The translations under genes and the position numbers were made by a program. A DNA stretch of 64,000 bases from Muscardinus avellanarius (taxonomy: Eukaryota > Chordata > Mammalia > Rodentia > Gliridae), in assembly GCA_963383645.1 (NCBI GenBank), contig OY726573.1, positions 17,200,158 through 17,264,157 on the forward strand. The letters are read 5' to 3'. Shown in pieces: positions 1 through 64,000 of the stretch (position 1 is the first letter of the stretch; every line of letters starts with the position of its first letter). The notes below the pieces were generated by a model that had not been told where the DNA came from, made no database searches, and saw only the letters and a program-made list of their open reading frames with translations.

Positions 1-125
1 TTGAAACAGGGTCTCTTACGCCAGCGCAGCTGGCTTCAAACCTGCGCAATCCTCCTGTCTCCGCCTCCCAAGCGGGGGTGGGGGGGGTGGGGGAGGGAAT
101 ACAAGCGTGCGCCACCACGCCCGGC
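1..125 (-). mobile_element. B1-ID SINE, partial at window edge
   Basis: Antisense B1-like half only: an antisense 'GAAACAGGGTCTC', the compact left-arm core and the antisense head 'CCACCACGCCCGGC'. It carries the short left arm ('cttacgccagcgcagctggc') of the youngest-looking subfamily in this window. The rest lies outside the window. Confidence 0.75.
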
Positions 126-360
126 TCATCCTCACTTTTAAAAACAACTTAAGGCAAAAAAAAAAAATCTTTGTTATATACAGAAGTTTGATGTGTACAG
201 AAGTGACAATCCTATATTAGAGGAAAAAAGAAATGACCACCAAATGAAACAGTAAATGATTATTTATGGACAAAGATTAGGTGGACCCTTACTTCACAGT
301 ATATGTAAGCATCAACTCTATCTAGATAGATTAAGCACTCACTGTCTAAACAAAACAACT

Positions 361-578
361 TGGCCAGGCGTGGGGGCGCACGCTTGTAATTCCAGCATTT
401 GGGAGGCGGAGACTGGAGGACTGTGGTTCCTGGACAGCCTCAGCTACCTAGGGAGGCCCTTCACAACTCAGTGAGACCCTGTTTTCAAAAATAAAAAAGA
501 CCTGGGGTGTAGCTCGGAGGTAGAATGTCCTTGGGTTCCACCCCAATACAAAAAAAAAAAGAAGAAGAAGAAAAAAAA
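361..578 (+). mobile_element. B1-ID dimeric SINE
   Basis: Sense copy: B1-like head, 'gagaccctgttttc' linker, ID-like right half with 'gtgtagctcggaggtagaat', then an A-rich tail. AAAACAACTT occurs just before the head and again after the tail, which fits a target-site duplication from LINE-1-mediated insertion. Confidence 0.85.
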
Positions 579-787
579 GAAAACAACTTTACAACTCTTG
601 GAGAAAGCATAGATATGCTTATTTTTGGAACTTGATGTGATGCTGGCTTTTTGAATTGGATACAAAAGCATAGATTATACAATAAATGATTCATAAATTT
701 GTTTCTAAAAGATTAGAATTAACAATGAACAGGAATGAATGATAATAACAAATTCTGGAATAAAACTACCAAAGGCTAAGGCTATTT

Positions 788-822
<35 letters not shown>

Positions 823-1129
823 ACCTGTGTGGATGACCAGTGATGGCAGCTGGGAGTTGAGAAGTAGTGTGAGGATTCAGTGAGAAGAGAAATCAGAGCT
901 CAAAAACAAAAGCAATGAAATACCTGAGGAATAGGACACAAAGACAACAGATGAAAAAGCAACACACTCCATCTGAAGCAGAATTACTAGAATGTGTTGA
1001 ATGAAAGCTTGGAGTTAGCATAATAAAATACTTGAAGATGATAAAGGAGGATGTAAGCCTATAAAAGAATCAAGAAGACAACTGAAATGGCAGTTAAGTA
1101 GTTTAGTAAACATTGCTGAAGAAAATGAC
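579..1129. other. No gene recognised; contains (GT)15
   Basis: AT-rich sequence with one (GT)n microsatellite at 791-820. I see no splice-flanked coding segment and no repeat family I can name. Confidence 0.4.
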
Positions 1130-1600
1130 TAAGAGGCCTGACCTAAGGGCTATTTTCAATCCCCATACCCAAGGACTAAATTAAACAAGATGTCCTTGGT
1201 GGTCTAGTGGTCCCTCCCTGACCAGGTCTAGATGACATTCTATGGGCTAGCTGTTGTGGTAATATTCTAGAAAGTTAAGAAAAGCATGTCAAAATATAGA
1301 CCCCAACCTTGAGATAGTTGCCCAGAAACATAGTAACCAATTCCCTGTGAACAGCTAATGCTATAGGTCTTCTAAGCCAGTCAAGGTAAAGGTCATGAGA
1401 ACTGTCCAATCAATAGAGGCTCTTTGTCTAAAAGGGTATAAAAATAAAAACCAAAATGTGCTTTGGGTCCCTGTGTTGAACCACTGTGTCGGTTTATGTC
1501 GGGCACCCAAGCTTAAGCTTGAATAAAGGCTCTTTGCTTTTTACATACGGATCAGCTCCTTGGTGGTCTCTCCGGGACAAAGGAACTGGGCACAACACAA
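1130..1600 (+). mobile_element. Solo LTR, gammaretrovirus-like (ERV1)
   Basis: LTR-type promoter layout: 'gggtataaaaata' at about 1435, the polyadenylation signal in 'gaataaaggctctttgc' at about 1520, then 'ccttggtggtctctccggga', a U3-R-U5 arrangement typical of ERV1 LTRs. No internal retroviral sequence follows, so I read it as solo. Boundaries are approximate and I could not fix a 4-bp target duplication. Confidence 0.6.
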
Positions 1601-1954
1601 CAAAGAATGAGGTATAATACTATTATTAGTTGAAATAAAGAATGTAATAGGCACATATATAGTAGGAAAGATTCACCTGAAAAAGTTGTACACAGTTGAA
1701 GGTTTGGAATGAGGAATCTGCCAGAAGGCAGCAGGAAAGGATAAAAAGTCAGATCCACAGGGGCTTATACAGTGTCAAAGGGGAGAGAGATGAAGTCACC
1801 ACCCCTGGAGCTGGACTTAGTAACTGAAAGAGTATTCAACACAAAGGGAACCTTGTTTAAATGTCCAGAGGAGGGACAGATCAGCTGCAGGGGAATAAGA
1901 ATTAGACCTCTACACTTCAGATAGCTACAGTGTATGCAAACTATAATGGAGTAA

Positions 1955-2080
1955 CTTTTTTGTGTGTGGTACTAGGATAGAACTCAGGGGCTTTCTATCT
2001 CCGGGCTATACTCCCAGACCTATTTTATACTTTATTTGGAAACAGGGTCTGAGTTGCTGAGAGTCTCACTAAGTAGTTTC
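1955..2080 (-). mobile_element. Partial B1-ID SINE
   Basis: Antisense ID-like half ('gtactaggatagaactcaggggc') followed by part of the B1-like half. The left arm decays after 2080. Confidence 0.6.
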
Positions 2081-2183
2081 TAATAAACTTAGTTTAAATA
2101 AACTTAGTTTAGGATAGTTTAATTTATAGAATACATACAAACACAGTTCAAAGAGTTCCCATATAGTTCACTCTTGGTTTACC

Positions 2184-2184
2184 C

Positions 2185-2222
<38 letters not shown>

Positions 2223-2293
2223 GTGATACTAGAGATTGCCTCATGCATGCTAGGCAGGTGCTCTGGCATGAAGCTACATCCCCAGACCTTTTC

Positions 2294-2335
<42 letters not shown>

Positions 2336-2374
2336 TTTCATTCATTCATTCATTCATTCATTCATTATTGTGTA

Positions 2375-2417
<43 letters not shown>
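2184..2417. repeat. Microsatellite cluster with ID relic
   Basis: (TTG)n at about 2186-2222, (TTTC)n at about 2290-2335, (ATTC)n at about 2337-2367 and (TG)n at about 2379-2415. An antisense ID-like monomer lies at about 2222-2290. Open frames here are repeat-encoded and not genes. Confidence 0.85.
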
Positions 2418-2421
<4 letters not shown>

Positions 2422-2613
2422 TAACAGTGATTGAACCCAGGGGCATTCTACCTCTGAGCTATACCTCCAGCAGTTTTTATTTTTTGTTTTGAAATGGGGG
2501 CTTACTACATAGCTGAGAGTCCCACTACATTGCTGATACTGGTCTTGAACCTGTGATCATCCTGTGTCAGCCTCAAACCTCAGATGATGGGGGTGCACCA
2601 CTTCACCCAGCTA
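2418..2613 (-). mobile_element. B1-ID SINE
   Basis: Antisense copy with an ID half ('gattgaacccaggggcattc') and a diverged B1 half ending near 'caccacttcacccagct'. Confidence 0.75.
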
Positions 2614-3650
2614 TGACTTGGGCAAAGCACTTGAGTAGATGGTTCTTCAAAGAAGATTTGCAAATAGCCAAGAAACATATGATAAAATTCCAACACTGTC
2701 AATTTTTAGGGAAATGTGAATTGAAAAGACAATGAGACATCATCTTGCACCTATTAGGATAGATAGAATTTTTTAAAAAGCAGAAAATAACAATTTTTTT
2801 GGTGGTACTGGGGATGGAACCCTTCTCTGGGCTACACTCCCAGACCCATTTTATATTTTTATTTGGAAACAGGGTCTCAAGCCAGCGAGGCTGGCTTCAA
2901 ACCTGTGCGATCCTCCTGTCTCCGCCTCCCAAGCGCGGGGATTACAAGCGTGCGCCACCATGACCGGCGATAATAACAAATATTAAAGAGGTGAAGAAAT
3001 TGGAGCCCTTGTATGGTGTTGGTGGAAATAGAAAGCATTATGGTGGTTTCTCAAAAGATGAAAAACTGATTTACCATATAAGACAGCAATTTCACATCAT
3101 ATACTTCAAGGATTTTAAGCCAAGGACTTCAATAAGTAGTTTTACATCTGTGTTCATAATAGCATTATTCACAATAGCCAAAATGTGGAAGCAACCCACA
3201 TACCCACTGATAGGTCAATGAACGGAGCAGATGTAATATATATGTAAAATGGAATATCACTCAGCTTTAAAAAGGAAGGACTCTCTGACACATGGAATTA
3301 TATGGATGAACCATCCAAACATTGTGCTAAATGGATTAAACCTGTCGCCAAAGAACACATGCTGTATGATTCCACTTGAGGAGGTACCTAGAGTTGTCAG
3401 ATCATAGAGACAGAGGTTATGTGGTTCCCAGGGACGGGGGGATGGTTCCCTGGAACTGGAGAGTTGTGGAAGAGCTACAGAGTTTCAGTTTCAGGAGGTG
3501 AAAAATGTCCAGGAAAATGAATGTAGGGGATGGTCCACCAACAGCATGGAGAATTACTGCCACATCAATGCGCACTAGAAACCGCTAAAATGCTACATTT
3601 TGTTAGGCACACTTTACTCCAGATTTTACAAATATAGGAGAATATTCAAT
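2612..3650 (+). mobile_element. Old LINE-1 3' fragment (ORF2 end and 3'UTR)
   Basis: Sense remnant of the LINE-1 ORF2 C-terminal region. It shows the 'aaagaagatttgcaaatagcc', 'gggaaatgtgaattgaaaag' and 'acaatagccaaaatgtggaa' landmarks, then the 'atggaatatcactcagc' stretch and 3'UTR. Many stops mark it as ancient. A B1-ID SINE (antisense, about 2793-2972) interrupts it and must be younger. Confidence 0.75.
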
Positions 3651-3730
3651 ACTTTCCAAACAAAACTCAGAAAATAGATACTTCTGAGAATGCAATATAT
3701 CAAAATGAAGAAGTGGTTTAAAAACCAAGG

Positions 3731-3897
3731 GAGCCGGGCATGGTGGCGTGGGCTTGTAATCCCAGCATTTGGGAGGCTGAGACAGGAGGATCACGGTTCT
3801 CCGACAGCCTCAGCTATGTAGTGAGGCCCTTTGCAACTCAGTGAGACCCTGTTTCAAAAGAAAAAGAAAAAAATAGGGCTGGGGTACAAAAAAAAAT
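3731..3897 (+). mobile_element. B1-ID SINE with truncated ID half
   Basis: Sense B1-like half ('gccgggcatggtggcgtggg'), linker 'gagaccctgtttc', then only the start of the ID half before an A-rich tail. Confidence 0.75.
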
Positions 3898-4381
3898 CAA
3901 GGAAAGCATATCCATAACAACCCAGAAATATATTCTACGAAGCAATGTTTGGTGTAATTGTGGCCTCTGTGCAGCCTGGCCAAGAGGTCATGCCGGAGGA
4001 GGACTGAGAACCATAGAACAGAGAGAAACTCCCCCTGACCGCTGCCCTGCCCAAGATGCCCTGGCCACAGTACACCAGCCAGAGGCCTACAGGACTGCTC
4101 CTGGACCCCCACCTCGCCCCATGAAAAGCCCCTCGCCTGTAAGGAGACACCTCCTGGCTCTCACAGGATCTCTCCCCAGTCAGCTGCCTGTTCCTTGCTC
4201 TTGGGCTGGGTTTTCTTTGTCCCGAAATACCCCAAGAGTAACTACAATGGAGCTCTCTCATTCTTCTTATCCGAAAACAGAAAACACTTAGATTTTAGAA
4301 TTGTAACTCAAGCTTATATTTGCCAATTTAAGAAGTTTTCACACCTTTTGTATGAGGAGAAAAATTAAGTAATGGAAAAAT
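3898..4381. other. No feature recognised
   Basis: Non-repetitive-looking sequence of mixed composition. Two overlapping antisense open frames exist, but they resemble no family I know and lack exon-like boundaries. Confidence 0.3.
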
Positions 4382-4449
4382 AGCTTTGCGCAGTGGCAGT
4401 ATCATGGCCAGTAAGGTTTATCCAAGGCGCAAGTATTGCTAATTGAAAA
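4382..4449 (+). pseudogene. Truncated U4 snRNA retrocopy
   Basis: Matches the first roughly 68 nt of spliceosomal U4 snRNA: 'agctttgcgcagtggcagta' and then the stem II/5' stem-loop with 'aggtttatcc', ending at 'gctaattgaaa'. The 3' two thirds (central domain, 3' stem-loops and Sm site) are missing, and several substitutions are present, for example 'catggccagtaagg' where U4 reads 'cgtagccaatgagg'. GAAAAATA occurs on both sides, which fits a target-site duplication. Almost certainly a non-functional retropseudogene. Confidence 0.85.
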
Positions 4450-4730
4450 ATATACATAGCAGGGTCCAAGTCAAGACCTTTGGAACTGCAGCAGCGTAAG
4501 ACCAGCTCGTTCTGTCACTGAGGCTGGGAAGCACAGAAGGGACACGGGATCTTCTCGTGTCGCTCCTTGAGGGATTGGTTCACCATAATGAAGGAAATGA
4601 AGCAGGCTGAGGGACTTAAGAGCCCACATCTTAAAGGAAGCTTTGATACAGAACTAAGCACAGACGTCTATCCTTGTGGTCAAATAAAAACATGAGCCAC
4701 CTGGCTCCATTCTCGTAAAGAGTGAATCAA

Positions 4731-4905
4731 GCCGGGTGTGGTGGTGCACACCTGTGATCCCAGTACTTGGGAGTCCGTGACGGGAGGATCACGGGCTGCG
4801 GAACAGTCTCAGCAAGTGGAGCAATTTCAGCAACCTAGCAAGACCCTGTTTCAAGACAAAAAAAAATAAAAAGGGTTGGATTCAATTCCCAGAACAAAAG
4901 AAGAG
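4731..4905 (+). mobile_element. B1-ID SINE
   Basis: Sense copy with a diverged B1 half, 'agaccctgtttc' linker and a shortened ID half ending 'caattcccagaacaaaag'. Confidence 0.7.
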
Positions 4906-5408
4906 AAAAACTAAATTGAACGCACTTCATTTTTCACTTTCACTAGAAACCTGAACGTAGCCACTTTTTCCTGAGGGAGTGCTGGGGTTGGACGATTGCA
5001 TCCAGGGAACCAATCCCACCTCCTTCAGCTAATACCCATGCCTAGGGAAGAGGCTGTGGAAAGAATGGATCCTGTTAATGGACACAGAGTCGCAGCCTTT
5101 CCTTGGGCTGCTCAAACACCAGTGGTCAGGAGAGCAGATTGTCCTGTCTTGCTCCTCTTACAAATTCTTGTTGCCCCCAGGAGGCCACGGCTCCCGGCCC
5201 TCTCTGCTTCTCCTGCCTCCCCATGCTGGTGTCTCAACCCTGAGCCTCCCCGACCTTCACCATCCACGCTGCACCCCCCCCCCTTTGCCATTCACACATC
5301 TTCAGATCTCTCCATCCTCAAGCACATCCTCCCTGATCTCTCACGTCTTGCTGCATCTGCCCCCTCTGCTCTACTGAACGTCTTCTGTATTGACTCAAAA
5401 TGTCTCCA
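4906..5408. other. No feature recognised
   Basis: Pyrimidine-rich stretch, including a run of C at about 5273-5284. It contains open frames of 99-142 codons that are proline/serine-rich by composition. I see no evidence of a gene. Confidence 0.3.
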
Positions 5409-5638
5409 TGGCCAGGTGTGGTGACACACCTGTATGCCTAGCACTTAGGAGGCTGAGACAGGAGGATTGCTGCTTTGAGGACAGCCTCGGCAACTTAGTA
5501 AGATGAGGGCTTCAGAAACTTAGTGAGACCCTGTCTCAAAATTTAAAAAAATAAAAAAGTAGAGCTGGAGGCGTAGCTGGGGGGTAGAACACCCCTGGGC
5601 TCAATCCCCAGTATCACAAAAACAAAACAAAACAAAAA
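5409..5638 (+). mobile_element. B1-ID SINE
   Basis: Complete sense dimer: B1 half, 'gagaccctgtctc', ID half with 'ctcaatccccagtatcac', then an AAAAC-rich tail. Confidence 0.85.
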
Positions 5639-5703
5639 CCCTCCATGTGTTCATGCCTGACATTCATTCAGTCACATTCATCCTTTTTTTCTTTCTTCTT
5701 TTT

Positions 5704-6155
5704 TTGGCGGAACTAGGGGTTGGACCCAGGGATACTTTACCTGTGAGCTACACACCCAGCCCTCTTTTTTATTCTTAATTTTTACTGCTGCATTGTGGTC
5801 ATAGATCTTAATGGAGTACAAGATGGGGGAGGCACACAGCACTCATTTAGCCCTTCCCCAATCCCCACCCCACCCCGGGCCCCTCCCTCCTTCTCATGTT
5901 TGACTTAGTGACTGACTTTGATGTGTTTGTGAATGCACAGCATGCACATTAATAAATTTCCTCTTCCTACCTCACATCCCCTCAGTTAAGTCCCTTTATT
6001 TGCTCATCCACTGTTTTATTCTTAATTTTGAAACAGGGTCTCACTAAGTCGTGGAGGTCCTCATTGAATAGTTGAGGCTGGGCGAGAACCTGCAATCCTC
6101 CAGTCTCAGCCTCCCAGGTGCTGGTATTACAAGTGTGCGCCACCACGCCCAGTTA
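5704..6155 (-). mobile_element. B1-ID SINE split by a LINE-1 insertion
   Basis: Antisense ID half (5704-5766) and B1 half (about 6024-6155) are separated by a 231-bp LINE-1 3' fragment. Without the insert they form one ordinary SINE, so the SINE came first. Confidence 0.85.
5783..6013 (-). mobile_element. 5'-truncated LINE-1 3'UTR insertion
   Basis: Resembles, in the same antisense orientation, the 3'UTR of the full-length LINE-1 at 20395-20700 (C-rich 'ccccaatccccaccccaccc' block and 'gcattgtggtcat'). It is bounded by TTTTATTCTTAATTTT at 5767-5782 and 6014-6029, a 16-bp target-site duplication. Confidence 0.85.
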
Positions 6156-6164
6156 ATCTGGAAT

Positions 6165-6447
6165 CAATCTTCCTTCCTTCCTTCCTTCCTTCCTTCCTTA
6201 ACTTACTTCCTTCCTTCCTTCCTTCCTTCCTTTCTTTCTTTTTTGCAGTACTGGGAATGGAACCCAGGGGCATTGTACATCCGAGCTTCACTCTCAGCCC
6301 TAATTTTTAGTATTTTTATTTTTTGAAACAGGGTCTCACTGAGTGCAAAGGGCCTTGCTTAGTAGCTGAGGCTGTCTGTGCACCGGGATCCTCTGGTCTC
6401 CGCCTCCTAAATGCTGGGATTACAAGCTTGCACCACCGCATCCCGCC
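6165..6447 (-). mobile_element. (TTCC)n and B1-ID SINE
   Basis: (CTTC)n microsatellite at about 6170-6240, followed by a complete antisense B1-ID SINE (about 6243-6447) ending 'caccaccgcatcccgcc'. Confidence 0.8.
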
Positions 6448-7419
6448 TTGAAATATTTCTAAGAAGGGAAATTTGACGGGAAGATTCTGAGTTGGAAATT
6501 GGTCAATATGTTGAACTGGCATTGACTCCGTGGGGAGCACTTGTTTTTGCTGGATTCGCAAGCAGAGGATGGAAGAGTCTTTACTAGTTGGTACTTGAGC
6601 ACTTTCAAGTGGATTCCTTTTTCCTTGGGAGGATTCTGGACATTCAGGGGCCAGTATACCCACGCATGCTGAAGGTCTACCAGGGCCAAAAAGCCCAGAA
6701 GAACAGGCCTGCGGCTGGAGCATCAGAGTCAAGATGGTGCAGGGAACCTGTCGGTCCTCAGTGAGCGACCGCCTGGATCTGTGCAGAAGTTCTCGCCCTG
6801 CACGGTTTTGTGCTTTTCTCTTCCGCTTAGGGAGAGCATCTCTACACCCAGAGCAGACTCAAAATATGGGGAAGCATATCTTGGCCAAGAACTTGGGCTG
6901 GTTTATGTAGGTAGCTCTTGGAAGTTTTAGGAACTAAGTGAATACTTTTTACTGGAGAGAAAATCTTTGGGGCCCTGAGTTCTTAGAAACATTCTTGCTG
7001 GATACTCTAGGAATGCAAGCCCCTGACTATTCTTTACTGAGGCCATTTCTCAAGGTTATTTTTGCAACAGGCAGCTGTGAGAGGAGAGGCAGTGTTCCCC
7101 AGACCTGGGGTGGATTTGAATCTGCTCATGACAAAAATACTGAGTGCCGCAGACCCATTGGTCTCACCTGTAAAGCAGCCACTGTAGGTGCAGCCGCCCA
7201 TTCGGCCCGCCGCATCTCTCGCAGGGGACTTGGGAGCTGGACCCAGGAGGACATGCCACTGCTTTCTCTCTGAGGAATGACAAGGCCTGGGTCTGAATGT
7301 GGAGTCTCGTGTCTTCTGCCAGCGTCCCTCAAACAGCCACAGGGACCGGCTGGCTGTACGGTCAAGGACAGCCCCAGCCCTTTGTAGTGCTTAACACTTT
7401 GCATCCACCCGTTGGCAAA
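6448..7419. other. No gene recognised
   Basis: Unique-looking sequence 1.3-2.3 kb upstream of the ALOX12 start. No lipoxygenase exon, known repeat or convincing open frame is visible. Confidence 0.35.
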
Positions 7420-8340
7420 AACGAAAAACTAAGATTCTACTGGTAAGGATTCGGAGAAAGGGGGCATTCTGAAACCCTGTGCGGTCTTTTGAAACCCTGC
7501 CGCAGTCTTTTGAGAAAGCTTTTTAAAATGTTTAACTATATTTATTGGGAAAAGCGTAAATCTTGAAATACTTAAATGAACTGTTAGATTTAGTATACAT
7601 TTATAAAAATGACAATTTTCTTAGTTATACATATACACAGACATCATGAAAATGTATATAAAATAGAGGGATAGCTCCTTGCACTTATGAATAACAACTT
7701 TGGAAGTTTTTATTTAAATATATACTTTCTTTATATTTTATGATCATTTGGTACTTAGAAGTAAACACTCCTAATAAGAACATGATGCCAGGTGACTCCC
7801 ACACCACTCACAGTTATGTAGTTGTCTATGTTGTGTTTCATATGGGTTCTTTAGTCACCAAAGTAAAAAGTATATATAAAAACACAGTCCACTTTGGGAA
7901 GCAACATGTCACCATTTCACTCAGAAGTCTCACTTCTGGGGATCTGCACTATAAGTGTAAACGCTCCTTTACACGAGGTATGCACACAAAGGTATTCGTT
8001 AGAGCACCCATCTTTGCCGAAAGTATTGGTAACAACCTGAATACCCATCAAGAGGTGAGTCCTTAAAGCGACTGAAGAGAAGAGGCAGACCTCCGCGTGG
8101 TGATCTGAAGATATTCCCATCATGCATTGTTAGTTGTGTAGGGGGAAATGCATTACACAGTGAAGTCCTTTATTTTGTAGAAGAAATGGCTAGAACTATA
8201 TAGAAGCAATTTTTACATGCAGAAAGGATCAAACTATTGCCGATGGTTGTTTCCTTGGGAAGAGGGGGATGCACAGAAGACAAGGAAGGGATGGTTTGTT
8301 ATTGTCTAAGGGTGGAAGATGGAAAGGTGTCTTTTAGTGA
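7420..8340 (+). mobile_element. Ancient LINE (HAL1/L1-like) 3' fragment
   Basis: Contains the decayed ORF2-end landmarks of old mammalian LINEs in sense order: 'tctcacttctggggatctgc', 'attggtaacaacctgaatac', 'ccatcaagaggtgag', then 3' sequence. It is heavily mutated. Family assignment is tentative and the ends are approximate. Confidence 0.5.
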
Positions 8341-8419
8341 ACACTAGCTATTCCCCAGCTCTGAAGAGTCTCCGGAGGGTCTTCCCTGGACCACTAATCC
8401 CCAAAGCCTGAGGCAGGCC

Positions 8420-9200
8420 CTGGGCTAGGAAGGAAGGCTGCCAGGCCGAGCGGACTGGGCAAGGCTGGAAAGATCCGCACTGGCCCCAGGACCCTGTCTG
8501 CGCTGTGCAGCCTGTGCTCCTGGACCAGAGCGGCGGCCAGGAGCGCGGCCTGGGGAGAAGCCCCACCCTGGCCCCCGGCCCCCTCCAGGGCGCTCCCGGC
8601 CCCTGGAGGCCCCTCGGCTGCAGGTGCAGAGAGGAGGCGCGGCCGCCGGGCGCTGGGACGCGTGGGCCTGGGCGGGTCCCTGAGCTGGCTTTATTAGGGC
8701 GGCGGGAGCTCGCAGGGCGGGCGGGCCTGGCTGCAGCCGCGGGCGCCATGGGCCGCTACCGCGTCCGCGTGGCCACGGGCGCCGCGCTCTTCTCGGGCTC
8801 GCACAACCGCGTGCGGCTGCGGCTGGTCGGGGCGCGCGGGGCGGCGGAGCTGGAGCTGCGGCCGCGGCCGGCGCGGGGCGAGGTGGGCGCGGGCGGGGCG
8901 GGGCGGGCGGGCGGCGGCGGGGAGGGCGGCGGTGACCGAGGCCGGCCCGCAGGAGGAGGAGCAGGTGCTGGACGCGCCCGAGGACCTGGGGCCGCTGCGG
9001 TTCGTGGAGCTGCGCAAACTGCACTGGCTGCTGGACGACGCGTGGTTCTGCGAGCGCGTGGCGGTGCGGGGCCCCGACGGCGCGGAGGCCGCCTTCCCCT
9101 GCTACCGCTGGGTGCGGGGCGAGCGGGCGCTGCGCCTGCCCGAGGGCACCGGTGAGCGAGGGCCGCGCGGGGCGGGCGGGGGCAGAGTCGCGGGGGGGGG
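8420..9200 (+). promoter_or_regulatory. ALOX12: CpG-rich promoter region of ALOX12
   Basis: Strongly GC- and CpG-rich block covering the 5' flank and exons 1-2 of ALOX12. It includes several GC boxes ('gggcgg' types at about 8698-8722), and a TATA-like 'ctttattag' lies about 60 bp before the start codon. The CpG density is far above neighbouring DNA. I infer the core promoter here; the transcription start cannot be fixed from sequence alone. Confidence 0.6.
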
Positions 9201-12200
9201 GGGGGAGAAGCAGTCACAAAGTTCTCTGAAGATCCAGGCCCAGAGCGTGAGGACCAGGACGGGACAGACGCAGAGGGACCACAGCATCCTGTGGGGAGGA
9301 GGGCTCGGCCGGCGCGGGGGCCACCCCAGTAATCCCCGGCTTGGGAGGGTCGCAGGTTCAAGACCAGCCTCCAAAACTTAACAAGACCCCGTTGCAAAAT
9401 AAAAAGGGCTGAGGGTGCAGCTCAGAGGTGGAACGTCTCTGGGTTCCATCCTCGGCACCAAAATAGAAAAATAAGAAAATGCAGGCGATGCCTCTGTGAC
9501 TCAGAACAGGTTAGGGCAGGGGCAGGTGAGGACCCACAGAGCAGCAGGCGGTGGCACCAAGAGGAGGCCACTGAGGGAAAGAGTGGGAGGAGGTGGGAGG
9601 GCTGGGGAAACGCCATGACCCCTGTGAGGGCAGCCAGGAGGAGGGTGGGCTGAAGGACAGCAGGCAGGATGTGCTGCCCCCAGAGTCCCCAAGAAGGGAG
9701 CCGGCCAAGTAGGACTGGCACAGAGAGCCGAGAGACTCCTGTGAGACCTGCAGCAGCTGAGCAGGTGCAGCTGAGGCCGCCGGGTGGGGCCAGGGAGAGG
9801 GGCCACAGAGAGCTCCGCTCCCGCCAGGCGAGATGCCAAGCTGAGCACCACACTTGGACCTCCTCATCAGAGGGAGGATGGGGCTCCAGGGAAAGCCAGG
9901 GGGTCCGTGTGCCTAACATGACCTGTGCCACTGAGAAGACAGGTGAAGGAACTCACAGAGACCTGGACAGAGGAGCCCAGCAGAAGGAAGAGTGAGAATG
10001 TGGGGAGGTGTGGGCCTGGCGGGCGTGAGGAGGACTCAGAGGTGAGGATGAACAGGGACAGGTGGGGAGAGGAATCAATTTAGGTATTTACCTAGTGGCC
10101 CTGGGGGTTGAATCCAGAGGCACTCACCTCAGAGCCACATCCCACTCCTATTTTTTATTTATTTTTATTTATTTTTGCGGATCTAGACATGGAACCCAGG
10201 GATATTTAGCCTCCGAGCTACATACTCTACCCTGTTATTTATTTTTTAGTTTGAAACAGGGTCTCACTAAGTTGCGGAGGGCCTAAGTGGCTGAGGCTGT
10301 CTGCGAACCACGATCCTCTGGTCTCAACCTCCCGAATGCTGGGATTACAAGCGTGCGCTACCACACCCGGCTCTATTTTTTATTCTTTATTTTTAAAACA
10401 GGGTCACACTAAGTAGCTGGGAAAGAAGGAGAAAAAAGGCTGGCAAGCAGGGGACTTTAAATTTTGTTTTGTTTTGTTGCTGAAGACTGAAGCCCAGGGC
10501 ATCTACCACTGAGCTACCTCCCTGGCCCTTTTTATTTTATTTAGAAACAAGGTCCCACACATTGGCCACACCGGCCAATGCTTGCCATCCTCCTGCCTCA
10601 GCCTCCTGAGTAGCTGGGGTTTCAGGTGTGCAACATCACTCCTGGCTACAGACAGGGGACTTCCATCTCAGGACAAATGTGAAAGCTAAGCCTGGTAAAA
10701 TCAAGAAAGGGGCCGGGCGCAGACACAGTAAGTGACCAGGAATTACTCAGGAGAGACAGACAGAGGGAAACAGCTATGAGGGAAGACATTAACAATGGGG
10801 CTGGAATCAAGCCAGGAGCCGTGTGGGGCTGGAAAGGGCCGTGTGGTCCATGATCCTTTTCGTGTCCCCAGCCCGCCTGGCAGGGGACTCCGTGGACGTC
10901 TTCCAGCAGCACCGCGAGCAGGAGCTGGAGGAGAGACAGCAGACCTACGGGTGAGCGCCCCAGCCTCCAGCGCCGCCCTCCCTGACCCGCTCCGTCCCAG
11001 GCCCACCTCAGAGCCCGCCTGAAGCTCTCTCCCCACTGCCAGCTGGACCACCTGGAGGGAAGGGCTGCCCCTGACAATCGCAGCCGACCGCAAGGAGGAC
11101 CTGCCCCTGAACCTACGATTCCACGAGGAGAAGAAGCAGGACTTCGAGTGGGCGCTGAATGTAGTGTGAGAACGGGGCCGGTGGGTGAGGTTGGCGGACC
11201 CCCAACAAGTGAAACGTGGAAAGTTGATGGTGTCGCCATTGTGCCTGCCCCAGGACCCTGGAGGTCGCACTCAAGCTTGTCTACACCTTCCCAAGACCCT
11301 GGAACCGCCTAGAAGACTATGATCAGATCTTCTGGGGCCAGAAGAGCGCCCTCACTGGTCAGTGACCCCCAGGTCTCCATAACCCCTGGCTGCCTCTCGG
11401 TGACCCACCACCACGTCAGGATCCCCACAACTCCGTGGTGATTGCACCCAGGCCTCCGCAGTGACTAGAAGGGGCTGCAGGAGGGAGTCTGTGTCCCTGG
11501 GTGGCCCGGAGGGGAGGGACAGCAGCTAACTCCTCCCTCCTTGTCCCACCTCCCATCTGCAGAGAGGGTTCACCGCTGCTGGAAGGAGGATGAGATTTTT
11601 GGCTACCAGTTCCTCAATGGCGCCAACCCCATGCTGCTGAGACGCGCCACCTCTCTGCCCCGCAGGCTGGTGCTGCCCGCGGGGACCGAGGAGCTTCAGG
11701 CCCAGCTGGAGAAAGAACTCCAGGTATCTCCTTCTTCCAGACTCCGTGTTGCCTCCCTGGCACTGTTGCCGGGAAAGGAAGATTCCAAGAGAGGCACGTA
11801 AGTGGATGGACCGTTGGGAGATGTTTAGGAAAGGCGCCTGGCAGCTCAGGAGGAGGGAGGCCAGCTAAGCCATGGCGCACAATGGGCTGACTCTTCTGCC
11901 AACCGACTTCTGCCGTAGGCGCCTCCTCGTCCCTGGGGAAGGCCCCAGTGGACTGTATTCCTCACTGCACAATGAGGTGTCTGCACCTGTGTGCGGGTCG
12001 CAGCCCTCGGCTCTGCTGGGACTCGGCTACAGATGTGGGATGATGGCGAGAGCCCGGATGGACCGGCTCCCCTGTCTCCCCTGTGCTCCGGCCCTCATGG
12101 GGTGAGTCGTAACCTGGTATCTTCCTCCTTTCCCCAGAACGGGGCCCTGTTTGAGGTTGACTTTGTCCTGCTGGATGGAATCAAAGGCAACGTGATCCAC

Positions 12201-15200
12201 GGAGAGCAGCAGCACCTGGCCGCGCCCCTCGTCCTCCTGAGGATGGAGCCGGGTGGGAAGCTGCTGCCCATGGCCATCCAGGCGAGTGCCGGGACCCCCC
12301 TCAAATGCCCTGCCCCGCTCACATGCCCTCTGCCTGGGGACAGAGACCCTGCCTCTTCTCCCCCTTCCCCTCCCTCGTGGAGAACTGCCGGTCTGTCTCT
12401 TCCCTGACTGCTTGCAACCTGGCCATGCTACTGCTGGATTCTAGCCTCTTGGAAGGCAATGAGCTGGCCTTCCCCGTGTCCGCTGCCCCCGGATGCAGAG
12501 CCTGGTGTCCTACAGATGGCGAGAGGTCCACGATGCTCGGTTCCTCTTTCTTCCAGCTCCAGCCCCCCAGCTCCAGCTCTCCCACCCCAGCGCTGTTCCT
12601 GCCCTCAGACCCTCCACCTGCCTGGCTTCTGGCCAAGTGCTGGGTGCGGAGTGCAGACTTCCAGCTGCATGAGCTCCAGTATCATCTGATGAACACTCAC
12701 CTGCTGGGTGAGGTCATCGCTGTCGCCACCATGCGGTGCCTCCCGGGACTGCACCCCGTCTTCAAGGTACAGGCTCCTATCCCCATCTCAGACCTCAGAG
12801 AGGCGAAGCCCACAGGGGGGTTTAAAAACCTGAGTCTTCAACTTAGGTGTGATGGTGCACACATGTAATCCCAGTACTTAGGAGGTTTAGACAGGGGGTT
12901 GTAGATTCGAGACCAGCCTCAGCAACTTAGTGAAAACCTGTTTCAAAATAAAAAATAATGGGAGGCTGAGACAGGAGGATCACAGGTGCTAGATCAACCT
13001 CCTCAATTTAGTGAGACCTATTAAAAAAAAAAAAAAAAAAGCTGGGTGTGGTGGGCACGCCTGTATCTCAGTACTTGTTCCTGGGCAAGAATCAAAGTTA
13101 GTGGTGTAGCATGGTCTCAAGCTCCTCCTTCCCAGAGCCCGACTCTCAGGAAAATTGGAGAGCGGGTGCTCAGAGAGGCAGAAGACCTGCCTGTCAAGGC
13201 AGCGGCAGGGACAGATGCCTCAGGAGGAGAACAGGCCTGCTGGAGACCAGGCTTTACAAGGACCCATCCAAGCATGGCCTCTACTAACCGCCCCTCTAAC
13301 CCCCTCCACCCCAGCTCCTGGCCCCCCATATCCGCTACAATGTGGAAATCAACGCCCGGGCCAGATCCTCTCTCATCTCCTATGGAGGAATATTTGATAG
13401 GGTAAGAAGGAAAGGGGCATAAACAGCTTTATTCCATAACTCTATGAACCTACTGACACTCTCAGGATCCAAGACCAATTAATTATGTGTGAGTGTCCTC
13501 TCCAAACCCTTAAATTAAGCCCATGAGCCTGTCCCTTTTATACCCAGCTGTAAATCTCAACACCCCATTTCTGAGCCCAGTGTATGACCTGCCGTGGTTC
13601 TGCATCCCTGTTCTCCCCCTTAATTAAGCTCTAATTTCTCTTTCCCAGGCGGGAAGCATAGGTGGAGGGGGCCACATAGAGCTGCTGCGCCGGGCGCTGG
13701 CTCAGCTGACCTATCGCTCCCTCTGTCCTCCTGATGACCTGGCTGACCGGGGCCTGCTGGGAATCCCAAATGCACTCTATGCCCACGATGCTTTAAGGAT
13801 CTGGGAGATCATTGCCCGGTGGGTGAGAGGAAGCTGGGAAATGGACGGTGGCGGTGAGAGGCCCCTGGGAAAAAGCCAGGGCGGCACTCTGGCTTGAGGT
13901 CAGCATGGGGCAAATACAAACTGAAAACAAGAAGGTGCAGAGAGCAACAGGGAGGTGGTGCACAACTGTTATCCCAGGGGCTTGGGAGGCTGAAGGAGGA
14001 TTGCAGGATCTAGGCCAGCTTGGGCAACTCAGAGTAATTCCAACAATTGTGGAGGCTCAGGCACGAGGATTCCAAGTTTGAGGCCACCTGGGCAACTTAG
14101 ACCCTGTCTCAATGTTTTGTTTTTTTAATAAACCAAGCAGAGTTGCACACTCTTGTAACCCCAGTACTTGAGAGGCTGAGACAGGAGAATCTCAGGTTGG
14201 AGGCCAGCCTCAGCCACTTAGTGAGGCCCTCTGCAACTTCGTGAGACCCTGTTTCAAAATAAATAATTAAAAAATAGAGCTGGGCGTGGTGGTGCACGCT
14301 TGTAATCCCAGCACTTGGAGGCTGAGACAGGAGGATCGTGCAGGTTCAAAGCCAGCCTCAGCTACTTAGTGAGGCTGTCTGCAACTTAGTGAGACCCTGT
14401 TTCCAAATAAAGTATAAAGTAGGTCTGGAAGTATAGCCCAGAGGTAGAAAAGCTCCTGGGTTCCACCCCCAGTACCACCAAAAAAAAGAATAAAAAATAG
14501 GGCTGGGGATGTACCTCAGAGGTAGAATGCCCCTGGGTTCCATCACTACTTCCAAAAATCCAAATAAATAAAAATGAAAAGAGCCGGAGTGTAGAGTAGA
14601 GCCCCTGGGTTTAGTCCCAGTGCAGGGTGGGAAAGGAAGAGTGAAAGAGTGAGGAGATGGTGGGTGGGTAGAAATGGAAAATGGAGGGACAGGGGTAAGG
14701 GTCGGGAGCTGGGAAAGTGGAGCGGGTAATCATGAGATCTGGTCCAACTGGAGACTGTTACCAAGAAGCCAGCAGCCAGGAGCGTGGAGGCGACTCCTGG
14801 AACCACTGACTTGACGTGTCCTTTAACCGAGTGTGTCCATGACCTGGCCAGCACCCAGCACCAAGTCTTGTAGGATCTGACCAGGGACAGGCGAGCGCGC
14901 TGGGCAGAGGCCCCAGCAAAGAGGAGCAGAGGTCGGAGGCTGGGCCTCCTGCGGTCAGAGCTCAGCTCCCGTCTCTGGGCAGGTACGTGGAGGGCATCGT
15001 GCGCCTCTTCTACCAGAGAGACGACGTGGTGCAGGGGGACCCTGAGCTGCAGGCCTGGTGTTGGGAGATCACCGAGGTGGGGCTGTGCCAGGCGCAGGAC
15101 CGAGGTAAGATCCATGCTGGAGACAGGAGTCCTTGGACGCCCTGCCCTTGGGGAAGGACCCCAACGCCTGCCACCCCTACCCTATGCATGGAAAGCCTCC

Positions 15201-18200
15201 CAATCATTCAGGACCTCCAAGACTGAGCACAGTGCTAGACACCCGAGGACCATCCCCTCAGAGACCCTGGCTGCCAGCCCCTACTCCTGTCCCCAGCTGC
15301 AGTCGCCGATGCCCAGGACCTGCCAGGGCTGAGCCAACTGGCCGGAAGCACAGCCGGAAGCGCTGCTGCCGGGTCCCCACTGGGCTCAGGGCTGTCTTCA
15401 TGGTGCCCTGCCTTCCTAGCAGAAGACATCATGTGCCGTTTCCCCCCAGGTCCATAGTGACCCACCCTGGCTCGCCCTCCCTCTGCCCTGTGTGCTGTCC
15501 ACCATGCAGAGCCCCGGCACACTGCCCACTTGCTAGAGTGCGAGGTAGTTTCTAGGTACGGCCTTGGTATGACACATGCATCAGTTCAAACCTGACTCGG
15601 TGCCCCGATTCTTGGGGCTCAGGTTTCTTTGACCAAACCACTCTCCTCACTAGGATCTGGCAATGCCTTTATGCCCCCCACATCCCTGAGCCACCCACAC
15701 TCACAGTCCTCTGTCTCTCATCCACACGGGCCACCCAGCACATCACACCTGGGCCTTCAGCCCTGCCCACATGCGCTTCAGAGCAGGGCCGTGAATCCCA
15801 TCCTCTGCCTCTGGGGCACCTGACCTGGGGATGCACAGAGCACTAACCAATGGTTCCCCACGCGTGGGATCGTGCCTTGAAGGGCCTGGGACTGTGTCTT
15901 CCCCAAACCCCACCACATCCGCCCTTCCAGGACCAGCATTGCTGTGGTCCTTCTCAGTGCTGTCCCGCAGTCTCCACGTGCCCCAAAGGCCCTAGAGGTG
16001 CAAGGGGGGCGTAGGAGTGTGCACACTCAGGCTCGCAGTGCATTGTGGTCCAGGTGGCCGCACCCATGTCTACTCCTGCCAGCAGAGCAGGAGCTAGAGC
16101 CTCCATATCCTGCGACACACGTGAGACACCTGCTCCTGCCCTTGTATTCACTGCAGCCATCTAGCAGGTGCCTAACACAGGCTGCACTGCCGCAGTGATT
16201 AGCTGAGCTGAGTACCTTTTCTTTGGTTTAATGGCAATTGGGATAGCCCCCTTTGGAAAATGTCTGTTAAAGCCTTTTACCTTTATCTCTCTGGATGTCT
16301 GCTTTACCCTGTGACTTTTAACCTTTCTTCTTTTTCTTTATTTTAACCTTGGGATTGAACCCAGGGACTTCTACCTCCAGGGTATATCCCATCCTTTTTT
16401 TTTTTTTTCTTAAATAGGGTCTTGCTAAGTTTCTGAGACTGTCCTCAAGCCTGCGATCCTCTGGCCTGGCCTCCCAAGTACTAGGAGGGCAGGTGTGCAC
16501 CACCACACCCAGCTTCCCCACATTTCCAGGACAGGATATGTGACCACACAGCGTATTAGCCCTCCTCGCCCTCCAAGTCCTACCGCAGTAACAGCAGCCA
16601 CAGCACTGAGGGATTTGATGTGGATGCTCTCATTCATACATGAATCAGCACGTTCACAGCTAGAATCCAAGGATCTGACCATACAATAATTCAGAGGAAG
16701 GAAGATGTATTTGCTCGTGGTTTACTTGTAGAATTGCAGGGCTCAGTCCTTGAGGCTGGGGACAGAGGTCCTGGGCATGGAGGGGAAGGGAAGACAAGGA
16801 GGCCCAAGGCTTCGCTCCTCACATCATGGAGGCCGGAGCGAGAGAGAGCAAGGGAGCAGGAACCATGTGGAACCCCAAGGCCACAGCCGGGGACGCGCCT
16901 TCCCCAGCAGCACCTCCTGGCCCGGGCCATGACCCAGCGGAAGCCCTTGCAGTGCACTGGCCACCGCTGAGATGCCACCAAGCCCGCCCCCCGCCCTGCC
17001 ACCCTGCTTCTGTGAGGGCGGGGGCGCCCCAGGCCACTAAGATCCAGGACCTATTATCCCCACTCTCAGAGGAAAATGCGGATGGATGCTCAAGCAGTGG
17101 GGCAGCTGGGTGAGGTGTCCGCGGTGCCCAGGGGGGACGCCGCAGCACCCCGCTTCACGGGTGATGGTCAGCGGCACTGCCCTGACCCTTAGCCAACCGC
17201 TGGCCCCCTCCCTGCTTCCCCGCCTCCCTTCTACTCTTCTTTAAATTGTGCTTTTACTGCTTCTGATGATGTGTGACAATGACGTACCACCACACGCCAT
17301 AGTGAGGTCTAGACAGACACAGGCACAGAGCCCTTGGCGTTTCCCTCTAGATCCCAGCGCTGCCGCCCCCGCCCTGCGCGTGGTACTGAGGTTGGTACTG
17401 ACAGCTTCATACATGGACTCGGCGCTTCTCAGCTCCCTAGGCCTCTCCTCCCTTCCCACCGCCCTACTTTTCCCACTGGCGTCCCCCTCATTTAGTGAGG
17501 TCCCTTTAGCTTCCCAATTTCTCTCTCGCTTCCACATAGGAAAGAAAACACACGACCTTGCCCTTCCTGAGACTCATCACTGACATATCCTGTATAACTT
17601 AACCATTCTGCTTAACATCTTTCTCTCCTGCTAGAGTCTAAACCACACGAGGCAGATGAGCTGGGCGCTGTGGCGCAGGCCTGTCACCCCCGTACCTGGG
17701 AGGCTGAGACAGAGGACCAGAGGTCCCAGTGCAACCTCACCAACTACTGAGACCCTCAGCAGCCTAGTGAGACCCTGACTCAAAATTAAGAAATAGGGAT
17801 CTATCTCAGAGGTAGAATGACCCTGGGTTCGATTCCAAGAAGGAAGGAAGGAAGGAAGGAAGGAAGGAAGGAAGGAAGGGAGGGAGGGAGGGAGGGAGGG
17901 AGGGGAGAGAAGGAGAAAGAAGAGAATTTGTTTTGGACGCCATCATATTTCCTAGAGAAGGCCTGGTACACAGTAGTTCAATACTTCGTGAGTAAATGAA
18001 TGCATGCTCACTAATTCTAGGGTCTGGGCGTCCAGAGACATCAGCACTTATTTCTCTGAGGCTGCGACTGGTAAACACTGTCCCTTCTCCTAGGTTTCCC
18101 TGCCTCCTTTCAGTCTCGGGATCAGCTCTGTTATTTCCTCACCATGTGCATCTTCACATGCACTGCCCAGCACTCGGCCATCAACCAGGGCCAGGTAGGG

Positions 18201-18788
18201 ACGGCGGAGAGGCTGGGGCCCTGGGGCAGGGGTCTGGCCGAGGGGTGCTTGAGGAGAGCTGGGAACCCGCGTCCCGGGGTCAAGGTTCTAGTGAGTGCGG
18301 CCTCCTCGTCCCCCAGCTGGACTGGCACACCTGGATACCCAATAGTCCGTGCTCCATGCGGATGGCCCCACCCATCATCAAGGAAGCTGTGACCATGGAC
18401 ACCGTCATGAGGTCGCTACCTGACATCTGGCAGACCTGTCTTCAAATGGCCGGCACATGGCTGCTGAGCCGGCGGCAGCCGGACATGGTAAGGGGGAACC
18501 TCTGAACCTGGGGCGCCCACACAGGACAGGGAAGGCCGGGCGAGGGGCTGTGTCCTGGGACCTGACTCTTGGAATTAGCACCCCCTTCACCCTTCGCTTC
18601 TGCCTCAGGTACCCCTGGGGCACCATAAAGAGGAATACTTCTCAGGCCCTGAGCCCAAGGCCGTGCTAAGGAGATTTCAAACAGATCTGGAGGGCCTGGA
18701 AAGGGAAATCGTGGCTCGAAATAAGCAGCTTGACATTCCCTACGAATACATGAAGCCCAGCCACATAGAAAACAGCGTCACCATCTGA
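8748..18788 (+). CDS. ALOX12: Arachidonate 12-lipoxygenase, platelet type (14 exons)
   Basis: Non-heme iron dioxygenase that converts arachidonate to 12S-HPETE in the cytosol and at membranes. Exons: 8748-8882, 8953-9151, 10872-10950, 11043-11165, 11254-11357, 11563-11723, 12138-12281, 12557-12766, 13315-13401, 13649-13818, 14983-15104, 18094-18194, 18317-18487, 18609-18788. Phases join without a stop to give 661 residues (human ALOX12 has 663). The N-terminal PLAT domain is about 1-111, followed by the catalytic domain. Iron ligands are His358, His363, His538, Asn542 and the C-terminal Ile661; Asn at the fourth position fits ALOX12. Ala401 predicts S stereochemistry. The volume-determining pair is Ala415-Gly416 (human ALOX12 has Ala-Val). 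The start [11 protein letters not shown] fits the family. Best match is ALOX12, not Alox12e, from the C-terminal exons ('[20 protein letters not shown]', 'IENSVTI'). Intron 7 has a GC donor; all other introns are GT-AG. It converges on ALOX15. Confidence 0.96.
9303..9465 (+). mobile_element. B1-ID SINE in ALOX12 intron 2
   Basis: Sense copy with a GC-rich, shortened B1 half, linker 'agaccccgttgc', and an ID half with 'gtgcagctcagaggtgg' ending 'ccatcctcggcaccaa'. Confidence 0.7.
10088..10648 (-). mobile_element. Nested and adjacent SINEs in ALOX12 intron 2
   Basis: A complete antisense SINE (about 10165-10376) sits inside an older antisense SINE whose halves are at about 10088-10150 and 10380-10425. 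A further antisense SINE with its own ID and B1 halves follows at about 10455-10648. Confidence 0.75.
12276..12290 (+). promoter_or_regulatory. ALOX12: Non-canonical GC splice donor, ALOX12 intron 7
   Basis: Exon 7 ends ...ATCCAG and the intron begins GCGAGT, not GT. Comparison with other ALOX12 proteins places the exon end exactly here, and the reading phase continues correctly into exon 8. GC-AG introns are a known minor class spliced by the major spliceosome, often with weaker and regulated usage. Confidence 0.8.
12845..13080 (+). mobile_element. B1-like SINE fragments in ALOX12 intron 8
   Basis: One sense B1 half (about 12845-12957) is followed by a second partial B1 half with an A18 run (about 12960-13038) and the head of a third. 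The ID halves are missing. Confidence 0.65.
13945..14635 (+). mobile_element. SINE cluster in ALOX12 intron 10
   Basis: Tandem sense copies at about 13949-14110 (B1 only), 14140-14275 (B1 half) and 14278-14490 (complete dimer). Extra ID-like halves follow at about 14500-14570 and 14583-14630. The repeated right halves suggest repeated insertion into A-rich tails. Confidence 0.75.
16340..16515 (-). mobile_element. B1-ID SINE in ALOX12 intron 11
   Basis: Antisense dimer with the ID part 'gggattgaacccagggactt' and a B1 half ending 'caccaccacacccagctt'. Confidence 0.75.
17660..17905 (+). mobile_element. B1-ID SINE with (GGAA)n/(GGGA)n tail
   Basis: Sense SINE (about 17660-17838) whose tail has turned into (AAGG)n and then (GAGG)n microsatellite at about 17838-17905. 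Confidence 0.8.
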
Positions 18789-19446
18789 GCCCCCTGCTCC
18801 CCGCCCACTGGGCCGCCAGGGGCGCACGGCCGCCCGCGCTGTGTTCCCGGCCTCAGTGGCCTGGCGCTCTGCTCCTGAGTTCCTACATGACTACTTATTC
18901 CACTGGCTCCAAGCAGCGCCTCGCCTCCCGGTCCCCTGTGAGAATGGTCTTCAACTTGGAGCTACATTCTTTACAGAAACCCGCTGTCCTCCTGTCGCTT
19001 TCTGCTAGCCCTGGAAATTTGCTTTACCCGTTTGTTATGTAATGTGGGGCGCCGTTTTCCCTGGTTGGCCATAGAGAGCTGGCCCCGTGTTCTTTCTCCC
19101 TGCGGGGCTGCTCCTTCACCCCGGGCTGTTTTTGAAGAGCCCGTCCTTCCCCGCTCGTCTCCAGCGCTGACATCCACCACTTGCCCTGCGCGCAGGAGAC
19201 CGTGCGCCAGCTGTCTCTCCTCCTTCCTGCCCCACACTGACGTAACCGCGGGGGTGTCCGCCTCACACTGCCCCCCATTTGATAAGACAGACATATCCAA
19301 CTCGTGCGTTAGACCTGCTTTGGCTTTTCTTGGATTAGAATTGGGTTGTATTAGAATTGGGTTGTCAATGCCATGATAACTTTGACTGAAATCACATTGC
19401 ATTTACATAAAATATTAATCTGAAACCAAGTCTGCATCTTGTGTGT
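18789..19446 (+). other. ALOX12: ALOX12 3' flank / likely 3'UTR
   Basis: Starts GC-rich and becomes AT-rich. I find no canonical AATAAA before the next SINE; 'acataaaatatt' near 19408 is only a weak candidate. The true 3' end is unresolved. Confidence 0.4.
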
Positions 19447-19640
19447 GTTGTGTAGTACTGGGGTGGAACCCAGGGGCCTTCTATCTCCCGCCTACAACCC
19501 CCAGCCCTTTTTTATTGTTTATTTGGAAATGGAATCTTGCTAAGTTGCTGAGAGCCTCACTAAGTTGCTGAGGCTGGCCTCGAACCTACGATCCTGTCTC
19601 TGCTTCTCAAGTACTGGGATTACAGGCTCAAGTTTGCATG
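19447..19640 (-). mobile_element. B1-ID SINE
   Basis: Complete antisense dimer: 'gtactggggtggaacccagg', then a B1 half ending 'actgggattacaggct'. Confidence 0.8.
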
Positions 19641-19799
19641 AGATACGTCCAACTGGTCATTTTATACATTGTGAGCTCATTTGTTTTATGTCTTCATAAT
19701 TGACATCCATGTTCGCGAACATGATTGGCCAAGGGAGAGTTGGAGATCTGCAGTCGGTCAATATCAGAAACTGCAAAATGACCTGTTAAAATAATAGGA

Positions 19800-20075
19800 G
19801 GCCGGTCGTGGTGGCGCACGCTTGTAATCCCAGCATTCGGGAAGCTGAGACCAGAGGATCGTGGTTCACAGACAACCTCAGCTACTTAGTGAGGCCCTCT
19901 GCAATTCAGTGAGACCCGGTTTCAAAATAAAGAATAAAAATATAGGGCAGGGGGTGTAGCTCGGAGGTCGAATGCCCCTGGGTTCCATTCCCCGGACCCT
20001 TAAAAAAAGAAGAATAAAAATATAGGGCTAGGGGTGTAGCTGGAAGGCACACCCAGTACTGCAAAAATAATTATA
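19800..20075 (+). mobile_element. B1-ID SINE plus extra ID half
   Basis: Sense dimer (19800-20005) followed by a second, truncated ID-like half (about 20010-20070) and an (AT)n run at about 20072-20088. Confidence 0.8.
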
Positions 20076-20379
20076 TATATATATATATGAAAATCAAAGT
20101 AGATGATTATGTCAACAGAGCCTGAAATGCATCCCAAATAAAGCTGCAAAGTAAAATCAAACTTTAAAAGAATCTTCCGTAACATAGCACATGCGCATGT
20201 GCACTCACACATGAGAATGAACCGGAAATGTCACATCATCAAAACCATCACACTTAAGTCAGAACTCAGGGAAAGATCTCCACCTCCACTGCTGTTATTC
20301 CACGTACTCTGGGAGAGGCTAGTTAGTCCAAAAGGAAAGAATAAACTTTTAAGGAAAACAACAGAATAATCATTATTTG

Positions 20380-20394
20380 AGAGAATATATTTCT
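20380..20394. repeat. LINE-1 target-site duplication, left copy
   Basis: AGAGAATATATTTCT, repeated exactly at 30478-30492. The pair bounds the full-length LINE-1. Confidence 0.93.
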
Positions 20395-23049
20395 TTTTAA
20401 AATTTTTTTATTGGTACATTATATTCATGCATGATATTGGGGTAAAAAACTTGTGTGTACATACAAGTACACATCACCCATTTAGCCCCTACCCAATTCC
20501 CACCCCATCCCCTCCCCATCCCTCCTTCCCTTGCTTGGCTTAGTGGTTGGCTTCGATATGTGTAAGTACATTGTGTGTTTTAGAGAATTTCCTTCTTCCC
20601 CCTCCCATCCCCTCATTTAGGTTGTCTTGTTTGCTCCTCTATAGGATTTCCTTTTTCATCTAGAGTTCCTCCTATGACCCATTACTCCTTAGCTTTCACA
20701 TATTAGGGACAGCATCTGATTTCTTATTTTTTATGACTGACTAATCTCACTTAGCATAATGTCCTCCAGTTCCATCCATTTCCCTGAAAATGACGTAATT
20801 GAGTTTTTTTAATGGCTGAGTAAAATTCCATTGTGTACATATCCCACAGTTTTGTAATCCATTCATCTGTTGATGGACATCTTGGCTGGTTCCATAGTTT
20901 GGCTATGGTGAATTGGGCAGCTATGAACATAGATACACATGCATTAGTTTGGTAGTTTGGTTTCCTATCTTTTGGGTAGATATCCAGAAGTGATATTGCT
21001 GGATCAAATGGTAGATTTGTTCCCATTCTTCTGAGGATTCTCCATACTGTTTTCCAAAGTGGTTGCACTAATTTGCAATCCCACCAACAATGTTTTAGAG
21101 TTCCTACTTCTCCACATCCTCTCCAGCATCTGTTGTTATTTGTGTTTTGAATGATTGCCATTCTAGTTGGAGTTATGTGAAATCTCAGGGTAGTTTTGAT
21201 TTGCATCTCTCTGATTGCCAGTGACGTTGAGCATTTTTTCATGCATTTATTGGCCATTTGAATTTCTTCTTTCGTGAAATGTCTGTTTAGTTCACTTGCC
21301 CGTTTTTTGATTAGATGATTTGTTTTCTTAGTGTTGAGTTTCTTGAGTTCTCTGTATATTCTAGATATTAGTCCTCTATCAGAGGTGTAGGTGGCAAAAA
21401 TCTTCTCCCATTCTGTTGGCTCTCGATTGAGGTTCTTGACAGTTTCCTTTGCTGAACAGAAGCTCTTCAGTTTCATGCAATCCCATGTATTGATCTGCCT
21501 TTTAATTTGTTGTGCCTTTGGGGTCTTGTGGAGAAAGTGTTTATCTGTGCCTATGTGTTGCAGTGTTGGACCTATGCCCTCTTCAAGAAGCTTAAAGGTC
21601 TCTGGTTTGATTCCCAAGTTTTTGATCCAGGATGAGAAAGTGGGATTAATTTCCAATTATCTGCATATGGTTAACCAGTTTTGCCAACACCATTTGTTGA
21701 AGAGGCTATCTTTTTTCCAGTGTATGTTTTTGGCCCCTTTGTCAAAAATCAATTGGCTGAAAGTGTGTGGACTTGTTTTTGGGTCTTCTATTCTGCTCCA
21801 TTGGTCTATGTATCTGTTTTTGTGCCAGTACCATGCTGTTTTTATTACAATGGCTTTGTAATATAGTTTAAAGTCAAGTATTGTGATTTTTCCTGCATGT
21901 TTTTTTGTTGCTGAGAACTGCTTTGGCTATTCTGGGCTTTTTGTTATTCCAAATAAATTTAAGGACTGATTTTTCTATATCTGTGAGGAATGATCTTGGT
22001 AGTTTAATGGGCATTGTGTTAAATCTGTAGATCACTTTTGGAAGGATGACCATTTTAATGATATTTATTCTGCCAATCCATGAACATGTAAGATCTTTTC
22101 ATCTTCTAAGATCTTCTTCGATTTGTTTTTTGAATGATTTATAAATTTCTTTGTAGAGATCTTTTACCTCCTTGGTTAAGTTTATTCCTAAGTATTTTAT
22201 TTTTTTGTGGGAGATCCTGAGCAGAAATGTTTTCTGAATTACATTTTCAGTGGATTTATGGTTGGTGTACAGGAAAGCTTCTGATTTTTTAAGACTGGTT
22301 TTGTATCCAGACACTTTGCTGAATTTGTTAATCAGTTCTATAAGCCTTTTGGTTGAGTTTGTTGGGTTTTCTAAATATAGTATCATGTCATCTACAAATG
22401 GTAAAAGTTTGAGTTCTTCTTTTCCTATTTGTACTCCTCTGATTTCCTTTTATTGCCTTGTTGCTCTGAAAAGAGTCTCTAGTACTATATTGAAGAGAAG
22501 TGGTAACAGTGGACATCCTTGTCTTGTTCCTGTTTTTAGGGGGAATTCTTGAAGTTTTTCCCCATTTAATATGATGTTGGCGGTGGGCTTATTATAGATT
22601 GCCTTTATGATGTTGAGATATGTTCCTTCTATTCCAATTCTCTGCGGTGCTTTTTATCATAAATGGATGTTGGATTTGATCAAATGCTTTTTCAGCATCT
22701 ACTGAAATGATCATGTGATTTTTGTCTTTGATTCTGTTTATATGGTGAATTACATAGATTGATTTTCATATGTTGAGCCAGGCTTGCATCCCTGGGATGA
22801 ACCCTACCTGGTCATGATGTATGATTTTCTTGATGTGGTTTTGAATGCGTGTTGCTAGTATTTTGTTTAATAGTTTTGCATCCAGGTTCATCAGAGTTAT
22901 AGGCCTGTGGTTTTCCTTCCTTGAACTGTCTTTATTTGGTTTGGGTATTAGTGTGATGTTGGCTTCATAGAATGTATTTGGGAGAGTCCCACTTTTTTCT
23001 ATTTCATGAAATAGTTTGAGGAGTATTGGGATTAGCTCTTCTATATAGG

Positions 23050-23250
23050 TTTTTTTTTTTTTTTGGGTGGTACTGGGGTTCCTGGAAGCCCTTCTACTTC
23101 TGGGCTACACTCCCAGACCTATTTTTACATTTTTATTTGGAAACAGGGTCTCCTAAGCCAGCGCGCGCGGCTGGCTTCGAACCTGCGCGATCCTCCTGTC
23201 TCAGCCTCCCAAGCGCGGGGATTACAAGCGTGCGCCACCACGCCCGGCAG
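23050..23250 (-). mobile_element. Young-type B1-ID SINE in LINE-1 ORF2
   Basis: Complete antisense SINE of the compact subfamily, with a T-run at the tail. It is flanked by TTCTATATAGG at 23039-23049 and 23251-23261, a clean target-site duplication inside the LINE-1. Confidence 0.95.
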
Positions 23251-24192
23251 TTCTATATAGGTTTGATAGAATTCACTTGGGAAACCAACTGGTCCTGGGC
23301 TTTTCTTTGATGGTAAGCTCTTTATTGCTATTTCAATCTCTTTGATTGTTATTGGTTGGTTTAAGCATTCTATATATTCTTGACTCAGTTTAGGAAGGTT
23401 GTATTCATCTAGGAAGTTGTCAATTTCCTTCAGATTTTCCATTTTGTTGGAGTATAGTTTTTCAAAGTAGTTTCTGATAATCCTCTGGATTTTAACGCTG
23501 TCAGTAGTAATGTCTCCTTTTTCATCTCTTATCCTCATAATTTGGGTTGACTCTCTTTTTTTTTAGTTAGGTTGGCTAGTGGTTTATCTATCTTGTTACT
23601 TTTTCAAGAAACCAGGTTTTGGTTTTGTTGATTTTCCGTATTGTTTTATTCTCTATTTCATTAATTTCTGCTCTAATTTTAATAATTTCCTGTCTTCTAC
23701 TGGCTTTGGGGTTCAATTGTTCCTGCTTTTCAAGGGCTTTGAGGTGTGTTGTTAGGTTATTTATTTGAAGATGTTCTGTTTTTCTTATGTGAGCACTCAG
23801 TGCTATAAATTTTCCTCTTAATACTGCCTTCAGAGTGTCTCAGAGGTTTTGATATGTTGTATCTTTATTTTCATTTATTTTAAGAAATTTCTTGATTTCA
23901 CCTCTTAAATCTTCTATGACCCATTCTTCATTCAGAAAAGTGGTGTTCAGTCTCCACATGTTTATGTTGTTTCTCTGGGTCTTCTTATAGTTGATTTCTA
24001 GTTTCATTCCATTATGGTCTGAAATGACACAGGGAAGTATGTAACATTTTTTTAATTTGGTAGTGCTTATTTTGTGTCGCAGGATGTGATCTATTTTGGA
24101 GAAGGTTTCGTGAGCAGCTGAGAAAAGTGTAAACTCTGCTGTAGTTGGGTGAAATATTCTATATGTGTCCAACAGTTCCATTTGATTAATGG

Positions 24193-24852
24193 TGATGGAG
24201 AACATGGACCAAACCTGAGGAACGAAAGGTTCCGAAAGAGTTAAGGCAGTTTGACGAAAGGCCAAGCATTCCACGACTCTGGGTGACTCCTGGTCTTTCC
24301 AGAATTTCATGCCCCCGGACCACTGGTGAGAGCCGGAACTGGCTGCAATCATGCCCTTAATAATCTTTCACCAGGCCTCTTTGTTTCTTCTTGGGGTTTT
24401 TGTGTGTATGTGTGGTACTGGGGTTCCTGGAAACCCTTCTACCTCCAGGCTACACTCCCAGACCTATTTTCATACTTTTTACATTTGGAAACAGGGTCTC
24501 TTAAGCCAGCACGGCTGGCTTCGAACCTGCACGATCTTCCTGTCTCCACCTCCCAAGCGCAGGGATTACAAGTATGCACCACCACGCCCGGCTGTTTCTT
24601 CTTGTTTTTTTTTTCCCTCGATGATTGTGCTCTGCAAGCATATGACGTATGTCCTATATCAATCATTCTGTATTGTGTTTAAAATTGTACTTTGATGTTT
24701 TTCTTTCTTTTTGAAGTTATGGTTTTGGTGTAGCTGAAAAAAGGTAGAAAAACTTAGTCCTAGTGAATAAAGTTGTCAGTTGTCCAAGAGACAATTGTCT
24801 GTGCCTTCATTTTAGGTCTCTCCCTCCCAAGTCCCAGAGAGGAATCTCCACA
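24193..24852 (+). mobile_element. Solo LTR inserted in LINE-1 ORF2
   Basis: Starts TGATGGAGA, ends TCTCCACA (near-inverted termini) and is flanked by AATGG at 24188-24192 and 24853-24857. The 5-bp duplication suggests an ERVL/MaLR-type integrase or a relative. A polyadenylation signal sits in 'gtgaataaagttgtc' near 24765. It contains a later SINE at 24392-24592. LINE-1 ORF2 homology resumes directly on each side. Confidence 0.85.
24392..24592 (-). mobile_element. Young-type B1-ID SINE inside the solo LTR
   Basis: Antisense compact-subfamily SINE flanked by GTTTCTTCTTG on both sides (about 24381-24391 and 24593-24603). It is the third layer of nesting: SINE in LTR in LINE-1. Confidence 0.92.
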
Positions 24853-25785
24853 AATGGTGTCTTTAGATCTGAGGCATCTTTACTGACCTTTTGTCTGGAA
24901 GATTGGTCTAGTGTTGTGAGAGGAGTGTTGAAGTCTCCCAGTATTATTGTATTGGGATTTATGTGTGACTTCATGTCACAAAGAGTTTGATTTATGAAAG
25001 TAGCTGCACCTATGTTCGTGGCATATATGTTGATTATTATTTCCTCTTGCTGGATTATTCCTTTTACCAGTAAAATATGACCTTCTTTGTCTTTTCTAAT
25101 AAGTTTGAGTTTGATGTCTAACTTGTCTAATATCATAGTTGCTACTCCTGCTTGCCTTTGAGTTCTGTTAGCATGGATTACCTTTCTCTAGCCCTTTACC
25201 TTGAGTTTGTTCCTATCTTTACTTGTAAGATGTGTTTCTTTTAAGCAGCAGATGGATGGATTCTGGTTTTTAATCCATTTTGCCACTTTATGTCTTTTTA
25301 ATGGGGAGTTGAGGCCATTTACATTCAGTGTGATTATTGAGAGATAATTTTTAATTCCTAACATGTTAAGATTTTATTTCTGTTTGAGATACTGTTTATT
25401 CTTCTTTGCTTAGTGCCTGCTGAATGGAAAATCTTGTTTCTTTGTTTCTGGCGTGTATTACCTATTTCTTCTTTGCAGTTAATCTCCTTGAGTATTTTCT
25501 CTAGCGCTGGTTTTGAAGACATAAATTCCTTCTGTTTCTGTTTGTCATGGAAGCTTCGTATTTCCCCATCTAATTTGATAGATAGTTTTGCTGTGTAGAA
25601 AATTTTTGGCTGGAAGTACTTTTCTTTCAGAGTTTGGAATATGTTACTCCAGGCCCTTCTGGCTCTCATGACTTGGTTTGGGAAGTCTGGAGTGATTCTA
25701 ATTGGTTTGCCTCTGACTGTCACTTGGCCCTTTTGTTTTTCTTGCCTTTAAGATTCTCTCCTTGGTTTTTACATTGGTCATTTTG

Positions 25786-26155
25786 TTTTGTTTTGTGTTT
25801 TATTTATTTTTATTGGTGCATTGTAATCATACATTACATTGAAATATAAGACTTGAGAAGATATACAAGCACACATCATCCAATTAGCCCTCATCCAGTC
25901 CCCATCCCATTCCCTCCCCCTCCCTCGATCCCATGCTTCTTTGGTGATTAACTTTGATACATATGTTTATGTACCTCCTGCTTTTTAAAGAGGCTCCATC
26001 CTCCCCTATTCCATACCCTCTGATTGGTCACCTTAATTGATTCACTATAGGGCCCTTTCTATAGCTTGACCACTTCCTGTTGCCCCTTTCCTACTAGTTA
26101 TTGATGATTAGGGGAAGCATCTGGTTTTAATTTTCTGCGATATTACTCTGTGCAT
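25786..26155 (-). mobile_element. LINE-1 3'UTR-derived module and A-rich tail
   Basis: Collinear similarity to the host LINE-1 3'UTR at 20395-20730: 'ttattggtgcattgtaatca' versus 'ttattggtacattatattca', then 'acacatcatccaattagccc' versus 'acacatcacccatttagccc', C-rich blocks, and 'ggaagcatctggttttaatt' versus 'gacagcatctgatttcttat'. It is diverged enough to come from another LINE-1 subfamily. I infer it supplies the 3' end recognised by LINE-1 machinery. Confidence 0.85.
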
Positions 26156-26159
26156 GCCA

Positions 26160-27900
26160 CATTGCAAATACCGATCCCAATCTTGACGGCCCCAGTTGTG
26201 GCCTGGCTACCCACTGGACTGATCAGACCTCGCTGGCTCAAGCAGCAGCCTTGCCTCATGGGAGGCCCCGGTTCTGGCCTCGCTGGCCCCGACACTGGCC
26301 TAACCCCTTAGCTAGCTCCCATCCTGGCCTCAGAGGCCCCAGCACTGGCCTTGCCTCACGGCAGGCTCCGATGTTAGCCTATGGCCCCGGCATCGGCCTA
26401 ACCCTTCGGCAAGCTCCAATCCAGGACTCAGAGGCCTCAGTAGCGGCCTTGCCTCACAGAAGGCTCCGATGCCGGACAGTGGCCCCGGTACCGGCCTAAC
26501 CCCTCAGCTGGCTCCGATCCCGGCCTCGAGGCCCCAGCACCGGCCTTGCCTCACGGCAGGCTCCGATGTTAGCCGATGGCCCCGGCATCGGCCTAACCCC
26601 TCGGCAGGCTCTGATCCAGGCCTCAGAGGCCCCAGCATCGGCCTTCCTCATGGCAGGCTCTGATCCTGGCCTCGCTGGCCCCAGCACCAGCCTAACCCCT
26701 CGGCAGTCTCCGATCCTGGCCTTGGAGGCCTCAATAACAGCCTTGCCTCAGGGAAGGCTCCGATGCCGGCCGTTGGCCCCAGCACTGGCCTAACCCCTCG
26801 GCAGGCTCCGATCCTGGCCTCAGAGGCCCCAGCACCAGCCTTGCCTCACGGCAGGCTCCAATCCGGGCCACGCTGGCCCTGGCACCGGCCTGACCCCTCG
26901 GCAGGCTCCGATTCCGGCCTCAGAGGCCCCAGCACCGGCCTTGCCTCACAGCAGGCTCCAATCCCGGCCTCGTTGGCCCCGGCACCGGCCTGACCACTCG
27001 GCAGGCTCCGATTCCGGCCTCAGAGGCCCCAGCACCGGCCTTGCCTCACAGCAGGCTCCAATCCTGGCCTCGTTGGCCCCGGCACGGGCCTAACCCCTCG
27101 GCAGGCTCCGATCCCGGCCTCGGAGGCCTCAATAATGGCCTTGCCTCACGGAAGGCTCTGATGCTGGCCGTTGGCCCCAGCACCAGCCTAACCCCTCGGC
27201 AGGCTCCAATCCCGGCCTTGGAGGCCCCAGCACCGGCCTTGCCTCATAGCAGGCTCCGATCCTGGCCTCAGAGGCCTCAATAGCAGCTTTGCCTCACGGA
27301 AGGCTCCGATGCCGGCCAGTGGCCCCGGCACCGGCCTAACCCCTCAGCAGGCTCTGATCCCAGCCTCGGAGGCCCCAGCATCGGCCTTGCCTCGCAGCAG
27401 GCTCCGATCCCAGCCTTGCTGGCCCCAGCACCGGCCTAACCCCTCTGCAGGCTCCGATCCCGGCCGCGGAGGCCCCAGCACCGGCTTTGCCTAACGACAG
27501 GCTCCGATCCCGGCCTCGCTGGCCCCGGCACCTGCCTGACCCCTCGGCAGGCTCTGATGCCGGCCAGTGGCCCCGGCACCGGCCTAACCCCTTGGCAGGC
27601 TCTGATCCCGGCCTTGGAGGCCCCAGCATTGGCCTTGCCTCGCAGCAGGCTCCAATCCCAGCCTCGCTGGCCCCGGCACCAGCCTAACCCCTCGGCAGGC
27701 TCCGATCCCGGCCTCAGAGGCCTCAATAATGGCCTTGCCTCACGGAAGGCTCCGATGCTGGCCATTGGCTCCAGCACCGGCCTAACCCCTAGGCAGGCAC
27801 TGATCCCGGCCTCGGAGGCCCCAGCACTGGCCTTGCCTCACGGCAGGCTCCGATCCCAGCTTTGCTATGTCCGTCGCCGGCCTCACCTCTCGGCAGGCTC
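26160..27900. repeat. 50-bp GC-rich tandem array (~35 copies)
   Basis: Unit of exactly 50 bp in most copies, built on 'ggccccggcaccggcctaac' + 'ccctcggcaggctccgatcc' + 'cggcctcaga'. Three unit types interleave: one with 'cctaacccctcggc', one with 'ccttgcctcacggc', and a 48-bp type with 'ggcctcaataatggcc' and 'cacggaaggc'. Because 50 is not a multiple of 3, the open frames here change phase every unit and are not genes. Confidence 0.93.
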
Positions 27901-27904
27901 TAAT

Positions 27905-28480
27905 CCAAGCACCCTCTTCGCCCAACTATTTGTCCCCCATTCTCGAGGGTGCATGGTGGTGGTAGCATTCTGCCTCTGGGGTCATTACTTCAAAAGGTCC
28001 AGGTGTAATATATCAGATCTCTGCCTCCCCTGAGTACTGGCCACTGCCATTGCCACTGCCTCCACCATTACCAGTCTTTCCCAAGCTCTCTTTTCACTCT
28101 GAATGTTGTCCAATCTTCCTAAGCATGTGTGACGGTAGCATTCAACCTTTGGTGTAATTTCTCCAAAAAATAAATAAATAAATAAGGTTGGTAGGCTCCG
28201 ATTTCTGCTTCTCCTGAATACAAGTCTCCACCGCCAACACAGATACCGCTTTCAGCACTGCCTTTCTCCTTGGTCTCCGTTAAAGTCTCTCTCTTTACAG
28301 GTGATGTCCAAGATTCTTAACAATGTAGAGAAGAAGCAGTCCTCCTTAGTGGGGAATTTTTCCAATAATTCCAGTTCATTTGGATAAGTTTTGTCTGCAT
28401 CTCCAGTATCCTGGCATCTGCCACCTCCTTGACCCCTCTCCGATATTTTCCTTTTTTCTTTTTCTTTTAATTTTTTACAG
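27905..28480. repeat. Diverged 190-200-bp repeats, about three copies
   Basis: Less GC-rich middle part of the composite element. Matching landmarks recur near 27913, 28101 and 28301 (for example 'gttgtccaatcttcctaagc' / 'gatgtccaagattcttaaca'; 'ggtagcattc' blocks; 'ctgcttctcctgaatac' / 'ctgcctcccctgagtac'). An (AAAT)n run lies at about 28167-28182. Confidence 0.6.
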
Positions 28481-28875
28481 GGTCCTTCCGGGTGGAGAGG
28501 GGGGTCACCTAGGGGTGCCCCGCCAGCGCCTACCCACCCGCCCAGGGTCAGGGGCCCAGGGTCCTTCCGGGTGGAGAGGGGGGTCGCTTAGGGGCGCCCC
28601 ACCGGCACCTGCCCATCCGCCCAGGGTCGGGGGCCCGGGGTCCTTCCGGGTGGAGAGGGGGGTCACCTAGGGGCGCCCCGCCGGCGCCTGCCCACCCGCC
28701 CAGGGTCAGGGGCCCGGGGTCCTTCCAGGTGGAGAGGGGGGCCGCCTAGGGGCATCCCGCTGACGCCTGTCCACCCGCCCAGGGTCGGGGTCCCGGGGTC
28801 CTTCCGGGTGGAGAGGGGGGTCGCCTAGGGGCGCCCCACCGGCGCCTGCCCACCCGCCCAGGGTCGGGGGCCCAG
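28481..28875. repeat. 79-bp GC-rich tandem array, 5 copies
   Basis: 'ggtccttcc' recurs at 28481, 28560, 28639, 28718 and 28797, exactly 79 bp apart each time. Units contain 'gggtggagaggggggtc' and 'cccacccgcccagggtc', are CpG-rich and differ at only a few positions. Being at the element's 5' end, it is a candidate promoter array. Confidence 0.93.
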
Positions 28876-29453
28876 GAGCCCCGGACCACGGGGTCTGCAT
28901 TGGTCATTTTGACAATTATGTGGCATAGGGAACCTCTTCTCTGATCCTGTCTAAAGGGAGTTCTATAAGTTTCCTGGATCTGTGTATCGACCTCTTGCTC
29001 TATGTCTGGAAAATTTTCTACTAGTATTTCCTTGAAGAGATTATTGATCCCTTTGGTTTCACCTTCTTTTCCCTCCTCTATTCCAATTATTCCTAGGTTA
29101 GTTCTCTTAAGATGGGCCCATATTTCTTCAATGTCAGATTCCTGCTGTCGGATTTTTTTCTGTAAATTATAAACTATACGTTCATTTTTGGAGCGATCAT
29201 CTTCTAGGAGCTAGATTCTATTCTCCATGTGTTCTAATCGATTGTTTATACTTTGAATTGAGGCCTTTACTTCAATTTTTGCATCCGTTATTTATTTTAG
29301 ACTCTCTCTGAATTCTTTTCAAAGTTCCTGTATTATTTCTACAGTTATTTTCCTAATTTGATCTTCTAGAGATCTCTGAATTTCTGTGTTATCTGGTTCT
29401 GATGTTGTGGGGTTGTGGGCATTCATTGCTCCATTGTTGTTCCTCTTTCCCAT

Positions 29454-30477
29454 GATTTCAGAAGTTTGTGCCTTCTCTGGGTTCTTCCCTGGGTCACTAC
29501 GACTTCACTTAGAGTGCTCTGGATCTGGAGTCTGTGGTAATCTCATTCACCACTACTCCTTTACTGGGTTGTATCGCAAAGTCTCAGACCCAGGGAGTTA
29601 ATCGAGGCTGCATGAAACCATGGGGTGCCAGGCTAGGTGTTTTCCCACAGGGAGCTGTGACTAGGATGTGGTATCTCTGCCACCGCTACTCCTTCACTGG
29701 GTTAGACTGAAAAATCTCAGACCCAGGGAGATTATCAAAGCTGCACAAGTCCCTGGGGTGCAGTACTGGGATTTCTCCTTTAGGGGCCGCAATTTCACTC
29801 ACGGTTGTTGAGTGCGTTGATCTGTAGCTGTCTCGGACTCTGTGAACTCTCCGCCGCTGCTGGCAATATGGCGCCGTTGCCATGCCCTCGCTGTCAGGCT
29901 GGTGTATTTCTTTTCTGGTTTTGAGCTCCATTCTGAGTCCCTGAAGGGTGTGCTGAGCTTGGCCACTGGGAGTTTTAGACGTTCTTTGCGCTTAAAAAGC
30001 TGCTGAATTACACCTGGATGTTCCGCAGCTGCTCACTTCAGCTCTTTGTTTATCTTTCCTCTCTGGAGCCTGGTGGGTTGTTGAGTGCACTGATCTGGAG
30101 CCGTCGTGGACGCAGTGAACTCGCTGCCACTGCTGGCAATATGGCGTTGCTGCCGCACCCTCAGCTGTGAAGCTGGCATATTTCTTTTCTGGTTTTGAGC
30201 TCCGTTCTGAGTCCCTTTCTTCTCTGTAGCCTGGTGCTGCGAGGAAAGATGGTGCTGGCGCAGCTGGGCCGCCAGAATGTGGGCTGGTTTCTTTTCTGGT
30301 GTCTGGTTGTTCTTCTAGCCTTTTTTTTCTCTATCCCTTGTATTTACAGTTCTTATTTCTCTGCTGATGTTGTTTTCTGGCTATGAAAAGCACTGATTTT
30401 GTGGCAATAGAGATCGATTGTTAGTGGGACTCATAAACACCGCTTTTTTCGGTCACCATCTTCCTGGAAGTCTAACA
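29454..30477 (-). promoter_or_regulatory. LINE-1 5'UTR with duplicated monomer
   Basis: The 5' end carries 'aggaagatggtgaccg', a YY1-like AAGATGG near the start as in other mammalian LINE-1s. A block with 'gccatattgccagcag', '...gatcagtgcactcaacaacc' and 'ggagctcaaaaccagaaaag' occurs twice, about 273 bp apart (around 29800-29940 and 30075-30215), which suggests tandem promoter monomers. Confidence 0.7.
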
Positions 30478-30654
30478 AGAGAATATATTTCTAAGAAGCT
30501 CAAGAGACAGATTTTTAGAGCTAAGAAGATCCAAGATATAAATATGTAAATATAAAAATATGATATAAAGCATTTTAAAAATAAAACAGACAATTATAAA
30601 AATCAAAAATCATTCCAGGCCTCTTAGTGCCACATTGTGAAATAAAAAATAATT

Positions 30655-30855
30655 TAATGCCATTTGTCGTAGCACACTCATAATCACAGTACTTGGGAGG
30701 ATGAGACAGGAGGATCACAGGTTGGCGGCCTGCCTCAGCTACTTAGTGAGGCTCTCTGCAACTTAGACCCTGTTTCAAAATAAAAAATAAAATAGGGCTG
30801 GGTCTGTAGCTCGGAAGTTGAATGCCCCTGGGTTCAATCCCCAGAACAATAATAA
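30655..30855 (+). mobile_element. B1-ID SINE
   Basis: Complete sense dimer with 'tagctcggaagttgaatgcc' in the ID half and an AAT-rich tail. Confidence 0.8.
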
Positions 30856-31214
30856 TAAATGTAATAATAATATAATATAGATTATGACATATCTCTATGT
30901 ACCTATTAACAACCTAAAATCCAAAAAATGGTCAGTATCAAGTGCTGACAAGCATGTAGAGCAACGGGAATTTTCATTTGTGGTTGGTGAAAAGCAAAGA
31001 CGCACAGCCCTGCAGCAGAGTTTTACAGAGTCTCACAGACAGCTGGCAGGGCCGTGAGCCCCTTAGTTCAGTGCTGGGTCCAGGGAGGGACCTGGACGGA
31101 GCTTCAGCACTTCCCATGGGCCCCGCCTGGGAAACAAGCGTTCCCTTCCTCCCTCCCAGGTGCCTCGCGGAAAACAGCTTGGAGCCCCCACCCACAGGAG
31201 GTGGCATTAGCGGT

Positions 31215-31698
31215 GGACACCCAAAGCCCCGCTGGAGTGGACATTAGCCATGAACAACTGACACCTGCTGGAGTGGACATTAGCCATGGACAACTGACAC
31301 CTGCTGGAGTGGACATTAGCCATGGGCACCTGTAGCCCACTGGAGTGGACATTAGTCATGGATACCTGATGCCTGCTAGAGTGGACATTAGCCGTGGACG
31401 CCCAGAGCCCTGCTGGAGTGGACAATAGCAGTGAAAACCCAGAGCCTGCTGGAGTGGACGTTAGCCATGGACACCTGACACCTGCTAGAGTGGACATTAG
31501 CCCAAAGCCTGCTGGAGTGGACATTAGCCGTGGACACCTGACACCTGCTGGAGTGGACATTATCCATGGACACCTGATGCCTGCTGGAGTGGACATTATC
31601 CATGGACACCTGATGCCTGCTGGAGTGGACATTAGCTGTGGACACCCAGAGCCCTGTGGAGTGGACATTAGTCATGGATACCCAGAGCCCTGCTAGTC
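31215..31698. repeat. 36-bp minisatellite (~13 copies)
   Basis: Units built on 'gctggagtggacattagcc' + 'atggacacctgacacct'; most are 36 bp, with shortened ones near 31490 and 31640. Because 36 is a multiple of 3, open frames run through the array on both strands (for example repeated 'AGVDISHGHLTP'). I see no start context, splice sites or homology that would make this a gene. Confidence 0.9.
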
Positions 31699-31844
31699 TA
31701 AGACCCCTGGACCATAAGTAAACTAATAAAGCCAAGATTTCCTTTTAGTTCTAACACCATCCTCGATCCCATACCCTGACACAAATCACTTCACTGTTCC
31801 TGACTTATGTTTTCATTCTCTGTGGTACATCCCTCCACTCTGAC

Positions 31845-31905
31845 TTCCAACCCCAGTTGCTTGGGAGGCTGAGACAGGAGGGCCTCAGGTTGAGGCTGCA
31901 GGCTT
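31845..31905 (+). mobile_element. B1 SINE fragment
   Basis: Short sense piece ('ttgcttgggaggctgagaca') truncated on both sides, directly before the left LTR. Confidence 0.5.
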
Positions 31906-31920
31906 CTCTCCTCACCCAGC

Positions 31921-32306
31921 TGTGGGGAGCCATTAAGGTCTTCCCCTTATCTTTACTAAAAGCATACTTCTGACTGTCCTTCCGCCCAGAGTCAACAAGG
32001 TTTGGGGTCATGGAGGTTTCAAAGTAATTCTCTCAGAACTAATGATGCTATTGTTCTGTCTGAGTTAAGATTAGGTTTGTGTTGTTTGTGTTTCCCCAGG
32101 GTATTGTTTGACCTGCCTGTGTTATATGTACTTTGGACTTGTCTTTCTTATATTCTGGGGTAACCTGAAGCTAGGAACTGTAGAAATAATCACAGGAGAA
32201 TAAACTTGGGGTCGGCCCAATAGAGATTGGAGACCCTCCCATGCTTGAATTGAATTCTTTCATCCTCACTCCTCTCTTCAGAACCCGTACTTTTGCCAGC
32301 TGGCTC
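31921..32306 (+). repeat. ERV left (5') LTR
   Basis: Same length as the right LTR with only scattered substitutions. The polyadenylation signal is near 32200. Confidence 0.88.
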
Positions 32307-32626
32307 CAGAAGGTGGTGGCCTGTATGGGGAAATTCAGAAACTGAGGATCCAGTGAAGGACACTGCCGAATAGAAAAAGAGCACGCCCAAAGACTCCTGG
32401 TGGCGGTGAGTAATGTGGGAGTTGTAATATACAATAGGTCAAAAAATTAGTCTTTTGCTTTTTGTACATATATTAAAAGATATCCTTGGTGTTAGGGAAA
32501 CTAAGACAAAACATGAAGGCGCTTTGCTTTCACTTCCTAAGGAAGATGAGGATACTTTAGATACTGAAGAAGAGGAGCAGCTTGAGGAAACAGCTGCTCG
32601 GTACCATAAAGATGAGTTATTATCTT

Positions 32627-32838
32627 AATTTTTTTTCCTGTGGGTCTAGGGATGGAATCCAGGGACATTTGATCTCCAAGCTACACCCCCTACCCCATTT
32701 TTTATTCTTTATTTTGAAACCGGGTTTCACTGAGTTTCAGAGGGCCTCACTAAGTAGCTGAGGCTGTCCGTGAACCGCGATCCTCTGGTCTCAGCCTCCG
32801 GAATGCTGGGATTACAAGTGTGCGCCACCACGCCTGGC
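32627..32838 (-). mobile_element. B1-ID SINE in ERV
   Basis: Complete antisense dimer flanked by TGAGTTATTATCTT at 32613-32626 and 32839-32852. Confidence 0.92.
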
Positions 32839-33008
32839 TGAGTTATTATCTTTAAAATCACCGCTTCAAGCGGCTATAAATCGGGCTCCAAAAAATGGTG
32901 AAAATACTAGAGGATTCAGAGTTTTCCTAGTTACTGAAGACCCTGATGGTCAAGGAGGTGTTATTAGAGGACATAGTCCCTTTCCTTTCAAACAATTAAA
33001 AGAATTAA

Positions 33009-33228
33009 GCCGGGCGTGGTGGCGCACACTTGTAATCCCCATGCTTGGGAGGCTGAGACGGGAGGATTGCACAGGTTTGAAGCCAGCCTCAGCTACTTAG
33101 TGAGGCTCTCAGCAACTTAGTGAGATCCTGTTTCCAAATAAAATATAAAATAGGTCTGGGAGCATAGCCCGGAGGTAGAAAAGCCTCTGGGTTCCACCAC
33201 CAGTACCACCAAAAAAAAAAAAAAAAAA
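33009..33228 (+). mobile_element. B1-ID SINE in ERV
   Basis: Complete sense dimer of the 'ggtctgggagcatagcccgg' type with an A22 tail, flanked by AAAAGAATTAA on both sides. Confidence 0.9.
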
Positions 33229-33275
33229 AAAAGAATTAAAAATGGCTTGTGCTCAGTATGGGCCATTGAATGCTG

Positions 33276-33517
33276 ACAAAACTGGTCGCACAGCAGCAGA
33301 TAGATATTGGCATCCATCCTCCAAAATCAATTTTGCTCTAGTAAAATGGAAAGATCCTTGCACAGGAATTTGGAAAGGTCCCGACCCTGTACTAATATGG
33401 GGACGAGGGCATGTTTGTGTTTTCTCACAGGATGAAGATAATGTATGGTGGATACCTGAGCGGCTGGTGCGACATATGGGGAAGACCTTAATGGCTCCCC
33501 ACATACAGAGCTTATAG
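33276..33517 (+). pseudogene. ERV integrase C-terminal remnant
   Basis: About 80 codons matching the C-terminal SH3-like DNA-binding domain of betaretroviral integrases ('GPDPVLIWGRG' motif, then a Trp-Trp-Ile-Pro block). The catalytic core and zinc domain are absent. It is fused to the gag remnant by a large internal deletion. Confidence 0.82.
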
Positions 33518-33612
33518 CTCTGTATTAACCAAAGACGGGTAATCCTTGATACCTGAAGGTAACAACCTAAGACAGGCACAGTCTTCTTTGAATATAATAA
33601 GAAAGGGAGAAC

Positions 33613-33998
33613 TGTGGGGAGCCATTAAGGTCTTCCCCTTATCTTTACTAAAAGAATACTTCTGACTGTCCTTCCGCCCAGAGTCAACAAGGTTTGGGGT
33701 CATGGAGGTTTCAAAATAATTCTCTCAGAACTAATGATGCTATTGTTCTGTCTGAGTTAAGATTAGGTTTGTGTTGTTTGTGTTGCCCAAGGGTATTGTT
33801 TGACCTGCCCGTGTTATATGTACTTTGGACTTGTCTTTCTTGTATTCTGGGGTAACCTGAAGCTAGGAACTGTATAAATAACCACAGGAGAATAAACTTG
33901 GGGTCAGCCCAATAGAGATTGGCGACCCTCCCATGCTTGAATTGAATTCTTTCATCCTCACTCCTCTCTTTGGAACCCGTACTTTTGCCAGCTGGCTC
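33613..33998 (+). repeat. ERV right (3') LTR
   Basis: Pairs with 31921-32306. It follows a polypurine tract directly. Confidence 0.88.
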
Positions 33999-34530
33999 TG
34001 GCCCCAGCTGGCATCCCCCATCCACAGGGAGGAATTTCATCTTAACTTCTGGTGTGAAGCCTACAAGCTCCCCTGTCTTTGTCTAGATTTTCCTAGATTC
34101 CAGCATTACACTCTACCCGCCTCTCAACTACATAGTTCCAATTCTTTCTTCAAGAATCAGACCACCCATGTCTTTGGTGGAATTAAATGGGATCAGGGGC
34201 AAGAGACAACTTTGTTCATTTATAAAAGAGACCGTTTATATATACTGTTTCTGTTTTTAAACTGCCACAGATTATCAGATAAAGAAATAAAATTCTCAAG
34301 TTTGCTTTTCCTAAATTTTATTCAGATACAGAGGTTGGATTTTTACTGAATCCTCGTTTTGCACAAGGATAATCAAGATACATTTGGAAATCTTCAGTGA
34401 TTATATTAATTTGGAGCTTTCCACCTGGTGATCCGCAAAGTTACAGATATGGACCCTCTGGCTGAAGCGTGGAGACCAACTATCTGCAGCCAGTGCCACC
34501 TTCTTCAACTTGGCCCATTTATTCCCATTT
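33999..34530. other. No feature recognised
   Basis: AT-rich sequence after the ERV with no family I can name. Confidence 0.3.
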
Positions 34531-34534
34531 TCTA

Positions 34535-34541
34535 TTTTTTT

Positions 34542-34577
<36 letters not shown>

Positions 34578-34793
34578 TTTTTCTTTTTTTTTTTTTTTTT
34601 TTTTTTTTTGGTGGTACTGGGGTTCCTGGAAGCCCTTCTATCTCCGGGCTACACTCCCAGACCTATTTTTACATTTTTATTTGGAAACAGGGTCTCCTAA
34701 GCCAGCGCACGCGGCTGGCTTCGAACCTGCGCGATCCTCCTGTCTCTGCCTCCCAAGCGTGGGGATTACAAGCGTGCGCCACCACGCCCGGCC
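34535..34793 (-). mobile_element. (TTTC)n plus young-type B1-ID SINE
   Basis: (TTTC)n and T-run (34538-34609), which is the antisense of a degenerated A-tail, followed by a compact-subfamily SINE (about 34610-34793) ending 'cgccaccacgcccggcc'. Confidence 0.88.
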
Positions 34794-36059
34794 TATTCCC
34801 ATCTTCTAAGCGAACCCCGACATGAAAATCGTGAGAGTCATGCATCTGGAGGCTCTCCCATGGTTGCTTTGGGTGTGTGTAGCTACGGGACACACGTTAA
34901 AATCCTATTCTGTTTCAAGGAGAAAAAAAATTGTATATTCTTTATTCTTCTGACAATATTTTACTTAAAATCCCTTTGGTCTAAGTTCTTTTCTATCATT
35001 AATGCAAAGAATCTTTTTGTTGTTAAACTTAATTTAGGTTTGCCAAGACTGCCTGCTGCCTCGGCATCTATGTGTTGAGACCCCACTCCACATAGTTAAT
35101 CGGCAACAAGCCCCGAGAATGAGGTGTCGTCTCTGGCCAAAGTACCCCCCACTTTTAGATACCCTTCATGACTATTATTTTCTTGGTAATGATTCCTTTT
35201 AACTCTCTACGCGAATTGCTCCGGTGATGTGAGACCAGGACTATGAAAGAGATTGAGTCCGTGAAAATAAATTCTCTAATAATTTGTCTAAACGCCCTTG
35301 TCTTTGCTCAATAGTAATGAAAAAACTGGCCAGAACTCAGATGCTGTGATAAGCATTCCAGCTGCAGCAATCACAAAGGGTCTCCGACCCTCATTCCTAT
35401 CACTAATTTAGGTTAAGCCATTAACTCTCCCTCATTCCTATCACTAACTTAGGTTAAGCCATTAACTCCGGTAAGGTAGCTCAGTTCAAGGTAAACTGTT
35501 TACCCTGGAGATCCTGCCTAGAGACAGAGAAGATAAAACCTTGTGTGTGACTTCGAAGCAATTTAGTTGATGAACAACTTAGTTGCCCAAATACAATAGA
35601 GCCAAGGAAAAAGATTGTTGACTTTTACGCCCAGTGTGAACATTCCTGGAGACAGAGAGACTGGCCGCATGGTTAGGAATGAATATGACAAAATAAAGGA
35701 CAGACGTTCTAAATATGTATGTATGAAGGAAAGGAAATACCGTAAGAGTAAGAAAAGCATTTTTGCATGAAGAAGAGCTTATCATAAGAAAGTCCCAACT
35801 GGGAAAGAAAGGAATTAGAAGGTTAAAAGCAGGTTTCAGAGGATTTGTGACAGGGAAATGGATTATTAAAGATGAGTAGGCTTTTAATAGGCTTGTCGTC
35901 TAAAGAAGAGTGCTCAGCAGTTAAGGAAATACATCTGACAATTAAAACCAAGAACTTTGTGGTGTTATTTGTGGTATTTTGTCTGCCAAACTGTGTTGTG
36001 AATTTGCTTAAGCTTTCAGATTTAGAAGATAAGATGCCAACACCTGAAGAAACTCTATT
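34794..36059. other. No gene recognised
   Basis: AT-rich sequence with a tandem repetition of 'ctcattcctatcactaa' blocks near 35390-35460. No coding signal is visible. Confidence 0.35.
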
Positions 36060-36470
36060 GCATCCATCTGAATCACCACATCTCCCCACACTTGCTATAT
36101 GAACTGAGCCCAGAAGATGGAAAGTTCCAAGAAAGTTAAAGAAGATTCTCCGAGAAGCCCCCAAGCCTTGGGCATGCCTGTTTCTCCTGGGAGGTCGCCC
36201 CCTGGAACTGCTTATCTGCAAGACCCGGGAAAGAATCCGGAGTTAATCTCTCGAAGGCCAACAGCCAGCTGAAGGACTAGTTTTATTACCTTTGTTTACA
36301 TGTCATTCATTATTATTTCACAGTGATTGCATTCACCCCCTCTTCTCTTTATCATTAACTTTACTGGTGAAGGGTATAAATTTTTGGGTTTTTTGTAATA
36401 AAGTGTCATTGGCTCAAGAAGCCTTTGTCCATCTCAGGTTCTTTCCAAAGCGTCGTCCCTAAAAACTTAA
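36060..36470 (+). mobile_element. LTR-like sequence (tentative)
   Basis: TATA-like 'gggtataaatttttgg' at about 36374, followed about 25 bp later by 'gtaataaagtgtcattggc', the compact promoter/polyadenylation spacing seen in LTRs. Boundaries and duplication were not found, so this is a weak call. Confidence 0.4.
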
Positions 36471-36628
36471 GGAATTCATAGAGGGGAAAGAATCACTGCA
36501 GATAAGTTTCTGCAGAACTTCACCTGCCTTTTGCCCCATCTTTCTGAGGATTTGACTGGGAGCGGACAATAACGACCCGACTGAGTTTAGTCTGCAACAT
36601 AGGTTCAAAATGAAATTTGGGCAAGATA

Positions 36629-36810
36629 AACAGCCAGGCACGGGGCACACATCACAGGACTCGGAGGCTGAGCCGAGGATCGCAGGTTCAATGCCAGGTT
36701 CGGCAACTTAGTGAGGCTCTCTGAAACCCTGTTTCCAAACAAAAAATAGGACAGGACTGGGGGTAGAATGCTCTTGAGTTCAATCCCCAGCACCACAGTA
36801 AAGGAAGGGG
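36629..36810 (+). mobile_element. Degenerate B1-ID SINE
   Basis: Sense copy with a diverged B1 half and an ID half ending 'ttcaatccccagcaccac'. It lies just beyond the ALOX15 3' end. Confidence 0.65.
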
Positions 36811-37068
36811 GAGGGAATCATAAAAGGTGTGGGGCAATATGTCCCCCGCCCTACTGTGTACTTGAAGTGGTTTTTACAGATACGGCTATTGTGTGCACTG
36901 GGGGAGACCTGAGCAGTGAGGGAGGAGGAGAGGGAGGAGGGCGGAGGGACAGGGGCCCAGGCGGTGCATCTAGAATAAATGTGTTCACTATGGGAAGGAG
37001 ACTCTTTGCAGCGGGACCTGGGGGAGGGAGGCCTTGGGTGGCACGGGTTGTGGGTGACTTGGGGACAC

Positions 37069-40000
37069 TCATATGGCCACACTGTTTTCCACCAGGCTGG
37101 GCCGCAGGTACTCGTAGGGTATGTCCAGGCTTTCGTTTCGCATCTCGATTTCCTTATCCAGGACGGCCAGCTCCTCCCTGAACTTCTTCAGCACAGCCTT
37201 GGGCTCAGAGCCTGAAAAGTACTCCTCCTCATGCTGGCCCAGAGGCACCTAGGATGGACGGGAAAAGAGCTGCACCCTACGGTGCCAGTTTGGGGCTGCA
37301 CGTCCCCCTCTTCTCGGGACCCTGGGCACCTGGCTCTCACCATAACGGGCTGGCGTCTGCCCAGCTGCCAAGTGATGGTCATCTGGAGAATGGACTGACG
37401 GATGTCGGGCAGCGAGGCCATCACCGTCTTCATTGTTGCATCCTTGGTGGTGGGCGGGGGCAGCCGCATGGTGCAGGGCGCATTGGGGACCCAAGAGTAC
37501 CAGTCCAGCTGTGGAGGGGCAGAGACTGGGGTCAAGACCGGCCGAGCATGAAAGCCCCTTGGCCACCTGCACGCGGCGCCTCCCGTGCAGGCCACATGCT
37601 CCCAGCCGCCTCCCCCTGGCAGGTACCTGGCCCAGGTGGATGGAGGAGTGCTGGCCGGTGCAGGTGAAGATGCACACGGTGACAAAGTGACAAGCCTGGG
37701 CCAGAGACTGCAGAGAGGAGGGAAACCCTAGGAGAGTGGGGAGTTAGAGCCGTGAGGCCAGGCACAGGAGCTGAGCTGAGACACCCAGAGAGAACGAGGG
37801 CGGAGCAGATGCCAGATCCCGGTGTGGTGGTGCACGCCAGTGAGCCCAGTACTCGAGAGGCTGAGGACCGCAGGTTCAAGGCCAGTCGTGCACCTTGGAG
37901 AGACGCTTAGCAACTCAGCAAGGCCTTGTTTCAAAATAAAAGGGCTGGGGCCTTTGGGTTCCATCCCCAATACAGAAACTACCAAAAAAGGGGAGGGAAT
38001 AAGAAGAGGTGCCAGGGTTGTGTGTGGTGATGCACACCCGCTCCTGTGATCCAAGTACCTGGGAGGCTAGAAAAGGAGGATTATGAATTCAAGGCCATCC
38101 TCAGCAACCTAATGACATCCTCAGAAGTTGGGGGTTTTTTTTCTTCCCCTTTTGTGGTTCTGGAGATGGAACCCAGGGGCATTCTACCCCCCAAGCAACA
38201 CCCCTAATCCTATTTTTTTTTTTTATTCTTTATGTTGAAACAGGGTCTCACTGAGCTGCAAAGGGCCTAAGTAGCTGAGGCTGTCCACAACTGCGATCCT
38301 CCTGTCTCAGGCCCCCAAATGCTGGGATTACAAGCGTGCACCACCATGCCAGGCCTTATTCTTTATTTTGAAAGAGGGTCTCACTGAGTTGCAAAAGGCT
38401 GGTCGGCAATTCCAGATCCTTGTGTCTCAGCCTACCAAATGCTGAGACTCCAAGCCTGTGCCACCACCCCCAGCTGATTCTCAGCAATTTAACGGGGCCC
38501 TGTTTCACAATGATGGATAAGAAGGGCTGTGGGTGTTGCTTGAATGTATGACACCCCTGGGTTCAATCCCAGTACCACAAAAAGAAAGAAAAGCGGGGTG
38601 CCAGAAACTCTCAGCAACTTGTGGAAACCCACAGCTGAGCATCCCAAGCTTTTGGCTGGGGTTGGGGTGGGAAAGGAGGAGCGCCCCGGGAGAGCCCCAA
38701 CCAGTGGGGCTAGAGCTGGCTCTCAAGAGACAGGGTGTCGTCTCCCCCAGGTGTTCAGCTGTCTGGGCTGCGTCACGTCGGCGGCCAAAGTGGGGAGATT
38801 TACACCACGGGAATGGGCAGAGGCCACGAGTCGGGCTCTTGTTCTGGAGAGCCACATGGTACGCACAAGCCCTGTTCCCACTGCTCTTGGGAGTTTTTAG
38901 GGGGTTGGAGGTGCTTTCGGAAGATTCTATCAAAGCAGAAGGCATCCTGAGGAGAGCTCTAGAGCCTGTGTCTTAGTTCTCAGAGACCCCTGTTACCTCG
39001 ATCCTGGGCCCCCAGCAGCCCAACCTCGGTGATCTCCCGACACCAGCTCTGCAGCTCGTGGTCCTCCCTCACAGCCGCGTCCGTCTGGTAGTAGAGGTTC
39101 ACCATTCCTTCCACGTACCTGTGGGCAGGAGTGAGCGCGGAGAGCTGAAGCCTGTGTGCCTGGTTCACGTGGCCAGGCCGGGGCATCAGCCCAGCCAAGA
39201 CGCAGCCCACAGCCCGCCTGTTCCTCTAGCTGCCATTGCCACTACCGCTGCTGTTGCTCCTCCTCCTCCTCCTCCTCCTCCTCTCCTCCTCCTCCCCTCC
39301 TCTCCTCCTCCTCTCCTCCTCCTCTCCTTCTCCTCTCCTCCTCCTCTCCTCCTCCTCTCCTCCTCCTCTCCTCCTCCTCCTCCTCCTCCTCCTCCTCTTC
39401 CGCCTTCTCCTCCTTTCTCTCTCTTCTTTTTGGTACTAGGAATTGACTCCAGGGGTATTCTATCTCCAAGCTATACCTCCAGCTCTTTTTATTTATTGTG
39501 AAGCAGATTCTCACTAAGTTGCTGAAGGTCCCACTAATTTGCTGGGGCTGGCCTCTTGTGATCCTCCTGCCTCAGTCTCCCAAGTACTGGGATTACAGGT
39601 GTGTGCCACCGCACCCCTCATCTCCTTGCCTTCTTCTCCACCTTACCTCAAGGGCCCCGTCTTCCCACTGGCCTTACCGATAGAGGATTTCCCAGAGCCG
39701 CAGGGCATCTTGGGCATAGAAGCAAGACTTGATGCCCAGGAGCCCCCGCTCAGCCAGGTCGTCAGGTGGACAGAGTGAGCTGTAGGTCAGAAGGGCCCCT
39801 GCTCGCTTGAGCAGCTCCAGGTGGCCGCCCCCACCTGAGCTCACCACCTGAGGAGCGAGGACCAAGGGCGTCAGCCACAGGCACAGAGAGCGGCCCTGAT
39901 CACAGAGCTGGAGGGAGAGCCAACTGAGATCGCCCCTCCCTTCCCGGTACCTGGTCGAAAATTCCAGAGTCAGAGACCAGCCCATTCCTGGCCCGGAGGT

Positions 40001-41019
40001 TAATTTCCATGGTGTATCTCAGGTGAGGAATTATAAGCTGGGGGAGAGAAGCAAGGAAAGTAAGAGTGGGGCGGTGGCAGGTGCCTGCAGGACACAGGCT
40101 GGGAAGGGGCAGGCGGGTCTGCAGGGACAGCGCAGCCGGGCTCAGGGTTGACTTCACTGCCTGATCCCTACCTCACACCCTGACTTAGCGCTTCATCACA
40201 CCTCAAGGAAATCATTCTCTTTCCCTTTCATATTCTCTTCATGAGTCCAGACCAATGTTCTCCAACCATTTTTCTTTTCATGAACAATCCCTAAGAATCC
40301 TTGGGACTTTCTTTTTCCTAATCCCCCCATGGAATTTTTTTTGGGGGAAGGAGGATTTAGGATGTTTTGTTTTTTGTTGTTGCTGTTGCTGTTGTTTGGT
40401 GCTGGGGATTGAACCTAGGGGATTTTTACCTCTGAGCTACACCCACAACCATCTTTATTTTGAAACAGGATCTCACTAAGTTGCTGAGACTGGCCTCAAC
40501 CCTGCAGTCCTCCTGCAGTCCCCCAGTGGTGTTTCACTCTCCCCTGGGAAGACACAACTGCACCCCTGAGAGGGTGCGGTCTGAGCTGGCTGCCCCAGGA
40601 CCTCATCTGCTCCCTCTCTCCATCTCTCACCTTTCTGTTCTTCAAAGGGCCATGCTCAGGGGCGCATCTCAGGACCTTTGCCCGGGCTGTTGTGTGAGCC
40701 CTGAACGCTGGCCTGGCCCCTCACTGGCTGCCTCCCTCCTCTCAGCCTCCACGTCAGCTCTTCAAGGCACCATTCCTGACCTCCTGCTCTACACACGCCA
40801 GCACCCCACGGCTTGCGCTCCCTGCGCCATAGGTGTCACAGCCCAAATGCTCCATACACCTTCACTGTCTGCCCCCTGGCTGGACATGAAACTCCCAGCA
40901 GCCAGAGTGGTTCTGGCCCCGGAGGAAACACCAGTCAACATCTTAATGGTGAACATTTTGCTCTCATTGTAATAAGGGAGGCCACGGTTGACCTGAGCCC
41001 CTCTAACAGGCCAATGTTA

Positions 41020-41068
<49 letters not shown>

Positions 41069-42289
41069 GGATATAACCCAGGGCCATTCTACCTTTCTGT
41101 TACGCCCCAGTCTCTTTTATTTTTTATTTTGAAACAGGTTCTCACTATTTTGCAGCAAGTTGAGGGTCTCCCTAACTAGCTGAGGCTGTCCTAGAACCTG
41201 TGATCCTCCTGTCTCATCCTTCCAAGTACTGGATTTACAGGTGTGCATCATGATGCCCAGCTGGGCCTGTGTTACTAATTTTGAACCCTTCAGTGACTAG
41301 ATAGAAAGATTTTTCATGTTCTTTGTGTGGTTTCCTCTAATTGAATGAAATTTTAGTCATTTGCATGTACTGTTTATGTACCATATGGACATTTGTGCTT
41401 TATACATGAAAAAGGAATTTTGCACCCCTTTCCCAAGAATCGTTCTCAGTTCCCTGGGAGTCAGAGGTGCTACCACCCACTGAGGAGCCGCCAGGCCACC
41501 TGCCCTCCCTCGCTCTCCTGGCCCCTGGGTGCTTCGTGCCAGAGGTGGCAGTGAGCGTCAGGGCGGGGAGAGCGGCAGGCCGGGGGAAGGGAAGTGGGTT
41601 ACCTTGAAGATCGGATGGACGGACGGAAGGCTCCTCATGGTGGCCACTGCAAACACCTCGGCCATCAAGTGTCCCCGCAGAAGATGGGACTGCAGCTCGT
41701 GAAGCTGGAAGTCCGAGCTGCGGACCCAGCATTTGGCCAGGAGCCAGGCCATCGGCGGATCCGTGGGCACGAAGAGCGGCGGAGGGGCCGATCCGATCCT
41801 CGGCAGCTGGAGCTGGACAAGGGCGAGAGCGGGAAGGGAGGGCTGCGAGGGGCTGGGCCAGGCGTCCTGTGCTGCCCTGGCCCCGCACCTTTAACCTCTC
41901 TTCCTCCGCCAAGTTGTTAAAATGTTTACTGGTGCATTGCAATTACACACCGGCGTGAGATTCAAAGTGAGGCGGCCACACATGCAGGCAGCCCTTGCTG
42001 CGTTTCCTCCACATCCCGCCCCACTCCTTGCTAGAGAGGTTGGTAGTGACGCCTCCATGTAGGGACGTACAATTATTTGAAAGAGTTAGCATGGTGGCGC
42101 ACACCTATAATTCCAGCATTAGGAGGCGGAGACAGGAGGATCGCAGTTCATGGACAGCCTCAGCTACCTAGTGAGGCCCTCTACAACTTAGTGAGACCCT
42201 GTTTCAAAATAAAGAATAAAAAATAGGGCAGGGGGTGTAGCTTGGAGGTCGAATGCCCCTGGGTTCCATCCCCAGACCCGCAAAAAAAA

Positions 42290-42323
<34 letters not shown>

Positions 42324-45300
42324 TATCTTTGCTCAGTCTTCTTCTCCCCTCCCCACCTACCTTCCCCATAGGCTGCTCACAGTCTCCCTACATTGCTGAG
42401 GCTGGTCACAAACCCGTGACCCTTCTGTCTCAGCTCCCAGTGCAGGGATTACAGGGGTGTACCACCACACCTCGCCTAACTTTGGTTCTTTTGTTTCTGC
42501 TCTGTGGCCTCTTCTGCAGCTCTGTGCCTGGCTCTCCCTTTCCCTGCCCTGGAGCCCCCTGGACCTCCCTCTGCACTCCGTCCATGCCTGTGGCTGCTGT
42601 GCGCTCGGGGCCCAGAGTGTCAGCGTGAGACTGGAATCCCGACGCTCAGCACCCCCAGGCGGCACCTGCACACGGCTGCCTGCCAAGGTGCCACGGGTCC
42701 TTCACCACAGCCCTCGCCAGCGTCCTCGTTCTCAGCTCAGCCTGGGAGCCTCCCCCGCCACGAGCCGAAGTCCTCCACCCGCTCACCTGGATGGCCATGG
42801 GCAAGAGCTGCCCATCAGGCTGCAGCTTCAGCATGACCAGAGGGGCGGCCAGGTGCTGCTGGCTGCAGCTGATGACGTTGGCCTTGATCCCATCCAGCAG
42901 AGAGAAGTCCGCTTCAAACAGGGTGCCGCCCTGGGGGAGAGGCCAGGCTCCCTCAGCGGCTGCTCCTCCCGCCCTGGCTCGCCTGCTCTGCGCAGGCAGT
43001 GGGTCACCTGCTCGTTATTTCACAGAATTCTGGGTGGGGGCTGCTGGGGATTGAACCCAAGAACATTCTGCCCTGAACTACACCTCCACCCCACTTTTGA
43101 GGGCTCTCTTTCATTGTGGCTTTGTTTTGCTTTGTTGTTGTTGTTTGTTTGTTGTGTGTGGTACTGGGGACTAAACCCAGGGGCATTCTACCCCCAAGCT
43201 GCACCCCCAGCCCTATTTTATTTTTATTTTGAAACACAGTCTTGCAAGGTTACTGATAATCTCACTATTTGCCAAGACTGTCCTCAAGCCTGTGATCCTC
43301 CTGTCTCAGCCTCCCAAGTACTGGGATTACAGGCAAGTGCCAACACACCTGGCTGGTTTGAATACCTGTTTGTGTGCCCAGATTGTATGTGTGTGTTCTA
43401 CCACTGAGCTACACTCCCAACCTTTTATTTATTTATTTTAAACAAGGTCTTGCTAAATTGCTGAGGGACCTCATTAAGTTGCTGGGCCTGGCCTTGAACC
43501 TGTGATCCCCCCGTCTGAGCCTCCCAAGTACTGGAATGACAGGTGTGTGCACCACCATGTCTGGCTTTGGACCCCAATTTTCATACTCTGCATCCTCCCT
43601 GACTCCTTACCACCTGACTCCTTAGCACCAAGGCCCAGCCACGTTTCTTTACTTTGACTCTGTCTCTATGAAGTGTCCCACCTTTACACCCTCACAAGAT
43701 GCTATTCTCACATGGAGAAGAAGCCTGGACCAGTCCTTGATCAACATCGCTCAGGATTTCTCCGTAGGATTCCTTCTAGCCAACCACAGTGAGCCGGCCC
43801 ACAGTGGACCTTACAGCAGTGTCGCCCATGCTAACACCACAGCCTACCCAGGCTCTGACGTCCATACCTGCAGCTCCTCCTCCAGCCGGGCCTGCAGTTC
43901 CTCCATCCCTGGAGGGAAAACGAGGCGGGCAGGAAGGCGGATGGAGCGCCTCAGCAGCATGGGGTTGGCGCCATTGAGAAACTGGTACCCAAAGAAGGCA
44001 TCCTCCTTCCAGGACCGCTGTACTCTCTCTGGGGATGGCAGATGCTCAAGGTGTGTGATCTGAGCTCCTGGTCCTTCCAACCCCTCCAAACTGTCCCTGC
44101 TTCATCCCAGTCCGGTAACCCAGGCCTCTGGCTTCTCAACCCTGTTTCTTCCTATTTCCCCCTGGGTGGGGTCAAGGGAAAGGGTCCTGGAAGGAGTGCC
44201 AGGGTAGAGAGACTGACCAGCCAGCTTGCCGTAGCCACACCACACAAGCTGGTTAAAGTCCTCCAGGTCATCCCATTTGGTCACCAAATACACAAATCTT
44301 TTGACAGTGAGTTCTGCCAGCCTTTGGGGAAGAGTGGGACAGTTATTCTTAGAGTAAAACATCACTGAGAGGGGTCCAGCACATTGACCTGCACTAGACC
44401 AGCACACCCCAGCTCTCACCCCACGGCCAGCGAGGCTTCAAAGTCAATTTTCTTGTTCTCCAGAAACCGCTCATCTGCGGGGAGGTCAGATAAACTGGCC
44501 CCAGCCACATTCAGGATCAGGCCAGCCTTCCAGTTGCCCCACCTGTGAGGGAGAGATGGAATCAGGCGGGTGCTCCCAGGGCCAGCAGCTCCCTGAGGAG
44601 GGGCGGGGCTCACCGGTACAGCTTCCTTCTCTCCTCCAACTCCTCTTCCCTGTGTTTCTTGAACAGGCCTTGAGTGTCTCCAACCATCGTGCAGCCTGGA
44701 AGTGCGGGAGGGGCGCGTGTGGATCTGCTGAGGGCTCGCCCTGTCCCTGCCAGGCAGCCCTCGCGGTGGCTCTGGGGGCTGGCCTCTCCCCCAGTCCATG
44801 CCTTTCCTGAGCTCCACCCAGCACCAGCGCCAGCACCCCTTACCATTTTTTATTTTCCTTGTACCAGGGACATTTCAGCTAAACCCCCAGACCTTTTTAT
44901 TTTTTCTTTTGAAACTGGTCTCACTAAGTTGCTGAGGCTGACATTGAAATACAATCCTCCTGTCTCAGCCTCCCAAGCACTAGGATTACAGGTGTGCACC
45001 ACTGCCTTTGGCTTGGGCTGTACATTTATTTATTTGTTATTCATTCATTCATTCTATCATTCACTGTTACTAAAGATAGAACTCAGGAGCATTCTACCTC
45101 TAAGCTACACCCCAACCCTATTTTTTATTCAGAAACAACATCTAAGTTGCTGAGGCTGACCTCTAACCTGCAATCCTCAGGTCTCTGACTCCCTAATTCT
45201 GGGATTACAAGTGTGTGCCACCAAGCCCGCCCACCCGGCTAACCCTTGGGTGTGAGGACTCCCAAGAGCCCCGCCCACGGGTCCCAGCCCCACACCCGCC

Positions 45301-47017
45301 GCCCTGCCTCTGCCCCGCTCCTGGGCTCACCTGCCCCGCTCCTGGGCTCACCTGTGCCCTCGGGGATGCTCAGGACAGCGTGGCCCTGCACCCAGCGGTA
45401 ACAGGGGAACCTGTACTCGGCCCCTCCATCCCCCGGGCCCTGCACGGAGATCCAGTTGCAGAACCAGGCGTCGTCCTGCAGGAGGTGCCATTTGCGCAGC
45501 TTCACAAACAGCAGCGACCCGAGGTACTCGGCCACGTCCACCTGGAATTCCTGCTCCTGGGGGACCACGGAGGCTCAGCATCAGAGGGGCGGTGGGGGGG
45601 CGGGGCGCTCGGGCGGCCCCGCTGCCCTCCCCCACGCCCTATTGCAGGGTCTAGGAGACAGGGGCCCTGGGGCGGTGGCCCAGCCTGGTTCTGGGTGGTC
45701 TGGCGCCTCGGCCCAGAGCGAGCCCTGGGACGGAAGAGGGCGGTGCTCGCCTCGCTCCAGCGCCCCCTCCTGCAGTCTCGGGGGCTCTGCACGCTGCCCT
45801 GTGACCACTGCAGCTCACCGGGAGTGGGAGGCGCTGCGGGCCCAGACCTGGAGGGAGCGGAGCACCAGGCAGAGGCCGGGGAGCAGAGGGGAAGGGAGCG
45901 CAGCGGCCTGGCCTGGAGCCCAGAGCGCGCCCGGGTGGGAGGCTGTGGGCCCGAGGCTTCGGCCAGGGCTTTGGATTTGGTCCTGGGAGCAGGCAGGAGC
46001 CATGCAAAGGTTTTAAGGCTAGTGATGTCCTGCGGATGGAGAAGTGCTCTGGCTTCTGAGGGTGCAGAGCAGAGGCGGGGAGGGTGAAGCTGGGCAGCAG
46101 GGGTTGGAGGACTTCGGGTCCCTGGCAGAGCTGCGCAGGGGATGGGAAGGGGCGCTGGCTCAACGGAGGCAGAGACAGAGGAGGCACAAGATGCCTGGGA
46201 GAGGAGAGGCTGGGAGGGGACACGGGGCCTTCTGCATGCTCCTTTGCAGTGTCTGCTGCGGGGCACAGCTGGATATGGGGTCTGGGGGAAACCTGGACGG
46301 GCAATGTAAATTTGAGGCCAGTGGCAGAAAAAGTAACAGGACCAGGTAAAACACCAGGTAGACAGAGTATTGAGAAGATGACTAGCTCAGACGGTCCTAT
46401 GTCCTCCCCTGGTTCCACCTCACCCCAGGGGATAAGGCCCCAAATCAGAGATCCAGCAACTGTGGACAAGATTGGAAACAGCAGCTCTTATTTTCAGTGA
46501 TGCTGGGATTGAACCCAAGGGCATTCTCCCTCCAAGTTACATATTCTGGGATAGTGAGCCTGTCTCAAAATAAAAATTAAATCAGGCTGGGGCTTATGGG
46601 GAGTGGCTTAGAGGTAAAATTCTCCTGTTTTCAATCCCCAGTATCAAAAGAACAAAAAAGCAGAGCCGCTCTGGTGACCTCCAGGCTTGGTGAGATCTGC
46701 GGGCTGAGGGAGTGCAGGAGTATTCCCTCGATTGCCAGGAGGCCAGGCGGCAGGACAGCCACCCAGTGCTCTCTGAGGTCTGGGAGGATTTGCAGGGCGG
46801 GCTGGGGCGCATCTCCTCCCAGATGTGTGATGGTTGATGGTGTGGGTCTGGGGTGCAGCACCCCAGACCACTAGGTGAAGCTCACCTGGGCCCAGAAGGG
46901 CCGGAGCGCCCCGAGCGCCGCCTCCCCGTGCTCACCGACCAACCACAGCTGCACCTGGTTCTTGGAGCCCGCGAAGATGGAGGCCCCGGTGGACACGCGG
47001 ATGCGGTAGACACCCAT
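37069..47017 (-). CDS. ALOX15: Arachidonate 12/15-lipoxygenase (14 exons)
   Basis: Lipid dioxygenase acting on free and esterified polyunsaturated fatty acids. Exons in transcript order: 47017-46886, 45556-45352, 44695-44614, 44542-44420, 44321-44218, 44028-43868, 42930-42787, 41812-41603, 40037-39951, 39847-39678, 39118-38997, 37727-37627, 37508-37341, 37248-37069. All GT-AG and in phase: 662 residues, the human length. The PLAT domain is about 1-112. Iron ligands are His360, His365, His540, His544 and Ile662; His at the fourth position separates it from ALOX12. Ala403 predicts S products. Phe352 is kept, but the volume pair is Val417-Val418 (human Ile-Met), which favours 12-lipoxygenation. 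The end of exon 1 ('GALRPFWAQ') differs from the usual family sequence. Start [11 protein letters not shown] is family-typical. Confidence 0.97.
37818..38480. mobile_element. SINE cluster in ALOX15 intron 11
   Basis: Sense SINE (about 37818-37985), a sense B1 piece (about 38027-38130), a complete antisense SINE (about 38150-38357) and an antisense B1 half (about 38358-38478). A short sense ID-like half follows at about 38525-38582. Confidence 0.75.
39247..39420. repeat. (TCC)n microsatellite in ALOX15 intron 10
   Basis: About 170 bp of TCC repeats with interspersed CTCC units. It encodes homopolymer-like open frames (Ser, Leu, Pro or Glu) that are not genes. Confidence 0.95.
39428..39625 (-). 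mobile_element. B1-ID SINE in ALOX15 intron 10
   Basis: Complete antisense dimer next to the TCC repeat, ending 'ccaccgcacccctcat' only about 50 bp from exon 10. Confidence 0.8.
40375..41262 (-). mobile_element. Two SINEs and (TG)n in ALOX15 intron 8
   Basis: Antisense SINE at about 40375-40520 (B1 half truncated). Second antisense SINE at about 41067-41262, preceded by a (TG)n run at 41023-41065. The 40521-41020 interval shows nothing recognisable. Confidence 0.75.
42088..42478. mobile_element. SINEs in ALOX15 intron 7
   Basis: Sense dimer (about 42088-42282) with an A25 tail leading into (AT)n (to about 42327), then an antisense B1 half (about 42365-42478). Confidence 0.78.
43037..43567 (-). 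mobile_element. SINE cluster in ALOX15 intron 6
   Basis: Antisense ID half (about 43037-43105), a complete antisense dimer (about 43150-43355) and another antisense dimer (about 43390-43567). Confidence 0.78.
44850..45240 (-). mobile_element. Two SINEs in ALOX15 intron 2
   Basis: Antisense SINEs at about 44855-45012 and 45065-45236, each with an ID and a B1 part. The first has a shortened ID half. Confidence 0.75.
45313..45354 (-). repeat. ALOX15: 21-bp tandem duplication making two splice donors
   Basis: A perfect 21-bp duplication (45313-45333 and 45334-45354) that includes the exon 2 donor. On the - strand each copy offers CAG or ACAG followed by GTGAGCC. The upstream donor matches the normal family exon end; the second lies 21 nt downstream and would add seven codons in frame with no stop. 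Confidence 0.85.
45557..46885 (-). other. ALOX15: ALOX15 intron 1
   Basis: GC-rich in its 3' half and unusually long among this gene's introns. ID-like halves occur at about 46497-46555 (antisense) and 46585-46650 (sense). The remainder holds no recognised element; long open frames here reflect high GC. Confidence 0.6.
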
Positions 47018-47039
47018 CTTGCCCAAAGAAGTCTTGCGT

Positions 47040-47110
47040 CTTGTGAGAGGCAGAGGGTTGACGGTAAATAAAGGAGCTAGAGACCCCGCCCTCTCCAAGT
47101 CCCTCTTGGG
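47040..47110 (-). promoter_or_regulatory. ALOX15: Candidate ALOX15 core promoter
   Basis: On the - strand, a GC box in 'gagggcggggtctc' is followed by a TATA-like 'ctttatttacc' about 50 bp before the start codon. This would leave a very short 5'UTR. Inferred from spacing only. Confidence 0.35.
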
Positions 47111-47339
47111 GTCAGGTGTAGGTGGCCTGTCCTTTGTCAACACCGCCTGGTGGTGCCAAAGGCCCTACTACAGCAGCCCCAAGCTGGGCCCCAATCCAGA
47201 AAGGCGGGGCCCTGCCTGGCGGGGGCCAGGGAGAAAGCCTTTAACTTGGTGGGAGGAGGACAGAGGGGGAAGCAGAGGAGGATTGGAGCAGAAAATATGC
47301 AAGAAGAACTCAATACCGGGCCCAGCAAAAGATGTGCAG

Positions 47340-47820
47340 GGCGTGGTGGCTGCACTAATATCAGGACTTTGGGAGGCTGACAGGACAGGAGGATCGCAGG
47401 TTCACAGCCAGCCTCAGCTAGTTAGTGAGGTCCTCCTCAACTTAGTGAGACCTGTTTCAAAATAAAGAATTTAAAATAGGGCTGGAGGTATAGCCCCGAA
47501 GTAGAATGCCCCTGGGTTCAATGCGAAGTACCACAAAAATAAATAAACAAATAAAATAGGGTTGGGAGCCAGGCGTGGTGGCACACACTTGTAATCCCCG
47601 CGCTTGGGAGGCTGAGACAGGAGGATCACACAGGTTCGAAACCAGCCTCAGCTACTTAGTGAGACCGTTTCCAAATAAAATAGAAAATAGGTGTGGGAGT
47701 ATACCCCAGAGGTAGAAAGCCCCTGGGTTCCACCCCCATTACCACTAAAATATAAAATAAAATAGGGCTGGGCTGTAGCTCAACTCAGTGGAGAATGCCT
47801 CTGGGTACAATCATCAGTAA
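47340..47820 (+). mobile_element. SINE cluster
   Basis: Two complete sense dimers (about 47340-47540 and 47572-47745) and a lone ID half (about 47762-47822). The second dimer belongs to the 'ggtgtgggagtataccccag' (type II) subfamily. Confidence 0.8.
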
Positions 47821-47919
47821 CACACACACACACATCCTGAGTGAGAGAAGCGTACCCCAGAGGGCAAACCTGTGATGAGGGGAGCAAGCCTGAGTGTCTG
47901 GGAAGGATCCCATTACCTG

Positions 47920-47921
<2 letters not shown>

Positions 47922-47968
<47 letters not shown>
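47922..47968. repeat. (AC)n microsatellite
   Basis: About 23 AC units; a shorter (AC)n is at 47821-47834. Confidence 0.95.
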
Positions 47969-47971
<3 letters not shown>

Positions 47972-48159
47972 ACTTCACCCAAAGGAAATGCTGGAGTGTA
48001 TAGGAGAAAGCAAAGTGGGTGAGGACCCACAGTCTTCTCCAGCATTTGAAGAAGGTACAGTTGAGCTGCAGAATTATTTCAGCCAGCTTTGCACTCTCTG
48101 CCTTCCCTGTGTCAGCCTTTGGGCTCAGTCCTTTTGAGCTTAAAGCCTCTGCCTCACCA

Positions 48160-48904
48160 GGCATGGTGGAGTACACCTGTAACCCCAGTCCTTGGGAGGC
48201 TGAGACAGAAGGATCACAAGTTCCAGGCCAACTTCAGCAACTTAGCAAAAAAGAAAACATCCCCCAAAAGACTGCAGTGAGCTGGAAACGCTCTCAAAAG
48301 CACCCTCCACTTTCAGGAATGCCCCCAAACAAGAAGCATGCAGAGTCTTTCCATGGGCTTGTCATTTTGTGTCAGGTGCAGGACCTGCCACAAAACAGGC
48401 GTTCTGGACATATAAATCTGAATTCATTAAGAAATGCGCCTTTAAGCTGGGTGTGGTGATTCTATAACTCAGTGAGACCCTGTTTCAAAATAACTTAGAG
48501 GAGCCGGGCGTGATGGCGCATACTTGTAATCCCCGCACGTGGGAGGCTGAGACAGGAGGATCGTGCAGGTTCGAAGCCAGCCTCAACTGGCTTAAGAGAC
48601 CCTGTTTCCAAATAAAATATAAAGCAGGTCTGGGAGTGTAGCCCAGAGGTAGAAGGCCCCTAGTTTCCATCCCCAGTACCACCAACATAATAATAATAAT
48701 AACTTAGAGGAACTGGGCATGGTGGCATATGTTTGTAATCCCAGCATTTGGGAGGCTGAGACAGGAGGATCGCAGATTCACGGATAGCCTCGGCTACTTA
48801 GGCCCTTTGCAACTCAGTGAGACCCTGTTTCAAAATAAAGAATAAAAAGTAGGGCTAGGGGTGTCGCTTGGAGGTAGAATGCCCCTAGTTCAACCCCTAG
48901 TACT

Positions 48905-48962
<58 letters not shown>
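48160..48962 (+). mobile_element. SINE cluster with (AC)n tail
   Basis: Sense B1 half (about 48160-48255), a complete type II dimer (about 48502-48688), and a complete type I dimer (about 48712-48907) whose tail runs into (AC)n at 48908-48962. Confidence 0.8.
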
Positions 48963-48964
<2 letters not shown>

Positions 48965-49187
48965 TTTATTAAACAGCTGAGCGCAGGTGTCTCCTGATGG
49001 ATTCCCTTCTCTAGGAGAGCCTGGGAAGCTGGACAGACTGGTCTGTCCTCTCAGGAGAAAAGGAGAAGATAGCTTCTCCTGTCTGCTCAGGTGAGAGTCT
49101 AGCAATACACCTGAAGCCCAGCATATGATGCCTCCATCAGGCATGAAGTTCAGCCTTGGCGGACCTGCACATGTGTGCGCACAAGTG

Positions 49188-49189
<2 letters not shown>

Positions 49190-49224
<35 letters not shown>

Positions 49225-49800
49225 TTTTTAAAGGGTTGGGTAGCTATGTGTGGTGGCACACATCTGTAATCCCAGTACTTGGGAGGCTGAGACAGGAGGA
49301 TCATAGATTCAAAGCCAGAGTAGACAAAAAGTGAGGCTTTCCACAACTTAGTGAGACTTAGTAAAACTAAAAAGGGCTGGGGGTATAGCCCGGAGGTAGA
49401 AAGCCCCTGGCTTCCACCCCCAGTACCACCAACAAAAAAAAAAAATAGGGCTGGGGGTGTAGCTCAGAGGTAGAAGTCCCCTGGGTTCAATTCTCAATAC
49501 CACAAAAAATAAAAACAATAAAAATAAAGGTTTGGGGTTAAAGCTAGACGTGGTGGTATGCATTTATAATCCTAGTATGTAGGAGGCTGAGACAGGAAAA
49601 TCGCAGGCTTGAGCTTCAGTAAGTAGTGAGACTCCCATCAACCTAGCAAGACCCTGTTTCCAAATAAGAAATAAAATCAGTCTAGGAGTGTAGCTCAGAG
49701 GTAGAATGCCTCTGGATTCAATTTTCAGTACCACACACACAGAAAGTTTTGGGGGTGAAGCTTGAAGGTAGAATGCCCCTAGGTTTTATCCCTGGTGCCT
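49190..49800 (+). mobile_element. (AC)n and SINE cluster
   Basis: (AC)n at 49192-49222, then a sense dimer (about 49240-49440), an ID half (about 49447-49512), another sense dimer (about 49545-49735) and a further ID half (about 49745-49800). Confidence 0.78.
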
Positions 49801-50419
49801 CAAAAATGAAATTCAGAAAAACCAATATATTATAAAGTTGTCATCCTTAGCTATGACACAAACCCTATAATTTTCCTACAGATAAAAAGTGTGATTGACG
49901 AGTTGGGAAGATATGGAGCAACCACTCTGTATGGCTGTGGGTGACCCCAGTGAGGTGAGGTAGAGAGGTGAAACCCTCCTCCCTTTCCAAGTAGGAATGT
50001 CTACTGCCATCCTGTGTCCACCCCTCCTTTGTATGTTGGAGGGAGGGAGCCGACTTCCCCTTGAGTTTATCAGTCTTCAGGAGGAAGGACTTGTACTTGT
50101 GGCCTGTACTTAATGAAACACACGTGAGGAAATCTCATCTACACATGAAACAGACTTGAATGGTGAAATGCTGGGCTTCAAGCTGATTTTATAATCATAT
50201 TAAACTTTGGGGGGTCTTGAGAATTGAGTATATTTTGCACATGAGATAAATATAAATCATTGAGAATGAGAGGGCATTCTGGTGGTAAGCAGTCTTCAAA
50301 ATAGCACCCAAATATGCCTACCTTATAATGTGCATAGCATTATGACAGTCTTATAGACTTTTGTGGGGGGGGGGTACTGGGGTTGAATCCAGAGACCCCA
50401 GTTATTTTTTTTTATTTTA
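49801..50419. other. No gene recognised
   Basis: AT-rich unique-looking sequence. A short antisense ID relic ('gggtactggggttgaatcca') lies near 50370-50400. Confidence 0.35.
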
Positions 50420-50704
50420 TTTCCAGACTTCCCAAACCAAGTCATGAGAGCCAGAAGGGCTTGGAGGAACATATTCCAAACTCTGAAAGAAAACAACTTC
50501 CAGCCAAAAATTTCCTACCCAGCAAAACTTTCTATCAAATTAGATGGAGAAATAAAAACCTTCCATGACAAACAGAAACTGAAGGAATTTATGTCTTCAA
50601 AACCAGCACTAGAGAAAATACTCAAAGAGATTAACTACAAAGAAGAAATAGGTAATATACACCAGAACCAGAGAAACAAGAGTTTCCATCCAACAGACAA
50701 CTAA
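50420..50704 (+). pseudogene. LINE-1 ORF1 C-terminal fragment
   Basis: Sense copy of the ORF1p C-terminal domain ('QVMRARRAWRNIFQTLKENN', 'AKLSIKLDGEIKTFHDKQKL'), closely similar to the ORF1 end at 25358-25723. It ends with a stop at 50704. It is an isolated fragment from the same LINE-1 lineage. Confidence 0.88.
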
Positions 50705-50879
50705 GATTAGTTATCTGTGGAGATTCATTATTTATGTTAGTCTTTTACCTATCTCTAAAGGGTATTGTTTGCCTTTATTGTTGTTAATTTTTAGGATTTC
50801 TAGTTGGAATATTAATATACCTTCAGATATAGCAACTGGAAATATTTTATCCCATTCTATTAGTAACTGTTAACTCTGT

Positions 50880-51470
50880 TTACGTTGTCTTTGGATATAC
50901 AATTTTTTTATTTTTTTATTTTTTAGGGAGTCTGTATACTCCTCTGTTGCCTGTGCCATTGAAATCATATCCTAGAAATCACTACCAATTTCAATGTTGT
51001 GAGGTTTTATGACCCAGATTTTCTTCTAAAAGTTCATAGTCTTAAGATTTATATTTAGGTCTTTTATCTATTTTGAGTTAATATTTGTATATGGTGTTAG
51101 GTAAGGGTCCAATTTTATTCTTTTTCATGTAATTATTATTTTTCAACAATATTTAGTTAAAAGATTATTATTTCCTCCACCAAATGTTCTTGGAAACCTT
51201 GTCAAAAATAACTTGACAATATATGGAAGAATTTAGCTCTAGGCTTGTATTTAACTCCAATGGTTTATATATCTGCCTTTAGAACAGTACTACACTGTTT
51301 CAATTACTGTAGCTTTATATGGTTTGAAATCAGAAAATATACATTTCCTAGCTTTGTTCTATTTCGAGATCGTTTTGGGTATCTAGAGTCCATAATCCTC
51401 ATTAGGATAGATATTTTCTAAAAAATAAGTAAATAAATGTATGATAGTTTCAAAAAAAGAAAAAAATTAT
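50880..51470 (-). mobile_element. Older LINE-1 ORF2 fragment
   Basis: Antisense ORF2 landmarks: 'ttgagttaatatttgtatat', 'ggtgttaggtaagggtccaa', 'cttgtcaaaaataacttgac', 'acagtactacactgtttcaa'. It is more diverged than the copy at 20-30 kb. Confidence 0.72.
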
Positions 51471-51599
51471 CTGGTAAGAAAGAAAGCAAAAAGAAATATT
51501 GAAATGCTATCTTTAAGTCATCAAAAGCTTGGTATCAGACAAATGAAACTATTATGTGAGATTATCATTTTTAATTTTGGATAAATTGCTATAATACTA

Positions 51600-51775
51600 G
51601 ATGTCAACCACTAAGCCAAGCATGGGAGGGAGGGATGGGGAGAGAATGGGGTGGGGATCGGGTGGGGGCTGACTGGGCGATGTGTGCATGTATGTCTACA
51701 AAAGTCTTTTTGTATCCCACTATGATGTATGAATACAGTGCACCAATAAAAAATAAAAAATTAAAAAAAGAAAGC
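51600..51775 (+). mobile_element. LINE-1 3'UTR end with A-rich tail
   Basis: Sense counterpart of the 20395-20530 3'UTR: 'gccaagcatgggagggaggg', G-rich block, 'gtgcaccaataaaaaataaa'. It may be the 3' end of the same insertion as the ORF1 fragment at 50420, with rearrangement between. Confidence 0.8.
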
Positions 51776-51816
51776 TGTTTAAAATTCTCAGTAACTTTAT
51801 TATTTTATTGACTTTT

Positions 51817-52260
51817 CTTTTTTGTGGTACTAGGGATTGAAGCCAGGGGCATTCTACCTCTGAGCTACACCCAACTCTATTTTATTTTTTTATTTGCAAA
51901 CAGCGTCTCACTAAGTTGCTGAGAATCTCTCTAAATTGCTGAGGCTGGCCATAAACCTGTGATCCTCCTGTCTCGGCCTCCCAAGTACTGAGATTAAAAG
52001 CATGTGCTACTACGCCCGGCTCTCAGCCACTTTATTTACTTATTTATTTTGGTGGTACTGAGGGTGAAACCCAGGGGCTTTTCTACCTCTGGGCTATACT
52101 CCCAGACCTATTTTATATTTTATTTCAAAACAGGGTCTCACTAAGTTGCTGAGAGCCTCACTCAGTAGATGAGGCTGGCTTCAAACCTGTGTGATCCTCC
52201 TGTCTCAGCCTCCCAAGTGCTGGGATTACAAGCCTGCACTACCACGCCCGCCCCACTCTC
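51817..52260 (-). mobile_element. Two antisense B1-ID SINEs
   Basis: Complete dimers at about 51817-52022 and 52048-52256, both ending in 'acgcccg' heads. Confidence 0.85.
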
Positions 52261-52344
52261 AGTCACTTTAGAGGACTAATGATGTCAAAATTAAAAAACG
52301 GTTTCTTGAAAGAGATCAAATGGAGGGTGTTTTCAGAAATATAA

Positions 52345-52408
52345 TTTAGCCAGACATGGTGGTGCAAGCCTATAATCCCAGCACTTGGGAGGCTGAGGCA
52401 GGAGGATT
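52345..52408 (+). mobile_element. B1 SINE head cut by LTR insertion
   Basis: Sense B1 left arm ('agccagacatggtggtgcaa') stops at 'gcaggaggatt', directly where the LTR terminus TGTTAGGGTC begins. Confidence 0.65.
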
Positions 52409-52986
52409 TGTTAGGGTCCGAGAGATGCCCCCACCCCAAATAACAGAGAACTCACCAGAGGATGCAAACCACAGGCAGAGTTTAGTGCAGCGCAGCAGAA
52501 TCTGGCATGCCAGGGTCCATCTTTCACAAGCACGCAGGCAGGTGGTCAGAGCAGGGGATCTCGAGCACATTCCAGGCTTTACATTTATAGCCCCAGAAGG
52601 GGCGGTTACATATGTCATAGCCCACCAGAAAGTAGGATACAGCCAATAGAATAAAAAGGTAAATGGGTACAGCCAATAATTTTAAAGAAAGCGCATCACA
52701 CATTTGAATCACAGCAAATAGATTTAAAGGTCAGCATCCCTACATCACAGCCCGCCCAAGAGTGGCTATCTCTCTTATGCAGGGTATGTGCTTGGTTACT
52801 ATGGTGACCTCTTAGGCAGGGCCGTAAAAGCCAGATGTTTACTTATAGATAAGGTTGTGGCAGGCTTAGAACTCACTTTAAAGAAAAATATTTTTACACT
52901 TCAAAAACAATTCCTAACATCAAAACAAGTCACTCTTAATATCAAAACAATTTTTAGAACATCAAAACAATTCTAACTTCAAAACA
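52409..52986 (-). mobile_element. Solo LTR (ERVK-like), antisense
   Basis: On the - strand: TATA-like 'ggctataaatgtaaagcc' and then a terminus 'tctcggaccctaaca'. The 5' part has repeated 'ttgttttgatgtt' blocks. No internal retroviral sequence adjoins. The 5' boundary (near 52986) is approximate. Confidence 0.6.
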
Positions 52987-52994
52987 AGTAAGGA

Positions 52995-53275
52995 ATGCCA
53001 GGCGTTGTGGTGCACGCTTGTAATCCCTGCGCTTGGGAGGCTGAGACAGGAGGATCACACGGGTTCGAAGCCAGCCTAGCTACTTAGTGAGGCTCTCAGC
53101 AACTTAGTGAGACCCTGTTTCCAAATAAAATATTAAAAAGGTCTGGAAGTATAGCCCGGAGGTAGAAAGCCTCTGGGTTCCACCCCTAGTACCACCAGAA
53201 TAAAATAAAATAAAATATGCCTGGGAGTATAGCCTGGAGGTAGAAAAGCCCCTGTACCCCAGTACCACAAAAATA
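52995..53275 (+). mobile_element. B1-ID SINE plus extra ID half
   Basis: Complete type II dimer (about 52995-53207) followed by a second ID half (about 53216-53275). Confidence 0.8.
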
Positions 53276-53579
53276 AATTTTAAAAAGGATGACTTAGAAG
53301 AGGAAACTAAGATCCTAGAGGTGAAACAGGACCACAGAGAACTCACAGGAAATAGAACAGACCCCTAGTCAAGGGGCTGTGCGTGAGAAACCCCCAGCGT
53401 GAGGCCCTGGACTCTGCACAGACCCGTTACTGGAATGACTGGGGAGGGACTGCATGTACTTTGCTGTGGGAGGAATGTGGCTTGTGGTCAGAGGATGGCT
53501 TGGCTGACCACATTCCAGACATGACCACATCCCACCTACTATTCCAAAACACCAGCACTCCTACTACCCCCCCCTTTTT
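53276..53579. other. No feature recognised
   Basis: Short unique-looking stretch without gene signals. Confidence 0.3.
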
Positions 53580-53956
53580 TTCTATTTTTTTGTGGCAATG
53601 GGGATTAGACCCAGGGACATTCTACCTCTGAGCTACACCCCCAGTCATATTTTATTTTCTATTTGGAAACAGGGTCTAAGTTGCAGGGGACCTAATTAAG
53701 TGGCCAAGGCTGGCCTTGAACCTGCAATCCTCTGTCTCAGAGGATTGGGATTAAAGGCATGCACCACCATGCCTGGCTTATTTTCTTTCTTTGTACTTTG
53801 AACCTCCACACGTTTTAATTTTTTATTTTAAAATGGGGTCTCACTAAGTTACTGAGAGCTTCACTACCTTGCCAAGGCTGTCCTTGAAACTGTGATCCTC
53901 ATCTCTCTCAAGTACTGGAGTAAAGACATATACAATGACACCCGGCTCAATGGCCA

Positions 53957-54008
<52 letters not shown>

Positions 54009-54045
54009 CAGTTCTGGAAATGGAACCCAGGGGCATTCAACTTCC
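53580..54045 (-). mobile_element. Antisense SINEs around (TG)n
   Basis: Complete dimer (about 53582-53780), a B1 half (about 53815-53946), (TG)n at about 53958-54006, then an antisense ID piece (about 54008-54047). Confidence 0.78.
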
Positions 54046-54127
54046 AAGCTGATAGGTCAGTTCCCCATCCCCTCCCCCCACGTAACCCCTCAGTGGGGAC
54101 AGGAGGCAGAACCCTGGAAGCCAGAAG

Positions 54128-54440
54128 TGTTGATATCGTGAGACTCCAGGTGTCACAAGACTCCAAACATGGCAAGACAGACTTCAGAGGTTGCGAGACT
54201 ACAGATGTCGCAAGAGAATCGGCATGTCTATAAAACATCGATGCTTCCACTCCGCCATGTGACTCAGCTGGCCAATTGGGACTAAGTGCGACTTTTCAAA
54301 CACGGGGCTTGTTGGTCCTTTCCCCCACGGCCTGCTGACTCCTCAAGGATGCCGGGTCCGAATAAAGCAGCAGCTTTTGATGACCTGGCTGGTATTTTAC
54401 CTCCTTCGCAACTCCCTAGCTCCATCTTCAACATTTCACA
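54128..54440 (+). mobile_element. Solo LTR (tentative)
   Basis: Contains 'gtctataaaacatcg' (about 54228) and 'gtccgaataaagcagcagc' (about 54356), followed by a U5-like end 'caacatttca'. The upstream part has 20-25-bp repeats ('caagactcc', 'gcgagactac', 'gtcgcaaga'), reminiscent of U3 enhancer repeats. Target duplication not found. Confidence 0.6.
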
Positions 54441-54444
54441 AGCT

Positions 54445-54862
54445 ACACCCCCTGCCCTATTTTTTATTCTTTAATTTGAAACAGGGTCTCACTAAGTTAC
54501 AGAGGTCCTCACCAAGCAGCTGAGGCTGTCAGTGAACTGTGATCCTCCTGTCTCAGCCTCCCGAATGCTGGGATTACAAGCATGTGCCACCATATCCGGC
54601 TCAATGGCCTATATTATATAACAGAAGACAGTCTATTTTTTTGTTATTGTTATTTGTCTGGTACTAGGAATTGAACCTAGAGGCATTCTGCCTCCAAGCC
54701 ACATCCCCAACCAGATCTTACTTCTTTATTTGAAAACAGGGTTTCATTAGGTTTCTGAGAGCCTCCCTATAGATGATCAAGGCTGACCTGTGATCATCCT
54801 ATCTCAGCCTTCCCAAGTACTGGGATTTGAAAGGTGTACCACCATGCCCAGTGACAATCTAG
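54445..54862 (-). mobile_element. Two antisense B1-ID SINEs
   Basis: One at about 54441-54602 (ID half reduced) and one complete at about 54650-54856. Confidence 0.78.
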
Positions 54863-54884
54863 CTTTAAAAATTATTACATGGAG

Positions 54885-56690
54885 CCTGGCACGGTGGTGC
54901 ACACCTGTAACCCTAGTACTTGGGAGACTGAGACAAGAGAATCACAGGTTCAAGGATAGCCTCAGCAATTTAGTAAGACCCTGTCTCAAAATAAAAAATA
55001 AGAGCCAGGCGTGGTGGCACATGCTTATAATCCCAGCGCTTGGGAGGCTGAGACAGGAGGATCGCACAGGTTCAAAACCAGCCTCAGCTACTTAGTGAGA
55101 TTCTTAGCAACTTAGTGTGACCCTGTTTCCAAATAAAGTTTAAAATAAGTCTGGGAGTACAGCCCAGAGGTAGAAAAGCCCCTGGGTTCCACTCTCAGTA
55201 CCACCAAATAAATAAACAAACAAACAAACCAGATGTAGTAGTACCTGCCTGGAATCCCAGTCGTTGGGGGGCTGAGACAGGAGAATTTCAAGTTTAAGGA
55301 TAGCCTCAGCAAGTAGTGAGACTCTCATCAACATAGTGAGACCCTATTTCTAAACAAAAAATAAAACAAGGCTGGGAGATAGCCCAGAGATAGAATGCCT
55401 CTGGGTTCATCCCCAGTATCACGAAAAATAAATAAATAAAATAGGGCTGGGGGTGTAGCTCACAAGTAGAATGCCCCTGTGTTCAATCCTCAGCACTAAA
55501 AAAAAAGAAAAGAATAAATCATCACATCGTCTGGAGATATAGCTCAGTGGGAAAGCACTTGCCCAGTATACACAAGGCCCTGGGTTTGATCTCCAGTAAA
55601 ACACACACACTCACACACACACACACACACACACACACGCGCGCACACACACACACGCACACACAGATTACAAGTGTGGGCCTGGTGACCCACACTTGTA
55701 ATCTCAGTACTTGGGAGGCTGAGACAGGAGGAGCACAGCTTCAGCCAGCCTCAGATACTTAGTGAGACCCTCCACAACTTGGTGAGACTGTTTCAAAATA
55801 AATAATAAAAACCTGGGCATGGTGGCACATGCTTGTAATCCCAGCATTCAGGAGGCGGAGACCTGAGGATCGTAGTCATGGACAGCCTCCGCTACTTAGC
55901 GAGGCCCTTTACAACTCAGTGAGACCCTGTTTCACAAAATAAAAAGACAAAAAATAGGGCTGGGGGTGTAGCTTGGAGGTACTATGCCCCTGGGTTCCAT
56001 CCCCATTACTGCAAAAAATAAATAATAAAGAAATAATAGGGCTGCGGTATAGCTCAGAAGTAGAATGCCCCTGAGTTCAATCCCCTGTACTGCAATAAAA
56101 AAATAAATAAATAAAGCCTCAGAAAACTCCTGAGCAATTTTAAATTAAAAGCAACAGTGAGAGGTGGGCATAGTGGTTCATGCTGTAATCCCAGCATTTG
56201 GGAGGCTGAGACTGGAGGATCGTGGTTAGTGGACAGAACAGCCTCAGCTACTTAGCAAGGCCCTTCACAACTCAGCGAGACCCTCTTTCAAAAATAAAAA
56301 GACTAAAAAATCAGCTGGGGGTGTAGCTCAGAAGTACAGTGCCCTTGGGTTCCATCCCTAGTACAAAAAAAAAAGCAACAGTGAGCCGGGCATGGTGGCA
56401 CACGCCTGTTATCTCAGTACTTGGGAGGCTGCGATGGGAAGATCACAGGTTCAAGGACAGCCTCAAGTAGCGAGACTCTCATCAACCTAGCAAGACCCTC
56501 TTTCAAAATAAAAATAAAATAGGGGTAGGATGTAGCTCAGAGGTAAAATGCCTCTGGGTTCAATCCCTGGTACCACACACACAAAAATAAATAATAACAA
56601 CAACAACAACAACAATAATAATAATGGCTGGGGATGTAGCTTGGAGGTAGAATGGCCCTGGGTTCAATTCCCAGTATCACACACAAAAGA
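54885..56690 (+). mobile_element. Dense sense SINE cluster
   Basis: At least seven sense dimers (about 54885-54990, 55003-55207, 55228-55430, 55675-55800, 55812-56015, 56165-56367, 56387-56577), with lone ID halves between them (about 55442-55500, 56037-56097, 56625-56680). Many begin within or right after the A-rich tail of the previous copy. Confidence 0.8.
55527..55600 (+). mobile_element. ID-type monomer SINE
   Basis: Keeps the tRNA-like internal region with 'atagctcagtgggaaagcac' and 'caaggccctgggtttgatct', which the right half of the dimers has lost. It therefore resembles a stand-alone ID (tRNA-Ala-derived) element. The tail runs into (AC)n at about 55601-55660. Confidence 0.75.
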
Positions 56691-56699
56691 AAATTCACG

Positions 56700-57606
56700 T
56701 GTGTAGTGTGTATGTGTGTGAGTGTGTGTGTGCTGTTTTAGTTAGGATATAATCTAAGCCATTGGAAACAAGAATTACTGAATTATTAATATTAGCTCAA
56801 ATTTCAGATATGACATGATTGGGATTTTGGGTCATTTGGAAGTGATGATATAAAATTTGGCTACAATATATCAGAAAATAAAATTGCTGAGGGAATTGGA
56901 TCGGTGACTTAGGAAAAAACAGTCTTTGTTTGGTTTCTGTTTTTGGAAACCTCAGAATCTGAAGCTAGAACAACTGAGAACATTTCCAGTGAAATTCCAA
57001 GTAATATGGTGTCATTTGAAAAATACTTAATCATGCAAATGATTTACATGGAATTAGATGTTTTCAGTCCAGTTAGTTTAGACTTAATATAGGGTGTGGA
57101 TTTAAAAGGAAAAGATGGCGTAATAACCGTGGGCAGCCCAAATCCATCCGTAACACCAGGAATGTACCACTATGAGTTTTTGGAAACACCTCGGATTCAA
57201 TATGAGGTAACATGGCCATAAACGAAGAAGGAAGAGAAGGACGAGGAAGAGGAGGAAGAAAGGAAAGCGAATCACTTGTGAACGTTCTACCTGAAGACAG
57301 GGTGTTAGGAGAAAGGAAGCCGCAGAGCCAGGCGAGCCGGGCTCCACGCGCATCAGGACGCCTGACCATGGCGCCGTCTGAGACGCCTGTGAGGACGGCG
57401 GTGGCCGGAGCCGCTGAGACTCTCCCGGAGCCAGAGCAGGGACGGGTTCCCCAGCCTGCCTCAGACACAGAGCACACAACACGCGACACGTAGGCCAGCA
57501 TCTGCCACTTTTTACCCCAAGATGATACAGCCAATCCACTCCACACTGTCTGAGAAACCTGGCCTTTGTAACCAGGGTGAGGCACTGCCTCTCAGTCCAA
57601 GACACT
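56700..57606. other. No gene recognised
   Basis: Includes a purine-rich GAAGGA-type stretch at about 57222-57270 and a GC-rich patch at about 57330-57480. No conserved domain or splice-bounded exon is identifiable. Confidence 0.35.
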
Positions 57607-58200
57607 GCAGCTGGGCGTGAAGGAGCACACCTGTAATCCCAGGACTTGGGAGGCTGAGACAAGAGGATTGCAGGTTCGAAGCCAGCCCCAGCAACTTAGC
57701 AAGGCTCTCAGCAACTTAGTGAGACTCTATTTCCAGATTAAAAAATAAATTTGATCTGGGGTATAGCTCAGAGGTAGAATGTCCCTGGGTTCCATCCCGA
57801 GCAACACACATACACACACACACATACAAACACATTGACCCAGGGTAGAAAAGTGTCTGAGTTCCACCCCCAGTACCACACACACACACACAAAAAAAAA
57901 AGACTGAAGAAGGCTAGCAGAGTGGGACATACAGAGAAATGTGCCAAGTGATGTGTACATGTATGTCTGTACCACCTTTGTGTGTGTGTCTGTGTGTGTG
58001 TGTTTGTGTGTTGTACTGGGGATTGAAGCCAGACGTTCTATCTCTAAGCTACTCAAAGATATTATTTTATAATTTATTTATATTTTGTTTTGAAATAAGG
58101 TCTCACCCAAGTTGCTGAGGCTTGCCTTGAATTTATGGTCCTCCTGTCTCAGCCTCCCAAGTAATGGGATTATAGGCATGAGCCACCATACCTGCCTGTA
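57607..58200. mobile_element. SINEs with (AC)n and (TG)n
   Basis: Complete sense dimer (about 57607-57808), an ID piece (about 57838-57890) and an antisense dimer (about 58013-58200), with short dinucleotide repeats between. Confidence 0.75.
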
Positions 58201-58620
58201 AGGATTTTTTTTTTTTAAACACATAAACCTACAAGAACAAAGACAGCAGGAGAGATATGATGGGGATGAGAAATTCTTTTCCCTGGAAACAGTCAGGTGT
58301 TCACTGTCTTAACTGACTAGAAAAAGATGAAGAGGAGGTTCCTGGAGAGGGGAGATCTGCAGGGAAAACCCCCGTGGTAAGAGCCTCCTGCCCTGAGGCC
58401 TAAAAAGGCTCAGAAACTGAACACACCTTGTAGGCCCAAAGACTGGACACTGGGAAATTAGCTGAAAATCCTTAAAGGTAAGTTACATCCCCACATCTCT
58501 TTCCCCAGTCTGCCAGCCAACTCGCTCCACCCGACACTGGAGAAAAATTAGGAGTTTTACTTTCTGGGTCCACCAGGCATGGCTGAGAGCCAGGATGCAA
58601 TTCTACGCTCAAAACAACAC
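58201..58620. other. No feature recognised
   Basis: Mixed sequence, no repeat family or gene recognised. Confidence 0.3.
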
Positions 58621-58703
58621 ACTAGGGCTGGGCTGGGCACGGTGGTGCATGTGGTGGGGGCATGTGACTTGGAGGAAGAATGCCTCTGGGTTCACTCCCT
58701 AGT

Positions 58704-58705
<2 letters not shown>

Positions 58706-58757
<52 letters not shown>
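58706..58757. repeat. (AC)n microsatellite
   Basis: About 25 AC units following an ID-like half (about 58625-58705). Confidence 0.93.
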
Positions 58758-58760
<3 letters not shown>

Positions 58761-59079
58761 AGTACCCTGCCAAAAAGAAGCAAGGAAGAAAGGAGGGAAG
58801 GAAGGGAAGGAGGGATCAAGTAAGAAAGGCCGCCAGCCACACTGATGCACCTAGTAAGGTACACCATTAAATCTGCAAGACAAATACCACCAGGTATTTG
58901 AGGAAAGTGTCAATATGGGAACCAAACAGAAAGGGAACTCGAAAAGACAGATAAGAAGGTACAAAATAGGTACAAAAAATGGAGCAAGATGTTATCATTA
59001 ACATAAAGAGATAAGAAAGGAGGATATTGCAGCCATGAAACAAGAGAGGAACCTGTTTATTATTAAGAGAGGCAGCCAG

Positions 59080-59186
59080 CCCGGCCGTGGCGGGCACATC
59101 CGCAGTCCAGTACTTGGGAGGCTGAGATAGGAGGATCGCAGGTTCATAGACAGCCTCAGCAGCTTTGCAAGACTCTGTCTCAAAAA

Positions 59187-59225
<39 letters not shown>

Positions 59226-59295
59226 AATAAAAAGGGCTGGGGGAGTAGCTTGAAGGTAGAATGCTCTTGGGTTCAATCCTGAGTACTTTGAAGAG
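59080..59295 (+). mobile_element. B1-ID SINE with internal (AAAT)n
   Basis: Sense dimer whose A-rich linker between halves has expanded to (AAAT)n at about 59186-59225. Confidence 0.82.
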
Positions 59296-59299
59296 AAAG

Positions 59300-59680
59300 A
59301 CATGGAGGGAGGAGAGAGAGAGAGAATGTCAGAGATTAAGGAAGAGCCTTGGAAATATAAATTTGGCAGCAGAAACTAAAATTCCAAAAGAAGTCTCACA
59401 GGAGAAGTTAATGAAATCTCCCAGAAAAAAAGAAAAAAGAATATCAAGAGAGAAATGGCAAGGAAAAACAGAAAATAAGCCCAACATACCACATCTCGAT
59501 AATAGGCCTTCCTGACAGAAGGAAAAAAGGTGCAGAAAATATATGAGTAAAACAATTCCTAGAAGTAAGGGAATATTTGTTCCAGATTGATCAACCCACC
59601 AAGCGCCAATATCATGGACAAGTCCTAGAACAAGGGGTACCATTATGAATTTTCAGAAAGTTAGGGGCAAAGAAATTGTG
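59300..59680 (+). mobile_element. Ancient LINE-1 fragment, ORF1 region (tentative)
   Basis: Sense resemblance to decayed LINE-1 ORF1 linker sequence: 'gttccagattgatcaaccca', 'ccaagcgccaatatcatgga', 'accattatgaattttcagaa'. No frame is open for long. Confidence 0.5.
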
Positions 59681-59689
59681 TGTGGAACT

Positions 59690-60080
59690 GAGAATTGAAC
59701 CCAAGAGCATTCTACCGCTGAGCTATACCCCAACCCTATTTTATTTTATTTATTAATTAATTTACTTTTGCAGTACTAGGGATGGAATCCGGGGCATTCT
59801 ACCTCCAAGCTACACCCCAGCCCTATTTTTTTTTCTTGACTTTGAAACAGTCTCACTGAGTCATGAAGGGCCTCACTACTTAGCTGAGGCTGTTTGCAAA
59901 CCACGATCCTCTTATCTCAGTCTCCCAAATGCTGGGATTACAAACATGCAGCACCACGCCCAACCCCAATTTTATTTTTTATTTTGAAACAGGGTCTTCC
60001 TAACTTTCCTGAGGCTGTTCTGGAACCTCCCTGTCTAAGCCTTTCAAGTAATGAGGTTATAAGCATACCTAGCTTAGGAA
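59690..60080 (-). mobile_element. Antisense SINE cluster
   Basis: ID half (about 59675-59745), a complete dimer (about 59765-59970) and a B1 half (about 59975-60075). Confidence 0.75.
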
Positions 60081-60149
60081 AAATAATTTCTGACCTCTGA
60101 TCCTGAAATTATCAAGCAAATATGAGGATAAAGTTATTTTTCAGAACCA

Positions 60150-61135
60150 CAAGTAAGCCAGACTTAACGGCACAGGTTTATAATCCCAGTATTTGGGAGG
60201 ATAAGACAGGAGAATCACAGGTTCATGGCCAGCCTCAGCTACTTAGTGAGGCCCTCTGCAACTTGGTGAGACTTGTTTCAAAATTATTTTTTTTTTAAAT
60301 TTCTAATCTCAGACAGCCTCAGCTACTGAGACCCTCTGCAACTTAGATTGCTTCAAAATAAAAAATAGAAAATAAAGCCGGGCGTGATGACGAATGCTTC
60401 TAATCCCAGTACTTGGGAGGCTGATACAGGAGGGTCGCACAGGTTCGAAGCCAGCTTCAGCTTAGTGAGGCTCTCAGCAACTAAATGAGACCCCCATTTC
60501 CAAATAAAATATAAAATACATGTGGGAGTGTAGCCCAGAAGTTGAATGCCCCTGGGTTCCAACCCCAGTACCACAAAAAAAATAAATAAATAAAAATAAA
60601 AAATGTTAAATTAGGGCTGGGGATATAGTTCAAAGATATAATGCCTCTGGGTTCAATCCCCGGTACCACACGCAGACTCCATAAAAATGTAATTTTTAAA
60701 ATATTTTTATATTTAATATACAAATCTTTTAAAATATTTCTTCTGTGCTGGGTATGGTGGCATACACCTATAATCCCAGTACTTGGGAGGCTGAGATAGG
60801 AGAATCACAGGTTGAAGCCAGTCTCAGCAATTTATCAAGACCCTGCTTAAAAAAAAAAAAAAAAAAAAAAAAAGGCATGGTGTTACATGCTTGTACAGTA
60901 CTGAGGAGGCTGAGATAGGAGGAACCCAGGTTCAAAGACAGCCTCAGCAAGTAGTGAGACTCTTATTAACCTAGTGAGACCCTGTTTCAAAATAAAAATA
61001 TAGGGCTGGGGGTGCGACTTGGGAATGGAATGCCCCTGGGTTCCATCCCCAGTACCAGATGTAAAAATAAAATAGGGCTGTGGGTGTAACTCGAGGTAGA
61101 ATGCCCTTGGGTTCAATCTCCTGCACCACAAAAAT
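60150..61135 (+). mobile_element. Sense SINE cluster
   Basis: B1 half (about 60155-60285), a complete dimer (about 60377-60578), an ID half (about 60612-60672), a B1 half with a long A-run (about 60745-60873), a dimer (about 60875-61055) and an ID half (about 61073-61130). Confidence 0.75.
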
Positions 61136-61229
61136 AAAGGTCCCAGCCTTGATGACTATGGGGCCAAATGGGAGGAGATGCTTGGTGTCATCACTGCCAC
61201 AACCTGGGGCTTCCCTTGGCCTCACAAAT

Positions 61230-61398
61230 ATGGCACTGTAGGCTGGGCGTGGTGGCGCTTGGGAGGCGGAGACAGGAGGATCGCGCAGGTTCAAAGCCAG
61301 CCGCGCTGGCGTAAGAGACCCTGTTTCAAAAATATATATAAAAAACAGGTCTGGGAGTGTGGCCCGGAGGTAGAAGGGCTTCCAGGAATCCCAGTACC

Positions 61399-61446
<48 letters not shown>

Positions 61447-61500
61447 GAATAAAATAGGGGTGGTGTAGCTTGGAGGCAAATACTCCTGGGTCCAATTCCA

Positions 61501-61505
<5 letters not shown>
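61230..61505 (+). mobile_element. Young-type B1-ID SINE with (AAT)n tail
   Basis: Compact left arm ('aagccagccgcgctggcgta') and altered right-half end ('gtagaagggcttccaggaat'). (AAT)n at about 61399-61444, then an extra ID half to about 61505. Confidence 0.85.

Positions 61506-61506
<1 letters not shown>

Positions 61507-61553
<47 letters not shown>
61507..61553. repeat. (AC)n microsatellite
   Basis: About 23 AC units. Confidence 0.95.
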
Positions 61554-61557
<4 letters not shown>

Positions 61558-61599
61558 TAACTAGTATCGTGACTGTGCTAGAGAATTGGGGTGGGGGTG

Positions 61600-61770
61600 G
61601 GGTTCTAGGGTTGGAGGGACACAGGAACATTCTACCTCCGAGCCACACCTCGCGCCCAATTTTTATTCTTTATTTGGAAACAGAGTCTCACTGGGTAATG
61701 AACTGCAATCCTCCTGTCTCAGCCTCCTAAATGCTGGGATTATAAGTGTATGCCCCCACGCGGGGCTAAA
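61600..61770 (-). mobile_element. Antisense B1-ID SINE
   Basis: ID half and shortened B1 half, ending 'gcccccacgcggggct'. Confidence 0.7.
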
Positions 61771-61819
61771 GAATGTCTTTAATCTTGGGAAGTACTATAT
61801 AAAAATTTAGGAGTATAAT

Positions 61820-62450
61820 TTGGGCATAGTCATGAATGCCTGTAGTCCCAGTACTTGGGAGGCTGAGTCAAGAGGATCGATCACAAGTTCAGGGCCAGCC
61901 TCAGCAACTTGGTGAAAATCTGTTTCAAAATTTAAAAAATTAGCCGGGCGTGGTGGCGCACGCTTGTAATCCCCGCGCTTGGGAGGCAGAGACAGGAGGA
62001 TCGCGCAAATTTGAGCCAGCCGGCCCGCTGGTTTAGGAGACCCTGTTTTCAAAAAAATGTAAAAATAGGTCTGGGAGTGTAGCCCGGAGGTAGAAGGGCT
62101 TCCAGGAACCCCAGTACCACCAAAATAAATAAATAAATAAATAAATAAAAAATTTAAAAAATTAGCCGGGCGTGGTGGCGCACTCTTGTAATCCCGCACT
62201 TGGGAGGCGGGGACAGGATTGTGCAGGTTCGAAGGAGCTGCGCTGGCGTAAGAGACCCTGTTTCCAAATATGAAAAAGTATAAAATAGGTCTGGGAGTGT
62301 AGCCCAGAGGTAGAAGGGCTTCCAGGAACCCCAGTACCACAAAAATAAATAAATAAATAAGTAAATAAATAAATAAATAAAATTAAAAAGGACTGGGAGT
62401 GAGTTCAGAGGTAGAAGGCCTCTGGGTTCGATCCCCAGTACCAAGAAAAA
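61820..62450 (+). mobile_element. Stacked SINEs including two young-type copies
   Basis: B1 half (about 61820-61938), young-type dimer (about 61942-62122), second young-type dimer (about 62162-62342), then an ID half (about 62388-62442). Each starts in the A-rich tail of the one before. Confidence 0.85.
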
Positions 62451-62549
62451 AAAAAATTGAGAGTACAGACGTACTTAAAGGTAAAGAATAATAATGATGC
62501 GACTTACTCTCAAATGATTTAAGGGGAAAATACTGATATAACAAAAAAA

Positions 62550-63012
62550 GTGCCAGGCGTAGTGGCGCACACTTGTAATCCCCGTGCTTGGGAGGCTGAG
62601 ACAAGAGGATCACACAGGTTCGAAGTCAGCCTCAGCTACTTAGTGAGACTCTCAACAACTTAGTGAGACCCCGTTTCCAAATAAAATATAAAATAGGTCT
62701 GGGAGTATAGCCCGGAGGTGGAAAGCCCCTGGTTCCACCCCCAGTACCACAAAAACAAGTGGCTAAATTAATATTTAATCTAAGTCAAAAGCATATGGGT
62801 ATCTGAAGCCAGGCGTGGTGGTGCATGCTTGTAATCCCAGCATTTGGGAAGCTGAGACAGGAGGATCCCACTTCATGCACAGAGCCAGTCTCTTAATGAG
62901 GCCATCTGCAACTTAGTGAGACACTGTTTCAAAATAAAGAATGAAAAATAGGGCTGGGGTGATGCTCAGAGGTAGAATGCCCCTGGGTTCCATCCCCCGT
63001 ACTGCAAAAAAG
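62550..63012 (+). mobile_element. Two sense B1-ID SINEs
   Basis: Type II dimer at about 62550-62752 and type I dimer at about 62808-63008. Confidence 0.85.
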
Positions 63013-63470
63013 AAAAAAGGTATCTGGGTATCTGTTTTACAATTATTGTTATTCTATTGACTTGAAAATTTTGAGAGAAACGAAGTTTTTTAAATGTGCC
63101 TTCCCACGAGTTTCAGACCGAGATGGTGATGGCTTCCACTGGGCCATCCCTAACACGTCATATGATGTATAGCCTACAGCACTGTGTGTTATGAAAGGAG
63201 TCTAAACAGGAGGCTCACTGGGCGGGCAAGCAGAGGTGAGAGCTCAAGCAGGACAGCTGGAGGCAGGAACCCAGGCTGGCGGGCAGGCTCTATGACAAAC
63301 TGCCAGTGGAGCAGACTCTAAGTGTCTGAGACTCAAGTGTGGCTTAACCGCTACGCTACCACATGGGGAGCTCAAGAAATACACGTGGTACATTAGAGGG
63401 AGCTGTGGTCAGAAAGCTGAAGGAATCCAGGTGAAACAATATGTCAGGAATCATTAGACCTGCAGGAGAT
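63013..63470. other. No gene recognised
   Basis: No open frame or family recognised. 'gtggcttaaccgctacgcta' near 63340 looks tRNA-promoter-like on the other strand, but the flanks do not support an RNA gene. Confidence 0.3.
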
Positions 63471-64000
63471 TAACCAGTCATGGTGGCACAAGTTTGTAAC
63501 CCCAGTACTTGGGCGGCTGAGACAGGAGGATTGAAGGTTTCATGACAGCCTCAGCAAGTAGTGAGACTCTTATTAACCTAATGAGATCCTGTTTCAAAGT
63601 TAAAATTTTTCAAATAGGGCTGGAGAGTTAGCTCAGAGGTTGAAGTTCAAACCCTAGTACCAGAAAGAAAATCAGAGATGAAGTTGTACGTTGTAGCCCA
63701 TGCTTCTAATCATAGCAGTGGGAGGCTGAGACAAAAGGATCACAGGTTTGAGGCCAGCCTCAGCAACTTAGACGGCTTCAAAATAAAAAAAGTCAGGCAT
63801 GGTGCCACACATTTATAATCCCAGTTTGGAAGGCTGAGACAGGATTGCAGATTCACAGCCAGTCTCATGTACTTCATAAGAAGTCATTTCAAAAATAAAT
63901 AAATGAGCTGGGCGTGGTGGCGCACGCTTGTAATCCCCGCGCTTGGGAGGTGGAGACAGGAGGATTGCGCAGGTTCGAAGCCATCCGCGCTGGCGTAAGA
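63471..64000 (+). mobile_element. SINE cluster at window end
   Basis: Sense dimer (about 63471-63662), two B1 halves (about 63685-63785 and 63792-63895), and a young-type copy (63905 onward) cut by the window end. Confidence 0.8.

Follow-up and report, generated by a model that had tools for sequence, protein, structure and literature searches.

The 64,000-nucleotide stretch of chromosome 16 of the hazel dormouse (Muscardinus avellanarius) analysed here (the window) carries an insertion at positions 25786-28897, which is best understood as a member of a non-autonomous, composite non-LTR retrotransposon family of this species, most probably copied in trans by the dormouse LINE-1 (probability about 0.88, judged from sequence comparisons). 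The sense strand of the element is the minus strand, on which an array of 79-bp monomers is followed by a middle module of ~577 bp, a GC-rich VNTR of 50-bp units, a LINE-1 3'UTR and an A-rich tail. An earlier note on this DNA had guessed at a rodent host, which was correct. The features of the locus are given below in the direction of the element, followed by the LINE-1 in which it resides.

28898-28911, no strand: target-site duplication on the 5' side of the element (exact 14-bp repeat)
28478-28897, minus strand: 5' array of ~79-bp GC-rich monomers, proposed promoter (TRF, comparison of 108 monomers, clustering of 5' ends)
27901-28477, minus strand: middle module of ~577 bp with weak self-similarity at ~195 bp (self-alignment)
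26191-27900, minus strand: GC-rich VNTR of 50-bp units with a 100/198-bp higher order (TRF, span 26241-27900)
26135-26190, minus strand: joint of ~55 bp between VNTR and LINE-1 3'UTR (outside the nhmmer LINE-1 match)
25815-26140, minus strand: LINE-1-derived 3'UTR with a G-rich tract (nhmmer match to the 3'UTR of the host LINE-1; G4-type motif in all 21 copies)
25786-25814, minus strand: AATAAA polyadenylation signal and A-rich tail (AATAAA in 21 of 21 copies)
25772-25785, no strand: target-site duplication on the 3' side of the element (exact 14-bp repeat)
20413-30431 (ends approximate), minus strand: older broken LINE-1 hosting the insertion in its ORF1, also interrupted by SINEs (ORFs, Pfam, empty-site alignment, match to the 5' region of young LINE-1s, 3'UTR)

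The insertion and its host LINE-1

The element is bounded by an exact direct repeat, CATTGGTCATTTTG, at 25772-25785 and 28898-28911, in agreement with the 14-bp duplication of the earlier note; when 3,000 pairs of stretches were drawn at random from the window, the longest abutting match was 8 bp. The duplication may be 13 bp long, because one base next to the A-rich tail is ambiguous. The host LINE-1 lies on the same strand as the element and shows a Transposase_22 domain on one flank (28914-29210, Pfam E 7.7e-10) and a Tnp_22_dsRBD domain on the other (25361-25747, Pfam E 1.3e-19). The claim of an ORF1 on both sides therefore holds for the two domains and for the DNA, which is continuous across the insertion, but not for the reading frame, which stops and a change of frame had disrupted beforehand. 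If the flanks are joined as an empty site, the resulting sequence aligns to a young LINE-1 locus (L073) over 889 bp, at 91.7% and with a single gap opening; the alignment spans the junction at base 603, thus restoring LINE-1 sequence. A 36-bp minisatellite is located at window positions 31231-31682, just upstream of the apparent 5' end of the host LINE-1 (~30431).

Modules of the element

Of the three tandem arrays originally described, two are recovered by TRF, namely the 50-bp array with 33.6 copies (26241-27900, with additional periods of 100 and 198 bp) and the 79-bp array with 5.1 copies (28478-28876), while the third, given as about three copies of 195 bp, is weak and amounts to a self-match of ~62% at offsets of ~199 and ~374 nt within the middle module. 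The VNTR has a GC content of 66-70% and varies between 926 and 2,561 bp in length among nine copies with a middle module, including the one in the window. The joint of ~55 bp at its 3' edge (26135-26190) resembles neither of the adjoining modules well.

Several origins of the middle module were considered and rejected. No Rfam match to the element was obtained at E values up to 1, 7SL/SRP RNA included, which speaks against descent from an RNA family. A protein origin was rejected because no Pfam match above the cut-off was found in the overlapping ORFs tested; the scan covered three minus-strand ORFs overlapping the module and one plus-strand ORF, with weak matches at E 0.24 and 0.1, and LINE-1 domains were absent from all four. 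The longest stop-to-stop stretch within the element comprises 197 aa. A derivation from LINE-1 or from the rest of the window was rejected as well, the nhmmer matches to the module consensus being weak (best E 0.0054).

As recognised in the earlier note, the 3' domain corresponds to LINE-1: by nhmmer, the stretch 63-376 of the module consensus aligns with the host LINE-1 3'UTR (E 7.6e-32), the match running from immediately behind the ORF2 stop as far as the end of the 3'UTR, while young LINE-1s with frames of 1,257 aa score lower against the 3' module (E 5.5e-20 and weaker). BLAST identities to 12 LINE-1 loci are 66-78% over the main stretches, those to the 3' ends of young LINE-1s 66-80%, and none of the 12 loci, the host LINE-1 among them, showed a closely matching 3'UTR that would mark it as the donor. 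AATAAA and a G4-type tract lie near the 3' end in all 21 copies compared. As judged from these alignments, the 3' end of the element is a derived LINE-1 3'UTR, so that its description as LINE-1-like stands, but not that as a mimic. The 3'UTRs of young dormouse LINE-1s are themselves of two kinds, a short one of ~330 nt (L064, L067, L070) versus a long one of ~1 kb with an AT-rich insert (L065, L068, L071).

Copy number, module order and age of the family

The searches covered a hazel dormouse assembly of 2,497,143,478 bases in 104 contigs; the genome publication (PMC11190645) lists 212 scaffolds with a total of 2,497.5 Mb, some small scaffolds seemingly missing here. With three mismatches allowed, a 36-mer from the 3' end occurs 5,857 times (2,932 + 2,925) and one from the middle module 2,448 times (1,230 + 1,218), whereas reversed control 36-mers do not occur at all. 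The copies are spread over many chromosomes. Among the best 40 of 8,402 first-look candidates for an 815-bp 3' query, 39 copies outside the window match at 92-94%, and the main matches to a 1,018-bp 5' query all include the VNTR edge (40/40, best 40 of 4,783 candidates). In the 20 best outside matches to the 3' part of the window, each taken with ~6.5 kb upstream, all modules are present in the same order in eight copies (one of which, L011, retains 146 bp of the middle module), and 12 start within the VNTR (one of these, L022, begins at an assembly gap). Truncation at the 5' end is thus common among the copies. The share of copies with 5' modules agrees between this sample and the ratio of the two 36-mers (2,448/5,857). 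The recurrence of the module order, together with flanking repeats that differ between copies, establishes the family that the earlier note had envisaged. Directly upstream of one copy (L013, near sense position 5328 of the locus), a VNTR in opposite orientation was seen by eye, as a 5' inversion (twin priming) gives.

Measured as non-CpG distance, the copies deviate from their consensus by 1.56% on average in the 3'UTR (21 copies) and by 1.8% in the middle module (eight copies). A further sample, consisting of the first 20 exact 3'-end matches on chromosome 1 in list order and thus leaning young, differs from the consensus by 2.6% on average, two outliers of 9.8% and 5.7% included. At a substitution rate of 2-3e-9 changes per site per year, such distances would correspond to a family age of roughly 5-13 million years, and the dormouse composite is therefore best read as a young family.

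Probable mobilisation by LINE-1

Exact flanking repeats of at least 11 bp are present in 16 of 21 copies, window included, and of at least 12 bp in 15; when flanks from different copies were paired as a control, 8 of 420 pairings reached 11 bp and none reached 12. The repeat of one copy (L016) is probably a SINE match, being located far downstream within a SINE, and in another (L017) some non-A-rich sequence precedes the repeat. No convincing duplication was found in the remaining five copies (L012, L013, L015, L020 and L022). The junction consensus, TT/AAAA, resembles a LINE-1 endonuclease site. Of 16 junctions, 13 have T at -1 and 14 have A at +1, in a set which includes L016 and seven junctions trimmed by hand to begin at the A run; in the nine untrimmed ones, T precedes seven, and seven begin with AAAA, AAAT or AGAA. 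Five of the 131 LINE-1 ORF2 matches listed lie in open frames of 1,256-1,257 aa, which indicates that LINE-1 machinery existed recently. Two of three regions upstream of LINE-1s with an open ORF2 of 1,257 aa contain an incomplete LINE-1, made up of the 5'UTR and a portion of ORF1, in head-to-tail arrangement; these loci on chromosomes 3 (L072) and 2 (L073) carry the extra partial LINE-1 ~2.2 kb before their own 5'UTR/ORF1, with differing breakpoints.

A plausible life cycle would start with RNA polymerase II initiating within the 79-bp monomers, where one site would be favoured, and transcribing through the middle module and the VNTR into the LINE-1 3'UTR, where polyadenylation would occur at AATAAA. 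The transcript would then be taken by LINE-1 ORF2p and inserted by target-primed reverse transcription. Since the proposed promoter lies in an array within the element, long new copies would bring their own promoter along. The VNTR might serve RNA stability, chromatin or access to the LINE-1 proteins, which is a guess.

The 79-bp array as putative promoter

The 79-bp monomer contains GGGCGGG at phase 13 and CCGGAAGG inside the zone in which the 5' ends of the copies cluster, which we take to be a GC box and an ETS-like motif, respectively; a YY1 or TATA core was not found in the unit. The CCGGAAGG site is well conserved across 108 monomers and directly followed by an insertion hot-spot. Some ~21 bases at the 5' edge of the element (28877-28897) are part of a longer monomer variant of ~92-95 bp, which shows a palindromic-looking insertion where the 5' ends cluster (in the window at 28877-28897, and in L034, L035 and L052).

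The distribution of 5' starts was analysed in 46 copies beginning in the array, the one in the window included, which represent a biased sample as they are mostly best matches to the long 5' query. The starts are non-uniform on the plain unit (Rayleigh R 0.436, p 1.6e-4) as well as with variant units allowed (R 0.485, p 2e-5). The 13 phases 66-78 hold 27 of the 46 starts vs 7.6 expected, the latter value being somewhat low because this zone was picked after inspection of the data and variant insertions were collapsed into phase 74. We infer from this pattern that the array may act as a promoter, with a preferred RNA polymerase II start inside the monomers.

Alternative explanations

The same clustering could be produced if reverse transcriptase paused at a stable RNA stem, with the promoter located elsewhere. 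This is a live rival, because a fold predicted for three monomers is paired up to phase 67 and then mostly unpaired over phases 68-74, and the clustered ends lie at 67-77; we nevertheless consider it rather unlikely, since the 5' ends of mouse LINE-1 monomers likewise cluster at a promoter-factor site with mapped starts (PMC10620060). Still less probable appears the idea that all copies are processed retrocopies of one non-coding RNA gene of the host, a master locus, and transmit no promoter of their own. A single master would predict the nearly star-like 3'UTR tree with short internal branches that is observed for 21 copies (mean pairwise difference 4.0%), but the middle module is kept in 2,448 copies and several monomers in many of the 46 copies placed in the array, and it follows that copies retain the putative promoter.

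The earlier note had itself named a LINE-1 subfamily with an expanded satellite in its 3'UTR as an alternative. On this reading, the copies would be truncated LINE-1s. That the 3' end is a LINE-1 3'UTR, and that young dormouse LINE-1s show two kinds of it, would fit; in the chromosome 1 sample, however, the VNTR lies upstream of 18 of 20 exact 3' ends and a LINE-1 ORF2 tail upstream of none (the other two being a weak 34-bp VNTR match, L097, and a copy truncated within the 3'UTR, L089), the 79-bp array, and not ORF2, forms the end of eight of the 20 longer copies, and apart from short stretches of low complexity, nothing in the 12 LINE-1 loci matched the 79-bp array, the middle module or the VNTR. 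We have rejected this reading as highly improbable. Even less credence is given to spread by segmental duplication or satellite dispersal, which the abundance of tandem repeats in the element might suggest, but which is at odds with copies on many chromosomes that have different flanks, individual duplications and A-rich tails. Retrotransposition in trans by LINE-1 remains the preferred explanation, against which speak the five copies with no convincing duplication and the failure to find a closely similar LINE-1 3'UTR in the 12 loci.

Implications

The chances appear about even that the SVA design, with a promoter of tandem repeats, an adaptor without coding function, a GC-rich VNTR core and a 3' end taken from elsewhere, arose twice, the second time in a rodent and out of unrelated components, in a family young enough to be possibly still moving. 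If so, a long GC-rich tandem core would be no primate accident, but a functional solution found repeatedly by long non-coding RNAs for exploiting LINE-1. Comparing SVA with another family that is built of unrelated parts and has thousands of young copies would help to address the role of the VNTR, the question of whether LINE-1 and its parasites generally rely on tandem 5' arrays as promoters, and a possible parallel evolution of host repressors against the dormouse family; dormouse genetics would gain a set of insertion markers. No title reporting such a rodent family was among the matches listed from the open-licence PMC literature, which is weak evidence of novelty.

Comparison with known elements

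Human SVA elements number ~2,700-3,000 copies, and measured against this figure the dormouse family looks larger. In one study, VNTR composites are described as specific to hominoid primates and as unique among known non-LTR retrotransposons in having complex internal tandem repeats, SVA being moved in trans by LINE-1 (PMC4432496). Like SVA as depicted there, the dormouse element is a non-autonomous composite that combines a 5' repeat/adaptor, a GC-rich VNTR core whose length varies, a 3' domain of borrowed origin and a poly-A tail (PMC4432496). It differs in its 5' array of 79-bp units instead of CT hexamers, in the lack of any Alu/7SL-like match to Rfam, in VNTR units of 50 bp vs about 40 bp (compared by length alone), in a 3' domain from a LINE-1 3'UTR instead of SINE-R, and in its occurrence in a rodent instead of hominoid primates. 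Its rodent host, and the failure to find a CT-hexamer/Alu-like 5' end, keep it from being classed as SVA. The LAVA, PVA and FVA elements of gibbons are likewise VNTR composites with exchanged 3' ends, and the 3' part of LAVA includes a LINE-1 fragment (L1ME) (PMC4432496). These elements share the hexamer/Alu-like 5' end and the VNTR with SVA, whereas no such 5' end was found in the dormouse element and its VNTR differs in unit length.

With respect to its 5' end, the element resembles the TF LINE-1s of mouse, which possess tandem promoter monomers in variable number and whose 5' truncations cluster at one monomer site, the YY1 site near mapped start sites (PMC10620060). The mouse unit has 212 bp and contains YY1, while the dormouse unit has 79 bp and contains an ETS-like and a GC-box motif; moreover, the dormouse array drives no ORFs, and its start sites are predicted, whereas those of mouse are mapped. 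With the dormouse LINE-1, the element has the homologous 3'UTR from the ORF2 stop to the end in common, but it is a composite without LINE-1 ORFs, and three upstream regions of young LINE-1s contained no match to the 5' modules beyond stretches of 21-27 bp. The rodent analogue of SVA and LAVA proposed in the earlier note is thus supported, and the best reading is that the dormouse family apparently represents an independently assembled SVA-like retrotransposon, its separate origin being suggested by the different parts and the different host.
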